Positions 1 to 64,000 of a stretch of DNA of 64,000 nt are shown here, piece by piece. The notes under the pieces are model-generated. The model worked only from the letters and a program-made list of their open reading frames with translations. It did not search any database and had not been told where the DNA came from. The stretch's first letter is position 1. The number at the start of each line of letters is the position of its first letter. Source of the stretch: Rhizobiales bacterium NRL2 (GTDB lineage Bacteria; Pseudomonadota; Alphaproteobacteria; Minwuiales; Minwuiaceae); NCBI GenBank assembly GCA_001664005.1, contig CP016093.1:310001-374000 (forward strand), in the 5' to 3' direction. Made by a program: the position numbers and the translations under genes.

Positions 1-1
1 C

Positions 2-2155
2 CCGCCGCCGCTGGTGTTCGGCCATCCGGGCTTCTTCCGACCCACCGTCGACGCCGCCGGCGGCGACCGCCAGCGGCTGTTCCTCTACGGCGCGGATCTC
101 GCCCGCACCCCGGACGGCCAGTGGCGCATCATGATGGACCGCACCGAGGCGCCGTCGGGCTTCGGCTATGCGCTGGAGAACCGGGCGATCCTGGGCCGGG
201 TGTTCCCGGAACTGATGCGCCGCGCCAATGTGCGGCCGGTCTCCGCCTTCTTCGCGGCGATGCGGGAGGGTCTGGGCGCGGCCGCCCCCGGCAAGGACGA
301 TCCGCGCATCGTCGTGCTGACGCCGGGGCCGCGCAACGAGGCGCATTTCGAACACGCCTATCTGGCGCGGCGGCTGGGCTGCCCGCTGGTTGAGGCCGAC
401 GACCTGACCGTGCGCGGCGGCGAGGTATTCCTGAAGACCCTGCAGGGTCTGCGCCTGGTCGACGTCATCCTGCGCCGCACCGACACCGCCTTCTGCGACC
501 CGCTGGAGCTGCGCGGCGATTCGGCGCTGGGCGTCGCCGGCCTGACCCATGCGGCCCGCGAGGGCGCGGTCGCGGTGGTCAACGCGCTGGGCTCGGGCGT
601 GGTGGAATCGCCGGGGCTGATGCCCTTCATGCCGGGCCTGTGCCGCAGCCTGCTGGACGAGGAGCTGCGTCTGCCGTCGGTCGCCACCTGGTGGTGCGGC
701 CAGACGCAGGAGCGCGCCCATGTGCGCGAAAGCCTGGACTCGCTGGTGGTCAAGCCCGCCTTTCCTTCCGATCCGGGCGAGCCCGTCTTCGGGGCCAGGG
801 CGGACGCCGCGCGGCTGGCGGCGCTGGAGACCGCCATCGGCGAGCGCCCCGAACGCTTCATCGGTCAGGAATATGTCCGCCTGTCGACCGCCCCCACCTG
901 GTCCGATCACGGGCTGGAGCCGCGGGCGATCATGCTGCGTATGCTGCTCTGCTGGACGCCCGAGGGCTGGACGGTGATGCCCGGCGGCATGGTCCGCGTC
1001 GCCCCCGACCGCCACGACCCGGTCGTCTCCATGCAGCGCGGCGGCGGCGCCAAGGACGTCTGGGTGCTGGGTCAGGTCGGCCCGGAGGGCGGGGAGAGCG
1101 AGCCCGCCGAGCGCCCGCCCGAGATCCGCCGCGGCCGCGGCAACCTGCCGTCGCGCACCGCCGACGGCATGTACTGGTTCGGCCGCTATCTGGAGCGCGC
1201 GACGGCCATCGCCCGGCGCTTCCGCGGCGCGGTCAACAGCGTCGACGAACGGCTGCTGCCGCTGGCCACGGGCGAGGAGGCGGAGGTCGTGCGCGGCCTG
1301 CTCGGCTCCGGCGTCTTCAGCGCGCCCGAGACGGAGAAGGCAACGCCGGCCCGGCTGCTGGATCACGCCTCGGGGCTGCTGTTCGATCCCGATCATCAGG
1401 GCGGGCTGCTGCACGCGCTGACGCGGCTGCGCGATTCGGCGGAGACCGTGCGTCACGTGATGTCGAACGACACCTGGCTGGCGGTCACGCGGGTGCACGA
1501 GGCGCTGGGCGCGACCCGGCGCGCGCCGCGCCGCCCGACCCTGCTGGGGGAACGGATGGACGACGTCGTCTACGCCCTGCAGGCGGCCAATGGCTCCACC
1601 AACGAGACCATGGACCGCGGCCACGCCTGGCGCTTCTACGATCTCGGCCGGCGGCTGGAGACGGGGCTGCAGATGCTGGAGCTGTTCTCCGCCACCGTGC
1701 TGCAGCCCAGCGGCGGTTCGCGGCTGATGCTGGAGACGCTGCTGGAGGTCTGCGACTGCGTCACCACCTATCGCGGGCGCTACCGCGACCGCCCGGAATT
1801 CACCACGGTCCTCGACCTGCTGATCTCCGACCTCGACAATCCCCGCTCGCTGGGCCATCAGCTCCGCCGCATCACCGGGCATGTGGAGGCCCTGGCCGAA
1901 CTGCGCGGGCCGCTGGTGGGCGACGACGAGCGCCTTGCGGTCTCGGCCTTCGCCGCGGTCAGGACCGCCGATGCGGCGCAGCTCGCGCTGCTGGAAGACG
2001 GCGAAAGACCGCTGCTGGGGCGTTTCGTCGAGTTCCTGCAATCCCATCTGTGGGAGATGAACGACGCCGTCGTGGTGCGCTATTTCAGCCATGTGGAGGG
2101 CCGGGGGCGGCAATTGTCCATCGGTCTCGCCGCCGGCATCGAGGACGTGCTGTGA
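2..2155 (+). CDS. Circularly permuted ATP-grasp / alpha-E domain fusion protein (5' end missing)
   Basis: The frame is open to the left edge of the window, so the true N-terminus lies outside. The first roughly 370 residues match the circularly permuted type-2 ATP-grasp family (old DUF404/DUF407) and lack only the start. From about residue 378 an alpha-E domain (old DUF403) begins at a motif reading DGMYWFGRYLERA and runs to the C-terminus. The two parts are often separate genes; here they form one polypeptide. Proteins of this type sit beside transglutaminase-like genes and are thought to ligate or modify peptides, but no substrate is established. The stop overlaps the GTG of the next gene by four bases, so the two are probably translationally coupled. 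Confidence 0.9.
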   Translation, partial: PPPLVFGHPGFFRPTVDAAGGDRQRLFLYGADLARTPDGQWRIMMDRTEAPSGFGYALENRAILGRVFPELMRRANVRPVSAFFAAMREGLGAAAPGKDDPRIVVLTPGPRNEAHFEHAYLARRLGCPLVEADDLTVRGGEVFLKTLQGLRLVDVILRRTDTAFCDPLELRGDSALGVAGLTHAAREGAVAVVNALGSGVVESPGLMPFMPGLCRSLLDEELRLPSVATWWCGQTQERAHVRESLDSLVVKPAFPSDPGEPVFGARADAARLAALETAIGERPERFIGQEYVRLSTAPTWSDHGLEPRAIMLRMLLCWTPEGWTVMPGGMVRVAPDRHDPVVSMQRGGGAKDVWVLGQVGPEGGESEPAERPPEIRRGRGNLPSRTADGMYWFGRYLERATAIARRFRGAVNSVDERLLPLATGEEAEVVRGLLGSGVFSAPETEKATPARLLDHASGLLFDPDHQGGLLHALTRLRDSAETVRHVMSNDTWLAVTRVHEALGATRRAPRRPTLLGERMDDVVYALQAANGSTNETMDRGHAWRFYDLGRRLETGLQMLELFSATVLQPSGGSRLMLETLLEVCDCVTTYRGRYRDRPEFTTVLDLLISDLDNPRSLGHQLRRITGHVEALAELRGPLVGDDERLAVSAFAAVRTADAAQLALLEDGERPLLGRFVEFLQSHLWEMNDAVVVRYFSHVEGRGRQLSIGLAAGIEDVL

Positions 2156-3063
2156 TCTACCGCGTCCGCCACAGAACCGCCTACGCCTATGGCGACACGG
2201 TGCTGCTGTCGCATCACATGCTGCACCTGACGCCGCGCTCGACGGAGCGGCAGAAGCGGCTGGAGACGCGGCTGGTCATCGAGCCCGAGCCCGCCGGACC
2301 GGTGGCGCGGCGGCGCGACTTCTACGGCAACGAGGTGGCGATCTTCGAGCTGACCACGGCGCACCGGCGCTTCGTCGTCGAGAGCTCCAGCCTGGTGGCG
2401 GTGGACCCGCTCGTCCTGCCGCCGGCGGGCGCGACCGAGCCCTGGCAGGACATCGCCGCCGACGTCATGAACAACAACGATCCCCGCGCCTATGCGCTGT
2501 CGGATTTCGCCGGCCGCAACGAGCATTCCCAGGTGGCGGAGCAGCTGCGCGACTACGTCCGTCCCAGCTTCCCCGCCGGCCGGCCGGTGCTGGAGGCCGC
2601 CCGCGACCTGGCGCGGCGCGTCCACGACGATTTCGACTACGTGCCCGGCGTCACCGACGTGACCACCTCCGTCGGCGCGGTGATGCAGAAGCGCCGCGGT
2701 GTCTGCCAGGACTTCGCCCATCTGATGGTCGCGGGGCTGCGCGTCATCGGCCTGCCGGCGCGCTACGTCTCGGGCTATCTCAGGACCGAGCCGCCCGAGG
2801 GCCAGGCGCGCCTGATCGGCGCCGATCAGTCGCACGCCTGGGTGAGCGTCTGGATGCGCGAGGCGGGCTGGATCGACCTGGACCCGACCAACGCCTGCTT
2901 CGCCGGGGAGGATCACATCACCCTGGCCTGGGGCCGGACCTATGCCGACGTGGCGCCGGTCAAGGGCGTGCTCACCGGCGGCGGCGAGCACCAGCTCAAG
3001 GTGGAGGTCGACGTCATCCCCGCCGAGACCGGCCCGGCCGAGGACAGCGCCCTGGTGGCGTGA
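2152..3063 (+). CDS. Transglutaminase-like cysteine peptidase family protein
   Basis: A 303-residue protein with an N-terminal beta-rich domain (bacterial transglutaminase-like N-terminal region, starting YRVRHRTAYAY) and a transglutaminase core. The expected catalytic triad is visible: Cys185 in RRGVCQDFAH, His228 in QSHAWVSVW and Asp244 in LDPTN. The start is GTG at 2152, overlapping the upstream stop in GTGA. No signal peptide is seen, so it is probably cytoplasmic. Its constant partner in many proteobacteria is the ATP-grasp/alpha-E protein, as here; together they are expected to build or cleave a small peptide-like product. That function is inferred from context, not shown. Confidence 0.9.
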   Translation: MIYRVRHRTAYAYGDTVLLSHHMLHLTPRSTERQKRLETRLVIEPEPAGPVARRRDFYGNEVAIFELTTAHRRFVVESSSLVAVDPLVLPPAGATEPWQDIAADVMNNNDPRAYALSDFAGRNEHSQVAEQLRDYVRPSFPAGRPVLEAARDLARRVHDDFDYVPGVTDVTTSVGAVMQKRRGVCQDFAHLMVAGLRVIGLPARYVSGYLRTEPPEGQARLIGADQSHAWVSVWMREAGWIDLDPTNACFAGEDHITLAWGRTYADVAPVKGVLTGGGEHQLKVEVDVIPAETGPAEDSALVA

Positions 3064-3100
3064 GGGGTCCTGTGTCTGAATGCTCCACTCGGCACTGACG

Positions 3101-3192
3101 CCCTTGGACCCCGGATCGCCGTCCGGGGCAGGCTTGATCCAAGGGCCCAGTGAACCGAAGGACTGGGTCCTGGGGTCAAGCCTCAGGACGCC
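3101..3192. repeat. Intergenic palindromic repeat, family D copy 1
   Basis: The text contains a segment reading GATCCAAGGGCCCAGTG and later ACTGGGTCCTGGGGTCAAG, shared almost exactly with the copy at 7545-7621 and in diverged form at 59184-59254. The arms can fold back on each other. It fills the gap between the transglutaminase gene and the convergent NTF2-like gene. Confidence 0.8.
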
Positions 3193-3228
3193 AAGGGGGC
3201 CCTGTTCTTCATGCAACGATCAAGACGG

Positions 3229-3295
3229 ACCCCCGCCCCGTCCCTCCCCCTGGCAGGGTGAGGGTGACCCGCGTCAGCGGGTCGGGAGGGGGTCG
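3229..3295. repeat. Intergenic palindromic repeat, family C copy 1
   Basis: Begins with a CCCCGCCCCGTCCCTCCCCC block and ends with CGGGAGGGGGTCG, the end signature shared by the family C copies at 18892, 23243, 40751, 50731 and 59069. A second stem, ACCCGCGTCAGCGGGT, lies inside. No coding potential is supported here. Confidence 0.75.
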
Positions 3296-3309
3296 ATCCT
3301 CCGAAGGGC

Positions 3310-3783
3310 TCAATGCTGGGCGATGCGGCGGCGGATGCGGCGCAGCACCCAGCCGAGGACGGGCAGGCGTTCGTACATCTGCCCGGCGGCGTCCCAGTAG
3401 TCGAGATGTTCGCGGACGCGCCCTTCGGCGTCGAAGCGGATCACGCTGACGCCGTGGACGATCCAGGGCTCGCGCCCCAGCGCCCTGACGAAGCCCGACA
3501 TGGTCCAGCGCACCATGCCGGTGTCGGCGGCGATCATGCCCATCTCGTCGACGCTCAGCGCATAGTCGCGCATGCCGTCGAACATGGCGGCGAAGACCCG
3601 GCGCAGGTCTTCCAGGCCGCGGAAGTCGCTGAAGGGGTCGGCGAAATGCACGTCCTCGGCGTAGATCTCGCCGAGCCGGCCGACATCCGCCGCGGTCATG
3701 CCCTCGAAGAAGGCGGCGAAGCGGTCAAGCCTGGCGGCGGCGTCCGCGGGTGGCCCGGCGGATGAGGGGGAGAGCGAGTCCAT
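3310..3783 (-). CDS. Nuclear transport factor 2 / SnoaL-like family protein
   Basis: A 157-residue protein with the cone-shaped NTF2-like pattern: an N-terminal helix (RLDRFAAFFEGMT), the DVHFADPFSDFRG segment, and a C-terminal HGVSVIRFDAEGRVREHLDYWD strand pair. These folds carry hydrolases, isomerases and binding proteins, so the reaction cannot be named. It is the last gene of a minus-strand set and its start overlaps the end of the short-chain dehydrogenase by 59 bases; a GAGG lies about ten bases before the ATG. Similar SnoaL-like proteins are often paired with short-chain dehydrogenases, which supports a shared pathway. Confidence 0.85.
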   Translation of the reverse strand: MDSLSPSSAGPPADAAARLDRFAAFFEGMTAADVGRLGEIYAEDVHFADPFSDFRGLEDLRRVFAAMFDGMRDYALSVDEMGMIAADTGMVRWTMSGFVRALGREPWIVHGVSVIRFDAEGRVREHLDYWDAAGQMYERLPVLGWVLRRIRRRIAQH

Positions 3784-4495
3784 AGGGCAGGAACCTCAGC
3801 GCTTTCATGATCAGGACGAAGGGGAGCGGGAACGCGACCTCGAACCTGCCGTCCAGCACGCCGTCGACGAGGGCGCGCGCCGCCTTCTCGACGGGCATCA
3901 GGAAAGGCATGGGAAAGTCGTTCTTCGCCGTCAGCGGGGTCTTGACGAAACCGGGCACGATGACGCCGAAATGCACGCCCTTCGGCTTCAGCTCCGTGTG
4001 CAGCGCCTCGGCCATGTTGATCAGCCCGGCCTTGCTCATCCCGTAGGCGGAGGCCATGGGCAGGCCGATATAGCCCGACAGCGAAGCGGTGGGATAGATC
4101 CTGCCCGCGCCGCGCGCGGTCATCCGCGCCAGCAGCGGCCGCAGCGGCCGCGCCACGCCCATGACGTTGACCTCGAAGGTCTGCGCCAGCGCCTCCGGGT
4201 CGAAGTCTTCGACCGTCATGGGCCGGTAGATGCCGGCGTTCAGGATGGCGATGCCGATGGGGCCGAGTTCGCGCTCCACCGCCTCGATCACCTCGGCCAT
4301 GCGCGCCTCGTCGGTGACGTCGCCGGGCCAGGCCGTGATGTCGCCCAGCAGGCCATCGGCCTCCGCGGCCAGTTCCTGCAGCCTGTCCTCGCTGCGCGCG
4401 GTGGCGGCGACGCGGTAGCCGCGGCGGGCGAACTCCAGCGCCGCCTGCCGCCCCAGCCCCGAACTGGCGCCCGTGATCCAGACGATGGCGCTCAT
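3725..4495 (-). CDS. Short-chain dehydrogenase/reductase family oxidoreductase
   Basis: A 256-residue Rossmann-fold protein. The cofactor motif TGASSGLG is at residues 8-15, NAG is near residue 90 and the catalytic YxxxK appears as YGMSK near residue 150, preceded by a serine in TASLSGY. This is classical SDR size and order; NAD(P)-dependent oxidation or reduction of an unknown alcohol or ketone is expected. The ATG at 4495 was chosen because it overlaps the upstream stop in ATGA and leaves the usual short N-terminus; a longer frame to 4525 only runs into the preceding gene. The C-terminal hydrophobic stretch followed by Arg residues may bind membrane. Confidence 0.92.
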   Translation of the reverse strand: MSAIVWITGASSGLGRQAALEFARRGYRVAATARSEDRLQELAAEADGLLGDITAWPGDVTDEARMAEVIEAVERELGPIGIAILNAGIYRPMTVEDFDPEALAQTFEVNVMGVARPLRPLLARMTARGAGRIYPTASLSGYIGLPMASAYGMSKAGLINMAEALHTELKPKGVHFGVIVPGFVKTPLTAKNDFPMPFLMPVEKAARALVDGVLDGRFEVAFPLPFVLIMKALRFLPYGLALPLIRRATRGRRRQA

Positions 4496-5196
4496 TCGCT
4501 GGCCATCCGGGGGCCGTTGACGCACTGCACGCAGCGGTAATCGATGACGCTGCCATTCTCCCGGAAGCGCAGTTTCTCCCAGCGCCCGTCCCCGTCGTAC
4601 CAGACGTCGATGTCGCGCAGATCGCCGTCGAAGCGGTAGCGGGTGGCCTCGACCGGTCCGGCGTTGGTCGCGATCCGCTCCTGGCCGACGCGGCTGATGC
4701 GCACCTCGGCGACGTCGCCGGTCAGCGTGTTGATCAGCCGCGAGCCGGTCACCGCGCCGGGATGCCAGTGATTGCTGGGGAAGACGCCCTGATCGGTGGT
4801 CTCGGCGCCGTCCGGGCCGCTGACCACCAGCCGCCCGTTCCGGCGGTCGACCCGCACCGTGCGGCGGTCGCCGTCGTCATTGGTGCTGGCCGTGAGGTCG
4901 AGCAGCGCGCCGTCGCGCCAGGACGCGTCCGAGCGGTAGTCGAAGCGGAACACGGTCAGTCCGATCATCTTGACCGCCGCATTGAACTGCGCCCTGACCC
5001 CCAGGTTCCCGCCGTCGCGCGTGAAGCGGACGACATGTCGGCCGATCCGGTCCTCGCCGCGATAGACGTCGAAGACGATGCGCTCGCCATAGGCCTTCAG
5101 CGGGTCGAAATCGGCTGGCGCCGCAGCCGCCGCGGCCCCCGCCGGCGCAAGCGCGAGCACCAGGGCGGCGGCAAGTCTCTTCATTCCGGACGGCAC
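4492..5196 (-). CDS. DUF6134 family secreted protein
   Basis: A 234-residue protein with a signal peptide (MKRLAAALVLALAPAGAAAAAA) and a beta-rich body containing ERIVFDVYRGEDRIGRH and FRFDYRSDA, features of the DUF6134 family of alphaproteobacterial exported proteins. Function is unknown. The listed start has a second ATG four codons downstream at 5184 (MKRL) that gives a more typical signal peptide. It ends in a four-base overlap with the short-chain dehydrogenase, so the three minus-strand genes probably form one transcript. Two cysteines near the C-terminus (RCVQC) could form a disulfide. Confidence 0.82.
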   Translation of the reverse strand: MPSGMKRLAAALVLALAPAGAAAAAAPADFDPLKAYGERIVFDVYRGEDRIGRHVVRFTRDGGNLGVRAQFNAAVKMIGLTVFRFDYRSDASWRDGALLDLTASTNDDGDRRTVRVDRRNGRLVVSGPDGAETTDQGVFPSNHWHPGAVTGSRLINTLTGDVAEVRISRVGQERIATNAGPVEATRYRFDGDLRDIDVWYDGDGRWEKLRFRENGSVIDYRCVQCVNGPRMASE

Positions 5197-5353
5197 GATG
5201 GATACTCCTGCGGCGCGCGGGGATCTGATCCCGCATATGCGAAGCCTACGCGCCGGCGCAAGGCGTGGATCACGGGGCCCTGTCGGCCTTGCCGGCGCGG
5301 GCGGTGCGTGGTCTGCTGACCAGACAGCTTTCCCCGCCTGCCGGACCCCCCGA

Positions 5354-6331
5354 ATGAAACCGCTCCTCTACGTCCTGCTCGCCATCGTTCTGTTGCTGGC
5401 CCTTGCCTTCCTGCTGGGCCCGCGGGAGCGGGTGCGCACCGCCATCGGCTTCCGGCCTGCGGACCTGGGCGCCGATCCGGCGGCGGCGCTGGCGGCGTCC
5501 GAGGCGCGCTTCGGCGACATCCTCGCGGGCCAGGCCAAGGAGATCGTCTGGCGCGACACGGCGGCGCCGGCGCGCACCGGATGGGCGGTGGTCTACGTCC
5601 ATGGCTTCTCGGCCAGCAAGGCGGAGATCCGTCCCGTCCCCGACCGCATCGCCGCGGCGCTGGGGGCGAACCTGTTCTATACCCGGCTGGCCGGCCATGG
5701 CCGCACCGGCGCGGCGATGGCGGAGGCGGAAGCCGGCGACTGGCTGGACGACGTCGCCGAGGCCCTGGAGGTCGGCCGGCGCATCGGCGAGAAGGTCATC
5801 GTGATCGCCACCTCCACCGGCGCCACCGCGGCCGCCCATCACGCCGTGACGGGCGATCACATGGCCGGCGTCGGGGCGCTGATCTTCGTCTCGCCCAATT
5901 TCGGCGTCCGCTCGAAGGCCGCCGCCGCACTCACCCTGCCCTGGGCGCGCCGGCTCCTGCCGCTCGCCTTCGGGCGGGAGCGGGACACGGGTGCGGAAAG
6001 TCCGGAGGTCGGGCGGCACTGGCAGACGCGCTACCCGACCGTGGCGCTGCTGCCCATGGCGGCGCTGGTGAAGCACGTCGCCGCGGAGGACCACGGCCGG
6101 GCCGGGACGCCGCTGCTGGTGTTCCACTCCCCCGACGACAAGGTGGTCGATCCGGCGGCGACGCGGCGGGTCTTCGACCGCTGGGGCGGGCCGAAGCGCT
6201 GGATCGACGTGCCCGGCGCCGCCGGTCCCAGCCATCATGTCATCGCCGGCGACATCATGAGCCCGGCAACCACGGACGAGGTCGTCGACGCTGCACTGGA
6301 CTGGCTGGACGCCACCGCGGGCGCGCGCTGA
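5354..6331 (+). CDS. Alpha/beta hydrolase with N-terminal membrane anchor
   Basis: A 325-residue protein starting with one hydrophobic segment (residues 4-21), then an alpha/beta hydrolase fold. The oxyanion-type motif VYVHGFSASKAE, an Asp in HSPDDKVVD and a His in GPSHHVI are visible. The nucleophile elbow reads ATSTGAT rather than the usual GxSxG, with a serine in the right place but Ala where the first Gly normally is. Substrate is unknown; lysophospholipase-like or carboxylesterase activity is possible. It is divergent from the DUF6134 gene across a 157-base gap in which no repeat was seen. The ATG at 5354 was preferred to an in-frame upstream extension at 5198. Confidence 0.85.
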   Translation: MKPLLYVLLAIVLLLALAFLLGPRERVRTAIGFRPADLGADPAAALAASEARFGDILAGQAKEIVWRDTAAPARTGWAVVYVHGFSASKAEIRPVPDRIAAALGANLFYTRLAGHGRTGAAMAEAEAGDWLDDVAEALEVGRRIGEKVIVIATSTGATAAAHHAVTGDHMAGVGALIFVSPNFGVRSKAAAALTLPWARRLLPLAFGRERDTGAESPEVGRHWQTRYPTVALLPMAALVKHVAAEDHGRAGTPLLVFHSPDDKVVDPAATRRVFDRWGGPKRWIDVPGAAGPSHHVIAGDIMSPATTDEVVDAALDWLDATAGAR

Positions 6332-6410
6332 GCGCGGGCGGGCTTGACCGCGGCGGGAAAAGGCTGAAAAGAAGCGCTCCACCGAACCTATCGTGAGCAC
6401 GGAGGCCGCC

Positions 6411-7160
6411 ATGGCGGGCCATTCACAGTTCAAGAACATCATGTACCGCAAGGGCGCGCAGGACGCGAAGCGCGCCAAGGTGTTCACCAAGCTGGCGCGG
6501 GAGATCACCGTATCGGTGAAGGAATCCGGCGACGACCCGAACGCCAATCCCCGCCTGCGCGCTGCCATCGCTGCCGCCCGCAAGGAAAACATGCCCAATG
6601 ACAACATCGACCGCGCCATCAAGCGCGCGACGGGCGACGGCGCCGCCGACACCTTCGAAAACATCCGCTACGAGGGCTACGGCCCGGGCGGCGTGGCGCT
6701 GATCGTCGAGGCGCTGACCGACAACCGCAACCGCACCGCCTCCGAGGTCCGCTCCGCCTTCTCCAAGCACGGCGGCAGCCTGGGCGAGACCAACTCGGTG
6801 TCCTTCATGTTCGACCATGTCGGCGTGATCGAGTACCCGGCCGACGCCGCCGAGATGGAGGCCCTGTTCGAGACCGCGGTGGAGGCCGGCGCCGACGACG
6901 TGGTCGCGGGCGAGGAGGGCTTCGAGGTGATCACCGTGGTCGAGGCGTTCAACGACGTCCGCGAGGCGCTGGAGGCCGATTTCGGCGAGGCCAGCCGGGC
7001 GGGCCTGGAATGGCGGCCGCAGAACACCGTCGAGGTCGACGAGGAGAAGGCCGGCACCCTGCTGAAACTGGTCGACGCCCTGGACGACAATGACGACGTC
7101 CAGAAGGTACACGCCAATTTCGAGGTCTCCGACGAGGTCATGGCCCGGCTGGAAGGATGA
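6411..7160 (+). CDS. yebC: YebC/PmpR family regulatory protein
   Basis: A 249-residue protein with the family's diagnostic N-terminus [20 protein letters not shown] and the [14 protein letters not shown] segment. Members were annotated as transcriptional regulators; recent work on the family also points to a role in helping ribosomes through difficult peptides. The ATG at 6411 has GGAGG seven bases upstream, so the upstream GTG (6393) is not the start. Position just before ruvCAB is the common proteobacterial arrangement. Confidence 0.96.
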
Positions 7161-7178
7161 ATGGGCCGGGCCGGGAGG

Positions 7179-7469
7179 TCAGTCGAAGGGAATTTCGCCT
7201 TCCAGGTCGCGCCAGTCCGGGTTGAGTTTCTCGATCAGCGCGAGCTTCCAGTTCCTGCGCCAGTATTTCAGCGTGCGTTCGCGCTGCCGCGCGGCTTGAA
7301 TGTCCGAATGATTCTCGAAGTAGACCAGATGGTGGACGCGATATTTCCGTGTGAATTCGGACCAGCCCTCGCGGTGTTGTGCAAGCCGCCGGCGGAGATC
7401 GTTGGTCAACCCGATGTAGAGCGTGCCGTTCCGCCTGCTGGCGAGGATGTAGATGAAATATCCGGCCAT
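7179..7469 (-). CDS. GIY-YIG nuclease superfamily small protein
   Basis: A 96-residue protein with the GIY-YIG pattern written as FIYILAS and [16 protein letters not shown], followed by the conserved Arg, a Tyr-rich strand (VHHLVYFE) and Glu in [13 protein letters not shown]. It belongs to the short, single-domain UhbY/UPF0213-like group. Role is unknown. Start taken at MAGYFIYI; two more ATGs lie seven and eight codons upstream. It is opposite in direction to yebC and ruvC and lies between them, next to a palindromic repeat, so it interrupts the usual yebC-ruvC neighbourhood. Confidence 0.88.
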
Positions 7470-7544
7470 GGGCCGCCACGATATCATCATCCTTCTGCGT
7501 CCCGGAATCCGGCCTTCCGATCCCCCGGCGCTTGCAAATGCCTG

Positions 7545-7621
7545 GCGCCCTTGGACTCGATCCAAGGGCCCAGTGCCGCAGCGCCGCCGGGCTGGGTCCT
7601 GGGGTCAAGCCCCAGGACGCC
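7545..7621. repeat. Intergenic palindromic repeat, family D copy 2
   Basis: Carries GATCCAAGGGCCCAGTG and CTGGGTCCTGGGGTCAAG as in copy 1 at 3101-3192. It sits between the GIY-YIG gene and ruvC, immediately upstream of the ruvC reading frame, and explains the spurious extension of the ruvC frame to the left. Confidence 0.8.
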
Positions 7622-7692
7622 ATGGTGTATCCGGAGCCATGGCGGATGAGAGGGCGTCCGAGACCCTGGAATCGCGAAGCGGCGCGGGCCGC

Positions 7693-8196
7693 ATGACCCG
7701 GCTGCGGCTGATCGGCCTGGATCCCGGCCTGCGCCACACCGGCTGGGGTGTGGTCGATGTCGAGGGCAACCGGCTGATCTGGGTGGCCGACGGCTCGGTC
7801 GCCTCCGACCCGAAGGGCAGCCTTGCCGAGCGGCTGGTGCAGCTTCATGACGGCCTGCAGGCGGTGATCGCCGAATGGCGGCCCGACGCGGCGGCGGTCG
7901 AGGAGACCTTCGTCAACAAGAACCCGACCTCGACCCTGAAGCTGGGTCAGGCGCGCGGCGTCTCGCTGCTGGTGGCCTCGCTGAACGGCCTGCCGGTGAC
8001 CGAATACGCCCCGAACGCGGTCAAGAAGGCCGTGGTCGGCACCGGCCATGCGCACAAGGACCAGATCCACCTGATGGTGAAGACGCTGCTGCCCGGCGCG
8101 CGGCTGACCAACGAGCACGCCACCGACGCGCTGGCCTGCGCCATCTGCCACGCCCACCATGGAACGGGGCCGAAGCCATCTGCGCTGCCGCGCTGA
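7693..8196 (+). CDS. ruvC: Crossover junction endodeoxyribonuclease RuvC
   Basis: A 167-residue RNase-H-fold nuclease that cuts Holliday junctions. Acidic residues are in place: Asp10 in [12 protein letters not shown], Glu70 in AAVEETF and the C-terminal pair in [13 protein letters not shown]. The start at 7693 ([12 protein letters not shown]) fits family length; an ATG at 7639 with a nearby GGAG would add 18 unconserved residues and is the alternative. First gene of ruvC-ruvA-ruvB. Confidence 0.97.
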
Positions 8197-8245
8197 ATCT
8201 GCTACAACGGCCCGATACCGAATCACCCCCGGACCGCCGCCCGCC

Positions 8246-8854
8246 ATGATCGCCAGCCTCAAGGGAATTCTCGACCGGATCGGCGCCGATCACGCGGTGA
8301 TCGACGTCGGCGGGGTCGGCTATCTCGTCTTCTGCTCGGCCCGCACCCTGGCGGCGCTGGGGACGGAGGGCGATGCGGTCGCCATCCAGGTCGAGACCCA
8401 TGTCCGCGAGGACCACATCCACCTCTACGGCTTCGCCGACCGCGCCGAGAAGGAGCTGTTCGGCCTGCTGCAGACCGTCCAGGGCGTGGGCGCGAAGGTG
8501 ACGCTGCAGATCCTCTCGGCGCTGGCCGCCGATGACATCCGCATGGCCATCGCGTCCGGCGACGTCGCCGCGATCACCCGCGCGCCGGGCGTCGGCAAGC
8601 GCCTGGCGCAGCGCATCGCCAGCGAACTGAAGGACAAGGTCGGCGCCCTGCCCGCCCGGCCGGCGCAGGCCGGTGCGGCCCCGGGCGCGGCTTCGGTCGG
8701 CGGCGCGGCGGGCGACGCGGCCTCGGCGCTGGTCAATCTGGGCTACCGCCGGGCCGAGGCCGAGGCGGCGGTGCTGCGCGGCGCGGCCCTCGCCGGCGAC
8801 GACGCCACCGTCGAGGCGCTGATTACCGCCGGGCTGAAGGAACTGGCGCGGTGA
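8246..8854 (+). CDS. ruvA: Holliday junction branch migration protein RuvA
   Basis: A 202-residue protein with the N-terminal OB fold ([26 protein letters not shown] split across positions 1-26), two helix-hairpin-helix motifs ([16 protein letters not shown] and [16 protein letters not shown]) and a C-terminal UBA-like domain ([16 protein letters not shown]). An Ala/Gly-rich linker joins domains II and III. It binds four-way junctions and loads RuvB. Its stop overlaps the GTG of ruvB by four bases. Confidence 0.97.
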
Positions 8855-9903
8855 GCGGTGCGGAGGGCGAGCGGCTGGTGGCGGGCGAGCAACGCCCGGA
8901 GGACGGCGGCGAGATCGGCCTCAGGCCGCTGGAACTCACCGATTTCATCGGCCAGCAGAAGGTGCGCGAGAACCTGCGCGTCTTCATCGACGCCGCCCGC
9001 GCCCGGGGCGAAGCCATGGACCACACCCTGTTCTTCGGTCCGCCCGGCCTCGGCAAGACGACGCTGGCGCAGATCGTCGCCCGCGAACTCGGCGTGAATT
9101 TCCGCGCCACCTCCGGCCCCGTGATCGCCCGCGCCGGCGACCTCGCCGCCATCCTGACCAACCTGGAGGCGCGCGACGTCCTGTTCATCGACGAGGTGCA
9201 CCGCCTTAATCCTGCCGTAGAAGAGATTCTATATCCCGCCATGGAGGATTTTCAGCTCGATCTGGTGATCGGCGAGGGGCCGGCCGCGCGCTCGGTGAAG
9301 ATCGATCTGCCGCCCTTCACCCTGGTGGCGGCGACGACGCGCTCGGGCCTGCTGACCACGCCGCTGCGCGACCGCTTCGGCATTCCCTGCCGGCTGGAGT
9401 TCTACGCGCCCGCCGAGCTGGAGCAGATCGTCCGCCGCGGCGCCCGGGTGCTGGGGCTGAAGCTCACCGCCGACGGTGCCGCCGAGATCGCCCGCCGGGC
9501 CCGCGGCACGCCGCGCGTCGCCGGACGGCTGCTCCGGCGGGTGCGGGACTTCGCCGCCGTGGCCGGCGCGGACGAAGTGGACGCGATGAAAGCCGACGCG
9601 GCGCTGAAGCGCCTGGAGGTGGACGAGGCGGGCCTCGACGCGATGGACCGGCGCTATCTGCGCTGCATGGCGGAGAATTATGGCGGCGGGCCGGTCGGCG
9701 TCGACAACCTCGCCGCCGCCCTGTCGGAGCCGCGCGACGCCATCGAGGACATCATCGAGCCCTATCTGATCCAGCAGGCGCTGGTGGTGCGCACCCCGCG
9801 CGGGCGGATGATGACCGCCGCCGCCTGGACGCATCTGGGCCTCGCCGCGCCGTCCTCGGCCATGCCGGGGCAGATGGACATGCTGGACGGCGGCGATGGC
9901 TGA
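8851..9903 (+). CDS. ruvB: Holliday junction branch migration ATPase RuvB
   Basis: A 350-residue AAA+ motor. Walker A is GPPGLGKTT, Walker B is LFIDEVHRL, and sensor 1 is ATTRSG; the C-terminal winged-helix domain contains ENYGGGPVG and TPRGRMMT. With RuvA it drives branch migration before RuvC cuts. The start is GTG, overlapping ruvA by GTGA, and the 3' end overlaps the next gene by eight bases. Confidence 0.98.
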
Positions 9904-10357
9904 GCCGGCGGCGGCAGCGCTGGGCCGGGTCGAGGCCGACGCCCACCTGTTTCCCGTCCGCGTCTACTGGGAGGACACGGACGCCGGCGGCATCGTCTAC
10001 TACGCCAACTATCTGAAATTCGCCGAGCGCGCGCGCTCCGACATGCTGCGCCTGATCGGCGTCGACCAGGCCGCGATCTGGCGCGATGGCGCAATGTTCG
10101 CCGTTCGCGACGTGAAGGTCGAATATCTGCGTCCGGCGCGGCTGGACGATGACCTTTTGGTGACCACGCGCCTCGATGCGCTGAAGGGCGCGACGATCGC
10201 GCTGCGGCAGGATATCTCCCGGCTTGGGGACCCCCTTGTCCGGGCCCATGTACGTGCGGCATTTATCGGTCTCGACGGAAGGCCCCGGCGCATTCCGCCC
10301 GCGATCCGCGCCGCGATGGAACGCCTGACAGGAAACGGCAGGGAAGAATCAACATGA
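9896..10357 (+). CDS. ybgC: Tol-Pal system-associated acyl-CoA thioesterase YbgC
   Basis: A 153-residue hotdog-fold thioesterase. The motif [19 protein letters not shown] near residue 25 includes the conserved catalytic Asp. Family members hydrolyse short or medium acyl-CoA or acyl-ACP and are linked to phospholipid metabolism; the gene is a standard leader of the tol cluster. It overlaps ruvB at its start and tolQ at its end (ATGA), placing ruv and tol genes in one translationally coupled chain. Confidence 0.96.
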
Positions 10358-11084
10358 ACGAAGACGTCATCGCCCGGCAATTCGCGGGGGCCGCCGAGGT
10401 GGATCTGTCGATGTGGTCGCTGTTCCTGCGCGCCGACATCGTGGTGCAGATCGTGATGCTGGCGCTGCTGGTCGCCTCGATCTGGTGCTGGGCCATCATT
10501 TTCGAGAAGTGGGTCCGCTACCGGCGGGTGCAGAAGCAGGCCGACGAGTTCGAGCGCCTGTTCTGGTCGGGGGGCAGCCTGGAAAAGCTCTACGACGAGA
10601 TCGGCGCCAACGCCTCCCACCCGATGGCGGTGCTGTTCGCGGGGGCGATGCGGGAATGGCGGCGCACTGCCGAACGCGGCCTGGCGCGGACCGACAAGCT
10701 GCGCGCCGGCCTGCAGGACCGCATCAGCCAGGTCATGCGCATCTCCATCGACCGGGAGGTCGACCGCCTGGAGCGCTATCTGGGCGTGCTGGCGACCGTC
10801 GGCTCGACCGCCCCGTTCCTCGGCCTGTTCGGCACCGTCTGGGGCATCATGGACAGTTTCCAGTCCATCGCGGCGACCAACAACACCTCTCTGGCGGTGG
10901 TCGCGCCGGGCATCGCCGAAGCCCTGTTCGCCACGGCGCTGGGTCTGGTCGCCGCCATCCCCGCGACCGTCGCCTACAACAAGTTCGCCAATGACATTGC
11001 CCGCTACGCGACCCGGCTGGAGGGCTTCGCCGGCGAGTTCTCGGCAATCATGTCGCGCCAGCTCGACGAAGGGGAGAGCCGCTG

Positions 11085-11085
<1 letters not shown>
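10354..11085 (+). CDS. tolQ: Tol-Pal system proton channel subunit TolQ
   Basis: A 243-residue MotA/TolQ/ExbB-type inner-membrane protein with three membrane segments: about residues 28-52, 145-165 and 185-210. The conserved LATVGSTAPFLGLFGTVWG and ALFATALGLVAAIPA stretches are present. With TolR it harvests proton-motive force to energise TolA. AGGGAAG lies shortly before the ATG. Its stop overlaps the tolR ATG by one base. Confidence 0.97.
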
Positions 11086-11522
<437 letters not shown>

Positions 11523-11535
11523 TGCGGGAGGCGTG

Positions 11536-12588
11536 ATGGTCCGGGGCGCCGCATTCTCGTTCGGCCTGCACGTCCTCGTGGTCGTGATGCTGGTGCTCGA
11601 CTATGCCTTTCTGGACTCGCCGGCCGAGGTGCTGAGCGACCCCATCATCCCCGTCGAACTGACCACCATCGGCCCGGAAACCAATCAGGCCACCGCGGGC
11701 GAGAAGACCGACGCCCCGCCGCCGCCGCAGGCCACCGCCCCGGACAGCCCGCCTCCGCCTCCGCCCCCGCCGCCTGCCGCGGCGCCGGAGCCGCCGCCCC
11801 TGCCCGACACCAACGCCCTGGTGCGCGAGGCGCCCGAGCCGCCTGCCCCCGAACCCGAGCCGGCGCCCGACGTCGCCGTGGCGCCGCCCGCGCCGCGCCC
11901 GGCGGTCGAGGAGCGCGCCGACAAGGCGGTCGCGCCCAAGGAGAAGGTCGTCGAGGAGGCCGAGAAGCTGGCGGCGCGCGAGCCCCTGCCGGAGCCGAAG
12001 GCGCCCGAGCCCGAGCCGGAGAAGAAGGCGGAGCCGAAGCCCGAACCGAAGCCGGAGCCCGAGAAGAAGACCGCCGCGACGCCGCCGAAACCGGCGCCCA
12101 AGCCCGCGCCGGAGAAGACCGAGAAGAAGGGCCTCGATCTCGACCGGCTGGCCGCCAAGATCGACCGCATGGCCGATGAGCGCCAGCCGCCGCGGCCGCG
12201 CGAGCAGGACCGGCGCCAGCTGGCCGACATCCGCATCGGCGAGGGCGGCGTGTCACAGAATCGGCTCAATCAGAAGCTATCGGTCTCGGAAGTGGACCTC
12301 CTGCGACACCGGCTGCGGGAGAACTGGAGCCCGAACCACGGGGCGCCCGGCGTCGAGAGCATGCAGGTCGTGATACGCATATTCCTCAAGCCTGATGGCA
12401 CGCTGGCGGCCCCGCCCCGCATCATCGACGGCTTCGACGCCGGCCAGTCGCGCGACGTGTTCGGCGCCTTCTCCGACAGCGCGGTCCGCGCCGTCTACAA
12501 GTCGCAGCCGCTGCCCCTGCCGCAGGAGAAGTTCGAGGACTGGCAGGAGATCGAGATCAACTTCAACCTCAGGGACATGTACGGCTGA
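11536..12588 (+). CDS. tolA: Cell envelope protein TolA
   Basis: A 350-residue protein with an N-terminal membrane anchor (about residues 5-24), a long Pro/Ala/Glu/Lys-rich spacer (residues about 50-205, with polyproline runs then many PEPKPE-type repeats and a charged helix) and a C-terminal TonB-like domain ([19 protein letters not shown] to the end). It links TolQR to TolB-Pal across the periplasm. ATG at 11536 was preferred over the adjoining GTG at 11533 because GGGAGG is then five bases upstream. The spacer composition differs from the alanine-lysine helix of enterobacterial TolA but is normal for this class. Confidence 0.93.
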
Positions 12589-13943
12589 TGATCATTGCAG
12601 GAATTCGACGCCTTCCGGCCTTCGCGGCGCTGGCGCTGGTCGCCCTGGCGCTGCTGGCCGCGGCGCCGGCCCGCGCGCAGCTTCAGGTCGACGTCACCAG
12701 CGCCAATGTCGACCCGCTGCCGATCGCGGTCACCGACATCCACGGCGAGACCCGCACGACGCGCGAACTGGGCCAGGAAATCGCCTCCGTGATCCGGGGC
12801 AACCTGACTCGCTCGGGGCTGTTCCGGGTCATCGACCCGCGCGCCTATCTGGAGGAGCCGGCCGCCATCCAGGTCCGGCCCAACTTCGGCAACTGGCGCA
12901 CCATCCAGGCCCAGGCCCTTGTCGCGGGCAATGTCGGCATCGAGAGCGACGGCCGGCTGCGGACGGAGTTCCGGCTGTGGGACGTCTTCGCTGGAACCCA
13001 GCTCACCGGCCTCGTCTACTTCACCTCGCCGGAGAACGCCCGCCGCATCGGCCACATCATCTCCGACGCCATCTACAAGCGGCTGACCGGCGAGGAAGGC
13101 TATTTCGACACCCGGATCGTCTATGTCGCCGAATCGGGCCCGCCCGACCGCCGGGTCAAGCGGCTGGCGATCATGGACCAGGATTCGGCCAATCACCGTT
13201 TTCTCACCGACGGCTCCAACCTGGTGCTGACGCCGCGCTTCTCGCCGACGCAGCAGGTCGTGACCTACATGTCGTATTTCCAGAACCAGCCGCGCGTCTA
13301 CCTGTTCAACATCGACACGGGCCAGCAGGAGATCCTGGGCGACTTCCCGGGCATGACCTATGCGCCGCGCTTCTCCCCGGACGGGGAGCGGGTGCTGTTC
13401 TCCATGGCCGAAGGCGGCAATTCCGACGTCTTCATCATGGACCTGCGCACGCGGGTGACCCGGCGGCTGACGCGCAATCTGGCGATCGACACCTCGCCCA
13501 GCATGTCGCCGGACGGCCAGCGCGTGACCTTCAACTCCGACCGCTCCGGCGGCCAGCAGATCTACACCATGAACGCCGACGGCTCGAACGTGCAGCGCAT
13601 CAGCTTCGGCGATGGCCGCTACGCGACGCCGGTCTGGTCGCCGCGCGGCGACCTGATCGCCTTCACCAAGCTGAAGGGCGGACGCTTCTTCATCGGGGTG
13701 ATGCGGCCCGACGGCACCGGCGAGCGGATCCTGACCGAAAGCTTCCTGGACGAGGGGCCGACATGGTCGCCGAACGGCCGCGTGCTGATCTTCTTCCGCC
13801 AGATTCCGGGCGGCAATGATGGCCGCGGCGGCAGCGTCAAGCTCTGGTCGGTCGACCTGACCGGGCGCAACCTGAGGGAGGTGCCGACGCCGCTGGACGC
13901 CTCCGACCCCGCCTGGTCGCCGCTGTCGGCGTTGTCGCCCTGA
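12588..13943 (+). CDS. tolB: Tol-Pal system beta-propeller protein TolB
   Basis: A 451-residue periplasmic protein: signal peptide ending APARAQ (about residue 29), an N-terminal alpha/beta domain with [17 protein letters not shown], and a six-bladed propeller made from repeats such as [37 protein letters not shown] and [13 protein letters not shown]. It binds Pal and TolA. The ATG overlaps the tolA stop by one base. The following 189-base gap to pal has a perfect short hairpin (13980-13994) but no T-run. Confidence 0.98.
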
Positions 13944-14132
13944 TTTAGGGCCGAATGACACGTATTTGCCACACCGTAGGGCCGGTTCGGCCCAACTCCG
14001 CCGTTTTGCTTTGCGAACTTGGGTGTTAAATGTTGCAGCCACTGTCCGCGTCCGCGTGACTTAATCAAGCGCCGGACAGCATCTGCAACCTGACGTCACG
14101 TGGGCGTCAAGCATGAGGGAGCAACAATAAAG

Positions 14133-14666
14133 ATGCGCCAGCGATTTCTGATCAAGATGGGCAGCCTCGCCGCTGCCCTGTTCCTCGTCGCCGCCTGCGG
14201 CGAGGAAGAGCCGGTGACCACCACCAGCGACACCGGCGGCGGACAGGCGCAGGCGGCGCCGGCGCCGGCTCCGCAGGCCGAGCCGAGCCAGCCGGCCGGC
14301 CCCCAGCCGGGCACGCAGGAACACTTCGTGCTGAACGTGGGCGACCGCGTGTTCTTCGGCTTCGACCGCTATGACCTCGACGGCGAGGATACCGACACCC
14401 TGCGCCGCCAGGCCGCCTATCTGCAGCAGTTCCCGTCCAAGAACGTGGTCATCGAGGGTCATGCCGACGAGCGCGGCACCCGCGAGTACAACCTCGGCCT
14501 GGGCGACCGCCGCGCCACGTCGGTGAAGGACTACCTGGTCAGCCTCGGCGTTGCGCCCGGCCGCATCACCACGATCTCCTATGGCAAGGAGCGTCCGGTG
14601 GCGCTGGGTCACAACGAGGAAGCCTGGGCCCAGAACCGCCGCGCGGTGACCGTCATCGCCAACTGA
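14133..14666 (+). CDS. pal: Peptidoglycan-associated lipoprotein Pal
   Basis: A 177-residue outer-membrane lipoprotein. The lipobox LFLVAAC places the lipidated Cys near residue 23. A Pro/Ala/Gln-rich linker precedes an OmpA-type peptidoglycan-binding domain containing VIEGHADERGTREYNLGLG and ISYGKERP. ATG at 14133 is preceded by GAGGGAG about a dozen bases upstream; the longer GTG frame (14100) does not give a signal peptide. It anchors the outer membrane to the wall and completes the Tol-Pal machine. Confidence 0.97.
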   Translation: MRQRFLIKMGSLAAALFLVAACGEEEPVTTTSDTGGGQAQAAPAPAPQAEPSQPAGPQPGTQEHFVLNVGDRVFFGFDRYDLDGEDTDTLRRQAAYLQQFPSKNVVIEGHADERGTREYNLGLGDRRATSVKDYLVSLGVAPGRITTISYGKERPVALGHNEEAWAQNRRAVTVIAN

Positions 14667-14765
14667 AGGACGGGCAGGCGCGCTGAACGCATTCGCGGCG
14701 GGGGCCGGGAGGGACCCCGCCCGCGGATGCGGGTCCGCGGGGGGGCGATCGAAGAAGGAGACGCG

Positions 14766-15755
14766 ATGAGATCCGCTGTTCGACCTTTCGCCTTCGCCGC
14801 CGCGGCGGCGATCCTTGTCCTGTCGGCGGTTCCGGCGGCGGCGCAGGACCTCGCGCCGCTGCAGGACCGGGTGCAGCGCCTGGAGCGCAGCATCAGCGAC
14901 CTCAAGGCCCATGTGCTGGGCGGCAGGCCCCTGCCGTCGGACAGCGCCGGGCCTGCGGCGTCCGCACCCCCGTCCGGCGGTGACGCGCCGGCGGCCGGGC
15001 TGAAGGTGCAGGCGCTGGAAACCGAGATCCGGGAACTCACCAACCGGCTCGAGGAGATCGACTTCACCGTGCGGCGGCTGAACGACCGCATGGACAAGCT
15101 GGTCGCCGACATCGATTTCCGTCTGACCGCCATCGAACGCAACCTCGCCGCCGGCGGGGGCGCGCCGCCGGCGGCGGGCCAGGGTCCGGCCGGCGACGGT
15201 TCCAACAGCAGCGCCGGCGGCGTTGCGCCGGGACCGCGCAATCTCGGCACGGTCTCGCCGGAGGCGCTGGAACGCGTGCCGGCGCCTGCGGAGAACGGCG
15301 CCGCGGGCGGGTCCGAGAACGCGGCGCTGGCCGCGCCGGCGCGGCCCGTCGAGACGCCGGCCGCCGCCGGGGGCACCCCGCAGGAGGCCTACAACGCTGC
15401 CTTCGACATGCTGCGCTCCAAGCGCTTCGGCGAGGCCGAGTCCGCCTTCAGCGGCTTCCTTGCCAGCTATCCGGAACACGAGCTGGCCGGCAACGCCCAG
15501 TACTGGCTGGGCGAGACCTATTATGTCCAGCAGGACTACGAGAGCGCCGCGGGGGCCTTTCTGGAAGGCTACAAGAAATACCGCGGCAGCTCGAAAGCGC
15601 CCGACAACCTGCTGAAGCTCGGCATGACGCTGACCAAGCTGGATCAGAACAAGGACGCCTGCGCGGTCTTCGACGAGCTGCGGGACCGCTACCCCGACGC
15701 CGCGCAGAGCCTGTTGCAGCGCGCCGACAGTGAGCGCCGCCGGGCGGGCTGCTGA
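14766..15755 (+). CDS. cpoB: Cell division coordinator CpoB (YbgF)
   Basis: A 329-residue periplasmic protein: signal peptide to AAAQ (about residue 27), a coiled coil (LQDRVQRLERSISDLKAH and a second heptad region around LTNRLEEIDFTVRRLNDRM), an Ala/Gly/Pro-rich linker, and three C-terminal TPR motifs (starting YNAAFDMLRSKRFGEAESAF). In other proteobacteria CpoB coordinates Tol with peptidoglycan synthesis at division. AAGGAG is six bases before the ATG. It overlaps tilS by 26 bases. Confidence 0.95.
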   Translation: MRSAVRPFAFAAAAAILVLSAVPAAAQDLAPLQDRVQRLERSISDLKAHVLGGRPLPSDSAGPAASAPPSGGDAPAAGLKVQALETEIRELTNRLEEIDFTVRRLNDRMDKLVADIDFRLTAIERNLAAGGGAPPAAGQGPAGDGSNSSAGGVAPGPRNLGTVSPEALERVPAPAENGAAGGSENAALAAPARPVETPAAAGGTPQEAYNAAFDMLRSKRFGEAESAFSGFLASYPEHELAGNAQYWLGETYYVQQDYESAAGAFLEGYKKYRGSSKAPDNLLKLGMTLTKLDQNKDACAVFDELRDRYPDAAQSLLQRADSERRRAGC

Positions 15756-16734
15756 CGGCGGTCCGGCCGCGGCCTTCCGGGCCGCGCTCGCGGCCCTGCC
15801 GCCGGCGGGTCCGCACGTCGCCGTGGCGTTCTCCGGCGGCCCCGACAGCACCGCGCTGCTGCGCCTGACCCGGGACTGGGCGGCGGACGGCGGGCGGCGC
15901 GTCAGCGCCCTGGTCGTGGATCACGGATTGCGCCCCGAATCGGCGGCGGAGGCGGAGCTGGCGGCGCGCCGGGCGCGGGCGCTGGGCGTCGACGCGGCGG
16001 TGCTCGCCCGGCAGGGCGGCCGTCCCGGTTCCGGGCTGCAGGAGGCCGCGCGGGAGGCGCGTTACGCGCTGCTCCTCGACTGGTGCCGCGCGCACGGCGC
16101 CGGCGAACTGTTCATCGGCCACCACCAGGACGACCAGGCGGCGACGGTGCTGATGCGTCTCAGGCGCGGCAGCGGGCTGGACGGGCTGGCGGCGATGCGG
16201 CCCGAGAGCCGGCGCGGCGGCGTGCGCCTGATCCGGCCCCTGCTGGGGGTGGCGCGGGCCGACCTTCTGGCGCTGCTGCGCGACGCCGGCGACGACTGGA
16301 TCGAGGATCCCGGCAATGACAGCCCCGAGTTCGAGCGCAACCGGCTGGATGGCTGGCTGGCGGAACTGGACGAGGACGGCCGTCTCCGCCGCCGGCTGGG
16401 CCGGCTGGCGCGGCGCGCGGCGCGGGCGGCCGACGCGCTGGAGACCGCCGCCGGCGACGCGTTCGCGGCGCTCTGCGCCGACCCGTCGGCTCGGCCGCTG
16501 GTGCTGGACCTCGCCGGCTGGCGGGCCCTGCCCGAGGAGACGGCGCTGCGCGTGCTCGACCGCGCGATCCGGGAAGTGGCGGGCGCGCGTGCGCCGCTGG
16601 GCCGGCTGGAGGACGCCATGGCGCGGCTGGAGACCCAGCGCCGGGTCACGGTGGGCGGGACGGTGCTGGCGCTGGACCGGTCGTCGCTGAGCGTGGCGGC
16701 GGAGGCGCGGTCGCCGCGCGGCGGTCAACTCTGA
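15730..16734 (+). CDS. tilS: tRNA(Ile)-lysidine synthase TilS
   Basis: A 334-residue PP-loop ATPase. The ATP-binding SGGPDS motif is at residues 35-40, and VVDHGLRPES plus the IGHHQDDQAATVLMRL segment match the family. It converts cytidine-34 of tRNA-Ile to lysidine so that AUA is read as isoleucine, an essential reaction. The GTG start overlaps cpoB by 26 bases. The C-terminal part is short and poorly conserved, as usual in alphaproteobacteria. Confidence 0.95.
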   Translation: MSAAGRAADGGPAAAFRAALAALPPAGPHVAVAFSGGPDSTALLRLTRDWAADGGRRVSALVVDHGLRPESAAEAELAARRARALGVDAAVLARQGGRPGSGLQEAAREARYALLLDWCRAHGAGELFIGHHQDDQAATVLMRLRRGSGLDGLAAMRPESRRGGVRLIRPLLGVARADLLALLRDAGDDWIEDPGNDSPEFERNRLDGWLAELDEDGRLRRRLGRLARRAARAADALETAAGDAFAALCADPSARPLVLDLAGWRALPEETALRVLDRAIREVAGARAPLGRLEDAMARLETQRRVTVGGTVLALDRSSLSVAAEARSPRGGQL

Positions 16735-16774
16735 TCCGGGAAGGCCGGCGGCGAAAGATCGGCCCTTGCGCCTG

Positions 16775-16802
16775 CTTGCCCGAAACGCTTTAACGCTTAT
16801 CT
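16775..16802 (+). promoter_or_regulatory. Candidate RpoH (sigma-32) promoter of ftsH
   Basis: The sequence reads CTTG, then 17 bases, then CTTATCT. This matches the alphaproteobacterial heat-shock promoter pattern (CTTG near -35 and C-C/T-TATNT near -10). It lies 79 bases before the ftsH GTG, and ftsH is a known heat-shock gene in many bacteria. Confidence 0.6.
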
Positions 16803-16880
16803 AGCAAAGGTGCGCCGAGACTGGCGGTCTCTCCGCCGGAGCGGCCGGCGCCCAGATGACATGATCGAAACGGGAAACAC

Positions 16881-18812
<1,932 letters not shown>

Positions 18813-18841
18813 CTGCTCCGCCACCGGCGAGAACGAACGAA

Positions 18842-18874
18842 CCCCGCGGGCAGCAACCCGCGGGGTTTTTCTTT
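18842..18874 (+). terminator. Rho-independent terminator after ftsH
   Basis: A nine-base GC stem, CCCCGCGGG pairing with CCCGCGGGG across a six-base loop, followed at once by TTTTTCTTT. It lies 29 bases after the ftsH stop. Confidence 0.9.
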
Positions 18875-18891
18875 CCGGCGCCGGCGGGCAT

Positions 18892-18960
18892 TACCCCCTC
18901 CCGGCCTGCTGGCGCGGTCCACCCTCCCCCTTGATCAAGGGGGAGGGTCGGGGTGGGGGA
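18892..18960. repeat. Intergenic palindromic repeat, family C copy 2 (reverse orientation)
   Basis: Contains CCCCCTTGATCAAGGGGG as a perfect inverted repeat, with CCCCCTCCCGG at the left end and a GGGGTGGGGGA right end, i.e. the family C layout in the opposite direction to most copies. It fills the gap between the ftsH terminator and the 3' end of serA. Nothing else is visible in 18961-19071. Confidence 0.8.
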
Positions 18961-19071
18961 TCATCCGAATACGGGAAAGATCGGATTCCAGGCCGTTCCG
19001 ATGCTTGATGGAGTTGCCCTACTCTGTCGCCCCGGGATGCCAAGGCGATTCCATCATTTCAGGGGCCGCCC

Positions 19072-20646
19072 TCAGAATCGGAGCGCGTGGACCCGCTGGA
19101 CGTAGTCCTTCAGGCCGGCGACCTGCTTCAGCACCGCCTCGGGCACCGGCCCGTCGACCTCGATGAAGGAGACGGCGTTGCCGTTGGCGCGGCCCAGGTG
19201 GAAGGTGCCGATATTGACCCCGGCGTCGCCCAGCAGCATGCCCAGCCGGCCGATGAAGCCCGGCTTGTCCAGATTGCGGATGAACAGCATGTTCTCGCCG
19301 AACTCCGCCTCCAGCGAGATCGTGTCGATCTCGACGATGCGCGGCATGTCGCCGGCGAACAGGGTGCCGCCGATGCCGCGCGTGCCGTTCTCCGTCTCCA
19401 CGAACAGCCGGATCGCCGTCTGGTAGTTGCCCGGCGTCTCGTCGCGCTCCTCGACCACGTGGATGCCGCGCTCCTGCGCCAGCACCGGCGCGTTGACCAT
19501 GTTGACCGAATCCATCTGGTGCTTCAGCAGGTTCTGCAGCAGCACCGCCGAGAGCGGCTTCACGTTCAGCTTCGCCACCCGGCCCTGATAGGCGATGCGG
19601 ACGGTCTTGATCGAGCTCTGCAGGGTCTGGCCCATGAAGCCGCCCAGCTGTTCGGCCAGCTTGATGTAGGGGCGCAGCCGCGGCGCCTCCTCGGCGGTGA
19701 CGGAGGCCATGTTGAGCGCGTTGGAGACCGCGCCGTCGACCAGGAAGTCGGACATCTGCTCGGCCACCTGCAGGGCGACATTGACCTGCGCCTCGGTCGT
19801 GGACGCGCCCAGATGCGGCGTGGTGATGACGTCGGGCTGGCCGAACAGCACGTTCTCCTTCGCCGGCTCGTTGAGGAAGACGTCGATCGCCGCGCCGGCG
19901 ACCTTGCCGTCGTCCAGGGCCTTGCGCAGGTCTTCCTCCACCACCAGGCCGCCGCGGGCGCAGTTGATGATGCGCACCCCGTCCTTCATCTTCGCGATCG
20001 TCGCGGCGTCGATGATGTTGCGGGTCTGGTCGGTCAGCGGCGTATGCAGGCTGATGAAGTCGGAACGGGCGTAGAGTTCGTCCAGCTCGACCTTCTCGAC
20101 ACCGATCTCCTTGGCGCGCTCGGTGGAGAGATAGGGGTCGGCGGCAATCACCTTCATGCGCAGGCCCTGGGCGCGGCTGGCGACGATGGAGCCGATATTG
20201 CCGCAGCCGATGATGCCCAGCGTCTTGGCCGTGACCTCGACGCCCATGAATTTGGACTTCTCCCACTTGCCGGCCTGGGTGGAGCGGTCGGCCTGCGGGA
20301 TCTGGCGGGCCAGCGCCATCATCATGGCGATGGCGTGCTCGGCGGTGGTGATGGAGTTGCCGAAGGGCGTGTTCATGACGCAGACGCCGGCCGCGGTCGC
20401 GGCCTCGACATCGACATTGTCGACGCCGATGCCGGCGCGGCCGATGACCTTCAGGCCCGGGGCCGCGGCCAGCACGTCGGCGGTGACCTTGGTGGCGGAG
20501 CGGATGGCGAGGCCGTCATACTCGCCGATGATCTCGAGCAGCTCCTCCTTGGAGAGGCCGGGCCTCTCGTCGACCTGGACGCCGCGCTGACGGAAGGTCT
20601 CGGCGGCGAGCGGGCTCATCTTGTCGGAAATCAGGACTTTGGGCAT
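19072..20646 (-). CDS. serA: D-3-phosphoglycerate dehydrogenase
   Basis: A 524-residue enzyme catalysing the first committed step of serine synthesis. The NAD-binding motif GIIGCGNIGSIVA, the catalytic region with NCARGGLV and PHLGAST, an intervening allosteric substrate-binding domain and a C-terminal ACT domain (FIRNLDKPGFIGRLG) are in the long SerA order. The ATG at 20646 has GGAA upstream; the longer frame to 20676 is not needed. It follows serC by 201 bases that contain a palindromic repeat, so the pair is probably one transcript interrupted by that element. Confidence 0.97.
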   Translation of the reverse strand: MPKVLISDKMSPLAAETFRQRGVQVDERPGLSKEELLEIIGEYDGLAIRSATKVTADVLAAAPGLKVIGRAGIGVDNVDVEAATAAGVCVMNTPFGNSITTAEHAIAMMMALARQIPQADRSTQAGKWEKSKFMGVEVTAKTLGIIGCGNIGSIVASRAQGLRMKVIAADPYLSTERAKEIGVEKVELDELYARSDFISLHTPLTDQTRNIIDAATIAKMKDGVRIINCARGGLVVEEDLRKALDDGKVAGAAIDVFLNEPAKENVLFGQPDVITTPHLGASTTEAQVNVALQVAEQMSDFLVDGAVSNALNMASVTAEEAPRLRPYIKLAEQLGGFMGQTLQSSIKTVRIAYQGRVAKLNVKPLSAVLLQNLLKHQMDSVNMVNAPVLAQERGIHVVEERDETPGNYQTAIRLFVETENGTRGIGGTLFAGDMPRIVEIDTISLEAEFGENMLFIRNLDKPGFIGRLGMLLGDAGVNIGTFHLGRANGNAVSFIEVDGPVPEAVLKQVAGLKDYVQRVHALRF

Positions 20647-20722
20647 GGGATGTTCCTTTCCTGGAACAGACCGCAATCGTTGCGGAATGGCGTTTCATTG
20701 ACGGCAACCGTTTCGCTCGGAC

Positions 20723-20834
20723 GGTCATGCTCGCCCCCCGAACGGGGTCAGGGGCCGGCCTGTGCGGGCATCCGGTGGCAGAGGTGAAGCTGCGACGCCG
20801 GAACCGGACCCCCGCACAAGGCGGGGGTGACCGG
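20723..20834. repeat. Intergenic palindromic repeat, family A copy 1 (diverged)
   Basis: Carries the family A landmarks TGTGCGGGCATCCGG and GGACCCCCGCAC followed by GGCGGGGGTGAC, but lacks the central GCGGCGAAGCCGC stem. It lies inside the serC-serA operon and could fold in the transcript between the two genes. Confidence 0.75.
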
Positions 20835-20847
20835 TGTTGGCGGGCAT

Positions 20848-22008
20848 TCAGCCGGAGATCTCGGCCTTGACGGTGGCGTAGGCCCAGTCGAGCCAGGGAC
20901 AGAGCGCCCTGACGTCGCCGGTCTCGACCGTGGCGCCGCACCAGATCCGCAGGCCGGGCGGCGCGTCGCGGTAGCCGTTGATGTCGTAGGCGACGTCCTC
21001 CTTCTCCAGCAGCGTGGCCATCCGCTTCGGGATGTCCTTCTGCACGTCGGCCGGCTGGGCGGAGAACCAGTCGTCGGTGATCGCCAGGCAGACCGAGGTG
21101 GAGGAGCGGCTGGCCGGATCCTTCGCCAGGAAGTCGACCCAGTCCGTCCGCCCGGCCCATTCGGCCATGGCGTCCAGATTGGCGCGGGTGCGGCCGATCA
21201 GGCCGTCCAGTCCACCGACGCTCTCGGCCCATTTCAGGGCGTCCAGCGCGTCCTCGACGGCCAGCATGGAGGGCGTGTTGATGGTCTCGCCCTTGAAGAC
21301 GCCCTCGTTGATCTTGCCGGACTTGGTCAGCCGGAAGACCTTGGGCATGGGCCAGGGCGGGGTGTGGCTCTCCAGCCGTTCGACAGCGCGCGGCGACAGC
21401 GCGAGCATGCCGTGCGCGGCCTCGCCGCCCAGCACCTTCTGCCAGGACCAGGTGACGACGTCGAGCTTGTCCCAGTCGAGCGGCATGGCGAAGGCCGCCG
21501 AGGTGGCGTCGCAGATCGCCAGGCCGGCGCGGTCGGCCGGGATCCAGTCCGCGCCGGGCACGCAGACGCCCGACGTGGTGCCGTTCCAGGTGAAGACGAC
21601 GTCGTGGCTCCAGTCGACTTCGGAGAGGTCGGGCAGCGCGCCATAGTCCGCCTCGAGCGTGCGGGTGTCCTTCAGTTTCAACTGCTTGATCACGTCGGTG
21701 ACCCAGCCGGAGCCGAAGCTTTCCCAGGCCAGGACATCGACGGGGCGCTGGCCCAGCAGCGACCAGAGCGCCATTTCCACGGCGCCGGTGTCGGAGCCGG
21801 GCACGATGCCGAGGCGCCAGTCCTCGGGCATGCCGAGGATCGCCTTCGAGCGGTCGATGACCTCTTTCAGCTTCTGCTTGCCGATGGATGCACGGTGAGA
21901 GCGGCCGAGCGCAGCCTCGGCCAGGGCTTCGGCGGACCAGCCCGGGCGCTTGGCGCACGGACCGGACGAGAATTCAGGCGCCGCCGGACGCCTTTCCGGT
22001 TTCTGCAT
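20848..22008 (-). CDS. serC: Phosphoserine aminotransferase
   Basis: A 386-residue PLP enzyme of the class V aminotransferase type converting 3-phosphohydroxypyruvate and glutamate to phosphoserine. The PLP lysine is in [14 protein letters not shown], and [11 protein letters not shown] and [16 protein letters not shown] mark the alphaproteobacterial/archaeal-like SerC subgroup. The ATG at 22008 is preceded by GGAAGG; an in-frame ATG 30 codons upstream lies in the leader and is rejected. A likely promoter and two hairpins lie just upstream. Confidence 0.96.
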
Positions 22009-22054
22009 TGAGTACCTTCCAGTACTGAGCCTCCCGTTGGGGGGAGGTGACCCG
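22009..22054 (-). ncRNA. Candidate serC leader RNA (two hairpins)
   Basis: Read on the minus strand the short leader has a hairpin CCTCCC-loop-GGGAGG (22030-22047) and then AGTAC-six-base loop-GTACT (22011-22026) whose loop holds the GGAAGG ribosome-binding site, two bases before the ATG. A conserved serC leader motif is known upstream of serC in alphaproteobacteria; the position and compact hairpins agree, but a covariance match was not possible here. Role would be control of serine synthesis. Confidence 0.5.
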
Positions 22055-22060
22055 CCGCGG

Positions 22061-22088
22061 AAGATAGGCTGCGACAGATTCCGGTCAA
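22061..22088 (-). promoter_or_regulatory. Candidate sigma-70 promoter of serC-serA
   Basis: On the minus strand TTGACC and TATCTT are separated by 16 bases. Transcription would begin about 45 bases before the serC ATG, so that the transcript starts just upstream of the two leader hairpins. Confidence 0.6.
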
Positions 22089-22130
22089 CATGCGACACCG
22101 GCCTGCGACGTTATGGCTTCAACCAACGGT

Positions 22131-22329
22131 CGACGCGCGGGGGTTGGCATGGCTGGCTCGCGCGCCTTCCGGATCATTGGGCTTTCGGCGGAGCCGGGTG
22201 TCTCACCGCCGCTTCGGTGTCATGCCCGCCCCCGTGCGGGCATCCGGTCAGGGACGGCGACTTGCGGCGAAGCCGCTCCGGACCCCCGCACGGAGGCGGG
22301 GGTGACAGGCTGAGTGAGTGGCGGTTCAG
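22131..22329. repeat. Intergenic palindromic repeat, family A copy 2 (full length)
   Basis: About 200 bases shared with 27696-27893: a GGCATGGCTGGCTCGCGCGCC-like left segment, TCATGCCCGC, TGCGGGCATCCGGTC, the stem TTGCGGCGAAGCCGC, GGACCCCCGCAC and GGCGGGGGTGAC, ending GAGTGAGTGGCGGTTCA. Short open frames across it on either strand are by-products of the repeat. The rest of the gap to 22392 shows nothing else. Confidence 0.88.
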
Positions 22330-22392
22330 CCGATTGACGGAACGATCCGGGGTCAAGGCCGAAGCGGTGAGCCGGTCGTTCCCCGGATGACG

Positions 22393-23181
22393 TCACCGCG
22401 CCCAGTCCGGCTTGCGCTTCTCCGCGAAGGCGGCGAGGCCTTCCTCGAAGTCGTCGGTCTCCGCCAGCGCGCACATCATCTCCACCTGGGCGGCGACGTT
22501 GCGGCGGTAGTCCAGGTCCTGCGCCCGCCAGAAGGCCTGGCGGCCGAGGCGCATCACCGTCGGCGACTTGGCGGCGAACTTCCCCGCCAGCGCCATCGCG
22601 CTGTCCATCAGTTCCCCGTCGGGGACCACCTGGTTGACCAGCCCCATGGCCTTCGCCTCGGCAGGGGTGAAGGTGTCCCCGGTGAACAGCAGCTCGAAGG
22701 CGCGGTGCCGGCCGATCACCGCCGGCAGGTGGGCGAAGTGGATGGCCGGCAGCACGCCGACATTGATTTCCGGATAGCCCAGGCTCGCGCTCTCGGCGCA
22801 GACGATGACGTCGCAGGTGATGGAAAGCGTCATCCCCGCGCCCCGCGCCGGACCGTTGACGGCGGCGATGGTCGGCTTGGCGAGCTTCGCCTGCAGATCC
22901 AGCGTGTCGAGATAGAAGCGGTTGAGGAAGTCGCGCATGCCGAGGCCGCCGGCGCCGCGGATCATCTTCAGGTCCATGCCGCCGCAGAACATGCCCTCGA
23001 CCGCGCTGGCCAGCACGATGGCGCCGACACCGCGGTCGGCGTCCGCTTCGCGCATCCGGTCGTGGATGGCGTCGATCATGGGGAAGTCGACCGCGTTCAC
23101 CGGCGCGCGGTTCATGGTGATGACCGCCACGCGGTCGCGCACCTCATAGCCGACGCGGGCCGCGCCTTCGCTGCTGTTCAT
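22393..23181 (-). CDS. Enoyl-CoA hydratase/isomerase family protein
   Basis: A 262-residue crotonase-fold protein. The oxyanion-hole segments are SAVEGMFCGGMDL and NGPARGAGMTLSITCD; the catalytic acids of true hydratases are not both obvious (the second region reads LGYPEINVG, which keeps one Glu). It could be a hydratase, isomerase or related enzyme acting on an acyl-CoA. Two adjacent ATGs occur; the second (23181) has the better spacing from GGGGAGGA. It is the last of three minus-strand genes for acyl-CoA metabolism. Confidence 0.88.
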   Translation of the reverse strand: MNSSEGAARVGYEVRDRVAVITMNRAPVNAVDFPMIDAIHDRMREADADRGVGAIVLASAVEGMFCGGMDLKMIRGAGGLGMRDFLNRFYLDTLDLQAKLAKPTIAAVNGPARGAGMTLSITCDVIVCAESASLGYPEINVGVLPAIHFAHLPAVIGRHRAFELLFTGDTFTPAEAKAMGLVNQVVPDGELMDSAMALAGKFAAKSPTVMRLGRQAFWRAQDLDYRRNVAAQVEMMCALAETDDFEEGLAAFAEKRKPDWAR

Positions 23182-23242
23182 CATGTCCTCCCCTTCGGAT
23201 CGATTCGCAGGATGCCACCGTACCGCCAGTTGGCGGAAGCGC

Positions 23243-23313
23243 ATCCCCCACCCCTTCCCTCCCCCTTGCGAAGGGGGAGGGCGGTCCCGCCGCGGCGGGA
23301 GCGGGAGGGGGTC
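23243..23313. repeat. Intergenic palindromic repeat, family C copy 3
   Basis: CCCTCCCCCTTGCGAAGGGGGAGGG forms a long inverted repeat (bases 23258-23282), followed by CCCGCCGCGGCGGGA and ending GCGGGAGGGGGTCG. It separates the hydratase gene from the acyl-CoA dehydrogenase gene. Confidence 0.85.
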
Positions 23314-23355
23314 GTGTATCTGGTCGGCGCCCGACCGGGCTCTCTGCCCCGTCCG

Positions 23356-24552
23356 CTACAGCCCCAGCACCGCCTTGGCGAGGACGCCGCGCTGAACCTC
23401 CGAGGTGCCGCCGGCAATGGTGAAGCCGCGGTGGTGGAGCTGGCCCGAGGTGATGCCGACCGCGTGATCCGGGCCGACGGGCAACTGGTTCTCGCCGCGG
23501 AACAGGAAGCCGGAATGGTCCGGCGCGCCGTAATAACCGATGGCGCGGTAGAGCACCTCGTCCAGATCCTGGACCATGTGGCTGCCCAGCAGCTTGGTCA
23601 TGGAGGGCTCGGCGCCGATCCGCCCGCCCGCGTCGGCCTCGGCCAGGATGCGCAGCGAGGTCATTTCCAGCGCCTTCAGACGGCTCTCCAGGTCGGCGAC
23701 CCTGAGCGCGAAGTCCGGGTCTTCCAGCAGCGGCCGGCCGTCCGAGGATTCGGCGGCGCAGACTTCCTTGACGATGGAGAGGATGCGCGTGTTCTCGGAC
23801 ACGCGGGAGACGAACAGCCGCTCGTCGCCCAGCAACTTCTTGGCCACGGTCCATCCCTCGTTCTCCCGGCCCAGCAGGTTGGCCACCGGCACCCGCACCT
23901 CGTCGAATGTGACGATGTTCCACAAGCGCCGGCCGTTCAGCGCGATCAGCGGCTTCACCTCGACGCCGGGCGCGGTCATGTCCATCAGCAGGAAGGAGAT
24001 GCCCTCCTGCTTCTTCGCGTCCGGGTCGGTGCGGACCAGGCAGAAGATCATGTCGGCGACGTCCGCCGCGCTGGTCCAGATCTTGGAGCCGGTGACGTGG
24101 TAGTCGTCGCCGTCGCGTACCGCCCGGGTCGAGACGCCGGCCAGGTCGGAGCCCGCGCCGGGCTCGGAATAGCCTTGGCACCACCAGTGCGCGTCCGAGA
24201 GGATCTTCGGCAGGTAGTGCGCCTTCTGCGCGTCGGTGCCGAAGGCGATCAGCGCCGGCCCGATCATGTGGAAGTTGAACGCCATCGCCGGCGGCGCGTG
24301 GGCCAGGCGGCATTCCATGTCGAAGATATGGCGTTCCATGATGGAGAAGCCGGCGCCGCCCGCCGCCTTCGGCCAGTTGGGCGCCAGCCAGCCCTTCTCC
24401 TGCAGGATGGCGTGCCAGCGCAGCATGTCGGGCTTCGCCACCATCAGGCCGCGCTTGACCTTGTCGGCGATGTCGGCGGGCAGGTTCGCGGCCAGCCAGC
24501 CGCGCACCTCCTCGCGGAAGGCCTCTTCCTTCTTCGTCGGCGAAAGGTCCAT
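23356..24552 (-). CDS. Acyl-CoA dehydrogenase family protein
   Basis: A 398-residue FAD flavoenzyme of the acyl-CoA dehydrogenase family, with the N-terminal helical domain, the substrate/FAD motif GYSEPGAGSDLAG, the beta-domain segment VTGSKIWTSAADVAD and a C-terminal IAGGTSEVQRGVLAKAVLGL-type end (TIAGGTSEVQRG). It should oxidise an acyl-CoA to the 2-enoyl form that the flanking crotonase-fold proteins could use. The ATG at 24552 has GGAGAG eight bases upstream; the longer frame to 24678 is the palindromic repeat. Exact acyl chain is unknown. Confidence 0.94.
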   Translation of the reverse strand: MDLSPTKKEEAFREEVRGWLAANLPADIADKVKRGLMVAKPDMLRWHAILQEKGWLAPNWPKAAGGAGFSIMERHIFDMECRLAHAPPAMAFNFHMIGPALIAFGTDAQKAHYLPKILSDAHWWCQGYSEPGAGSDLAGVSTRAVRDGDDYHVTGSKIWTSAADVADMIFCLVRTDPDAKKQEGISFLLMDMTAPGVEVKPLIALNGRRLWNIVTFDEVRVPVANLLGRENEGWTVAKKLLGDERLFVSRVSENTRILSIVKEVCAAESSDGRPLLEDPDFALRVADLESRLKALEMTSLRILAEADAGGRIGAEPSMTKLLGSHMVQDLDEVLYRAIGYYGAPDHSGFLFRGENQLPVGPDHAVGITSGQLHHRGFTIAGGTSEVQRGVLAKAVLGL

Positions 24553-24576
24553 TCGTCTCTCCTTCGCCCCCTCGAC

Positions 24577-24676
24577 GTCATCCCCGTCGATCCGCAGGAC
24601 CGCACGGGGATCGGGTCGATCGGGGCCCTTTTTCTGAACCCGATCCCCGCGCAGCGCCTCGCCTGGCGGGGATGAC
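24577..24676. repeat. Intergenic palindromic repeat, family B-like copy 3
   Basis: Starts GTCATCCCCGTCGATCC and ends GGCGGGGATGAC, giving inverted termini; inside, GGGGATCGGGTCGATCGGGG and AACCCGATCCCCGC pair with each other. Layout resembles the family B copies at 50593-50695 and 58947-59048. It lies in the upstream region of the acyl-CoA dehydrogenase gene. Confidence 0.7.
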
Positions 24677-24690
24677 ATGACGGGCGCTGG

Positions 24691-25518
24691 TCAGTTCCCG
24701 GCGAACTTCGGCTGGCGCTTCTCCTGCCAGGCGGCGATGCCTTCGCGGAAGTCGTCCGATTTCAGCGCCGCCTCCATCTCGCTCTGCGACTGGTCCTGGG
24801 CTTCGTCCATGTCCTGGATCAGGGAGCGCCAGACCAGGTCCTTGATCACCCGCGTGGACCTGGGCGAGACGTCCTCGGCCAGCATCCGGGCATAGGCCGT
24901 CGCTTCCGTCAGCACCGCTTCGGGGGCGACAGCGCGGTCGACCAGGCCCATGCGCTCGGCCTCGGCGCCTTCCACCAGCCGCGCCGAATAGAGCAGGTCC
25001 AGCGCCCGGGACGGCCCCACGACGCGCGGCAGCAGCCAGGCCAGGCCGTACTCGGCGACCAGCCCGCGTTTGGCAAAGGCGGTGCCGAGCTTGGCTTCGG
25101 TCGAGCAGATGCGGATGTCGGAATAGAGCGCCATGACCAGGCCGACGCCGACCGCGGCGCCGTTCACGGCGGCGATCACCGGCTTGGGCACGGTGGTCAG
25201 CCAGGCGTATTTCTTCGCGAAGCCTTCCGGCAGGTCGAGGCCGTTCGCGATGGCGCCCGCGACGGGCAGCGGCTCGGCCTCCCGCCCGCCGCCGGCCGCC
25301 GTGTTCGACAGCCGGGCCACGTCCGCCCCGGCGCAGAAGCCGCGGCCCGCGCCGGTCAGCACGATGGCCTTCACCGCCGGATCGTCGCTCGCGGCCTGCA
25401 TGGCGTGGCGCAGCTCCCCGTTCATCACCGGCGTCATGGCGTTCATGCGGTCGGGCCGGTTCATGGTGACGACGGCCACACCGTCCGCCGCCTCGTAGAT
25501 GATCTGTTCGTAGTCCAC
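24691..25518 (-). CDS. Enoyl-CoA hydratase-related protein
   Basis: A 275-residue crotonase-fold protein. TGAGRGFCAGADVARL and NGAAVGVGLVMALYSDIR are the two oxyanion-hole regions; FAKRGLVAEYGLAWLLPRVVG carries the expected Glu of the active site. It probably hydrates or otherwise processes an enoyl-CoA in the same pathway as the two downstream genes. The GTG at 25518 is preferred: it has GGGAGG and GAGG upstream, and gives the normal N-terminus (VDYEQIIYEA). Its 5' region holds a long GGGGAA array. Confidence 0.9.
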   Translation of the reverse strand: MDYEQIIYEAADGVAVVTMNRPDRMNAMTPVMNGELRHAMQAASDDPAVKAIVLTGAGRGFCAGADVARLSNTAAGGGREAEPLPVAGAIANGLDLPEGFAKKYAWLTTVPKPVIAAVNGAAVGVGLVMALYSDIRICSTEAKLGTAFAKRGLVAEYGLAWLLPRVVGPSRALDLLYSARLVEGAEAERMGLVDRAVAPEAVLTEATAYARMLAEDVSPRSTRVIKDLVWRSLIQDMDEAQDQSQSEMEAALKSDDFREGIAAWQEKRQPKFAGN

Positions 25519-25579
25519 CGGACCTCGCCTCCCGCTGTGATGCACATGCATTAATCGGGCGGAGAATAGCGGGGGAGAG

Positions 25580-25639
25580 GGGGAAGGGGAAGGGGAAGGG
25601 GAAGGGGAAGGGGAAGGGGAAGGGGAAGGGGAAGGGGAA
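25580..25639. repeat. Hexanucleotide tandem repeat (GGGGAA)x10
   Basis: Ten perfect head-to-tail GGGGAA units, with a purine-rich irregular lead-in from 25571. It ends where the AT-rich patch begins. It lies between the 5' end of the hydratase-related gene (minus strand) and the 3' end of the orphan membrane-protein gene. Such arrays change length by slippage. Confidence 0.97.
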
Positions 25640-25664
25640 GATCTAACTGAACGAAGCTAACGGA

Positions 25665-26303
25665 TTAGGGTGACGAAATAAGTGCCTTCCCCAACGAAAG
25701 GGCCAATCCAAATGTAACCATAATTGGAATTAGTGAATAAAAAAGATATTCTAATTGACCCGGCATCGATCTATTTTTGAGTATTAATAATTCATTGCGG
25801 CTCCTCATATACAATTCAGTAGCTTGCCGAATATGATCCATTTGTCCTTCAAAAAACCGTGCTTTGGGAAGAGTTGAAATATTTAAACCCATATCCATTG
25901 CTTTTGGCAATTCAAGTAATTCTCTATTCTCTGGAATTTCGTCAATTTTTTGATACCATTCACACAGCGCTTTCTTTTCCATTTCGACATTCTCAAAGTT
26001 TGATGGCGATATTTCCGATTTCCTTCCAGGTAGGCAAACAGATGATCCAAGGGACGACAAGTAAATTCGCATTGGCGCGGCGCTGCCAATAATAGAAGGC
26101 AGCCTATCATTGAATTGAACTGAATTTATGTACCTGTAAGCACCAATAAAAATAGATAAAGAGGCAATGCAGCTTGTTACTACAATTAGTATTTCTAAAC
26201 TTCTAATACTAATCCTCTTTCTAAGAAATACAGTTACCAAAACAACTATTACAAACTCGCTCAGCCACAGCAGTGTATTTTTAGAAATATCATCAAATAG
26301 CAT
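25665..26303 (-). CDS. Orphan membrane protein in AT-rich patch
   Basis: A 212-residue protein of no family I recognise. Three hydrophobic segments are visible: near the N-terminus (WLSEFVIVVLVTVFL), then LEILIVVTSCIASLSIFIGAY, and close to the C-terminus (YLFYSLIPIMVTFGLALSLG); between the second and third lies a soluble stretch of about 90 residues with many Glu/Lys. The ATG at 26303 has GGAG seven bases upstream; a frame extension to 26351 lacks spacing for a ribosome site. Codon use is AT-rich and unlike every neighbour, which suggests recent acquisition. It sits between a fatty-acid gene and rplM. Confidence 0.75.
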   Translation of the reverse strand: MLFDDISKNTLLWLSEFVIVVLVTVFLRKRISIRSLEILIVVTSCIASLSIFIGAYRYINSVQFNDRLPSIIGSAAPMRIYLSSLGSSVCLPGRKSEISPSNFENVEMEKKALCEWYQKIDEIPENRELLELPKAMDMGLNISTLPKARFFEGQMDHIRQATELYMRSRNELLILKNRSMPGQLEYLFYSLIPIMVTFGLALSLGKALISSP

Positions 26304-26354
26304 TTCAATGCTCCGACAAGCATTCTGCGAACAGTTTGACGCAAACGCCATCCT

Positions 26355-26375
26355 GAGTCGAATTGAACTTGACTC
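26355..26375. promoter_or_regulatory. Dyad GAGTC(g)AA...TTGACTC upstream of the orphan gene
   Basis: An inverted repeat with arms GAGTCGAA and TTGACTC around a six-base centre, about 50 bases upstream of the orphan membrane-protein ATG. It may be an operator or a chance hairpin; no known regulator was matched. Confidence 0.3.
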
Positions 26376-26389
26376 GCAACCTAGCGTCT

Positions 26390-26406
26390 ATGAACCAACA
26401 GTTCAT
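26390..26406. promoter_or_regulatory. Perfect dyad ATGAAC-CAACA-GTTCAT
   Basis: Six-base perfect arms around a five-base centre, close to the first dyad and at the right side of the AT-rich patch. It lies between the divergent orphan gene and rplM, so it could serve either. Confidence 0.3.
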
Positions 26407-26511
26407 GCTCACACGCTTTTGACCCAGAGGCCACACCCAAGCGGTGCGTGTTCCCATATTACCCCATCGGAAAAAACAGCCATTCCGGGGCGTTAGCCGG
26501 GCCGATGGGGC

Positions 26512-26540
26512 TTGACGGGGCCTCTGCGCGCGCGTAGAAG
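26512..26540 (+). promoter_or_regulatory. Candidate promoter of rplM-rpsI
   Basis: TTGACG and TAGAAG with a 17-base spacer, ending 81 bases before the rplM ATG. It lies in GC-rich DNA beyond the AT-rich patch, so the ribosomal operon keeps its own promoter. The remainder of 26304-26621 holds only the two dyads described. Confidence 0.5.
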
Positions 26541-26621
26541 CGCGCCTTCGAACGGTTCCCGGGCGGGGCCGCGCGTGTCCGTGCGCGTCCCGGCCCCCGA
26601 CGATCCTGAAGGACGAGAGCG

Positions 26622-27080
26622 ATGAAAACCTTTTCCGCCACGCCGGCGACGATCGAGAAGAAGTGGATTCTGATCGACGCCGAGGACGTGGTCCTCGGCC
26701 GGCTCGCCGCCTTCGCCGCCAACCGCCTGCGCGGCAAGCACAAGCCCGGCTACACCCCGCACATGGATGACGGCGACAACGTCATCATCGTCAATGCGGG
26801 CAAGGTCAAGCTGACCGGCTACAAGCGCGACGACAAGGTCTACTACTGGCACACCGGCTATCCGGGCGGCATCAAGAGCCGCACCGCCCGCGACATCCTG
26901 GAGGGCGATCATCCCGAGCGCGTCGTCGAGAAGGCGATCCAGCGGATGATCCCGAAGGGCCCGCTGGGCCGCCAGCAGTTCAAGAACCTGCGCGTCTACG
27001 CGGGCGCCGAGCACCCCCATGAGGGCCAGCAGCCCGAAGTCATCGACTTCAAGTCCCTCAACCACAAGAATGCGAGGTAG
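26622..27080 (+). CDS. rplM: 50S ribosomal protein L13
   Basis: A 152-residue ribosomal protein with the family's [15 protein letters not shown] start, [22 protein letters not shown] core and [17 protein letters not shown] segment. It is an early-assembling large-subunit protein. It is followed after eight bases by rpsI, the universal rplM-rpsI pair. Confidence 0.98.
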
Positions 27081-27088
27081 GCCGCGTC

Positions 27089-27592
27089 ATGGCTGAAACC
27101 GAACTCCCGAACGCCGAAGAAGGCGCCGTCACCGATCTCGCGGACCTGGGCCAGGCCATGGGCACCGAGGCCGCGCCGGAACCCGTCGAGCCGCAGATCG
27201 ACGCACACGGCCGCGCCTACGCCACCGGCAAGCGCAAGGACGCGGTGGCCCGCGTCTGGGTCAAGGCCGGCGTCGGCCGCATCACCGTCAACGGCCGCGA
27301 GGTGGAAACCTATTTCGCCCGTCCGGTGCTGCGCCAGGTCATCCAGCAGCCCTTCCAGATCACCGGCCGCGACGGCCAGTTCGACGTCTACGTCACCGTC
27401 GCCGGCGGCGGCCTGTCGGGCCAGGCGGGCGCGGTGCGCCACGGCATCTCCAAGGCGCTGACCCGCTTCGAGCCGGAACTGCGCGCGGTGCTGAAGAAGA
27501 ACGGCTTCCTCACCCGCGACAGCCGCACGGTGGAGCGCAAGAAGTACGGCAAGGCCAAGGCCCGTCGCTCCTTCCAGTTCTCCAAGCGCTAA
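27089..27592 (+). CDS. rpsI: 30S ribosomal protein S9
   Basis: A 167-residue ribosomal protein. An acidic N-terminal extension of about 40 residues precedes the conserved [16 protein letters not shown] start of the S9 fold, and the C-terminus RRSFQFSKR reaches the P-site tRNA. The N-terminal extension is common in alphaproteobacteria. A terminator follows. Confidence 0.98.
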
Positions 27593-27646
27593 GGCATCGG
27601 GGACAGGCGGGTCCCGGACGGGACCGCCAGCCGATCCGTCTGCCGA

Positions 27647-27683
27647 AGGGGCCATGCGAGCGATCGCGTGGCCCTTTCCTTTT
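27647..27683 (+). terminator. Terminator after rplM-rpsI
   Basis: A GC-rich stem (GGGGCCATGCG pairing with CGCGTGGCCC, one bulge and one G-T pair) followed by TTTCCTTTT, about 55 bases after the rpsI stop. Confidence 0.7.
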
Positions 27684-27695
27684 CCAGCCAGGCTG

Positions 27696-27893
27696 ACACG
27701 CGAGGGATGGCGTGGCTGGCCCGCGCGCCTTCTGAATCTTGGAACCGCAGGGCCGGACGTGCCGGTTCACCCCCGAACGGTGTCATGCCCGCCTTGTGCG
27801 GGCATCCGGTCGAAAATCATCGATTTGCGGCGAAGCCGCTCCGGACCCCCGCACAGAGGCGGGGGCGACACGCGGAGTGAGTGGCGGTTCAAT
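27696..27893. repeat. Intergenic palindromic repeat, family A copy 3 (full length)
   Basis: Near-identical in plan to 22131-22329: GGCGTGGCTGGCCCGCGCGCC, TCATGCCCGC, TGCGGGCATCCGGTCG, TTGCGGCGAAGCCGCT, GGACCCCCGCAC, GGCGGGGGCGAC and GAGTGAGTGGCGGTTCA. It directly abuts the 3' end of the convergent dehalogenase gene. Confidence 0.88.
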
Positions 27894-27909
27894 CAGGCGC
27901 CGGAACCGC

Positions 27910-28620
27910 TTACAACGCCCTGACCTTCTCCACCATCTCGGGGAAGCTGTCGGCGATGACGTCGTGGTCCGGATCGGGTTCCGGATCCGGCGGACCCTCG
28001 GCGCCCCATTCGTCGGGACGGCGCACGAAGGCCGACTTGAAGCCCACCTCGCGGGCCGCGCGCAGGTCGAAATTGTGGCAGGCCACCATCATGCACTCGC
28101 CGGGATCGAGCCGGAGCCACTTCGCCGCCGTGCGGTAGGCCTCGGGCCGGGTCTTGTAGATGCCGATCATCTCGCAGGAGATCACCGCGTCCCAGGACAG
28201 CCCGTTGGCGCGGGCGGTGTCGACGATCAGCGAGGTCGACAGGATGGTGAAGGAGGCGACGACATGACTGGTCCGGAGATCGGCCAGCGCGGCGGGGAAG
28301 TCGGGCCAGCATTTCAGCTCGTGCCAGCGGTACCAGATCGCCTCCCGGTCCTCGCCGGTCAGGGCGCCGAGATCATGGTCGGCGATGACCTTGTCCAGCA
28401 TGGCGCGGTGAACGTCGTCGATGTTGTACTGCGCCGGGCCGTCGGCGCCGTGATTCAGCATCTGCTTCAGCGAGCGGCGGCGGTAGTCGTTGGTTATCGC
28501 CGCCCAGTCGCGTTCGATGCCGCGCTTCCGGCCGGCCTCGGCGAAGGCCGCGGAGACGCCGCCGTGCCAGTCGAGGATGGTGCCGCCGGTGTCGAAGGTC
28601 AGCGCCCTGATCGCGCCCAT
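27910..28620 (-). CDS. Haloacid dehalogenase-like hydrolase (type II dehalogenase family)
   Basis: A 236-residue HAD-superfamily protein. Motif I is LTFDTGGTILDW with the nucleophilic Asp at about residue 10, motif II is FTILSTS, motif III Lys is in GIYKTRPEAY and motif IV is MMVACHNFDLRAAREVG. The sequence resembles L-2-haloacid dehalogenases, which hydrolyse 2-haloalkanoates, but phosphatase or other activity is possible. The usual second Asp of phosphatase HADs is replaced (DTGGT), which favours the dehalogenase group. It is a single gene, divergent from the ABC operon. Confidence 0.88.
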   Translation of the reverse strand: MGAIRALTFDTGGTILDWHGGVSAAFAEAGRKRGIERDWAAITNDYRRRSLKQMLNHGADGPAQYNIDDVHRAMLDKVIADHDLGALTGEDREAIWYRWHELKCWPDFPAALADLRTSHVVASFTILSTSLIVDTARANGLSWDAVISCEMIGIYKTRPEAYRTAAKWLRLDPGECMMVACHNFDLRAAREVGFKSAFVRRPDEWGAEGPPDPEPDPDHDVIADSFPEMVEKVRAL

Positions 28621-28689
28621 GTCCGTCCCTCCCTTGTCGTTTCCGGCAGGCTAGCAGCATGCGGCCCCGGCGTCTGCGTTTGCGCAGGC

Positions 28690-28718
28690 CTTGAACGGCG
28701 GCCGCGGTTCGCCTAATT
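28690..28718 (+). promoter_or_regulatory. Candidate heat-shock-like promoter of the ABC-htpG operon
   Basis: CTTGAAC, 15 bases, then CCTAATT. This is one mismatch from the alphaproteobacterial RpoH -10 pattern (CCTATNT) and has the same spacing class as the ftsH site. A vegetative reading (TTGAAC, 17 bases, TAATTA) is weaker. It lies about 100 bases before the ATPase gene. Confidence 0.4.
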
Positions 28719-28820
28719 AGCCGTCCGGCGCTGAGCCAATCACAACAACACCGGAGGCGTCCGTTGCGGCTCCGGGACAGATCAGCGTACCAGCGGCAGT
28801 CGAAGGGGGAGAGCGGGCAC

Positions 28821-29786
28821 GTGACAGCGATGCTAGAGGTGTCTGATCTGGTGAAACGCTTCGGACCGTTCGCGGCGGTCGACGGGATCAGCTTCCGCGT
28901 CGGGCGCGGCGAGGTGCTGGGTTTCCTGGGTCCCAACGGCGCGGGCAAGTCCACGACGATGAAGATGATCACCGGCTTCCTCGGCCCCACCGCGGGCACG
29001 GTGACGGTGGCCGGCATCGACGCCCTGGCCGACCCCATCGCGGCGAAGCGGAAGATCGGCTATCTGCCAGAGGGCGCGCCGGCCTATCCCGACATGACGC
29101 CTGCGGGCTATCTGTCGTTCATCGCCGACGTGCGCGGGCTGAAGGGCGCGAAGAAGCGCGAACGCATCGCCGAGATCGCCGGCCGCATCGAGCTGGAACG
29201 GGTCATGCACCAGCCCATCGACACGCTGTCGAAGGGCTTCAAGCGCCGCGTCGGCCTGGCCCAGGCGCTGCTGCACGACCCGGAGATCCTGATCCTGGAC
29301 GAGCCGACCGACGGCCTCGACCCGAACCAGAAGCACCAGGTGCGCGACCTGATCGCCGAGCTTTCGCCCGAGAAGGCCATCATCATCTCGACCCACATCC
29401 TGGAGGAGGTCTCGGCGGTCTGCAGCCGCGCCATGATCATCGCCCGCGGCAAGGTGGTCGCCGACGGCACGCCCGACGAGCTGATGGCGCGCTCGCGCTT
29501 CCGCGGCGCGGTCGTCGTGGTCATCGAGGGCGAGGGCGCGCCGGACTTCGAGACCGTGCGCGAGGACCTGCTGAAACTGCCGGGCGTCGCCGCGGTGGAG
29601 CAGGAGGCGCCGGGCCGGCTGACGGCCCTGCCGGCCGAGGGCGCGATGATCGCCGACGCCGTCTCCGGCCTGATCCGCGCGCGCGGCTGGCCGATGCGGT
29701 CCTTCCACGTCGATCCGGGCCGCCTGGACGAGGTATTCCGCAGCATCACTTCGGGGCGCGAGGGCCCCACGGAGAAGGCCGCATGA
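28821..29786 (+). CDS. ABC transporter ATP-binding protein (GldA/NosF-like)
   Basis: A 321-residue ABC ATPase: Walker A GPNGAGKST, signature LSKGFKRRVGLAQALLHDP (a variant of LSGGQ), Walker B ILILDEPTDGLDP and the switch His in STHILEE. It belongs to the DrrA/GldA type that energises a two-component exporter. The GTG at 28821 has GGGGGAGA eight bases upstream; the ATG nine bases later is the alternative. It overlaps the permease gene by four bases. Confidence 0.93.
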   Translation: MTAMLEVSDLVKRFGPFAAVDGISFRVGRGEVLGFLGPNGAGKSTTMKMITGFLGPTAGTVTVAGIDALADPIAAKRKIGYLPEGAPAYPDMTPAGYLSFIADVRGLKGAKKRERIAEIAGRIELERVMHQPIDTLSKGFKRRVGLAQALLHDPEILILDEPTDGLDPNQKHQVRDLIAELSPEKAIIISTHILEEVSAVCSRAMIIARGKVVADGTPDELMARSRFRGAVVVVIEGEGAPDFETVREDLLKLPGVAAVEQEAPGRLTALPAEGAMIADAVSGLIRARGWPMRSFHVDPGRLDEVFRSITSGREGPTEKAA

Positions 29787-30517
29787 ACGCGCTGATCGTC
29801 TTCCGCCGGGAACTCGCCGGCTATTTCCTCACCCCCGTGGCCTATGTCTTCATCGTCATCTTCCTGCTGACGACGGCGGCCTTCACCTTCTACCTCGGCA
29901 ACTTCTTCGAGCGCGGCCAGGCCGACCTGAAGTCCTTTTTCACCCATCTGCCCTGGCTCTACCTGTTCCTGATCCCGGCCATCGGCATGCGGCTGTGGTC
30001 GGAGGAGCGCAAGACCGGCACGATCGAATTGCTGCTGACCCTGCCGATCTCGGTGCCGGCGGCGGTGCTGGGCAAGTTCCTCGCCGCCTGGGCGTTCACC
30101 GCGATCGCGCTGGCGCTGACCTTCCCGCTCTGGGTCACGGTCAATTTACTGGGCGATCCCGACAACGGCGTCATCCTGGCCGGCTATGTCGGCAGCCTGC
30201 TGATGGCCGGCGGCTATCTCGCCATCGCCAGCTGCCTGTCGGCGACGACCCAGAACCAGGTCATCGCCTTCGTCGTCGCCACCGTGGTCTGCTTCGCCTT
30301 CACGGTCTCCGGCGCGCCGCTGGTGCTGGAGTTCTTCGCCGCCTGGGCGCCGCAGAGCCTGCTCGACCTGATCGCGGGGTTCAGTTTCCTGGTCCACTTC
30401 AACTCCATCGTCGAGGGCGTGATCGACCTGCGCGACCTGGTCTATTTCGCCTCCCTGATCGCGGTCTGGCTGTTCGCCAACTGGATCGTCGTCGAACACA
30501 AGAAGCAGGCGGGATGA
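29783..30517 (+). CDS. ABC transporter permease (GldF-like)
   Basis: A 244-residue membrane protein with about six hydrophobic segments starting FLTPVAYVFIVIFLLTTAAF. It matches the ABC-2 type permease group found with GldA/GldG-type partners; the cytosolic loop SEERKTGTIELLLTLPIS is characteristic. It should form the channel for the ATPase upstream. Substrate is unknown. It is coupled to both neighbours by ATGA overlaps. Confidence 0.9.
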   Translation: MNALIVFRRELAGYFLTPVAYVFIVIFLLTTAAFTFYLGNFFERGQADLKSFFTHLPWLYLFLIPAIGMRLWSEERKTGTIELLLTLPISVPAAVLGKFLAAWAFTAIALALTFPLWVTVNLLGDPDNGVILAGYVGSLLMAGGYLAIASCLSATTQNQVIAFVVATVVCFAFTVSGAPLVLEFFAAWAPQSLLDLIAGFSFLVHFNSIVEGVIDLRDLVYFASLIAVWLFANWIVVEHKKQAG

Positions 30518-32421
30518 GGGCGATGCTGAACCAGCGTTTCATCAACATCTCCGCCGTCGTGCTGGCCGCGGCGCTGTTCCTGGCGGTCAACGTCATCGCC
30601 GACCGCCTGCTGGGCGCGGCGCGCATCGACCTGACCGAACACCGGCTGTTCACCCTTTCCGACGGCACGCGGAACCTGCTGGAAGGCCTGCAGGAGCCGG
30701 TGACGCTGAAGCTCTACTATTCGCGCTCGCTGGCCTCGAACGCGCCGGAGGTGCGCAACCACGCCGAGAACGTGATCAACATGCTGGAGGAGTACGAGGC
30801 GGTCGCCGACGGCATGATCAACCTGGAGATCATCGACCCCGAGCCCTTCTCGGAGGCCGAGGACCGCGCTGTCGACGCCGGGCTGTCGGGCGTGCCCGTC
30901 GGCGCCGCGGGCGAAAACTTCTATTTCGGCCTGGTCGGCCAGAACATGACCGACGACCAGGAGGCCATCGGCTTCTTCGCCCCCGACCGCGCGCGCTTCC
31001 TGGAATACGACCTGACGCGGACGATCCACGGCCTGTCCAGCCCCGACCTGCCGGTGCTGTCGATCATCACTTCCTTCCCGCTGGAGTTCGGGCCCGGCGG
31101 CATCCAGGCGGCGATGCGCGGCCAGAGCCGGGCCTATGGCATCCTGCGCCCGCTCAGGGAGTTCTTCGAGGTGCGCGTGCCGACCCCGCGCTGGGAGGAA
31201 CTGGACGCCGACACGGACGTGCTGATGCTGCTGCACGCGCGCGACCTGACCCCGAAGCAGCTCTATTCCATCGACCAGTTCATCGTGAACGGCGGCAAGG
31301 CGGTGATCTTCGCCGACCCGTTCTCGGAGACCGCGGCGCAGCTGCCGCCGCCGGGCGGCCAGCCGCCCAGCCCGCTGGACACCCATTCGTCGATCCCCAA
31401 GGCGCTGTTCGACGCCTGGGGCCTGCGCATCGACGGCGACCGGCTGGTCGCGGACCGCGGCTACGCCACTCGCGTCAACGCCGGCCAGGGGCGGCGCGCC
31501 ATCGTCGACTACGTGGCCTGGCTCACCGCCGGCCCGGAGGCGCTGAACCAGGACGATGTCGTCACCGCCGAACTGCAGATGCCGCTGCTGCTGCCCTCGA
31601 TCGGCCATATCGAGCAGGCCGAGGACGCCACCGTCGACCTGCGTCCGCTGGTGCTGTCGAGCCAGGACTCGATGCTGATCGACGCCTCGAAGATCCGGTT
31701 CCGGCCCAACCCGCAGGCGCTGCTGTCCGAATTCGAGGCCGATGACCGGCGCTATGTGCTGGCGGCGCGGCTGAAGGGCGAGGTCAGTTCCGCCTTTGCC
31801 GAAGGCCCGCCGGAGGGTGTCGAGGCGGAACACGTGGCGAAGTCCGACGGCCCCGTCGACATGATCGTTGTCGCCGACGCGGACATGCTGGACGACCGCT
31901 ACTGGGTGCAGCGCCAGGACATGTTCGGCGAGGAGGTCATGCAGCCGACCTCGGCCAACGCCAGCTTCCTGGTCAACGCGCTGGACAACCTGACCGGCTC
32001 CAGCGAGCTGATCGGCCTGCGCAGCCGCGCCGAGGGCGACCGTCCCTTCGCGCGCATCGAGGAACTGCGCCGCGAAGCCGAGCAGCGCTATCTGGCCGAG
32101 GCCGAGGCGCTCGAGGCGCAGCTTTCGGAGACGGAGAAGAAGCTGGCCGAACTGCAGTCCAGGGCCGGGGAGGGCGCCACGGAGCTGCTCTCCGCCGAGG
32201 AGGAGCGGACCATTGCCGAGTTCCAGCAGCGGATGCTCGATACCAGGCGCGAACTGCGCGGCGTCCAGCACAGCCTGCGCCGCGATATCGAGGCCCTGCG
32301 GGCCGATATCCAACTGGTCAACATCGCGCTGATGCCCGCACTGGTGCTGCTGATCGCCATCGGCGTCGCGTTCTACCGGCGTCACCGCCGCCGCGTCAGC
32401 CAGCAGCTGAGGGAGGTCTGA
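30514..32421 (+). CDS. GldG-type ABC auxiliary protein (ABC_transp_aux family)
   Basis: A 635-residue protein: one N-terminal membrane segment (about residues 12-32), a large extracytoplasmic region with the family motif DLTEHRLFTLSDGTRNLL, a Golvesin-like/GldG fold, a coiled coil (EAEALEAQLSETEKKLAEL) and a second membrane segment near the C-terminus (ALMPALVLLIAIGVAFYRR). This is the auxiliary subunit that accompanies GldA/GldF in gliding bacteroidetes and in many non-gliding proteobacteria. The ATG overlaps the permease stop. Confidence 0.92.
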   Translation: MRAMLNQRFINISAVVLAAALFLAVNVIADRLLGAARIDLTEHRLFTLSDGTRNLLEGLQEPVTLKLYYSRSLASNAPEVRNHAENVINMLEEYEAVADGMINLEIIDPEPFSEAEDRAVDAGLSGVPVGAAGENFYFGLVGQNMTDDQEAIGFFAPDRARFLEYDLTRTIHGLSSPDLPVLSIITSFPLEFGPGGIQAAMRGQSRAYGILRPLREFFEVRVPTPRWEELDADTDVLMLLHARDLTPKQLYSIDQFIVNGGKAVIFADPFSETAAQLPPPGGQPPSPLDTHSSIPKALFDAWGLRIDGDRLVADRGYATRVNAGQGRRAIVDYVAWLTAGPEALNQDDVVTAELQMPLLLPSIGHIEQAEDATVDLRPLVLSSQDSMLIDASKIRFRPNPQALLSEFEADDRRYVLAARLKGEVSSAFAEGPPEGVEAEHVAKSDGPVDMIVVADADMLDDRYWVQRQDMFGEEVMQPTSANASFLVNALDNLTGSSELIGLRSRAEGDRPFARIEELRREAEQRYLAEAEALEAQLSETEKKLAELQSRAGEGATELLSAEEERTIAEFQQRMLDTRRELRGVQHSLRRDIEALRADIQLVNIALMPALVLLIAIGVAFYRRHRRRVSQQLREV

Positions 32422-32425
32422 GACC

Positions 32426-33553
32426 ATGCGCGTGAAAAGCTGGTTCGTCCTTCTGGCCGTCACCGCCCTCGCCGTCGCCGCCGCGCTGTGGCTGGTGGCC
32501 GCGCGCGACGAGCGCCTGGCCGAGCGCGTCTACGGGGAGCCGCTTTATCCCGGCCTCGCCGCACGGGTCAACGACATCGCCGAACTCGGCTTCGACACCG
32601 GGCTGGACCAGTGGACCATCCGCCGCGACGACGCCGGCGTCTGGCGCATGGCCGAGCGCGGCGGCTACCCCGCCGATCCGGACCGCGTGAAGCAGGCCGC
32701 CGTGGCGCTGGGCAAGGCCGCCGTGGTGGCGCCGAAGACCGCCGACCCGGCGAAGCACACGCGCCTCAGCCTGGTCGGCCCCGACCCGGAAGTCGAAAGC
32801 GCCGACGACGTGAAGACCGTCGCCATGACCGCGAGGACGGCCGAAGGCGAGACGCTCGCGGCGCTGATCCTGGGCAAGACGAAGCAGTTGCCCACCTCGT
32901 CGGAGCCGGGGCAGGTCTATGTCCGCCGCGAGGGCGAGGACCGCACCTGGCTGGTCGAGAGCCGCTTCGACATCCGCAAGGATCCGACGGCCTGGCTGGA
33001 CAAGACGCTGCTGAAGATCGAACGCGCCCGCATCCGCGAGGTCGTGGTCGAGCATCCCGGCGGCGAGACGCTCAGGCTGAAGCGCAATCCCTATGGCGAC
33101 CTCCGCCCCGTGGACATGCCCGAAGGCCGGGTCACCGAGGACATCCGCCTGACCGCTGCCCAGCGCAGCCTGGAGTTCTTGCCCTTCGCCGACGTCCGCC
33201 CCGCCGACGAGGTCGACATGTCCGGCGCCGTGGAGACCACCTACCGCGCCGACAACGGCATGGTCGTCACCGTGCGCACGAAGGAGGCAGGCTTCGAGAC
33301 GGACGGCGACCCGGCCTACTGGGTCACCTTCGACATCCGCCACGATCCCGACAGCGTCTCGACGGAGGCCGACATGCCGGAGCTGACCGGCCCCGACGAG
33401 GAAAAGCCGGTGATCGACCCGGAAGAAGGCGCCGAGCGCGCCCAGACGGCCATGGAAAGGGCCGAGGGCTGGGCCTATCTGTTTGCCGAGTTCACCGCCC
33501 AGAACTTCATCCACCGGATGGAGACCGTGACGTCACCGAAAGAGGAAAGCTGA
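32426..33553 (+). CDS. DUF4340 domain-containing protein
   Basis: A 375-residue protein with one N-terminal membrane segment (FVLLAVTALAVAAALWLV) and a soluble body of DUF4340 type (WTIRRDDAGVWRMAERGGYPAD and LVESRFDIRKDPTAWLDKTLL). The family almost always follows the GldG-type gene, as here, four bases downstream. It is probably a periplasmic partner of the exporter. Function is unproven. Confidence 0.9.
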   Translation: MRVKSWFVLLAVTALAVAAALWLVAARDERLAERVYGEPLYPGLAARVNDIAELGFDTGLDQWTIRRDDAGVWRMAERGGYPADPDRVKQAAVALGKAAVVAPKTADPAKHTRLSLVGPDPEVESADDVKTVAMTARTAEGETLAALILGKTKQLPTSSEPGQVYVRREGEDRTWLVESRFDIRKDPTAWLDKTLLKIERARIREVVVEHPGGETLRLKRNPYGDLRPVDMPEGRVTEDIRLTAAQRSLEFLPFADVRPADEVDMSGAVETTYRADNGMVVTVRTKEAGFETDGDPAYWVTFDIRHDPDSVSTEADMPELTGPDEEKPVIDPEEGAERAQTAMERAEGWAYLFAEFTAQNFIHRMETVTSPKEES

Positions 33554-33561
33554 ACAAGAAG

Positions 33562-35451
33562 ATGACGGCCGAAAACTTCCAGTTCCAGGCGGAAGTCACC
33601 AGGCTTCTGCATATCGTTACCAACGCGCTCTACTCGGAGAAGGAGATCTTCCTCCGCGAGCTGATCTCCAACGCCTCCGACGCCTGCGAGCGGCTGCGCT
33701 ACCTGGCCATCGCCGAGCCGTCGCTCACCGAGGGCGCCGAGCCTTTCCGCATCCGCATCGCCGTCGACCGGGAGGCGGGCACGCTGACGGTTTGCGACAA
33801 CGGCGTCGGCATGACCCGGGACGAGCTGATCGAGAACCTGGGCACCATCGCCAAGTCGGGCTCGACCGCCTTCCTGGAGCAGCTCGAGGGCGGCAAGTCC
33901 GCGGATCTTTCCGTCATCGGCCAGTTCGGCGTCGGCTTCTATTCCGCCTTCATGGTCGCCGACGGGGTCGAGGTGCTGACCCGCCGCGCCGGCGAGGACA
34001 CGGCCTGGCGCTGGAAGAGCGACGGCTCGGGCGCCTACACCATCGAGGACGCGGAGCGCGCCGGCCACGGCTCCGACGTGACCCTGAAGATCGCCGAGGC
34101 CCAGAAGGAGTTCCTGGACCCCGACCGGTTGCGCCGGATCGTCGAGACCTATTCCGACCACATCGCCTGGCCCATCACCATCCACGCCGGCGGCGACGAG
34201 ATGGCCGACGACGCCGACGAGCCGGTCAACAAGGCGTCCGCGATCTGGACCCGTCCGAAGTCGGAGATCACCGAACAGGACTACACGGAATTCTACCACC
34301 ATGTCGGCGGCGGCTTCGACGCGCCGTGGCTGACCATTCACGCCCATGTCGAGGGCAAGGTCGAATACCGCCTGCTGCTGTTCGTGCCGAGCGAGCGGCC
34401 CTTCGACCTGTTCCACCCCGACCGCAAGCACCGGGTGAAGCTCTACGTCAAGCGCGTCTTCATCACCGACGAGGCCGAGGAGCTGGCCCCCAGCTACATG
34501 CGCTTCCTGCGCGGCGTCGTCGATTCGGAAGACCTGCCGCTCAACGTCAGCCGCGAGATGCTGCAGAACGAGCCGCTGCTGCGCCACATGCGCGGCCAGA
34601 TCGTCAAGCGGGTGCTGACCGAGCTTGAGCGCAAGGCGAAGAACGATCCGGAAGGTTTCGCGAAGTTCTGGGAGACCTTCGGTGCGGTCCTGAAAGAGGG
34701 CATCTACGAGGATCAGGAGGTCGGCGAGCGCATCCTCGAGCTTTCCCGCTTCCACTCCACGGCGGGCGAGGGGCTGGTCGGGCTCGACGAGTACGTCGCC
34801 CGCATGAAGCCGGAGCAGGAGGCGATCTACTACATCACCGCCGAGGACCTGGAGCAGGCCCGCAAGAGCCCGCAGCTCGAGGGCTTCCGCGCCAAGGGCG
34901 TCGAGGTGCTGCTGCTGACCGATCCGGTCGACGACTTCTGGCTGTCGGTGCGGCCCGCCTACAATGAAAAGCCCTTCCGCTCGGTCACCCGCGGCGGCGC
35001 CGACCTGTCGAAGATCGCCGGCGGCGAGACGGAGACGTCCGAAGAAGAGGACAAGGCCGACAAGCCCGGCCAGACCGAGCTCGCGACCCTGATCGCCGGC
35101 ATCAAGCAGGCGCTGGGCGAGAAGGTGAAGGATGTCCGCGAATCCGGCCGCCTGCAGGAAAGTCCGGTCTGTCTGGTCGCCGACGAGTTCGACATGGACC
35201 TTCGGCTGGAGCGGGTGCTGAAGGCCCACAAGCAGGTCGACCAGGCCTCGAAGCGCATCATGGAGATCAATCCGCGCCATCCCCTGATCCGCCGCCTGGC
35301 CGAGCGGATCCGGGAAGGCGGCGTCGACGACGCTCTGACCGAGGCCTCGGAACTGCTGCTCGACCAGGCGCTGATCATCGAGGGCGAGCCCATCGCCGAC
35401 CCGGCCGCCTTCAGCCGGCGCATGGCCGACTTCATGGTGCGGGGGCTGTAG
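33562..35451 (+). CDS. htpG: Molecular chaperone HtpG (bacterial Hsp90)
   Basis: A 629-residue Hsp90-family chaperone. The N-terminal GHKL ATPase has ELISNASDACERLR, DNGVGM and GQFGVGFYSAF; the middle domain includes NVSREMLQNEPLLRHM, and the C-terminal dimerisation domain is complete. It assists folding of selected proteins, notably under heat stress. It follows DUF4340 after eight bases with only an AGAGGA upstream, so it appears co-transcribed with the ABC exporter; no separate promoter was found in the preceding 100 bases. Confidence 0.97.
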   Translation: MTAENFQFQAEVTRLLHIVTNALYSEKEIFLRELISNASDACERLRYLAIAEPSLTEGAEPFRIRIAVDREAGTLTVCDNGVGMTRDELIENLGTIAKSGSTAFLEQLEGGKSADLSVIGQFGVGFYSAFMVADGVEVLTRRAGEDTAWRWKSDGSGAYTIEDAERAGHGSDVTLKIAEAQKEFLDPDRLRRIVETYSDHIAWPITIHAGGDEMADDADEPVNKASAIWTRPKSEITEQDYTEFYHHVGGGFDAPWLTIHAHVEGKVEYRLLLFVPSERPFDLFHPDRKHRVKLYVKRVFITDEAEELAPSYMRFLRGVVDSEDLPLNVSREMLQNEPLLRHMRGQIVKRVLTELERKAKNDPEGFAKFWETFGAVLKEGIYEDQEVGERILELSRFHSTAGEGLVGLDEYVARMKPEQEAIYYITAEDLEQARKSPQLEGFRAKGVEVLLLTDPVDDFWLSVRPAYNEKPFRSVTRGGADLSKIAGGETETSEEEDKADKPGQTELATLIAGIKQALGEKVKDVRESGRLQESPVCLVADEFDMDLRLERVLKAHKQVDQASKRIMEINPRHPLIRRLAERIREGGVDDALTEASELLLDQALIIEGEPIADPAAFSRRMADFMVRGL

Positions 35452-35461
35452 AGCGGTTCAG

Positions 35462-35683
35462 TCGGCGCGCCGGGGATGGACCGGCCGACCGGCGCGCCTT
35501 CTGACTCCCGTCGCACGGGGTCCCGGCTCTCCGCTGCGCTGCGGCCGGGATGACAACGTTTGTGAGGAGGGGCCCGCCCGCCTTCTGCCCCCGGTGTCAT
35601 GCCCGCCAATGTGCGGGCATCCGGGCGATCGAACGACTTGCGGCGAAGCCGCTCCGGACTCCCGCACGGTGGCGGGGGTGACA
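35462..35683. repeat. Composite palindromic repeat region (family A copy 4 plus a second element)
   Basis: The right part (35596-35683) is family A: TCATGCCCGC, TGCGGGCATCCGG, TTGCGGCGAAGCCGCT, CCCGCACG, GGCGGGGGTGAC. The left part has CGCGCCGGGGATGG...CGGCGCGCC and GTCCCGGCTCTCC...GGCCGGGATGAC, another common palindromic element. It fills the gap between htpG and the convergent RidA gene. Confidence 0.85.
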
Positions 35684-35725
35684 TCATGCGGGGACGCCAA
35701 TTGCCTCAATGTCCTGGCGGCTCAC

Positions 35726-36118
35726 CTATGCCAGCGCGATGGCCTCGATCTCGATGTCGAAGGGCCAGGGCCAGGAGCCGACGGTGACGAAGGTCCGCGC
35801 CGGCGGCTCGCTGGGGAAGAACGCGCGGTAGGCGTCGTTCACCCGGTCGAACATGCCGGCGTTCACCGCGAAGACCGTGGTCTTCATGATCTTCGACATG
35901 TCGGAGCCGTTGGCCTCCAGCACGGTCTTTATCGCGTTCAGGGAGGCGGTCGTCTGCTCCTCGATATTGCCGGTGACCAGCTTGCCCGTGTCCAGGTTCA
36001 GCGGCGGCAGACCGCCGACGAAGATCAGCCCGCCGCCGCGGGTCGCCAGCGACAGCGGCACGCGGCCCTTGTCGACGATCTCCTGGATGACGGGATGGGT
36101 CAGGATTTCCTTGCTCAT
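35726..36118 (-). CDS. RidA family protein
   Basis: A 130-residue YjgF/YER057c/UK114 family protein with the FVGGLPPLNLDTGKLVTG segment, an LNAIKTVLEANGSDMSKIMKTTVF core and an ARTFVTVGSWPWPFDIEIEAIA end. The family includes imine/enamine deaminases and binding proteins. The usual catalytic Arg is present in the PPARTFV motif. Start at 36118 (MSKEILTH) with GGGGAGAG upstream. Divergent from tadA. Confidence 0.93.
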   Translation of the reverse strand: MSKEILTHPVIQEIVDKGRVPLSLATRGGGLIFVGGLPPLNLDTGKLVTGNIEEQTTASLNAIKTVLEANGSDMSKIMKTTVFAVNAGMFDRVNDAYRAFFPSEPPARTFVTVGSWPWPFDIEIEAIALA

Positions 36119-36220
36119 GGTCGCTCTCCCCTTCGTTCGTTTGCGCCGCCAGTCTGGGCGGAAGCCGGGGCGGCGGACAAGCCGATTGCGCCGCCGCGCG
36201 CCAGCACGTTGAATATCCGC

Positions 36221-36682
36221 ATGGATTTCGAGAAGCCCAGTTTCATGGCCCATGCGCTGGACGCGGCAGGCGCGGCGCTGCTGCGGGGCGAGGTGCCGGT
36301 TGGGGCGGTCGTTGTGCACCACCCGACGGAGCGCATCGTCGGCCGCGCCGGCAACCAGACGGTCGGGCGCAACGATCCGACGGGCCATGCCGAGATCCTG
36401 GCGCTCCGCCAGGCCGGACAGGCGCTCGGCGGGTATCGTCTGACCGAGTGCGACCTCTACGTCACGCTGGAGCCCTGCGCCATGTGCGCCGGCGCCATCA
36501 GCCACGCCCGCATCCGCCGGCTCTATTACGGCGCCGCGGACGGGAAGGGCGGCGCGGTGGAGAACGGCGTGCGCTTCTTCCAGCAGCCCACCTGCCACCA
36601 TGCGCCGGAAGTCTATCCCGGCATCGACGAGGCCCGCGCCGCGGAACTGCTGCGCCGGTTCTTCCAGCAGAAGCGACTCTGA
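36221..36682 (+). CDS. tadA: tRNA-specific adenosine deaminase
   Basis: A 153-residue zinc deaminase. The HAE motif (GHAEILALR) supplies the zinc His and catalytic Glu, and TLEPCAMCAGA supplies the two zinc Cys. It converts adenosine-34 of tRNA-Arg to inosine, an essential step. The ATG at 36221 gives the standard MDFEKPSFMAHALDAA start; the longer left frame runs through the RidA gene. Confidence 0.94.
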   Translation: MDFEKPSFMAHALDAAGAALLRGEVPVGAVVVHHPTERIVGRAGNQTVGRNDPTGHAEILALRQAGQALGGYRLTECDLYVTLEPCAMCAGAISHARIRRLYYGAADGKGGAVENGVRFFQQPTCHHAPEVYPGIDEARAAELLRRFFQQKRL

Positions 36683-36740
36683 AACCGCCCCTGAGGTTGG
36701 GCCGGGGATGGTCGGGCCGGCCAGGGGGCGGCGCCGGGAT

Positions 36741-37034
36741 TCAACCGTAGCGCCACGCCAGAAGCCCGAAACTGGCGATGAAATGGATGATCAGGTAGAC
36801 GCTCGTCACCAAGCGGGTGCGGGCATGCCGTTGATTTCGTTCTCGTTCCCAGGCCGCGCGTTCTGGCGAAACCGTTGCGTCTTCGATCTCCTCGCGCAGG
36901 AACCGGTCCATCGAAGCCGGCGTCCACATGTTGTTCCAGATTACAAACCGATTTCCGTGGCCGGCGATCACGGCGGCGCCGATTACGCCGCCCAGCACGA
37001 AAAGCCAGATCACAAGGTCCATGAAGAACAACAT
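36741..37034 (-). CDS. Small hypothetical membrane protein
   Basis: A 97-residue protein that I do not recognise, with a hydrophobic N-terminal segment (LVIWLFVLGGVIGAAVIAG), a charged middle (REEIEDATVSPERAAWERER) and a second membrane segment near the C-terminus (VYLIIHFIASFGLLAW). A second ATG at 37022 is possible. No clear Shine-Dalgarno sequence precedes either. It lies alone between tadA and the DUF2794 gene on the opposite strand. Confidence 0.6.
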   Translation of the reverse strand: MLFFMDLVIWLFVLGGVIGAAVIAGHGNRFVIWNNMWTPASMDRFLREEIEDATVSPERAAWERERNQRHARTRLVTSVYLIIHFIASFGLLAWRYG

Positions 37035-37184
37035 TATTCGAGACTACATGAATTTGCGGGACGCCGGCATGACTGGTGCCGCGCACCCGCATCGCCGCGT
37101 GCACCAAGACCGCCGTTGCCCTCCATCCTTTCATCGCGCGGATGAGCATGCCATCATTCCGTCACACAGCGACGGAGGTGCGAC

Positions 37185-37559
37185 ATGGGCGAGGTGGTCA
37201 GTCTGGATGACTACAGTTCCGGCGCCCGGCGGGGACAGGCCGCCGCGCCGGGCGCCAGGATGGACGTCTTCTTCGACCGACGGGAACTCGGCCTCATCCT
37301 CGACCTCTACGGCCAGATGGTCGCCAGCGGCGACTGGCGCGACTACGCCATCGGCCATGACCGCGACGTCTGCGTCTTCGCCGTCTACCAGCGCAGTTCG
37401 GAAGCGCCGCTCTACCGCATCGTCAAGCGCCCGAAACTGGCGCGCCGCCAGGGCATGTTCCAGGTGGTGGGCCGCGACGGCCGGGTGCTGAAGCGCGGCC
37501 ACGACCTCGCCACGGTGCTCCGGGTCTTCGACACCAAGCGCTGGAAGGTGGTCGAGTAG
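37185..37559 (+). CDS. DUF2794 domain-containing protein
   Basis: A 124-residue protein with the DUF2794 pattern: FDRRELGLILDLYGQMVASGDWRDY split by residues 30-53, then LYRIVKRPKLARRQGMFQV and VLKRGHDLATVLRVF. The family is nearly confined to alphaproteobacteria; function unknown. GGAGG lies eight bases before the ATG. No partner gene is evident. Confidence 0.93.
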   Translation: MGEVVSLDDYSSGARRGQAAAPGARMDVFFDRRELGLILDLYGQMVASGDWRDYAIGHDRDVCVFAVYQRSSEAPLYRIVKRPKLARRQGMFQVVGRDGRVLKRGHDLATVLRVFDTKRWKVVE

Positions 37560-37598
37560 CCGCAAGGCGCGCGCCGCCCGGATCCAGGCGGCGGAACG

Positions 37599-37629
37599 AA
37601 AAAAATCCCGGCGGGGTTGCCGCCGGGAT
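37599..37629 (-). terminator. Terminator on the minus strand
   Basis: Ten-base perfect stem ATCCCGGCGG / CCGCCGGGAT with a five-base loop. On the minus strand it is followed by seven T, so it ends minus-strand transcription, most likely of the 39-codon gene at 37738-37857. On the plus strand there is no T-run. Confidence 0.85.
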
Positions 37630-37737
37630 CGGGTGGGCCGAGCTTCGCTTGTTGTTGCTCTTGTACGTTGCGGCCCAGTGGGTTCGGCCGGATCCTGTTG
37701 TTGTTCTTGTGCCGGCCTGACTTTCGCCCCTGCTGCC

Positions 37738-37857
37738 TCAGCCGTGGCCTGCTGCAGGGTGACCGTGGCCGGCGAGATGGGAAACGAGGCCGCCGGCCGC
37801 GGCGACAATCATCAGCAGGGCGGTGCTGGCAAGCCTTGTCCGGATCGCGGTCTTCAT
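37738..37857 (-). CDS. Short exported peptide sharing a leader with the RcnB-like protein
   Basis: A 39-residue frame: MKTAIRTRLASTALLMIVAAAGG, then a short tail rich in Gly, His and Ala (HLAGHGHPAAGHG). GGAGACCGACA precedes the ATG, nearly the same as the GGAGAGAACGACA before the RcnB-like gene, and both begin MKTAIRT with AGCACCGC in the signal core. It has its own ribosome site and a downstream minus-strand terminator, so expression is plausible. It looks like a truncated duplicate or a genuine small secreted His-rich peptide. It is too short for usual ORF calling. Confidence 0.55.
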   Translation of the reverse strand: MKTAIRTRLASTALLMIVAAAGGLVSHLAGHGHPAAGHG

Positions 37858-38004
37858 TGTCGGTCTCCCTGGTTGCGACGCCGTTTCGCGTCCCGTTGTT
37901 CCTAATCTGACCCCTGCGGCCGGCGGCGGGAACCCCCCGCCGCCACTTGCCCCAGCTCTGTCACCGCCCGGATTCGGACGGTCACAGCGGGACGGCGCGG
38001 CGCC

Positions 38005-38370
38005 TCAATCCCGGTCGCCCGCGCCGCGCGTCGCCGCATCCACGGCCACCACGGCGTCGATGACGCGCTTGGTCGCTTCGGCGATCAGCAGCAGGTCGCC
38101 GTCGACCCGGGCGTAGATCAGGCCCTCGGCCGGATCGCGCAGGCCGTAGCGGCCATGGTCGTAGACCGGCACGTAGCGCACGCCGTCGGGCAGGCGCTCG
38201 CCGATCGCGTAGCGCTTCTTGGCGAGGCCCGGCGGCATGCAGCCGTTGTTCTTCTTGGCCAGGCCGGGCGGGCAGTGGCCCGGCTGCGCCATGGCCGGCG
38301 CGGCGATCATGGGCACGGCCATCATGGCGATGGCCGTACTCAGGAACATGGTGCGGATGGCCGTTTTCAT
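38005..38370 (-). CDS. RcnB-like periplasmic protein
   Basis: A 121-residue protein with signal peptide (MKTAIRTMFLSTAIAMMAVP, cleavage near AMAQ), two PPGLAKK repeats, and a C-terminal domain with the RcnB-type pattern YDHGRYGLRDPAEGL-VDGDLLLIAEATKRVIDAVV. RcnB proteins are linked to nickel/cobalt homeostasis in enterobacteria; in alphaproteobacteria their role is mostly unknown. The ATG at 38370 has GGAGAG upstream; the longer frame to 38448 is not preferred. Confidence 0.8.
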   Translation of the reverse strand: MKTAIRTMFLSTAIAMMAVPMIAAPAMAQPGHCPPGLAKKNNGCMPPGLAKKRYAIGERLPDGVRYVPVYDHGRYGLRDPAEGLIYARVDGDLLLIAEATKRVIDAVVAVDAATRGAGDRD

Positions 38371-38534
38371 TGTCGTTCTCTCCGTTTCCTTGCCATTCTC
38401 GGCACTGATATGTGTCCAATGACCGTATCCGGGTAGTGCGCGGCGCAACTTGCCCCTGTACGGTCACGGCCCCGATCCGCTAAGCCTCGCGGCTGAATGG
38501 CGGATGAACCCGGCGTCAACGAGGGAGCGGCGAC

Positions 38535-38762
38535 ATGAGCAGGCAGGATCTCTATCTGGTCTTCGGCGGCGCGCTGGTCGATCCGCGCGAGAACGTGCTG
38601 GCGGAGCCCGACAAGACCGACGTGGTCGGCGTCTTCGCCACCTACGACGCGGCGCTGAAGGCCTGGCGCGGGCGCAGCCAGGCCAATGTGGACGACGCCT
38701 ATGTCCGCTATTTCATCGCCCCGCTGCACCGGCTGATGCACCCGGACGAAGAGGGCGTCTGA
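38535..38762 (+). CDS. DUF4170 domain-containing protein
   Basis: A 75-residue protein with the DUF4170 pattern: [32 protein letters not shown] and [19 protein letters not shown]. Small, soluble and of unknown function; mainly alphaproteobacterial. GAGGGAGCGGCGAC precedes the ATG. It lies 14 bases before the macro-domain gene. Confidence 0.9.
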
Positions 38763-38776
38763 GGGCGCCGCGCGGG

Positions 38777-39289
38777 ATGCAGACCGAAGTCGTCACCGGG
38801 GACATCACGGCGCTGTCGGTCGACGCCATCGTCAACGCCGCCAACGAGAGCCTGCTGGGCGGTGGCGGGGTCGACGGCGCGATCCACCGCGCGGCGGGGC
38901 CGGAGCTGCTCGAGGAATGCCGCGCGCTGGGCGGCTGTCCCACGGGGGAGGCGCGGATCACGAAGGGCTATGGCCTGCCCGCGCGCCACGTCATCCACAC
39001 CGTCGGGCCGGTCTGGCGTGGCGGGGCGGCCGGGGAGCCCGGCCTGCTCGCCGCCTGCTACCGCAACAGCCTGGCGCTGGCCACGGAACACGGCCTCGCC
39101 TCCATTGCCTTTCCCGCCATCTCGACGGGCGTCTACGGCTATCCGCTGGAACAGGCGACCGAAATCGCCGTGGAGGTCGTGCTGACGGTGCGGGCGCGGC
39201 CGGCGCACGTCATCTTCTGCTGCTTCGACGGGCCGACGGCGGCGGTCTGTCAGCGGGTGCTGGACGCGCAGCAGCCGTTCCCCAACTGA
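38777..39289 (+). CDS. Macro domain protein (O-acetyl-ADP-ribose deacetylase-like)
   Basis: A 170-residue single macro domain. The ligand-binding segments are [31 protein letters not shown] (positions 5-35) and [16 protein letters not shown]. Proteins of this MacroD/YmdB type remove ADP-ribose or hydrolyse O-acetyl-ADP-ribose. It probably shares a transcript with the DUF4170 gene. Its last 40 bases overlap the 3' end of the GDCCVxC gene on the other strand. Confidence 0.92.
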
Positions 39290-39498
39290 ACGGGCGGGCA
39301 GGGCGTGTCGCCATGGCTGCAATAGACGCAGCAGTCGCCCGGCTTCGGCCGGTGGAGATCGCCGCAGGCCGGGCATTCCCGGAACCAGATGCAGGCGTCC
39401 TCGGGCATGGTCTCGGTCGCCCGCGCGCCGCAGGCCGGACAGGTGACGGTCGATTGCAGGCGGAGGGGGACGGTTTCCGCCGTGCCGGCATCGGTCAT
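39250..39498 (-). CDS. GDCCVxC domain-containing (seleno)protein family, Cys form
   Basis: An 82-residue Cys-rich protein with a CPAC pair, an ECPAC pair and the diagnostic [10 protein letters not shown] motif followed by CPPVQ. In some species one Cys of the family is selenocysteine; here all are Cys codons. Zinc or metal binding is likely and the function is unknown. Start taken at MTDAGTAE (39498); the longer frame runs into the tRNA gene. It overlaps the macro-domain gene convergently by 40 bases. Confidence 0.85.
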
Positions 39499-39518
39499 GG
39501 CGCGACCTCGCGGAATTC

Positions 39519-39593
39519 TGGAGCGGGTGATGGGAATCGAACCCACGACTCTCAGCTTGGGAAGCTGAAGCTCTACCACTGAGCTACACCCGC
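39519..39593 (-). tRNA. tRNA-Gly(CCC)
   Basis: Minus-strand cloverleaf: acceptor arm GCGGGTG / CACCCGC, D-arm with AGCTCAGTGGTAGAGC, anticodon stem TCAGC/GCTGA with loop TTCCCAA giving anticodon CCC, T-arm with GGTTCGATTCC. A CCA end is encoded (TCCA after the acceptor). Confidence 0.96.
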
Positions 39594-39603
39594 ATGGTCC
39601 CGA

Positions 39604-39632
39604 TTCCTAGACCCGCCCGGCCCGGCTGGCAA
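39604..39632 (-). promoter_or_regulatory. Candidate promoter of tRNA-Gly
   Basis: On the minus strand TTGCCA and TAGGAA are separated by 17 bases, ending 10 bases upstream of the tRNA 5' end, the usual distance for a stable-RNA promoter. Confidence 0.55.
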
Positions 39633-39656
39633 GCGGTTGGTTGGCGCCGCCGGCGC

Positions 39657-39733
39657 CACGCCGATCCCTTCTCCCCCGCGAGTGGGGGCGAGCAATCTCG
39701 GTGAAATCATCCTCCCCCTGGAATCAGGGGGGC
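39657..39733. repeat. Intergenic palindromic repeat, family C copy 4 (fragment)
   Basis: TTCTCCCCCGCGAGTGGGGGCGA followed by AATCTCGGTGAAATCATCCTCCCCCTGG, the same middle segment (GAGATCATTGCCTCCCCCTGG) as in the copy at 40751-40874. It lies between tRNA-Gly and the transporter gene. Confidence 0.7.
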
Positions 39734-39794
39734 GGCCCAAAGAAGCAGCCAGAAGGCGCGCGGGCCGGCCCCGCCATCCCCCGCGCGCCCTCGT

Positions 39795-40691
39795 TCACTT
39801 CCTGGCCTGCTGTCTCAACAGCAAGAGCACCACGCCGGCGACGATGAGCGCCGCGCCGGCGACGGCCAGCGCGTCGGGGACGTCGCCGAAGACGGCGAAG
39901 TCGTAGAGGCTGGCGAAGACAAGCGTCGAGTAGAAGGCCGGGATCACGTGGCTGGCCGCGCCGCGCTTCATGGCCTGGATGAACAGGCTCTGCGCCCCCA
40001 CCATGGCGACGCCGATCAGCACCAGCAGTGGCCATTGCTCCGGCGTCGGCGCGCGCCAGACGAAGGCGGCGGCCGTGCCGGCGATGCAGGCGCCGAGACA
40101 GTTGTTGATCAGCAGAATGCGGATCGGCGGCTCCCGGTCGGAGAGGCGTTTGATCATGATCGCCTCGAGGCCCATGAATACCGCCGCCCCCAGGGCGATC
40201 GCCGCCGCCGGCTGATAGGCCGCCGTGCCCGGCCGGATCAGCACCAGCGCGCCGGTCAGCGCCACGGCCACCGCCAGCCAGCGCCAGGGTCCGACGCGCT
40301 CGCCCAGGAACAGGATCGCCAGTCCCATGGTGACCACGGGGCTGAGAAAGCTGATCGCCGTGGCGTCGGCCAGCGGCATGCGCGCGGCGGCGGCGAACAG
40401 GCAGGTCGCGCCGAGCCAGCCGGCCGCCGTCCGCCCGGCATGAACCGGCCAGGCCGCGCCGCGGAAGTCCGGCCTGAGCCAGAGCGCGAAGCCGGCCACC
40501 GTCACGAAGCCGAAGACGAAGCGCGCGGCGCTGACCTGGAAGGGGTGCAGCCCGGTCCCCTCTGCGCCCAGGCCCAGCGCCTTGGCGATCAGGGAGGTCA
40601 CCGCGATCAGCGCGCTGGCGCCGATCATGGCCAGGATGGCGAGACGCCGGCGGCGGGCGTCCTCGGCGGTGAAGGCGGGGGTGGCGGTCAT
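39795..40691 (-). CDS. DMT family (EamA) transporter
   Basis: A 298-residue membrane protein with ten hydrophobic segments arranged as two EamA halves; for example LAILAMIGASALIAVTSLIA, TAISFLSPVVTMGLAILFLG and ALAVAGAALIVAGVVLLLL. LGERVGPWRW is typical of the family. It is a metabolite exporter or importer of unknown substrate. Single gene. Confidence 0.92.
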   Translation of the reverse strand: MTATPAFTAEDARRRRLAILAMIGASALIAVTSLIAKALGLGAEGTGLHPFQVSAARFVFGFVTVAGFALWLRPDFRGAAWPVHAGRTAAGWLGATCLFAAAARMPLADATAISFLSPVVTMGLAILFLGERVGPWRWLAVAVALTGALVLIRPGTAAYQPAAAIALGAAVFMGLEAIMIKRLSDREPPIRILLINNCLGACIAGTAAAFVWRAPTPEQWPLLVLIGVAMVGAQSLFIQAMKRGAASHVIPAFYSTLVFASLYDFAVFGDVPDALAVAGAALIVAGVVLLLLRQQARK

Positions 40692-40750
40692 GCGCCGCCT
40701 TTGCCACCGCCCCGCCCGTCCGGCAAGCGCCGATTCCGCGGCCCTCGTCT

Positions 40751-40874
40751 TTCACCCCCTCCCCGGCCCTCCCCCTCACGAGGGAGAGGGGGAACGAACC
40801 GGCGAACTGTGAGATCATTGCCTCCCCCTGGGATCAGGGGGAGGTCGGCGCGGCACGCGCCGGGAGGGGGTCGG
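40751..40874. repeat. Intergenic palindromic repeat, family C copy 5 (long)
   Basis: CCCCCTCCCCGGCCCTCCCCCTCACGAGGGAGAGGGGGA, then TGTGAGATCATTGCCTCCCCCTGGGATCAGGGGGAGG and an end CGCGCCGGGAGGGGGTCGG, seen over positions 40753-40873. It fills most of the gap before the radical SAM gene; a lone TTGACA (40934) beyond it has no good -10. Confidence 0.85.
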
Positions 40875-41001
40875 GCGGCGCCGGCGCCCTCATAACGCCG
40901 CTTCACCGCTGCGTGAATCGGCGGGGCTGCAAGTTGACAGCCGCGCCGGCGCAGCCAAGCTTCCGGACTTCAACGGAAGACGCCGCCGAACGGGAGACAA
41001 C

Positions 41002-41961
41002 ATGACCGACGCCGCCATCCATCAGAAGGCGCCCGGGCTGGACCCGGCCAAGTTCCGCGATCCCGATGTTACCGCCGACGGTTCGGCCCGCGCCTCGGTG
41101 GCGCTGGAGGAGCTGCAGACGCTCTGGTTCAACACCGGCACGCTCTGCAATCTCGAATGCGTCAACTGCTACATCGAGAGCAGCCCCACCAACGACCGGC
41201 TGCAATACCTCCCGCTGGCGGAGGCGGAGCGGTTCCTGGACGAGCTGGACCGCGATTTCCGCGCCGTCGAGATCGGCTTCACGGGCGGCGAGCCGTTCAT
41301 GAACCCGGACTTCATGGCGATGCTCGAATCGGCGCTGGACCGCGGCTACCGGGCGCTGGTGCTGACCAACGCCATGCGGCCGATGATGAAGCGCGCCGGC
41401 GAACTTCTGGCGCTCCGCGAACGCTTCGGCGAGCGGCTGCATGTCCGGGTCTCGATCGACCATTATTCGCGCGAACTGCACGATCTGGAGCGCGGGGCCG
41501 GGGCATGGGAGCGGATGCTGCCGGGCCTCGACTGGCTGGCGGCGAACGGCTTCCGCCTTTCGATCGCCGGCCGGACATTCTGGAAGGAGTCCGAGGACAG
41601 TCTGCGCGAAGGATTCGGACGCTTTCTCGCGGCCCGCGGCATCGGCCTCGACGCCGGCGACCCGGAACGGCTGGTGCTGTTCCCGGAGATGGACGCCGCC
41701 GCCGACGTGCCGGAGATCACCACCGCCTGCTGGGGCATACTGGACGTGCAGCCCTCGTCCATGATGTGCGCCAGCTCGCGCATGGTCATCCACCGCAAGG
41801 GCGCGCCCTCGGCGACCGTGGCACCGTGCACCCTGCTGCCCTACGAGACCGGCCTGGAGATGGGCCGGACCCTGGCCGAGGCCCGCGCCGAAGTAAAGCT
41901 GAACCACCCCCATTGCGCCAGGTTCTGCGTGCTGGGCGGCGGCTCTTGCTCGCGCGCATGA
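41002..41961 (+). CDS. Radical SAM protein with C-terminal cysteine cluster
   Basis: A 319-residue radical SAM enzyme. The SAM-cluster motif CxxxCxxC is Cys49, Cys53 and Cys56 (CNLECVNC), followed by GFTGGEPFMNPDF. The C-terminal third has six further Cys: in TACWGIL, MMCASS, APCTLL and the end HCARFCVLGGGSC (Cys305, 309 and 316), which suggests auxiliary iron-sulfur clusters of SPASM or twitch type. Such enzymes usually modify peptides or small molecules, but no peptide substrate gene is visible nearby. GGGAGA precedes the ATG. Neighbours (transporter, ApaG) do not reveal the pathway. Confidence 0.88.
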   Translation: MTDAAIHQKAPGLDPAKFRDPDVTADGSARASVALEELQTLWFNTGTLCNLECVNCYIESSPTNDRLQYLPLAEAERFLDELDRDFRAVEIGFTGGEPFMNPDFMAMLESALDRGYRALVLTNAMRPMMKRAGELLALRERFGERLHVRVSIDHYSRELHDLERGAGAWERMLPGLDWLAANGFRLSIAGRTFWKESEDSLREGFGRFLAARGIGLDAGDPERLVLFPEMDAAADVPEITTACWGILDVQPSSMMCASSRMVIHRKGAPSATVAPCTLLPYETGLEMGRTLAEARAEVKLNHPHCARFCVLGGGSCSRA

Positions 41962-42073
41962 GCGGCGTCCCCGGCCCGGGCCCGCTCGAGGCGCCGGTCT
42001 TCGTTCATGGCGCCGCCTGAGGGGAGCGGTCACGGGCTGGCAAGTTCCCCCGGAATCATGCTCAATAGCGGGC

Positions 42074-42499
42074 ATGGCCAGTGACCCGACATTCGACAGC
42101 CAGGGCCGTTACGTCGCCGAGACCCGCGGCGTGACCGTGCGCGTCAAGCCGGCCTATCTGCCGCGCCAGTCCGACCCCGAGAGCGGCCGTCACGTCTGGG
42201 CCTACGAGGTCACCATCGAGAACGGCGGCGGCGAGACCGTGCAGCTTCTCAACCGCCACTGGCGCATCACCGACGGACACGGCCGCGTCGAGATCGTGGA
42301 AGGCCCCGGCGTCGTGGGCGAGCAGCCGGTCCTGCAGCCCGGCCAGCGTCACACCTATGCCAGCGGCTGTCCCCTGCCGACGCCGAGCGGAATCATGGTC
42401 GGCCACTACGAGATGGTGAACGGGAAGGGCGAGCGCTTCCTGGTCGAGATTCCGGCCTTCTCCCTGGATCTGCCGGGCGGCGACCGGGCCGTGAACTAG
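42074..42499 (+). CDS. apaG: ApaG domain protein
   Basis: A 141-residue single ApaG domain: GVTVRVKPAYLPRQSDPESG, YEVTIENGGGETVQLLNRHWRITDG (positions about 45-70), GPGVVGEQPVLQPG and a MVGHYEMV end. The family was linked to Co/Mg efflux phenotypes; its biochemical role is unresolved. It lies eight bases before trkH. Confidence 0.95.
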   Translation: MASDPTFDSQGRYVAETRGVTVRVKPAYLPRQSDPESGRHVWAYEVTIENGGGETVQLLNRHWRITDGHGRVEIVEGPGVVGEQPVLQPGQRHTYASGCPLPTPSGIMVGHYEMVNGKGERFLVEIPAFSLDLPGGDRAVN

Positions 42500-42507
42500 G
42501 GCCGGTC

Positions 42508-43959
42508 ATGGAGGGCGCGCGGGGGGTCCTGCTGATCAACGGCGTGCTGGTCGTCCTGCTGGGCCTCGCCATGCTGGCGCCCATGCTGGTGGACCTAGCC
42601 TACGGCCACAGGGACTATCTGGTGTTCCTGTCTTCGGCCGCGGTGACCGTCTTCGCCGGCGGCGCGGTGGTGACGGCGACCTTCAGCCGGGGCCTGCAGC
42701 TCGACATGCGCCAGGCGTTCATCCTGACCACCAGCGTCTGGCTCGTGCTGCCGGCCTTCGCGGCGCTGCCCTTCCTGCTGTGCGAGCTGAAGCTGTCCTA
42801 CACCGACGCCTTCTTCGAAGCGATGTCGGGCCTGACCACGACGGGTTCGACGGTGATCGTCGGCCTGGACCGGGCGCCGCCGGGCATCCTGATCTGGCGC
42901 GCCATCCTGCAATGGCTGGGCGGCGTCGGCATCATCGTCACCGCCATCGCCGTGCTGCCGCTGCTCCGGGTCGGCGGCATGCAGCTCTTTCGCATGGAAA
43001 GCTCCGAACAGTCCGACAAGGCCCTGCCGCGCGCGGCGCAGATCGCCGCCGCCACGGCCGTCGCCTACCTGATCCTGAGCATTGCCTGCGCCGGGGCGCT
43101 GTGGTTCGCCGGGCTGAGCGCCTTCGACGCCATCGCCCACGCCATGACCACGGTCGCCACGGGCGGTTTCTCGACCTCCGACAGCTCCGTCGGGGGCTTC
43201 GCCAACGCCGCCGCGGAATGGATCATCATCCTGTTCATGATTGCCGGCTCGCTGCCCTTCATTCTCTATCTCCAGGCCGTCCGCGGCCGGCCGGCGGCGT
43301 TCTGGCGCGATACCCAGGTGCGCTGGTTCCTGGCCACGATCGCCGGGGCGACGGCGCTGGTGCTGCTGCTCTCCGGCGTCCGCGGCCTGGCCGGGGGGGA
43401 GCTCGAGGCGGTGCGGCTGAGCGCCTTCAACACGATCTCCATCATCACCGGCACGGGCTATGCCAGCGACGACTATGGCGGCTGGGGCCGGGCCGTGATC
43501 GTGCTGTTCTTCTTCTACACCTTCATCGGCGGCTGCGCCGGCTCGACGTCCTGCGGCATCAAGATCTTCCGTTTCCGGGTGATGTTCGAAAGCGCCCGGG
43601 TGCAGATCCATCAGCTCATCCAGCCCAATGCGGTGATGGTGCCGCGCTTCAACGGCCGGCCCCTGGAGACCCACGTCATCGACGCGGTGATGAGCTTTTT
43701 CTTCCTGTTCGCCATGGTCTTCGGCGTGCTCGCCTTCCTGCTGACCCTGACGGGCCTGGACATGACCACGGCGCTGTCGGGGGCGGCGACGGCGATCTCC
43801 AATGTCGGCCCCGGCCTGGGCGACATCATCGGCCCGGCGGGCACGTTCAAGCCGCTGCCCGATTCGGCGAAGTGGCTGCTGTCGGCGGGCATGCTGCTCG
43901 GCCGGCTGGAGCTGTTCACGGTGCTGGTGCTGTTCACCCGGCGGTTCTGGCGGACCTGA
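42508..43959 (+). CDS. trkH: Trk-type potassium uptake protein TrkH
   Basis: A 483-residue membrane protein with four pore-loop repeats (for example AMSGLTTTGSTVI, TTVATGGFS, NTISIITGTGY and SAAATAISNVGPG). It forms the potassium pore with a TrkA gating ring, which is not in this window. The ATG follows apaG by eight bases, so they may be co-transcribed. Confidence 0.94.
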   Translation: MEGARGVLLINGVLVVLLGLAMLAPMLVDLAYGHRDYLVFLSSAAVTVFAGGAVVTATFSRGLQLDMRQAFILTTSVWLVLPAFAALPFLLCELKLSYTDAFFEAMSGLTTTGSTVIVGLDRAPPGILIWRAILQWLGGVGIIVTAIAVLPLLRVGGMQLFRMESSEQSDKALPRAAQIAAATAVAYLILSIACAGALWFAGLSAFDAIAHAMTTVATGGFSTSDSSVGGFANAAAEWIIILFMIAGSLPFILYLQAVRGRPAAFWRDTQVRWFLATIAGATALVLLLSGVRGLAGGELEAVRLSAFNTISIITGTGYASDDYGGWGRAVIVLFFFYTFIGGCAGSTSCGIKIFRFRVMFESARVQIHQLIQPNAVMVPRFNGRPLETHVIDAVMSFFFLFAMVFGVLAFLLTLTGLDMTTALSGAATAISNVGPGLGDIIGPAGTFKPLPDSAKWLLSAGMLLGRLELFTVLVLFTRRFWRT

Positions 43960-44056
43960 GCATTGACCTTGCGGCACCGTGCCGCCTTACATTGTGGCAG
44001 GCGCGGCGGGAAAACCGGCGCAAGCAGAACAAGACAGCCCGAGGGAGGCCCGATCC

Positions 44057-45981
<1,925 letters not shown>

Positions 45982-46000
<19 letters not shown>

Positions 46001-47424
46001 CCGGCCCCCGCCTCGGCGGCGACGCCGCCGCCGGACGCCAGCGGCTGTCCGGCAGGCGCCGGCTGCTCGGCCAGCGGCAGGGTGACGGTCACCGACGTGC
46101 CGGCGCCGGGCGCGCTCTCGATGGTCATGGTCCCCCGGTAGGAGGCGACCAGGTCGCGGCAGAAGGTGAGGCCGAGTCCCGTGCCCTTCTCGCCCGAGGT
46201 GCCGGAGCTGGAATAGCGGATATCCGGCGCGTTGACCTTCTCCAGCGTGGTCCCGGCCATGCCGACGCCGTCGTCGCGGATCACCAGCCGCGCCTGACCG
46301 CCGCTGCGGCCGATATCGACGCCGACCGTGCCGCCGGCGCGGGTGAACTTCAGCGCATTGGCCAGCAGGTTGCGGACGATGGTCTCGACGCCCAGCGGAT
46401 GGGCCAGCACGACGATGTCGCTGCGGCCGCCGGGGGATTCGAAATTCACGCCCTTGGCCTCGAAGGCGCTGGCCAGTGGCGCATGGGCGGCGGCGACCGC
46501 GGCGTCCAGCGCCACGGGTTCGCGCTCCAGGTCGCGCGGCTGGCTCTGCGTCCAGGCCAGCAGGCTGTCGACCAGGTCATGGGCCTGGCGGGCGGCGACG
46601 TGGATGTCGTCGGCCATCTCGAGCGCGCTTTCGGTCCGTCCCATGCGGGCCAGGTGGCGCATCGCCTCGGTGCCGCCGACCAGGCTGTTGAAGGGCGTCT
46701 TCAGGTCGTGCGCCAGCAACGAGATCAGGCGGTCGCGGCGCCGCACCTCGGCGCGGAGCGTGACCGACATGCGCCCCGTCAGCAGGCTCAGCGCCCACAG
46801 GGCGTAGAACAGGGAAACGACCTCGAGACCCGCGACAGTCGTTGCCACCGGGCCGGAGAGATTGAGAATCTCGTCGAACTGGTGGCCGCTGACGACCTCG
46901 ACCGTCACCACCGTCAGCACGATTCCGAAGACGCCGGAGATGCCGGCGGCGGGAATGCGGCTGCCATTGCCGATCTGGCGCCGCGATTTCCAGGGACGGA
47001 GCGAGACGACCAGCCAGAAGCAGAGGGCGGCGCCGGCGGACATGGTGACTGCGAGGCGCATGCGGGCGTCCGGATCGCCCAGATAGAACCACCCGACGCC
47101 GAGGCCAACCGCGGCGACGATCGCCAGCAGCGGCCAGATCGTGACCGGACGCGACAGGAAGGCGCGGGTGCCGAGGATGGCGGTGGCGAAACCGCCGACG
47201 ATCAGCATGTCGCTCACGACGACCGAGACGAAGCCCGGAATGACCTCGCGCAGCGCCACCAGCAGGGAGCCGAAGGCGACCGCCGTGAAGCCCAGGGACC
47301 ACAGGCGCGCGGCGATGGCCGCCGACCGCACGGGCGGCCGCCGCTGCATCCACAGGAAGTAGGCCGTCGCCAGATTGGTCGCGAAGGCCACCACCTGAAT
47401 TGTGCCGATATCCAGTTCGATCAC
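45982..47424 (-). CDS. Membrane sensor histidine kinase
   Basis: A 480-residue kinase with about seven N-terminal membrane segments (residues 10-210), then a HisKA region with the phospho-accepting His in [13 protein letters not shown], and a HATPase domain with N box [20 protein letters not shown] and [11 protein letters not shown]. No periplasmic or PAS sensor is seen, so the membrane bundle is probably the sensor. No response regulator is adjacent. It is convergent with acs and overlaps it by 19 bases; a functional link to acetate use is possible but unproven. Confidence 0.93.
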
Positions 47425-47517
47425 GCCGGCCTCGGGGTCCAGGAGTCGAATCCCATAGCCCGCGCCCCGCTAAGAAACGGTGAAGACAATTTCGTTTCCT
47501 GGGGGGTTGCGCTGTTT

Positions 47518-47646
47518 GATTGAGCGGCCCCTCACTCGGCGCGTCACCCCCGCCTCTGTGCGGGGGTCCGGAGCGGCTTCGCCGCAAGTCGATGGTCTTG
47601 ACCGGATGCCCGCACGGGGGCGGGCATGACACCGAAGCTCCACTGG
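47518..47646. repeat. Intergenic palindromic repeat, family A copy 5 (reverse orientation)
   Basis: Reads as the reverse complement of the other family A copies: CGTCACCCCCGCC, GTGCGGGGGTCCGGAGCGGC, TTCGCCGCAAG, CCGGATGCCCGCAC, GCGGGCATGAC. It lies between the kinase 5' end and the OmpA-like gene and accounts for the gap. Confidence 0.87.
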
Positions 47647-47671
47647 CGATTCAACCTCCCCGAGGATTGTT

Positions 47672-48256
47672 CTAGCGGACGATGACCTCGGCGCGGCGGT
47701 TGAGTTCGGAGCGGCGGTCCTCTCCGGGCTCCAGCGGCTCGCGCTCGCCGCGGCCCCAGATCTCGATGCGGCCGGCCTCCAGGCCGGCGGCGACGAGTTG
47801 ATCCCGCACCGCTTCGGCGCGGCGGAGCGAGAGCGCGTCGTTGTAGTCGTCCTCGCCCACCGTGTCGGTGTGGCCGACGATCACCACGTCGGCCGGCGCG
47901 TGTTCCTCGATGGCCGCGGCGATCCGGGGGATCAGCGCCAGCGAATCCGCGTCCAGCACGTCGGAGCCGAATTCGTAGCGCAGCGTGAATTGCTTCGGCG
48001 CCCGGGGCATGGCGCCGATCGCAGCCCGGTAGTCGCGGTCGACCGCGGCGGCGTCGGTCCGGTCCACCGTCGCCTGTCCGCCCTTCGCGACGCGGGCGCG
48101 CTGGAAGGCGTCGGCGATGACGACTTCCTCGCCGCCGGGATTGACGGCGATCTGGCCGACGCTGCCGTCGTCGTCGGCCAGCAGGACGATCTCGTCCTCG
48201 GTGGCGCAGGCGGCCAGCAGCAATGCCGCGGCCAAGGCGATGACTGTTCTGTGCAT
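47672..48256 (-). CDS. OmpA family lipoprotein
   Basis: A 194-residue protein: signal peptide with lipobox ALLLAAC, a non-conserved region of about 80 residues, and an OmpA-like domain with FGSDVLDADSLALIP, VIVGHTDTVGEDDYNDALS and RSELNRRAEVIV. It should attach to the outer membrane and bind peptidoglycan. ATG at 48256 or 48262 is possible. It follows the FecR-like gene closely and is probably in its transcript. Confidence 0.88.
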   Translation of the reverse strand: MHRTVIALAAALLLAACATEDEIVLLADDDGSVGQIAVNPGGEEVVIADAFQRARVAKGGQATVDRTDAAAVDRDYRAAIGAMPRAPKQFTLRYEFGSDVLDADSLALIPRIAAAIEEHAPADVVIVGHTDTVGEDDYNDALSLRRAEAVRDQLVAAGLEAGRIEIWGRGEREPLEPGEDRRSELNRRAEVIVR

Positions 48257-48275
48257 GGTCATGTCTTCCGCCGCC

Positions 48276-48716
48276 TCAGTCCGCAACGCGCATCAGGAAG
48301 CGCGTGCCGCGCACCGCCAGCACCGTGTGCGGCGTCTCCACCAGCATCTGGTCGCGCCCGCGCTTGGCCAGCCGGCCCGACCGCGCCGACAGCGACCCGC
48401 GCTCCAGCCGGCTGCGGAACGCGCCTTCATTGGTGGTGGGGTTGAAGCTGTAACCGGCGACCGCGAAGCTGCTCGACGGGCCCAGCGCGATCAGCGAATT
48501 GTCGGTGAAGGTGAGGCCCGCCGTGGCCTCGGGACCGGTGTGGACGACGTCTTTCTCGGCAATGCGGAAGCCCGGGGCCGCCGGCAGGCGGTCGCCGCCG
48601 CGCTCCACCTCGACCCTGCCCTCGACGGTCTTCACCGTCGCCACGTAGTCGGCCGCCATGGCGGCGGGCGTGGCAAGCGCCCCGGCCAGCAGGCAGATCG
48701 TCAGAAGCCGCATCAT
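48276..48716 (-). CDS. FecR domain-containing protein
   Basis: A 146-residue exported protein with a signal peptide ending PAAMAAD and a FecR-type beta domain: VEGRVEVERGG, GFRIAEKDVVHTGPEATAGLTF (residues about 55-76), LEVKRG-like LERGSLSARSG and TPHTVLAVRGTRF. It lacks the membrane-anchored regulatory part of classical FecR, and may bind surface polymer or assemble with the OmpA protein. GGAGG lies five bases before the first of two ATGs (48716, 48713). Confidence 0.88.
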   Translation of the reverse strand: MMRLLTICLLAGALATPAAMAADYVATVKTVEGRVEVERGGDRLPAAPGFRIAEKDVVHTGPEATAGLTFTDNSLIALGPSSSFAVAGYSFNPTTNEGAFRSRLERGSLSARSGRLAKRGRDQMLVETPHTVLAVRGTRFLMRVAD

Positions 48717-48923
48717 GATGTCCTCCCTCGCGGGCTGTGCCGGATCACCCTTCCCCGGCGGCATTGAAGCGCAATGCGGCCAGGAAGGCCAACGGCAATA
48801 GGGCGTGGCCGACATCACAGAGCGGTCATTCGGGCGGGGCCCGCCGGTCACCGCCGCCCCATTGGCAAGCGTGGCGAAAGCTGCAACGCTCGGGTTTCAA
48901 CGATCTCCGGGGAGGGACGATCC

Positions 48924-50525
48924 ATGCAGGTGCATGATCCACGCATACCGGCCTTCGAGGACTGCGTCGTGCCGGAGATGCTGAAGAAGCAGGCGGCCCG
49001 CCAGCCCGAGAAGGTCTACGCGGTCTTCGAGGACGGCGAGGAGTGGACCTATGCCGAGATGTTGTCCAGGGCGCGCCGCGCCGCCGCCGGCTTCCGGGCG
49101 CTGGGCGTCGGGCGCGGCGATCACGTGCTCTCCTGGCTGCCCAACGGGCGGGAGGCGCTGCTCACCTGGTTCGGGCTGAACATGCTGGGCGCGGTCTATG
49201 TCCCGGTGAACACCAGCTATCGCGGCGGCCTGCTGGAGCATGTCGTGGCGCTCTCCGACGCCCGGCTGATCGTCGTCCACAGCCAGCTCATGGGCCGGCT
49301 CGCCGACATCGACCGGGCGCGGCTCACCGACGCCATCGTCGTCGGCGGCGAAGCGGCGGCCATCGACGGCCTGACGGCGCATCCGGCCGAGGCCCTGCAG
49401 CCCGGGGAGGAGGCGGAGGCCGAGGAGCCGGTGACGCCCTGGGAGAGCCAGTACATCATCTTCACCTCCGGCACGACGGGGCCGTCGAAGGCGGTGCTCT
49501 CGCCCTATCTGCAGGCCTACGCCATGTCCTGCGAGAGCTATCATTTCCTGAACGCCGAGGACCGGGTGCTGGTCAACCTGCCGCTGTTCCATGTCGGCGG
49601 CACCATCTTCGTCTATGTCATGCTCCATCACGGCGGCTCGGTGCTGATCGAGGAAGGTTTCCGCACCGACGGCTTCTGGGAGACGGTGCGCCGCCACGAG
49701 GTCACCGCCACCTGCCTGGTGGGCGCCATGACCCCGTTCCTGCTCAAGCTGCCGCCATCGAACCGCGACCGCGATCACCCGATGCGGTCCATCGTGACGA
49801 TCCCGTGGAACGAGGACTCGCTGGCGCTGGGCAAGCGCTACGGCGTCGACATGTACACCGGCTTCAACATGACCGAGATCTCGTCCCCCATCGTCTCCGA
49901 AGCCAATCCGCCGGCGCTGGGCACCTGCGGCAGGTCCCGCGAGGGCGTCGAGGTGCGTGTGGTCGACGACAATGATTGCGAGGTGCCGCCCGGCGTCGTC
50001 GGCGAGCTGATCGTGCGCACCGACCGGCCCTGGGCGATGAACGCGGGCTACTACAAGAACCCGGAGGCGACGGCGAAGGCCTGGCGGAACGGCTGGTTCC
50101 ATACCGGCGACGCGTTCCGCTACGACGAGCAGGGCAACTTCTTCTTCGTCGACCGCATCAAGGACGCGATCCGCCGCCGCGGCGAGAACATCTCGTCCTT
50201 CGAGGTGGAATCGGAGGTCACCCAGTTCGCCGCCGTGCGCGAGGCCGCGGCGATCCCCGTGCCCAGCGAATTCAACGAGGACGAGGTCATGGTCGTGGTC
50301 GCGCCGTCGCCCGGCCAGACCATCGACGCCGAGGCACTGTTCCGCTTTCTGGAGCCGCGTATGGCGCACTTCATGCTGCCGCGCTTCATCCGCGTGGTCG
50401 ACGACCTGCCCAAGACGCCGACCCAGAAGGTGCAGAAGGTGAAGCTGAAGGAAGACGGCATCACCGCCGACACCTGGGACCGCGAGAAGGCTGGCATCAA
50501 GGTCAAGCGGGAAGCCATCGGCTGA
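48924..50525 (+). CDS. AMP-dependent acyl-CoA ligase (CaiC-like)
   Basis: A 533-residue ANL-superfamily ligase. ATP motif FTSGTTGPSKAV, GFNMTEISSP, hinge DRIKDAIRRRGENISSFEVE and the C-terminal catalytic Lys in PKTPTQKVQKVKL are present. It resembles carnitine/crotonobetaine or other acid-CoA ligases; the acid is unknown. ATG at 48924 has GGGGAGGGA about eight bases upstream. It is divergent from the FecR gene, with a repeat-free 207-base gap. Confidence 0.93.
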   Translation: MQVHDPRIPAFEDCVVPEMLKKQAARQPEKVYAVFEDGEEWTYAEMLSRARRAAAGFRALGVGRGDHVLSWLPNGREALLTWFGLNMLGAVYVPVNTSYRGGLLEHVVALSDARLIVVHSQLMGRLADIDRARLTDAIVVGGEAAAIDGLTAHPAEALQPGEEAEAEEPVTPWESQYIIFTSGTTGPSKAVLSPYLQAYAMSCESYHFLNAEDRVLVNLPLFHVGGTIFVYVMLHHGGSVLIEEGFRTDGFWETVRRHEVTATCLVGAMTPFLLKLPPSNRDRDHPMRSIVTIPWNEDSLALGKRYGVDMYTGFNMTEISSPIVSEANPPALGTCGRSREGVEVRVVDDNDCEVPPGVVGELIVRTDRPWAMNAGYYKNPEATAKAWRNGWFHTGDAFRYDEQGNFFFVDRIKDAIRRRGENISSFEVESEVTQFAAVREAAAIPVPSEFNEDEVMVVVAPSPGQTIDAEALFRFLEPRMAHFMLPRFIRVVDDLPKTPTQKVQKVKLKEDGITADTWDREKAGIKVKREAIG

Positions 50526-50592
50526 CCCGGTGGCGCGCCGGGGATGGCCCGGCTGGCCGGCGCTGCGCAGCTGGGCGCGCGCAAGCCGTTCT

Positions 50593-50695
50593 GTCATCCC
50601 CGACGAGCCGGAGGGGCGCTCGGGGATCGGGCGATGCCGGACTCCGGCGTTCTGCCGTGGCCGGATGCCCGCGCGCCGAAGGCGGCGGGCATGAC
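50593..50695. repeat. Intergenic palindromic repeat, family B copy 1
   Basis: GTCATCCCCGACGAGCC to CTCGGGGATCGGGCGA, CCGGACTCCGGCG, GCCCGCGCGCC, GGCGGCGGGCATGAC: inverted termini GTCAT...ATGAC. The copy at 58947-59048 has the same order in reverse. Confidence 0.82.
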
Positions 50696-50730
50696 ATCGA
50701 GAAGTGGGCCAAGCCGCTACATGCGGACGC

Positions 50731-50799
50731 ATCCCCACCCCGACCCTCCCCCTTCCCGAAGGGGGAGGGTGGCCCGCCCCGGCGGGCCGGGAGGGGGTG
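50731..50799. repeat. Intergenic palindromic repeat, family C copy 6
   Basis: CCCACCCCGACCCTCCCCCTTCCCGAAGGGGGAGGGT then CCCGCCCCGGCGGGCC and GGGAGGGGGTGA, spanning 50734-50799. It fills the gap to the 3' end of the ChaN-like gene. Confidence 0.85.
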
Positions 50800-50837
50800 A
50801 TCCTGAAATCGCGCGGCGCGGGATTGTCCGCGCTCCG

Positions 50838-51833
50838 CTACTTCTTCTTCCCGAAACTGAAGCCGGCGCAGCGGTCGGGGCTGGGGGTCAGGGCGGTGAA
50901 GATCACGAAGTCGAACTGGCGGGCGTTGTCGACATAGGCGGCGGCCGCGGTCTCGCCGGGGACGGCCTCGATCAGGCCGATGCTCACCGCGTCCGGGTTG
51001 GTGCCGAGATAGATCGGCACGCCCCGGTCGGCGCGGACATGGCCGTTGCCGGCGATCAGCACCGCGCCGTCGCCGGCGTCGGCCTGCAGCAGCGCGGCGG
51101 CCATGGCGGCGTCACGGCTGCGCTGGATGCGGTTCATCGGCGCCAGCATGCGTTCGGGCATGACACCGCAATGGCCCTCCACCAGATCGAGGTTGAGCGC
51201 GGTCTCCTCGCGCTGGCTCCAGGGCGCGAGGCGCAGCAGCCGTGCGGTCACGGGGTCGGTCAGGGCCGACAGCCCGTCGCGCATCAGCCGGCCCACGGTG
51301 GCGCGGTCGAAGTTGGCGGCGTGCTGCGGCAGGCCGGCGGCCATCGCCACCTCCGCGATGGGGCGGTAGGTTTCCCATTCGGGCCAGCCCGATTCCGCCC
51401 AGCCGACGGCGTCGCCCAGGCCGGCGGCGTCGGCGCCGGGGCGGGCCAGATAGGCCTGCAGCGCGTCTTCCCGGGTGAAGTCGATCATCTCCCAGACCAC
51501 GGCGGGCCGCCGGTCGGCGCGCACCAGCTCGGCCAGGATGCCGGCCTGCAGGCGGTGGTGATCGGGATTGTCGTGCTTCTCACCGATCAGCACGAAGCGC
51601 GTGCCGGCGATATGGCGCGCCAGCTCCGCCTCGCTGGCCTCCCGGCCTTCGCCGGGAATCCAGATGCGGCCGATCAGCGGGTGCGCGCGGCGGCCGCTCT
51701 CCTGCACGTTGAGCAGCGGCGGCAGCGCAGCTTCGGATCCGCCGCCGCGGCCGTCGCCGGCGCCCTGTTCGGCGCAGGCGGCGAGCAGCAGAAGGCCCGT
51801 CAGAAGGGCGGCGATGCGTGACAGAAGAGACAT
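50838..51833 (-). CDS. ChaN family lipoprotein
   Basis: A 331-residue protein with signal peptide and lipobox GLLLLAAC, then a ChaN-type domain: FVLIGEKHDNPDHHRLQ, VVWEMIDFTREDAL and IAGNGHVRADRGVP. ChaN-type proteins of pathogens bind haem at the outer membrane. Here haem or iron function is inferred. ATG at 51833 starts MSLLSRIAALL; the longer frame to 52112 is rejected because no signal peptide would result. Confidence 0.88.
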   Translation of the reverse strand: MSLLSRIAALLTGLLLLAACAEQGAGDGRGGGSEAALPPLLNVQESGRRAHPLIGRIWIPGEGREASEAELARHIAGTRFVLIGEKHDNPDHHRLQAGILAELVRADRRPAVVWEMIDFTREDALQAYLARPGADAAGLGDAVGWAESGWPEWETYRPIAEVAMAAGLPQHAANFDRATVGRLMRDGLSALTDPVTARLLRLAPWSQREETALNLDLVEGHCGVMPERMLAPMNRIQRSRDAAMAAALLQADAGDGAVLIAGNGHVRADRGVPIYLGTNPDAVSIGLIEAVPGETAAAAYVDNARQFDFVIFTALTPSPDRCAGFSFGKKK

Positions 51834-51933
51834 CGGACTCCAATTGGGTTCCCGCGCGGATTCGCCAAGGCGCGCCCGTGGCGCCTTGCAGTGTGCCGGC
51901 GCCGCGGTCAACGGCTCCGGCCGGACGCCGCCG

Positions 51934-52122
51934 TCATTCCTTCGGCATCTTGATGATGCAGTTCTTCGTGAACTCGGCGGTTTCGTTGAGCGTCCACTCG
52001 CCCTTCGGCTTCTCCTCCATTCCGGCGCACCATTCGTCGCTGCCGACCTCGGGTTCGCAGGCCGCCACGAGCGCCAGAAGCGCCGCCGCGGCGCCCCATT
52101 TCGCCAGATCATTCGCCCTCAT
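51934..52122 (-). CDS. DUF3012 domain-containing lipoprotein
   Basis: A 62-residue protein with signal peptide, lipobox ALVAAC (Cys near residue 21), and the DUF3012 pattern CEPEVGSDEWCAGMEEKPKG, then WTLNETAEFTKNCI. The fixed Cys pair suggests a disulfide. Function is unknown. GGAGGTG is about eight bases before the ATG. Its start overlaps the upstream MFS gene by 14 bases, so it is co-transcribed with it. Confidence 0.88.
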   Translation of the reverse strand: MRANDLAKWGAAAALLALVAACEPEVGSDEWCAGMEEKPKGEWTLNETAEFTKNCIIKMPKE

Positions 52123-53431
52123 CGTGTTGCACCTCCTCAAGGCCGATCGCGACCACCGAGGCCGCGACGCACATTGCCGCGAACAGGGCCAGCACCGCCG
52201 CCTCGCCAAAGGCCGAGGCGAGGAAGCCGACGCCCGCGCCCGCCAGCAATAGCACGCCGATGATGGTATTGGAGAGAGCCGTGTAGGCCGCGCGGCTGTC
52301 GCGGCCGGCCATGTCGGTCAGATGCGTCGCCCGCGCCAGCCGCACGCCCTGATAGGCGAGCTGCAGCACGAACAGCAGCGCCGGCAGCACCCAGCCGGAC
52401 TTGTCGATCTCCCCGCCGGTGCGGTCGAGGAGCACCGCGAGCACGAAGGCCAGGGCCGCCAGCAGTCCGGCGGCGATCAGCACCTTGCGGCTGGAGCGGT
52501 CCGAGGCGCGGCCCCAGACATAGCCACCCAGGATCGCCGCGGCCGAGGAGGCGATCAGGAACAGGCCGAGGCCGCCCAGGCCGCCGGATTCCTCGGCCGC
52601 ACCGGCCAGCGCCAGCAGATAGGGCGGCGCCAGCGCCGTGGCGATCAGCAGCGCCCGGACGACGATGAATCGCACCAGCTGCCCGTCCGTGCGCAGCAGG
52701 CCGAACTGCTCGATCGCCACCCGGAAGGGATTGCCGCCGCCCTCGGTCGCCCCGGGCTCTTCCTTCAGGGTCGTGAAGACGCCGGCGGCGGCGATCCACA
52801 GCCCGCCGGCGACGAAAAGCACCACGGCGATGATCTCGGCCGTCTTCGGCAGTATGCCCGCGCCCAGCAGCAGCCCGAAGGCCAGCACCCCGGCGGAGGC
52901 GAGGCTGCCGGCCGTGCCGGTTGCGGTGCCGCGCGTCGACTTGGAGACCGTCTTGCCCAGCACGTCCTTGTAGCTCACCGAGCAGGCGCTGCGGGCGAGG
53001 GCGAAGACCGTGAGCAGGCCGACGATGGCCCAGCCCGCGGCAGCGCCCTCCAGCGTCAGCGCCGCCAGGCCGATGCCGATCACCGCGCCGCCCTGGACCA
53101 GCGAGCCGCCGGCCCAGACCCACTTGCGTTGCGGCAGGGACCGGATTTTCGCCGAAACGAACAGCTGCGGCAGCAGGGCGCCCGCCTCCCGGATCGGCAC
53201 CAGGAAGCCGATCAGATAGACCGGCGCACCCAGCGCGCCCATCAGCCAGGCCAGCACCAGCTTCGGATCGATCAGCCCGTCGCCCAGCTTGGTCGCCGCC
53301 AGGCTGATGACGTGGCGCATGAAGTTCTCGGGCTGCGCGTTGCAGGCGCTTTCGGGGATGTCGCGGCAGACCCGGCCCTCGTCCTCCGACGTCAGGACCG
53401 CGTAGGCGCGCTGGACGGCGGTTTCGGCCAT
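52109..53431 (-). CDS. MFS transporter
   Basis: A 440-residue membrane protein with about twelve hydrophobic segments; SLVQGGAVIGIGLAALTLEGA and FGLLLGAGILPKTAEIIAVVLFV are examples. A soluble N-terminal stretch of roughly 35 residues precedes the first segment, and the middle loop is long (TLKEEPGATEGGGNPFRV). Substrate unknown. It starts only seven bases after the EncFtn-like gene stop and overlaps the DUF3012 gene, so the three form one transcript. Confidence 0.9.
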   Translation of the reverse strand: MAETAVQRAYAVLTSEDEGRVCRDIPESACNAQPENFMRHVISLAATKLGDGLIDPKLVLAWLMGALGAPVYLIGFLVPIREAGALLPQLFVSAKIRSLPQRKWVWAGGSLVQGGAVIGIGLAALTLEGAAAGWAIVGLLTVFALARSACSVSYKDVLGKTVSKSTRGTATGTAGSLASAGVLAFGLLLGAGILPKTAEIIAVVLFVAGGLWIAAAGVFTTLKEEPGATEGGGNPFRVAIEQFGLLRTDGQLVRFIVVRALLIATALAPPYLLALAGAAEESGGLGGLGLFLIASSAAAILGGYVWGRASDRSSRKVLIAAGLLAALAFVLAVLLDRTGGEIDKSGWVLPALLFVLQLAYQGVRLARATHLTDMAGRDSRAAYTALSNTIIGVLLLAGAGVGFLASAFGEAAVLALFAAMCVAASVVAIGLEEVQHDEGE

Positions 53432-53438
53432 GACCGGT

Positions 53439-53726
53439 TCAGTGATCCGAGATTTCGCCGTCCTTGAACAGGAATTCCCGCAGATGGGCGTCGAAATCCT
53501 TGGAGTTGCGGCGGATCCACTCGATGACCATGGCGGCGTGCTCCATCTCCTCGCGCATGTTGTGGAGCAGGATCTCCTTAAGCGCCTCGTCCTCGCAATC
53601 GTCGGCGCGCTGGCGGTACCAGTCGACCGCCTCCATCTCCTCCATCAGGGAGACGATGGCGTGGTGCATGTGCAGGGTCTCTTTCGACAGGCGCTCGCGC
53701 GGTGCGTGCAGGTTCTCGCTCGACAT
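53439..53726 (-). CDS. Encapsulated-ferritin-like (EncFtn family) protein
   Basis: A 95-residue two-helix ferritin-like protein. The pattern LMEEMEAVDWY and NMREEMEHAAM gives Glu30, Trp36, Tyr37, Glu60 and His63, matching the EncFtn ferroxidase residues of Rhodospirillum rubrum with a two-residue offset. EncFtn forms a ring that oxidises ferrous iron and delivers it into an encapsulin shell. Here the protein stops at DGEISDH with no C-terminal encapsulin-targeting peptide, and no encapsulin gene is in the window. GGGAGGG precedes the ATG. It heads a transcript with the MFS and DUF3012 genes. Confidence 0.87.
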   Translation of the reverse strand: MSSENLHAPRERLSKETLHMHHAIVSLMEEMEAVDWYRQRADDCEDEALKEILLHNMREEMEHAAMVIEWIRRNSKDFDAHLREFLFKDGEISDH

Positions 53727-53851
53727 GAATTCCCTCCCGGTCGGTGGCGCGGGCCGCCGCCCCTCGCGTGACCCGGTACGGAGTGTCGCCCAATCCGGAT
53801 CGCCGGACTCTGGCGCACAATGGCGCACCTCGGTACCCGGCGGGCCTGCGC

Positions 53852-54868
53852 TCAGGCGGGCCGGGCCATCAGGGTCAGGATCTCGAACAGCATCTGGCCG
53901 CCCGTCAGCGCGGTATTGGTGGACGGGTCGTATTGCGGCGCGATCTCGACCACGTCGCCGCCGACGATGTCGAGCCCGTCCAGGCCGCGCAGGATCGCCT
54001 GGGCCTCGCGCGGGGTCAGGCCGCCGACCTCCGGCGTGCCGGTGCCCGGCGCGTAGACCGGATCGAGCCCGTCGACGTCGAAGCTGACATAGACCGGGCC
54101 GCCGCCGACCACCTCGCGCGCCTTCTCGATCACCGCCGCCGGTCCCATCTCGGCGACGTCCTCGATGTGCAGCACGGTCATGCCGGCGTCGCAGGAGAAT
54201 TCCCAGATGATCTCCGAGGAGCCGCGGATGCCGATCTGGATCGTGCGCTCGGGGTCCAGCACGCCCGCCAGCACCGCCTGACGGAACGGTCCGCCGTGAT
54301 GGAACTTGGAATAGTCGTACTCGCCGCCGGTGTCGCAATGGGCGTCGATATGGACCATGCCGAGCGGCCGGCCGTCCCCCAGCGCCTTCATGATCGGATA
54401 GGTGATGGAGTGGTCGCCGCCCACCGAGAGCGGCCGCACGCCTGCCTCGCGGACCTTGCGGTAATGCGCCTCGATGTCCTCGATGCACATCTCCAGGCTG
54501 AAGCGGCTGCGGAAGTCGACATCGCCGGTGTCGGCCACCTTCGCCTCGGCGAAGGGCGCGCGGCGCAGCACGTGGTGATAGGGGCCGATCCGTTCGATGT
54601 CGCGCACCGCCCGCGGGCCGAAGCGTGCGCCGGGGCGGTTGGTGACGCCGAGATCCATGGGGACGCCGATGAGGGCGATGTCGAGGCCGTCCAGGCTGCC
54701 GGCGATCGGCGCGTCCAGCAGGGTCGGGATGCCCGCATAGGGCGGCTTGCGCCGCTGCGGATCGGCGAAGACGATCTCAGCCGCCCGCCTCAGTTCCGGA
54801 TCGAAGATGTCGCCGCCCCTGGCGTCGGCGTATTTCGCCCTGAGCCTTTCGAGATTGTCGCGATCCAT
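53852..54868 (-). CDS. speB: Agmatinase / ureohydrolase family protein
   Basis: A 338-residue binuclear manganese hydrolase. Metal ligands lie in GGDHSITYP, HIDAHCDTG and SFDVDGLDP. The family includes agmatinase (agmatine to putrescine and urea), guanidinobutyrase and related enzymes; the substrate cannot be fixed from sequence alone, so the symbol is provisional. It is transcribed toward the EncFtn-like gene with a 125-base gap. Confidence 0.9.
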   Translation of the reverse strand: MDRDNLERLRAKYADARGGDIFDPELRRAAEIVFADPQRRKPPYAGIPTLLDAPIAGSLDGLDIALIGVPMDLGVTNRPGARFGPRAVRDIERIGPYHHVLRRAPFAEAKVADTGDVDFRSRFSLEMCIEDIEAHYRKVREAGVRPLSVGGDHSITYPIMKALGDGRPLGMVHIDAHCDTGGEYDYSKFHHGGPFRQAVLAGVLDPERTIQIGIRGSSEIIWEFSCDAGMTVLHIEDVAEMGPAAVIEKAREVVGGGPVYVSFDVDGLDPVYAPGTGTPEVGGLTPREAQAILRGLDGLDIVGGDVVEIAPQYDPSTNTALTGGQMLFEILTLMARPA

Positions 54869-54975
54869 GGGGCACCTCTCCTTCGCGTGCGCCGCCCGAG
54901 CCTAGCGTCCCCGGCGCCGCCCGGCCATCATCGAGGTCCTTTCCGTCCGATCCGAAATCGGCGAAGTTTGTCGTC

Positions 54976-55497
54976 ATGCCTGGCTTTGCGGAGAGACCGG
55001 ACGACTTCAGGATTCTCGACGATCACGACGAGTCCGTAACCGACCCCATACTCATACAGGGCCGCGAATGGTGGGAAAGCGCCCGCGGCGGGCGCGCCAT
55101 GCCGGGCCGCAAGAACTTCGATCCCGTCGAGGCGCCGCCGGAAATGCTGCCGCACATCCTGCTGGCCGATGTGGTGTGGACGCCCCGGCTGCGTTTCCGC
55201 TACCGGTTGATCGGAACCCATATCACCCAGGCGATGGACCGGGATGCGACAGGGCGCTGGTTCGACGAGTTGTACAATGAATACGAGTACGAGGGCGTCA
55301 CCGCCGGCATCATGCGGGCCATCGAGACGAGGCGGCCCGTGAGCACGCTCGCCAGGGCGCCGGCGGACGAACGCTCCTTCCTCCAGATCGAGGCCGTGGA
55401 CATGCCGCTCGCCGCGAACGGCTGGGACGTCGACATGATCATGACGTTGTGCAGCATCCGCAATCCCAGATTGAATCAGCAGTCCGGTTCCATATGA
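54976..55497 (+). CDS. PAS_5 (PF07310) domain protein 1 of 4
   Basis: A 173-residue single PAS domain of the PF07310 type: FDPVEAPPEMLPHILLADV, FRYRLIGTHITQAM, DATGRWFDELY and an EAVDMPLAANGWDVDMI end. The family is common in Rhodospirillales and often carries no output domain, as here. Ligand and role are unknown. First of four tandem paralogues; more diverged than the other three. Confidence 0.88.
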   Translation: MPGFAERPDDFRILDDHDESVTDPILIQGREWWESARGGRAMPGRKNFDPVEAPPEMLPHILLADVVWTPRLRFRYRLIGTHITQAMDRDATGRWFDELYNEYEYEGVTAGIMRAIETRRPVSTLARAPADERSFLQIEAVDMPLAANGWDVDMIMTLCSIRNPRLNQQSGSI

Positions 55498-55608
55498 CCG
55501 GTTGCGGAATGGTGCCCCGGAATCCCACCGCCCACCGTGCCGCCATTGACGGCGAGGTCGCTTTGGCGGATTCATGGAACAGGGGGCCGTCTGCCTTCCG
55601 GGGGTAGC

Positions 55609-56133
55609 ATGAACAGTTTCATCGATAGCCGCACCGGCGCGTTCCGGATCGTGGCGGTCGAGGAGTCCGAAGTCGAGAGTCCGCTGCTGCTGGAGGCGCG
55701 CGCCCTGTGGGACCGCCTGCGCGGCGACCGGCCGATGCCGTCCCGGCGGGACTTCGATCCCGTGGAGGCCCCGCGGCGGCTGCTGCCGCACATGATGCTG
55801 GTCGACGTCGCCTACGGCCAGACCCCGTCGCCGCGTTTCCGCTGGCGGCTGCTCGGCACCCATGTCACCACGGCCATGGGCCGGGATTCGAGCGGGCGCT
55901 GGTTCGACGAGATCTACCACGAACGCGAGATGGAACTGGTCGTCGGCGGCATGCGGACTGCGATCGAGACGCGCCGGCCCTGTTTCACGCGCGCCCGCGC
56001 GCCCAGCGAGGAACGCTCCTTTCTGCTGGTGGAGGCGGTCGACATGCCGCTGTCGTCCGACGGCGAGCGCGTCGACATGATCCTGGGCGCCTGCCATTTC
56101 TACAGCCCCGCACCCGACGGGCAGCAGTCATGA
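55609..56133 (+). CDS. PAS_5 (PF07310) domain protein 2 of 4
   Basis: A 174-residue paralogue: FDPVEAPRRLLPHMMLVDV, FRWRLLGTHVTTAM, DSSGRWFDEIY and EAVDMPLSSDGERVDM. Single PAS domain, no membrane segment or output domain. GGGGG lies five bases before the ATG. It overlaps the next gene in ATGA. Confidence 0.88.
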   Translation: MNSFIDSRTGAFRIVAVEESEVESPLLLEARALWDRLRGDRPMPSRRDFDPVEAPRRLLPHMMLVDVAYGQTPSPRFRWRLLGTHVTTAMGRDSSGRWFDEIYHEREMELVVGGMRTAIETRRPCFTRARAPSEERSFLLVEAVDMPLSSDGERVDMILGACHFYSPAPDGQQS

Positions 56134-56642
56134 GCGGCCCCGAACCGATGCCGCTGCCGGCGGTCTTCCGGGTGGAACTGGACCCGGAGTTGGCGGTCGT
56201 GAGCCCGGTCCTGGCCGAGGCCCTGCGGCTCTGGGAGGCGCTGCGCGGACCGCGGCAGATGCCGGCGCGCCGCGACTTCGATCCGGCGGAGACGCCGCGC
56301 GCCCTGCTGCCCCACATCCTGCTGATCGACGTCGACGCCGGGGAGGGGGCGGAGTCGCGTTTCCGCTGGCGGCTGATCGGCACCCATGTGACGACCATGC
56401 TGGGCCGCGACATGACCGGGCGCTGGTTCGACGAGATCTACGACGCGGGGACGCTGACATCCATCACCACCGGCCCGCGCTGGGTGCTGGCCAACCGCCG
56501 CCCCGTACGCACCGTGGGCCAGGCGCCGGTTGACGAACGCAGCTATCTGCGCTCGGAAAACCTCCACATGCCGCTTTCCGACGACGGCCGGCGCGTCGAC
56601 AAGATTCTGGTCGCCACCGACCTCCGGTCCATCAGGTTATGA
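56130..56642 (+). CDS. PAS_5 (PF07310) domain protein 3 of 4
   Basis: A 170-residue paralogue: FDPAETPRALLPHILLIDV, FRWRLIGTHVTTML, DMTGRWFDEIY and SENLHMPLSDDGRRVDKI. It starts in the stop codon of copy 2 and is followed after ten bases by copy 4, so the array is one transcript. Confidence 0.88.
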   Translation: MSGPEPMPLPAVFRVELDPELAVVSPVLAEALRLWEALRGPRQMPARRDFDPAETPRALLPHILLIDVDAGEGAESRFRWRLIGTHVTTMLGRDMTGRWFDEIYDAGTLTSITTGPRWVLANRRPVRTVGQAPVDERSYLRSENLHMPLSDDGRRVDKILVATDLRSIRL

Positions 56643-56652
56643 CGAGGATCCG

Positions 56653-57153
56653 ATGACTCCCGCTCCAGACCGCCATTTCCCGAACTGGTTCCGGATGGAG
56701 CTCGCGCCTGTCGACGATATCCGCAGCGACGCGCTCCGGGCCGGTCTGGCCGCCTGGCGCAACGCCCGCGGGGAACGCGAGATGCCGGCGCGCCGCGATC
56801 TGGACCCCACGGCGATGCCGGGATTCCTGTTGCGGCATCTGCTGCTGATCGACGTGAAGCATGCGCCGCGTCTTCGCCTGCGCTGGCGGCTGATCGGCAC
56901 TCATGTCACCGAGATGATGGGCCGCGACTCGACCGGGCGGTACTGGGACGAACTCTACCCGCCGGAGATCGCCGATATCCTGGCGACCGGCCCCGCCGCC
57001 GCGATGCGGACGCGCGGACCGGTGCGCACCCTCGGCGTCGCCCCCGCCGGCGACCGCAGCTATCTGCGCTCCGAGAACCTGGACATGCCGCTGTCCTCGG
57101 ACGGCGAGACGGTCGACATGATCATGGTGGTCAGCGATTTCGGCCGGCGCTGA
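56653..57153 (+). CDS. PAS_5 (PF07310) domain protein 4 of 4
   Basis: A 166-residue paralogue: LDPTAMPGFLLRHLLLIDV, LRWRLIGTHVTEMM, DSTGRYWDELY and SENLDMPLSSDGETVDM. The usual FDP is LDP and RWFDE is RYWDE, so it is somewhat diverged. No output domain. It ends before the ABC-F gene with an 89-base gap. Confidence 0.88.
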   Translation: MTPAPDRHFPNWFRMELAPVDDIRSDALRAGLAAWRNARGEREMPARRDLDPTAMPGFLLRHLLLIDVKHAPRLRLRWRLIGTHVTEMMGRDSTGRYWDELYPPEIADILATGPAAAMRTRGPVRTLGVAPAGDRSYLRSENLDMPLSSDGETVDMIMVVSDFGRR

Positions 57154-57242
57154 GCGCGCCGATTGCCCCGCCCCGGCCCTTCCGTTAAAACGCGGCCTTC
57201 CGAATTCCCGAAAACTTCCGACGAAGGACGACGAGAGCGCGA

Positions 57243-58922
<1,680 letters not shown>

Positions 58923-58946
58923 ACCGGTCGGCGCGCGGAAGCCCCT

Positions 58947-59048
58947 GTCATGCCCGCCGCCGCAGGCGCGCGGGCATCGGGCGGCGGAAGGATGCCGGCG
59001 TCCGGTTTCGCCCGATCCCCGAGTGGCGCTGGCGCCATCGGGGATGAC
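58947..59048. repeat. Intergenic palindromic repeat, family B copy 2 (reverse orientation)
   Basis: GTCATGCCCGCCGCC, GCGCGCGGGCATCGGGCGGCGG, CCGGCGTCCGG, CGATCCCCGAG, ATCGGGGATGAC: the reverse of the copy at 50593-50695. Confidence 0.82.
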
Positions 59049-59068
59049 ATCTTCCGGTGGGCGACCGA

Positions 59069-59140
59069 TCCCCCACCCTGTCCCTCCCCCTTGGCCAAGG
59101 GGGAGGGGTGGATCTGCGCAAGCGGAACCGGGAGGGGGGA
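59069..59140. repeat. Intergenic palindromic repeat, family C copy 7
   Basis: CCCCCACCCTGTCCCTCCCCCTTGGCCAAGGGGGAGGGG then a short spacer and CCGGGAGGGGGGA at the end, positions 59071-59140. Confidence 0.85.
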
Positions 59141-59183
59141 TGGCGGATGACGCCGGCCGGGGACGCGTGTAATCAGGCCCGCG

Positions 59184-59254
59184 CCGGGACTTGATCCCGG
59201 CGTCCAGCGGGCGGTGAGGTCGTACTGGGTCCCGGGGTCGAGCCCCGGGACAGG
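59184..59254. repeat. Intergenic palindromic repeat, family D copy 3 (diverged)
   Basis: GGGACTTGATCCCGGCGTCC to GTACTGGGTCCCGGGGTCGAGCCCCGGGACAGG. The CCCGGGGTCGAGCCCCGGG palindrome ends 21 bases before the ABC-F start codon, so it may affect translation. Confidence 0.75.
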
Positions 59255-59275
59255 TTGAAGTTCTGGAGCCACGAT

Positions 59276-61084
<1,809 letters not shown>

Positions 61085-61089
61085 GGCGA

Positions 61090-61602
61090 TCAGCCCTGCC
61101 CGGCCTCCGGCGGCGGTGTCTCGTCCGACTGCAACAGACGGTCGGCGAAGGCGTTGGCGCGCGACAGCAGGCCGATCAGGGTCGCGTACTCCGCGTCGGA
61201 ATAGATTTCGCGGAAGGCGCTGCCGACGGCCATGGCCCTGGGCAGCACCTGCCGCGCCAGCTTCTCCCCCGCGGCGCTCAGCACGATGATGATCTGGCGG
61301 CGGTCCCGCTCGTTCGGCCGGAAGGCGACCAGGCCGCGCTGTTCCAGCTGCCGCACGGTGCGGCTGACATGGGCGGGATCGAGCAGCGCCAGTTCGGATA
61401 CGCGCCGCGCGATGCTGGGGCCGTAGATGAACAGCGCCAGCATGATGCGCCATTCGCGCAGGGTCAGACCGTCCTGCGCCAGGGCGCGGCGGGCGACGGT
61501 CAGCGACAGTTTGTTGCTCAACGTGACGATCTGATGGTTCAACGCGTCGTCGGCGCCGTGTTCGGCCGCGCCCGCCGGGGGGCGCATCCTGTCATCTGCC
61601 AT
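61090..61602 (-). CDS. MarR family transcriptional regulator
   Basis: A 170-residue winged-helix regulator: LTLREWRIMLALFIYGP, the recognition helix SELALLDPAHVSRTVRQLEQRGLV and wing NERDRRQIIIVLS. It should repress or activate a nearby gene, most likely the nitronate monooxygenase just upstream on the same strand. Convergent with the ABC-F gene, with five bases between stops. Confidence 0.9.
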   Translation of the reverse strand: MADDRMRPPAGAAEHGADDALNHQIVTLSNKLSLTVARRALAQDGLTLREWRIMLALFIYGPSIARRVSELALLDPAHVSRTVRQLEQRGLVAFRPNERDRRQIIIVLSAAGEKLARQVLPRAMAVGSAFREIYSDAEYATLIGLLSRANAFADRLLQSDETPPPEAGQG

Positions 61603-61685
61603 CGCCGATCTCCGGTGCCGGGCGGTTGCTTGCCGGAGCAAGCGCGAAGCAGCATTACCGGCGCGGCGGCCGTTGTCTAGGTATC

Positions 61686-62606
61686 TTATGCGCTTTCGTG
61701 GTACTCGCGTGCGATCCCGGCCACCACCTCGGCGACCTCGGCGATCCCGTCCACCAGTTCGACCGAATGGCCGGCCGACCAGATGTCCTTCCAGCGCCGC
61801 GGCGCGTCCGGGTTGATGTCCTTGGATATCTCGATGGCGCCGCGTTCGGGCAGGTTGTCCGGGTCCAGGCCGGCGGCCAGCAGGCTGGGCTTGAGGATGC
61901 TGGTGTCGAGACCGGTGATGGCGTTGGTCAGCTTGATGTCGTCCAGGCCCGACTCCACCAGCATCTGCTTGTAGCGGTCGGCGGCCATGCTTTCGGCGGT
62001 GGCGATGAAGCGCGTGCCCATGTAGGCGAGGTCGCAGCCCAGCACCTCGGCCGCGCGCAGGCCCCGCCCGTCGCCGACGCCGCCGGCCAGCACCACCGGC
62101 CCGTCGAAGATGCGCCGCACGCCGCGCACGAAGGCGAAGGGGTTGGCCCAGCCGGTCTGGCCGCCCGCGCCGCCCGTCAGCAGGATCAGCCCGTCCGCGC
62201 CGGCGGCGATCGCCTTCTGGGCGTGGCGCATCGAGGCGATGTCGGCCAGCACCAGCCCGCCCCAGCCATGCACCGCGTCGACGATCTTCTCCGGGCTGCC
62301 GACGCTGGCGATGACCAGCGGAGGGCGATGCCTCGCCAGTACCTCCAGATCCTGCGGCAGGCGGGTATTGGTGCGGTGGACGATCAGGTTGGGCGCGATC
62401 GGCGCGCTGTCCGCTCCCGTCTCCCGGCCCATGCGTTCCAGCCACTTGTCCAGTTCGTCCACGGTGCGGCAGTTGGCCGTGGGAAACGATCCGATGACCC
62501 CGGCGCGGCAGGCGGCGATCACCAGTTCGGGCCCGGAGACCAGGAACATGGGCGCGGCGATCAGCGGCAGTTTCAGCCGCTCGGCGATCTCGGGAGGCAA
62601 CGACAT
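61686..62606 (-). CDS. Nitronate monooxygenase family protein
   Basis: A 306-residue FMN TIM-barrel protein. APMFLVSGPELVIAACRAG, the GGAGGQTGWANPF segment and VVLAGGVGDGRGLRAAEVLGCDLAYMGTRF (positions about 190-220) match the 2-nitropropane dioxygenase family; substrates range from nitronates to enoyl reductase-like acceptors. Start at 62606 with GGGAGG upstream (MSLPPEIAERLKLPLIAAP). It lies 83 bases before the MarR gene. Confidence 0.92.
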   Translation of the reverse strand: MSLPPEIAERLKLPLIAAPMFLVSGPELVIAACRAGVIGSFPTANCRTVDELDKWLERMGRETGADSAPIAPNLIVHRTNTRLPQDLEVLARHRPPLVIASVGSPEKIVDAVHGWGGLVLADIASMRHAQKAIAAGADGLILLTGGAGGQTGWANPFAFVRGVRRIFDGPVVLAGGVGDGRGLRAAEVLGCDLAYMGTRFIATAESMAADRYKQMLVESGLDDIKLTNAITGLDTSILKPSLLAAGLDPDNLPERGAIEISKDINPDAPRRWKDIWSAGHSVELVDGIAEVAEVVAGIAREYHESA

Positions 62607-62701
62607 GAAAATCCTTTCCGGGCTGGCGGTCGCGACATCTTTCCCGAGCCGCCGGCCGCCGACAAGCTTGCGGTCGGCGGCGCTTCGGGTTTCATTGCGG
62701 C

Positions 62702-64000
62702 ATGTTTGGCAGGTTGGGAATGTGGCTCGCAAGTCTCGCGCTGCTGGCGGCGGGGGCGTCGGCGGCACTGGCGGAGCCGCTGCCGCGCGTGCTTTCGGAT
62801 GCCGACGCCGGACGCTATGCGCGCATCTTCGAGGCCCAGCGCCAAGGCGACTGGCGCACCGCGGACCGGCTGATCGGCGGGCTGCAGGACCGTCTGCTGC
62901 TGGGCCATGTGCAGTTCCAGCGCTACATGCACCCGACCGCCTACCGCTCCGCCTATGCCGAGCTGCACCGCTGGATGAAGGCCCATGGCGACCATCCTCT
63001 GGCCGAGCGGCTGCACGCCCTGGCGCAGAAGCGGCGCATCGCCGGCTGGAAGCCGCTGCCCGGGCCGCGGGTCGCGCGGCTGGAGCTGCCGCCGGGGGTG
63101 GAGCTGCCGGCCGTGCGCCCGGCCGCCCGCGCGGAGGCCGCGGAGAGCGGCCGCACCGGTCATGACAGGGCGGTGCTGGCCCAGGTCCGGCGCAATGTGC
63201 TGCGCGACCGCATGACGGTCACCGAGAACATGCTGGACGGGCCGAGGGGGCAGGCGATGTCGCCGGCGGCGATGGCGGAGGCGCGGGCCACGCTGGCCCG
63301 GGGCCACCTGTCCAAGGCCCGTTTCGAGCGTGCGCTGAAACAGGGCGACCTGGCCCGTCAGGGCCCCGGCGGCGGCATGCGCGCCGGGTCGTTCTATGCA
63401 GGTCTGGCGCTCTGGGCCATGGGCCGGCATGCCGAATCCCACTACCGCTTCGCCGCCGCCGCCGACACGACGCCGGATCATATCGGCCACATGGGCGGGG
63501 CCGCCGACTTCTGGGCGGCGCGGGCGGCGCTGGCGGCCGGCCGCTACGCCGCCGTGGTGCCCTATCTGCGCCGGGCGGCCAGCTACAGCCGGGACATGTA
63601 CGGGCTGCTGGCCGCGCGCCAGCTTGCCGACCGCGGCGACTTCGAATGGTCGCCGCCCGGTCTCAAGGCCGCGGCGGTCGAGACGCTGATGGCCGCGAAC
63701 CCGGCGATCCGGCGGGCCATCGCCCTGACCGAAGCCGGCCAGATCGCCCGCGCCGACCTGGAGCTGCGCCGCCTGTCGCGCCGCGCGGACGCCCGCGGTT
63801 CGGCGCTGCTGATGGCGTTGTCGGCGGCGCTCGACGCCCCGGCCACGGCCTACCGCATCGCCCGCATCCGCCTGAACAGCTTCGGCGAGCGCCACGATCC
63901 GGCGCTGTTCCCGCTGCCGGACTGGCGCATCGACGAGGGGCAGCCCGTCGGCCGCGCCCTGCTGATGGCGGTGGCGCGCCGCGAATCCGGTTTCGACACC
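62702..64000 (+). CDS. Lytic murein transglycosylase (3' end missing)
   Basis: The frame opens at 62702 and stays open to the window edge. A signal peptide (MWLASLALLAAGASAALAE) is followed by helical-repeat sequence (RYMHPTAYRSAYAELHRW) typical of the Slt-type alpha-superhelical domain. The last residues, ARRESGFDT, are the start of the catalytic lytic transglycosylase domain with its catalytic Glu. It cleaves peptidoglycan between MurNAc and GlcNAc. Start 62702 or the ATG at 62720 (MWLAS). It is divergent from the nitronate monooxygenase gene. Confidence 0.9.
   Translation, partial: MFGRLGMWLASLALLAAGASAALAEPLPRVLSDADAGRYARIFEAQRQGDWRTADRLIGGLQDRLLLGHVQFQRYMHPTAYRSAYAELHRWMKAHGDHPLAERLHALAQKRRIAGWKPLPGPRVARLELPPGVELPAVRPAARAEAAESGRTGHDRAVLAQVRRNVLRDRMTVTENMLDGPRGQAMSPAAMAEARATLARGHLSKARFERALKQGDLARQGPGGGMRAGSFYAGLALWAMGRHAESHYRFAAAADTTPDHIGHMGGAADFWAARAALAAGRYAAVVPYLRRAASYSRDMYGLLAARQLADRGDFEWSPPGLKAAAVETLMAANPAIRRAIALTEAGQIARADLELRRLSRRADARGSALLMALSAALDAPATAYRIARIRLNSFGERHDPALFPLPDWRIDEGQPVGRALLMAVARRESGFDT

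What the first reader, a model, noticed from the sequence alone, without database searches (positions are those of the whole stretch)
51934..53726. EncFtn-like ferroxidase core without encapsulin, coupled to an MFS transporter and a DUF3012 lipoprotein
The 95-residue protein at 53439-53726 has the EncFtn ferroxidase residues (Glu30, Glu60, His63, Trp36-Tyr37) but ends before any targeting peptide, and no encapsulin gene is in the window. It shares a transcript (gaps of 7 bases and an overlap of 14) with an MFS permease and a small Cys-pair lipoprotein. A ChaN-like lipoprotein, a family with haem-binding members, lies next. Known biology: EncFtn alone lowers free iron less well than in a shell because it does not store the mineral. 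Inference: iron oxidised by a free ring could be exported or handed to a membrane partner, a ferritin-transporter module not described to my knowledge.
Basis: partly seen in the sequence, partly recalled or inferred. Interest (0 to 1): 0.75.

Follow-up and report, generated by a model that had tools for sequence, protein, structure and literature searches.

The report
Shell-free encapsulin-type ferritin paired with transporter
A marine alphaproteobacterium keeps a small iron-oxidising ferritin that works without its usual protein shell and sits next to a membrane transporter gene; the ferritin type is already known, but its repeated pairing with this transporter family looks real and unexplained.

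Summary
The 95-aa protein at 53439-53726 (-) is an EncFtn-family ferroxidase with every iron-site residue intact and no targeting peptide. It is followed 7 bases later by an MFS permease, a DUF3012 lipoprotein (14-base overlap) and a ChaN-like lipoprotein.

Three corrections. (1) The genome does hold a classical encapsulin with its own tagged EncFtn, outside the window. Five of seven genus members lack any family-1 encapsulin yet keep the short EncFtn and the MFS, so the short form is shell-independent. (2) Short EncFtns are a described class (s-FLP / "Non-EncFtn", PDB 3k6c) of unknown function. (3) DUF3012 is not a conserved partner.

The new point is that the EncFtn-MFS linkage recurs: adjacent in all 7 Minwuia genomes and in two genera of another family, and divergent near-neighbours in two further families. 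Most EncFtn loci fetched in a genome-wide scan lack it. The MFS fold is generic and has no assigned substrate. Best reading: a cytosolic ferroxidase for iron/peroxide stress, in some lineages co-expressed with an efflux transporter. Export of the ring's iron is untested; ferritin-exporter coupling already has a precedent in MbfA.

The parts
53439..53726 (-). short EncFtn (s-FLP), 95 aa, intact di-iron ferroxidase residues, no targeting peptide
   Evidence: PF22277 E=1.4e-37; PDB 5n5f/5da5/3k6c; residues near-invariant in 73 short homologues, none of 82 tails TP-like
52109..53431 (-). MFS permease, 440 aa, MFS fold; conserved soluble N-terminal stretch with a Cys pair
   Evidence: PF07690 E=2.3e-11; AlphaFold2 model pLDDT 83.2; nearest solved folds MdfA, AmpG, SPNS2; adjacent to EncFtn in 7/7 Minwuia
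53342..53368 (-). codons 22-30 of the MFS: C22-RDIPESA-C30 motif before TM1
   Evidence: alignment of MFS homologues
51934..52122 (-). DUF3012 lipoprotein, 62 aa, lipobox LVAAC; species-level addition rather than conserved partner
   Evidence: PF11216 E=5.2e-16; next to the MFS only in G000 and G004 of 143 relatives
50838..51833 (-). ChaN-like lipoprotein (Cofac_haem_bdg), last gene of the array; present downstream in the Minwuia genomes whose contigs reach that far
   Evidence: PF04187 E=1.6e-44
53852..54868 (-). agmatinase, upstream on the same strand; shared only with the nearest sister species in the genus, probably not part of the unit
   Evidence: TIGR01230 above cut-off

Best explanation
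The 95-aa protein is a shell-independent EncFtn-type ferroxidase (s-FLP) that forms the usual ring in the cytosol and oxidises Fe(II), lowering Fenton chemistry during iron or peroxide stress rather than storing mineral. In Minwuia, and in a few other alphaproteobacterial lineages, its gene is co-transcribed or co-located with one MFS subfamily. This MFS most likely exports a small molecule that matters in the same stress: an iron complex, a chelator, or a toxic metabolite. Shown here: family, intact active-site residues, absence of a targeting peptide, persistence in genomes without family-1 encapsulin, operon-like spacing, recurrent linkage. Inferred: ring formation, ferroxidase activity in the cell, co-transcription. 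Guessed: the MFS substrate and any direct hand-over of iron.
For: Family and active site. Short-EncFtn genomes without a family-1 encapsulin, including one-contig genomes G003 and G036. MFS adjacent in 7/7 Minwuia, with the MFS frame opening at a TTG that overlaps the EncFtn stop (TTGA) in five of them. Same-strand adjacency in G036 and G400 (gaps about 14 and 24 bases); divergent near-linkage with one gene between in G390 and G425. The MFS tree forces at least 3 changes of the linked label. Genus-level co-occurrence of MFS and EncFtn in one genome: Fisher p=1.7e-4. Isolated EncFtn oxidises but does not mineralise iron (PMC5012862).
Against: Of 71 EncFtn-family loci fetched from named genomes, only 7 have such an MFS in the stretch fetched (up to 6 kb each side). 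Many MFS homologues sit next to unrelated genes (molybdopterin oxidoreductase, inositol-phosphatase-type gene, DUF1244 and others) and about half of the MFS-bearing genera lack EncFtn. The fold search gives only generic MFS matches, with no iron exporter among the best. No Fur, Irr or RirA-like site above the shuffled background was found upstream of the Minwuia genes.
Confidence: 0.55

Rival explanations
1. A two-protein ferroxidase-exporter: the EncFtn ring docks on the MFS (perhaps at its N-terminal Cys motif) and passes oxidised or chelated iron to it for export, a split counterpart of MbfA.
For: Operon-like spacing and recurrent linkage. Precedents: MbfA (ferritin-like domain plus CCC1/VIT-type exporter; evidence for interaction with bacterioferritin) and the MFS iron exporter IceT/MdtD. 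All five MFS homologues that lack the Cys pair come from genomes without EncFtn (5/5; naive p=0.006).
Against: The Cys motif is family-wide, including in genomes without EncFtn. No sequence or fold kinship to a known iron exporter was found. The naive p ignores relatedness.
Confidence: 0.18
2. The short EncFtn joins the tagged EncFtn in mixed rings and is carried into the genome's encapsulin as untagged cargo.
For: The genome has a tagged EncFtn (61% identical) and an encapsulin. PMC11202242 leaves open whether s-FLPs can be encapsulated.
Against: Five of seven Minwuia genomes and about a dozen other genomes keep the short EncFtn with no family-1 encapsulin. The two loci are far apart on the chromosome.
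Confidence: 0.07
3. The MFS is an ordinary drug- or metabolite-type transporter; linkage to EncFtn reflects shared stress regulation only, with no iron transport.
For: Nearest folds are drug/metabolite MFS such as MdfA. MFS homologues elsewhere have varied neighbours.
Against: Does not explain why the same MFS subfamily recurs beside EncFtn in several families. Cannot be excluded.
Confidence: 0.3
4. Chance neighbourhood kept by descent.
For: Most EncFtn loci lack the MFS.
Against: Four families show linkage within 2 kb; at an assumed chance of about 0.0015 per genome this gives p of order 1e-6 or less even when the discovery lineages are left out (and arithmetic in the report). The order of G036 was sampled because G036 was linked, so this is a rough figure.
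Confidence: 0.05

Closest known systems
s-FLP / 'Non-EncFtn' (Nitrosomonas europaea NE0167, PDB 3k6c)
   Same: 95 aa, EncFtn core, no targeting peptide; sequence match E=1.4e-25
   Different: no MFS partner was seen described for that class in the papers consulted; whether it is shell-free was left open (PMC11202242)
Encapsulated ferritin EncFtn (R. rubrum Rru_A0973, 5da5; H. ochraceum 5n5f)
   Same: same fold family and all ferroxidase residues
   Different: no targeting peptide, no encapsulin gene beside it
MbfA (membrane-bound ferritin iron exporter of alphaproteobacteria)
   Same: couples a ferritin-like ferroxidase to a membrane transporter
   Different: MbfA is one fused protein with a classical ferritin-like domain and a CCC1/VIT1-type exporter; here two genes, EncFtn type and MFS
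IceT/MdtD (Salmonella MFS iron exporter)
   Same: MFS transporter; iron export is the property proposed here
   Different: no ferritin partner known to me; direct kinship to the window MFS was not tested

Membership tests
EncFtn family (PF22277) | profile match over the two-helix core | tested here: met
   127.8 bits vs cut-off 27
EncFtn family (PF22277) | E32/E62/H65 ferroxidase ligands and E31/E34 entry site | tested here: met
   E30, E60, H63, E29, E32 present, near-invariant in 73 short homologues
EncFtn family (PF22277) | iron-dependent decameric ring with ferroxidase activity | not testable with these tools
   relatives 5da5 and 3k6c are decamers
Encapsulated EncFtn (TIGR04535, FLP-TP) | C-terminal targeting peptide | tested here: not met
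   ends DGEISDH; TIGR04535 scores 104.4 below its 125 cut-off; no TP-like tail in 82 short homologues
Encapsulated EncFtn (TIGR04535, FLP-TP) | encapsulin gene adjacent | tested here: not met
   only family-1 encapsulin is at C1:4093541-4094299, beside another EncFtn
s-FLP / Non-EncFtn | about 95 aa EncFtn core without targeting peptide | tested here: met
s-FLP / Non-EncFtn | works outside an encapsulin | tested here: inconclusive
   genomes without family-1 encapsulin keep it; location in the cell not tested, family-2 encapsulins not searched
MbfA-like ferritin exporter | ferritin-like domain fused to a VIT/CCC1 domain | tested here: not met
   EncFtn and PF07690 MFS are separate genes
MFS iron exporters (IceT type) | iron or iron-citrate efflux | not testable with these tools
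   only generic MFS matches

The most novel reading that the evidence does not exclude
A split ferroxidase-exporter: a shell-free EncFtn ring that feeds oxidised or chelated iron to a dedicated MFS transporter, giving the s-FLP class of unknown role a function distinct from storage.
Probability: 0.18. Interest if true: 0.75.

Novelty: new variant of a known kind. Interest (0 to 1): 0.45.

Why it matters
The role of short, untagged EncFtns is left open in the literature (PMC11202242). The survey here shows that they are kept, with all iron ligands, in genomes with no family-1 encapsulin, and that one transporter family recurs beside them. That gives a concrete and testable partner for a class whose EncFtn relatives, studied in isolation, oxidise iron but cannot store it. 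If the transporter moves iron, oxidation would serve export rather than storage.

Tried and rejected
DUF3012 as module member: rejected, next to the MFS in only 2 of 143 genomes; four other Minwuia have a TPR protein in that slot. Agmatinase as partner: same-strand only here and in the nearest sister; it lies divergently beside EncFtn in five other MAGs. Iron-responsive operators upstream of the Minwuia operon: none above shuffles. Solved relatives of the MFS or ChaN by sequence: none. Specific substrate from the MFS fold: only generic MFS matches. Anti-phage models: none. Plasmid-borne close relatives of EncFtn: none above 60% identity.

Full report
What was checked. The window is C1:310001-374000 of a one-contig, 4.70 Mb genome. 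Sister genomes G001-G006 match records named Minwuia or close to it, so the organism is an alphaproteobacterium of that genus (inference from matching contig lengths and coordinates). The gene at 53439-53726 (-) encodes 95 aa and matches PF22277 with E=1.4e-37. Its closest solved relatives are H. ochraceum and R. rubrum encapsulated ferritin and N. europaea NE0167. All ligands of the R. rubrum ferroxidase centre have counterparts. Across 73 short homologues E29, E30, W36, Y37, H55, E59, E60 and H63 never vary, and E32 and E62 vary once each. dN/dS against the nearest sister is about 0.10, and about 0.14 against a more distant one. The MFS, DUF3012 and ChaN genes and the 7-base gap and 14-base overlap are as reported. 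No terminator-like site lies on the minus strand of the array.

The encapsulin question. The genome has one family-1 encapsulin (PF04454, E=5.2e-84) at C1:4093541-4094299. Directly before it, with a 4-base overlap, is a second EncFtn of 123 aa that ends in GDLGIRSLKA, a typical targeting peptide. It does not show that the short EncFtn uses this shell. In 143 relatives, EncFtn-family matches occur in 26 genomes but encapsulin in only 5. In Minwuia, 7 of 7 genomes have the short EncFtn and only 2 of 7 have an encapsulin; one-contig G003 has none. By my count, 17 genomes with the short form lack PF04454. Family-2 encapsulins were not searched. No TP-like tail was found in 82 short homologues, whose tails instead all have I, V or L at residue 92 and mostly contain a histidine. 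The genome also has one PF00210 ferritin-type protein and three Fur-family regulators.

What is known of the short form. PMC11202242 calls such proteins s-FLP, notes that the 3k6c structure is a decamer, and leaves open whether they are encapsulated. PMC5012862 shows a 'Non-EncFtn' group in its tree. The class is therefore known; its role is not.

The MFS partner. In all 7 Minwuia genomes the MFS directly follows EncFtn; in five of them the MFS frame opens with a TTG that overlaps the EncFtn stop (TTGA), which suggests translational coupling. In a scan of named genomes, 71 loci encoding relatives were fetched; 7 of them (five Minwuia-type loci, L065 and L082) have the MFS in the stretch fetched, up to 6 kb each side. 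In the class sample of 385 genomes, 27 have the MFS and 63 have EncFtn; per genus, both occur together in 9 of 18 MFS genera against 30 of 258 others (Fisher p=1.7e-4; relatedness not corrected). Linkage outside Minwuia: G036 and G400 (two genera of one family, same strand, about 14 and 24 bases apart), G390 (divergent, a LysR-type HTH gene between) and G425 (= L065, divergent, one gene between). Leaving out the discovery genus and G036, 3 of 12 genera with both genes are linked within 2 kb; with an assumed chance of about 0.0015 per genome this is of order 1e-6 (arithmetic). The caveat is that G036's order was sampled because G036 was linked. The MFS tree needs 4 changes of the linked label and its well-supported branches force at least 3, so linkage either arose several times or was kept from an ancestor and lost often. 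Elsewhere the MFS sits beside varied genes.

What the MFS may do. It matches MFS_1 only, with no NCBIfam model above cut-off and no solved relative by sequence. An AlphaFold2 model (8 sequences, pLDDT 83.2, pTM 0.84) matches generic MFS structures, best MdfA, AmpG and SPNS2, TM about 0.65. Before TM1 the family has a conserved R-x-C-[RK]-D-I-P-x-x-x-C stretch, with variants. The five homologues that lack the Cys pair (G088, G161, G175, G190, G391) are all from genomes without EncFtn, whereas 23 of 33 with the pair have EncFtn (naive p=0.006). This is a lead, not a result.

Other neighbours. DUF3012 is next to the MFS only in G000 and G004; in four other Minwuia a TPR protein takes that place and ChaN follows. 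Agmatinase lies upstream on the same strand only here and in G004.

Mechanism. Most likely the ring oxidises cytosolic Fe(II) without storing it, consistent with isolated EncFtn (PMC5012862). A transporter that removes the product, a chelator or a toxic metabolite would complement this. Ferroxidase-exporter coupling is known in alphaproteobacteria as MbfA, for which interaction with bacterioferritin is also reported (PMC7762939, PMC4902296), and one MFS iron exporter, IceT, is known. Direct coupling here is a hypothesis.

Verdict.

Noticed in passing
L001 / genome C1:4093541-4094682: Classical cassette in the same genome: tagged EncFtn (ends GDLGIRSLKA) overlapping an encapsulin gene by 4 bases.
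   Followed up: yes
L074, L083, L087, L095, L106, L117, L121, L124, L126 (upstream of EncFtn): An EF-G-like translation factor gene lies upstream of EncFtn on the same strand in nine loci, with both tagged and untagged EncFtn (only the L106 protein was tested against Pfam).
   Followed up: partly
L077, L085, L089, L091, L094: Agmatinase gene divergently oriented next to short EncFtn in five MAGs.
   Followed up: no
L048 upstream of EncFtn; L107; L050: Fur-like box 15/19 (L048), Irr-like box 14/16 (L107) and a long palindrome around CATG (L050) upstream of short EncFtn; the box scores are above the shuffled maximum.
   Followed up: partly
window 53342-53368 (MFS codons 22-30): Family-wide N-terminal Cys pair in the MFS, absent in five homologues from genomes without EncFtn.
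   Followed up: partly
window 54976-57153 (+): Several tandem paralogous ORFs of about 170-210 aa (DRDxTGRWFDELY-like motif); family not identified.
   Followed up: no
L081, L084, L098, L099, L104, L111: Short EncFtn with 74-78% identity in records titled Planctomycetota, Myxococcales and Ilumatobacter(aceae); transfer or mis-binning.
   Followed up: no
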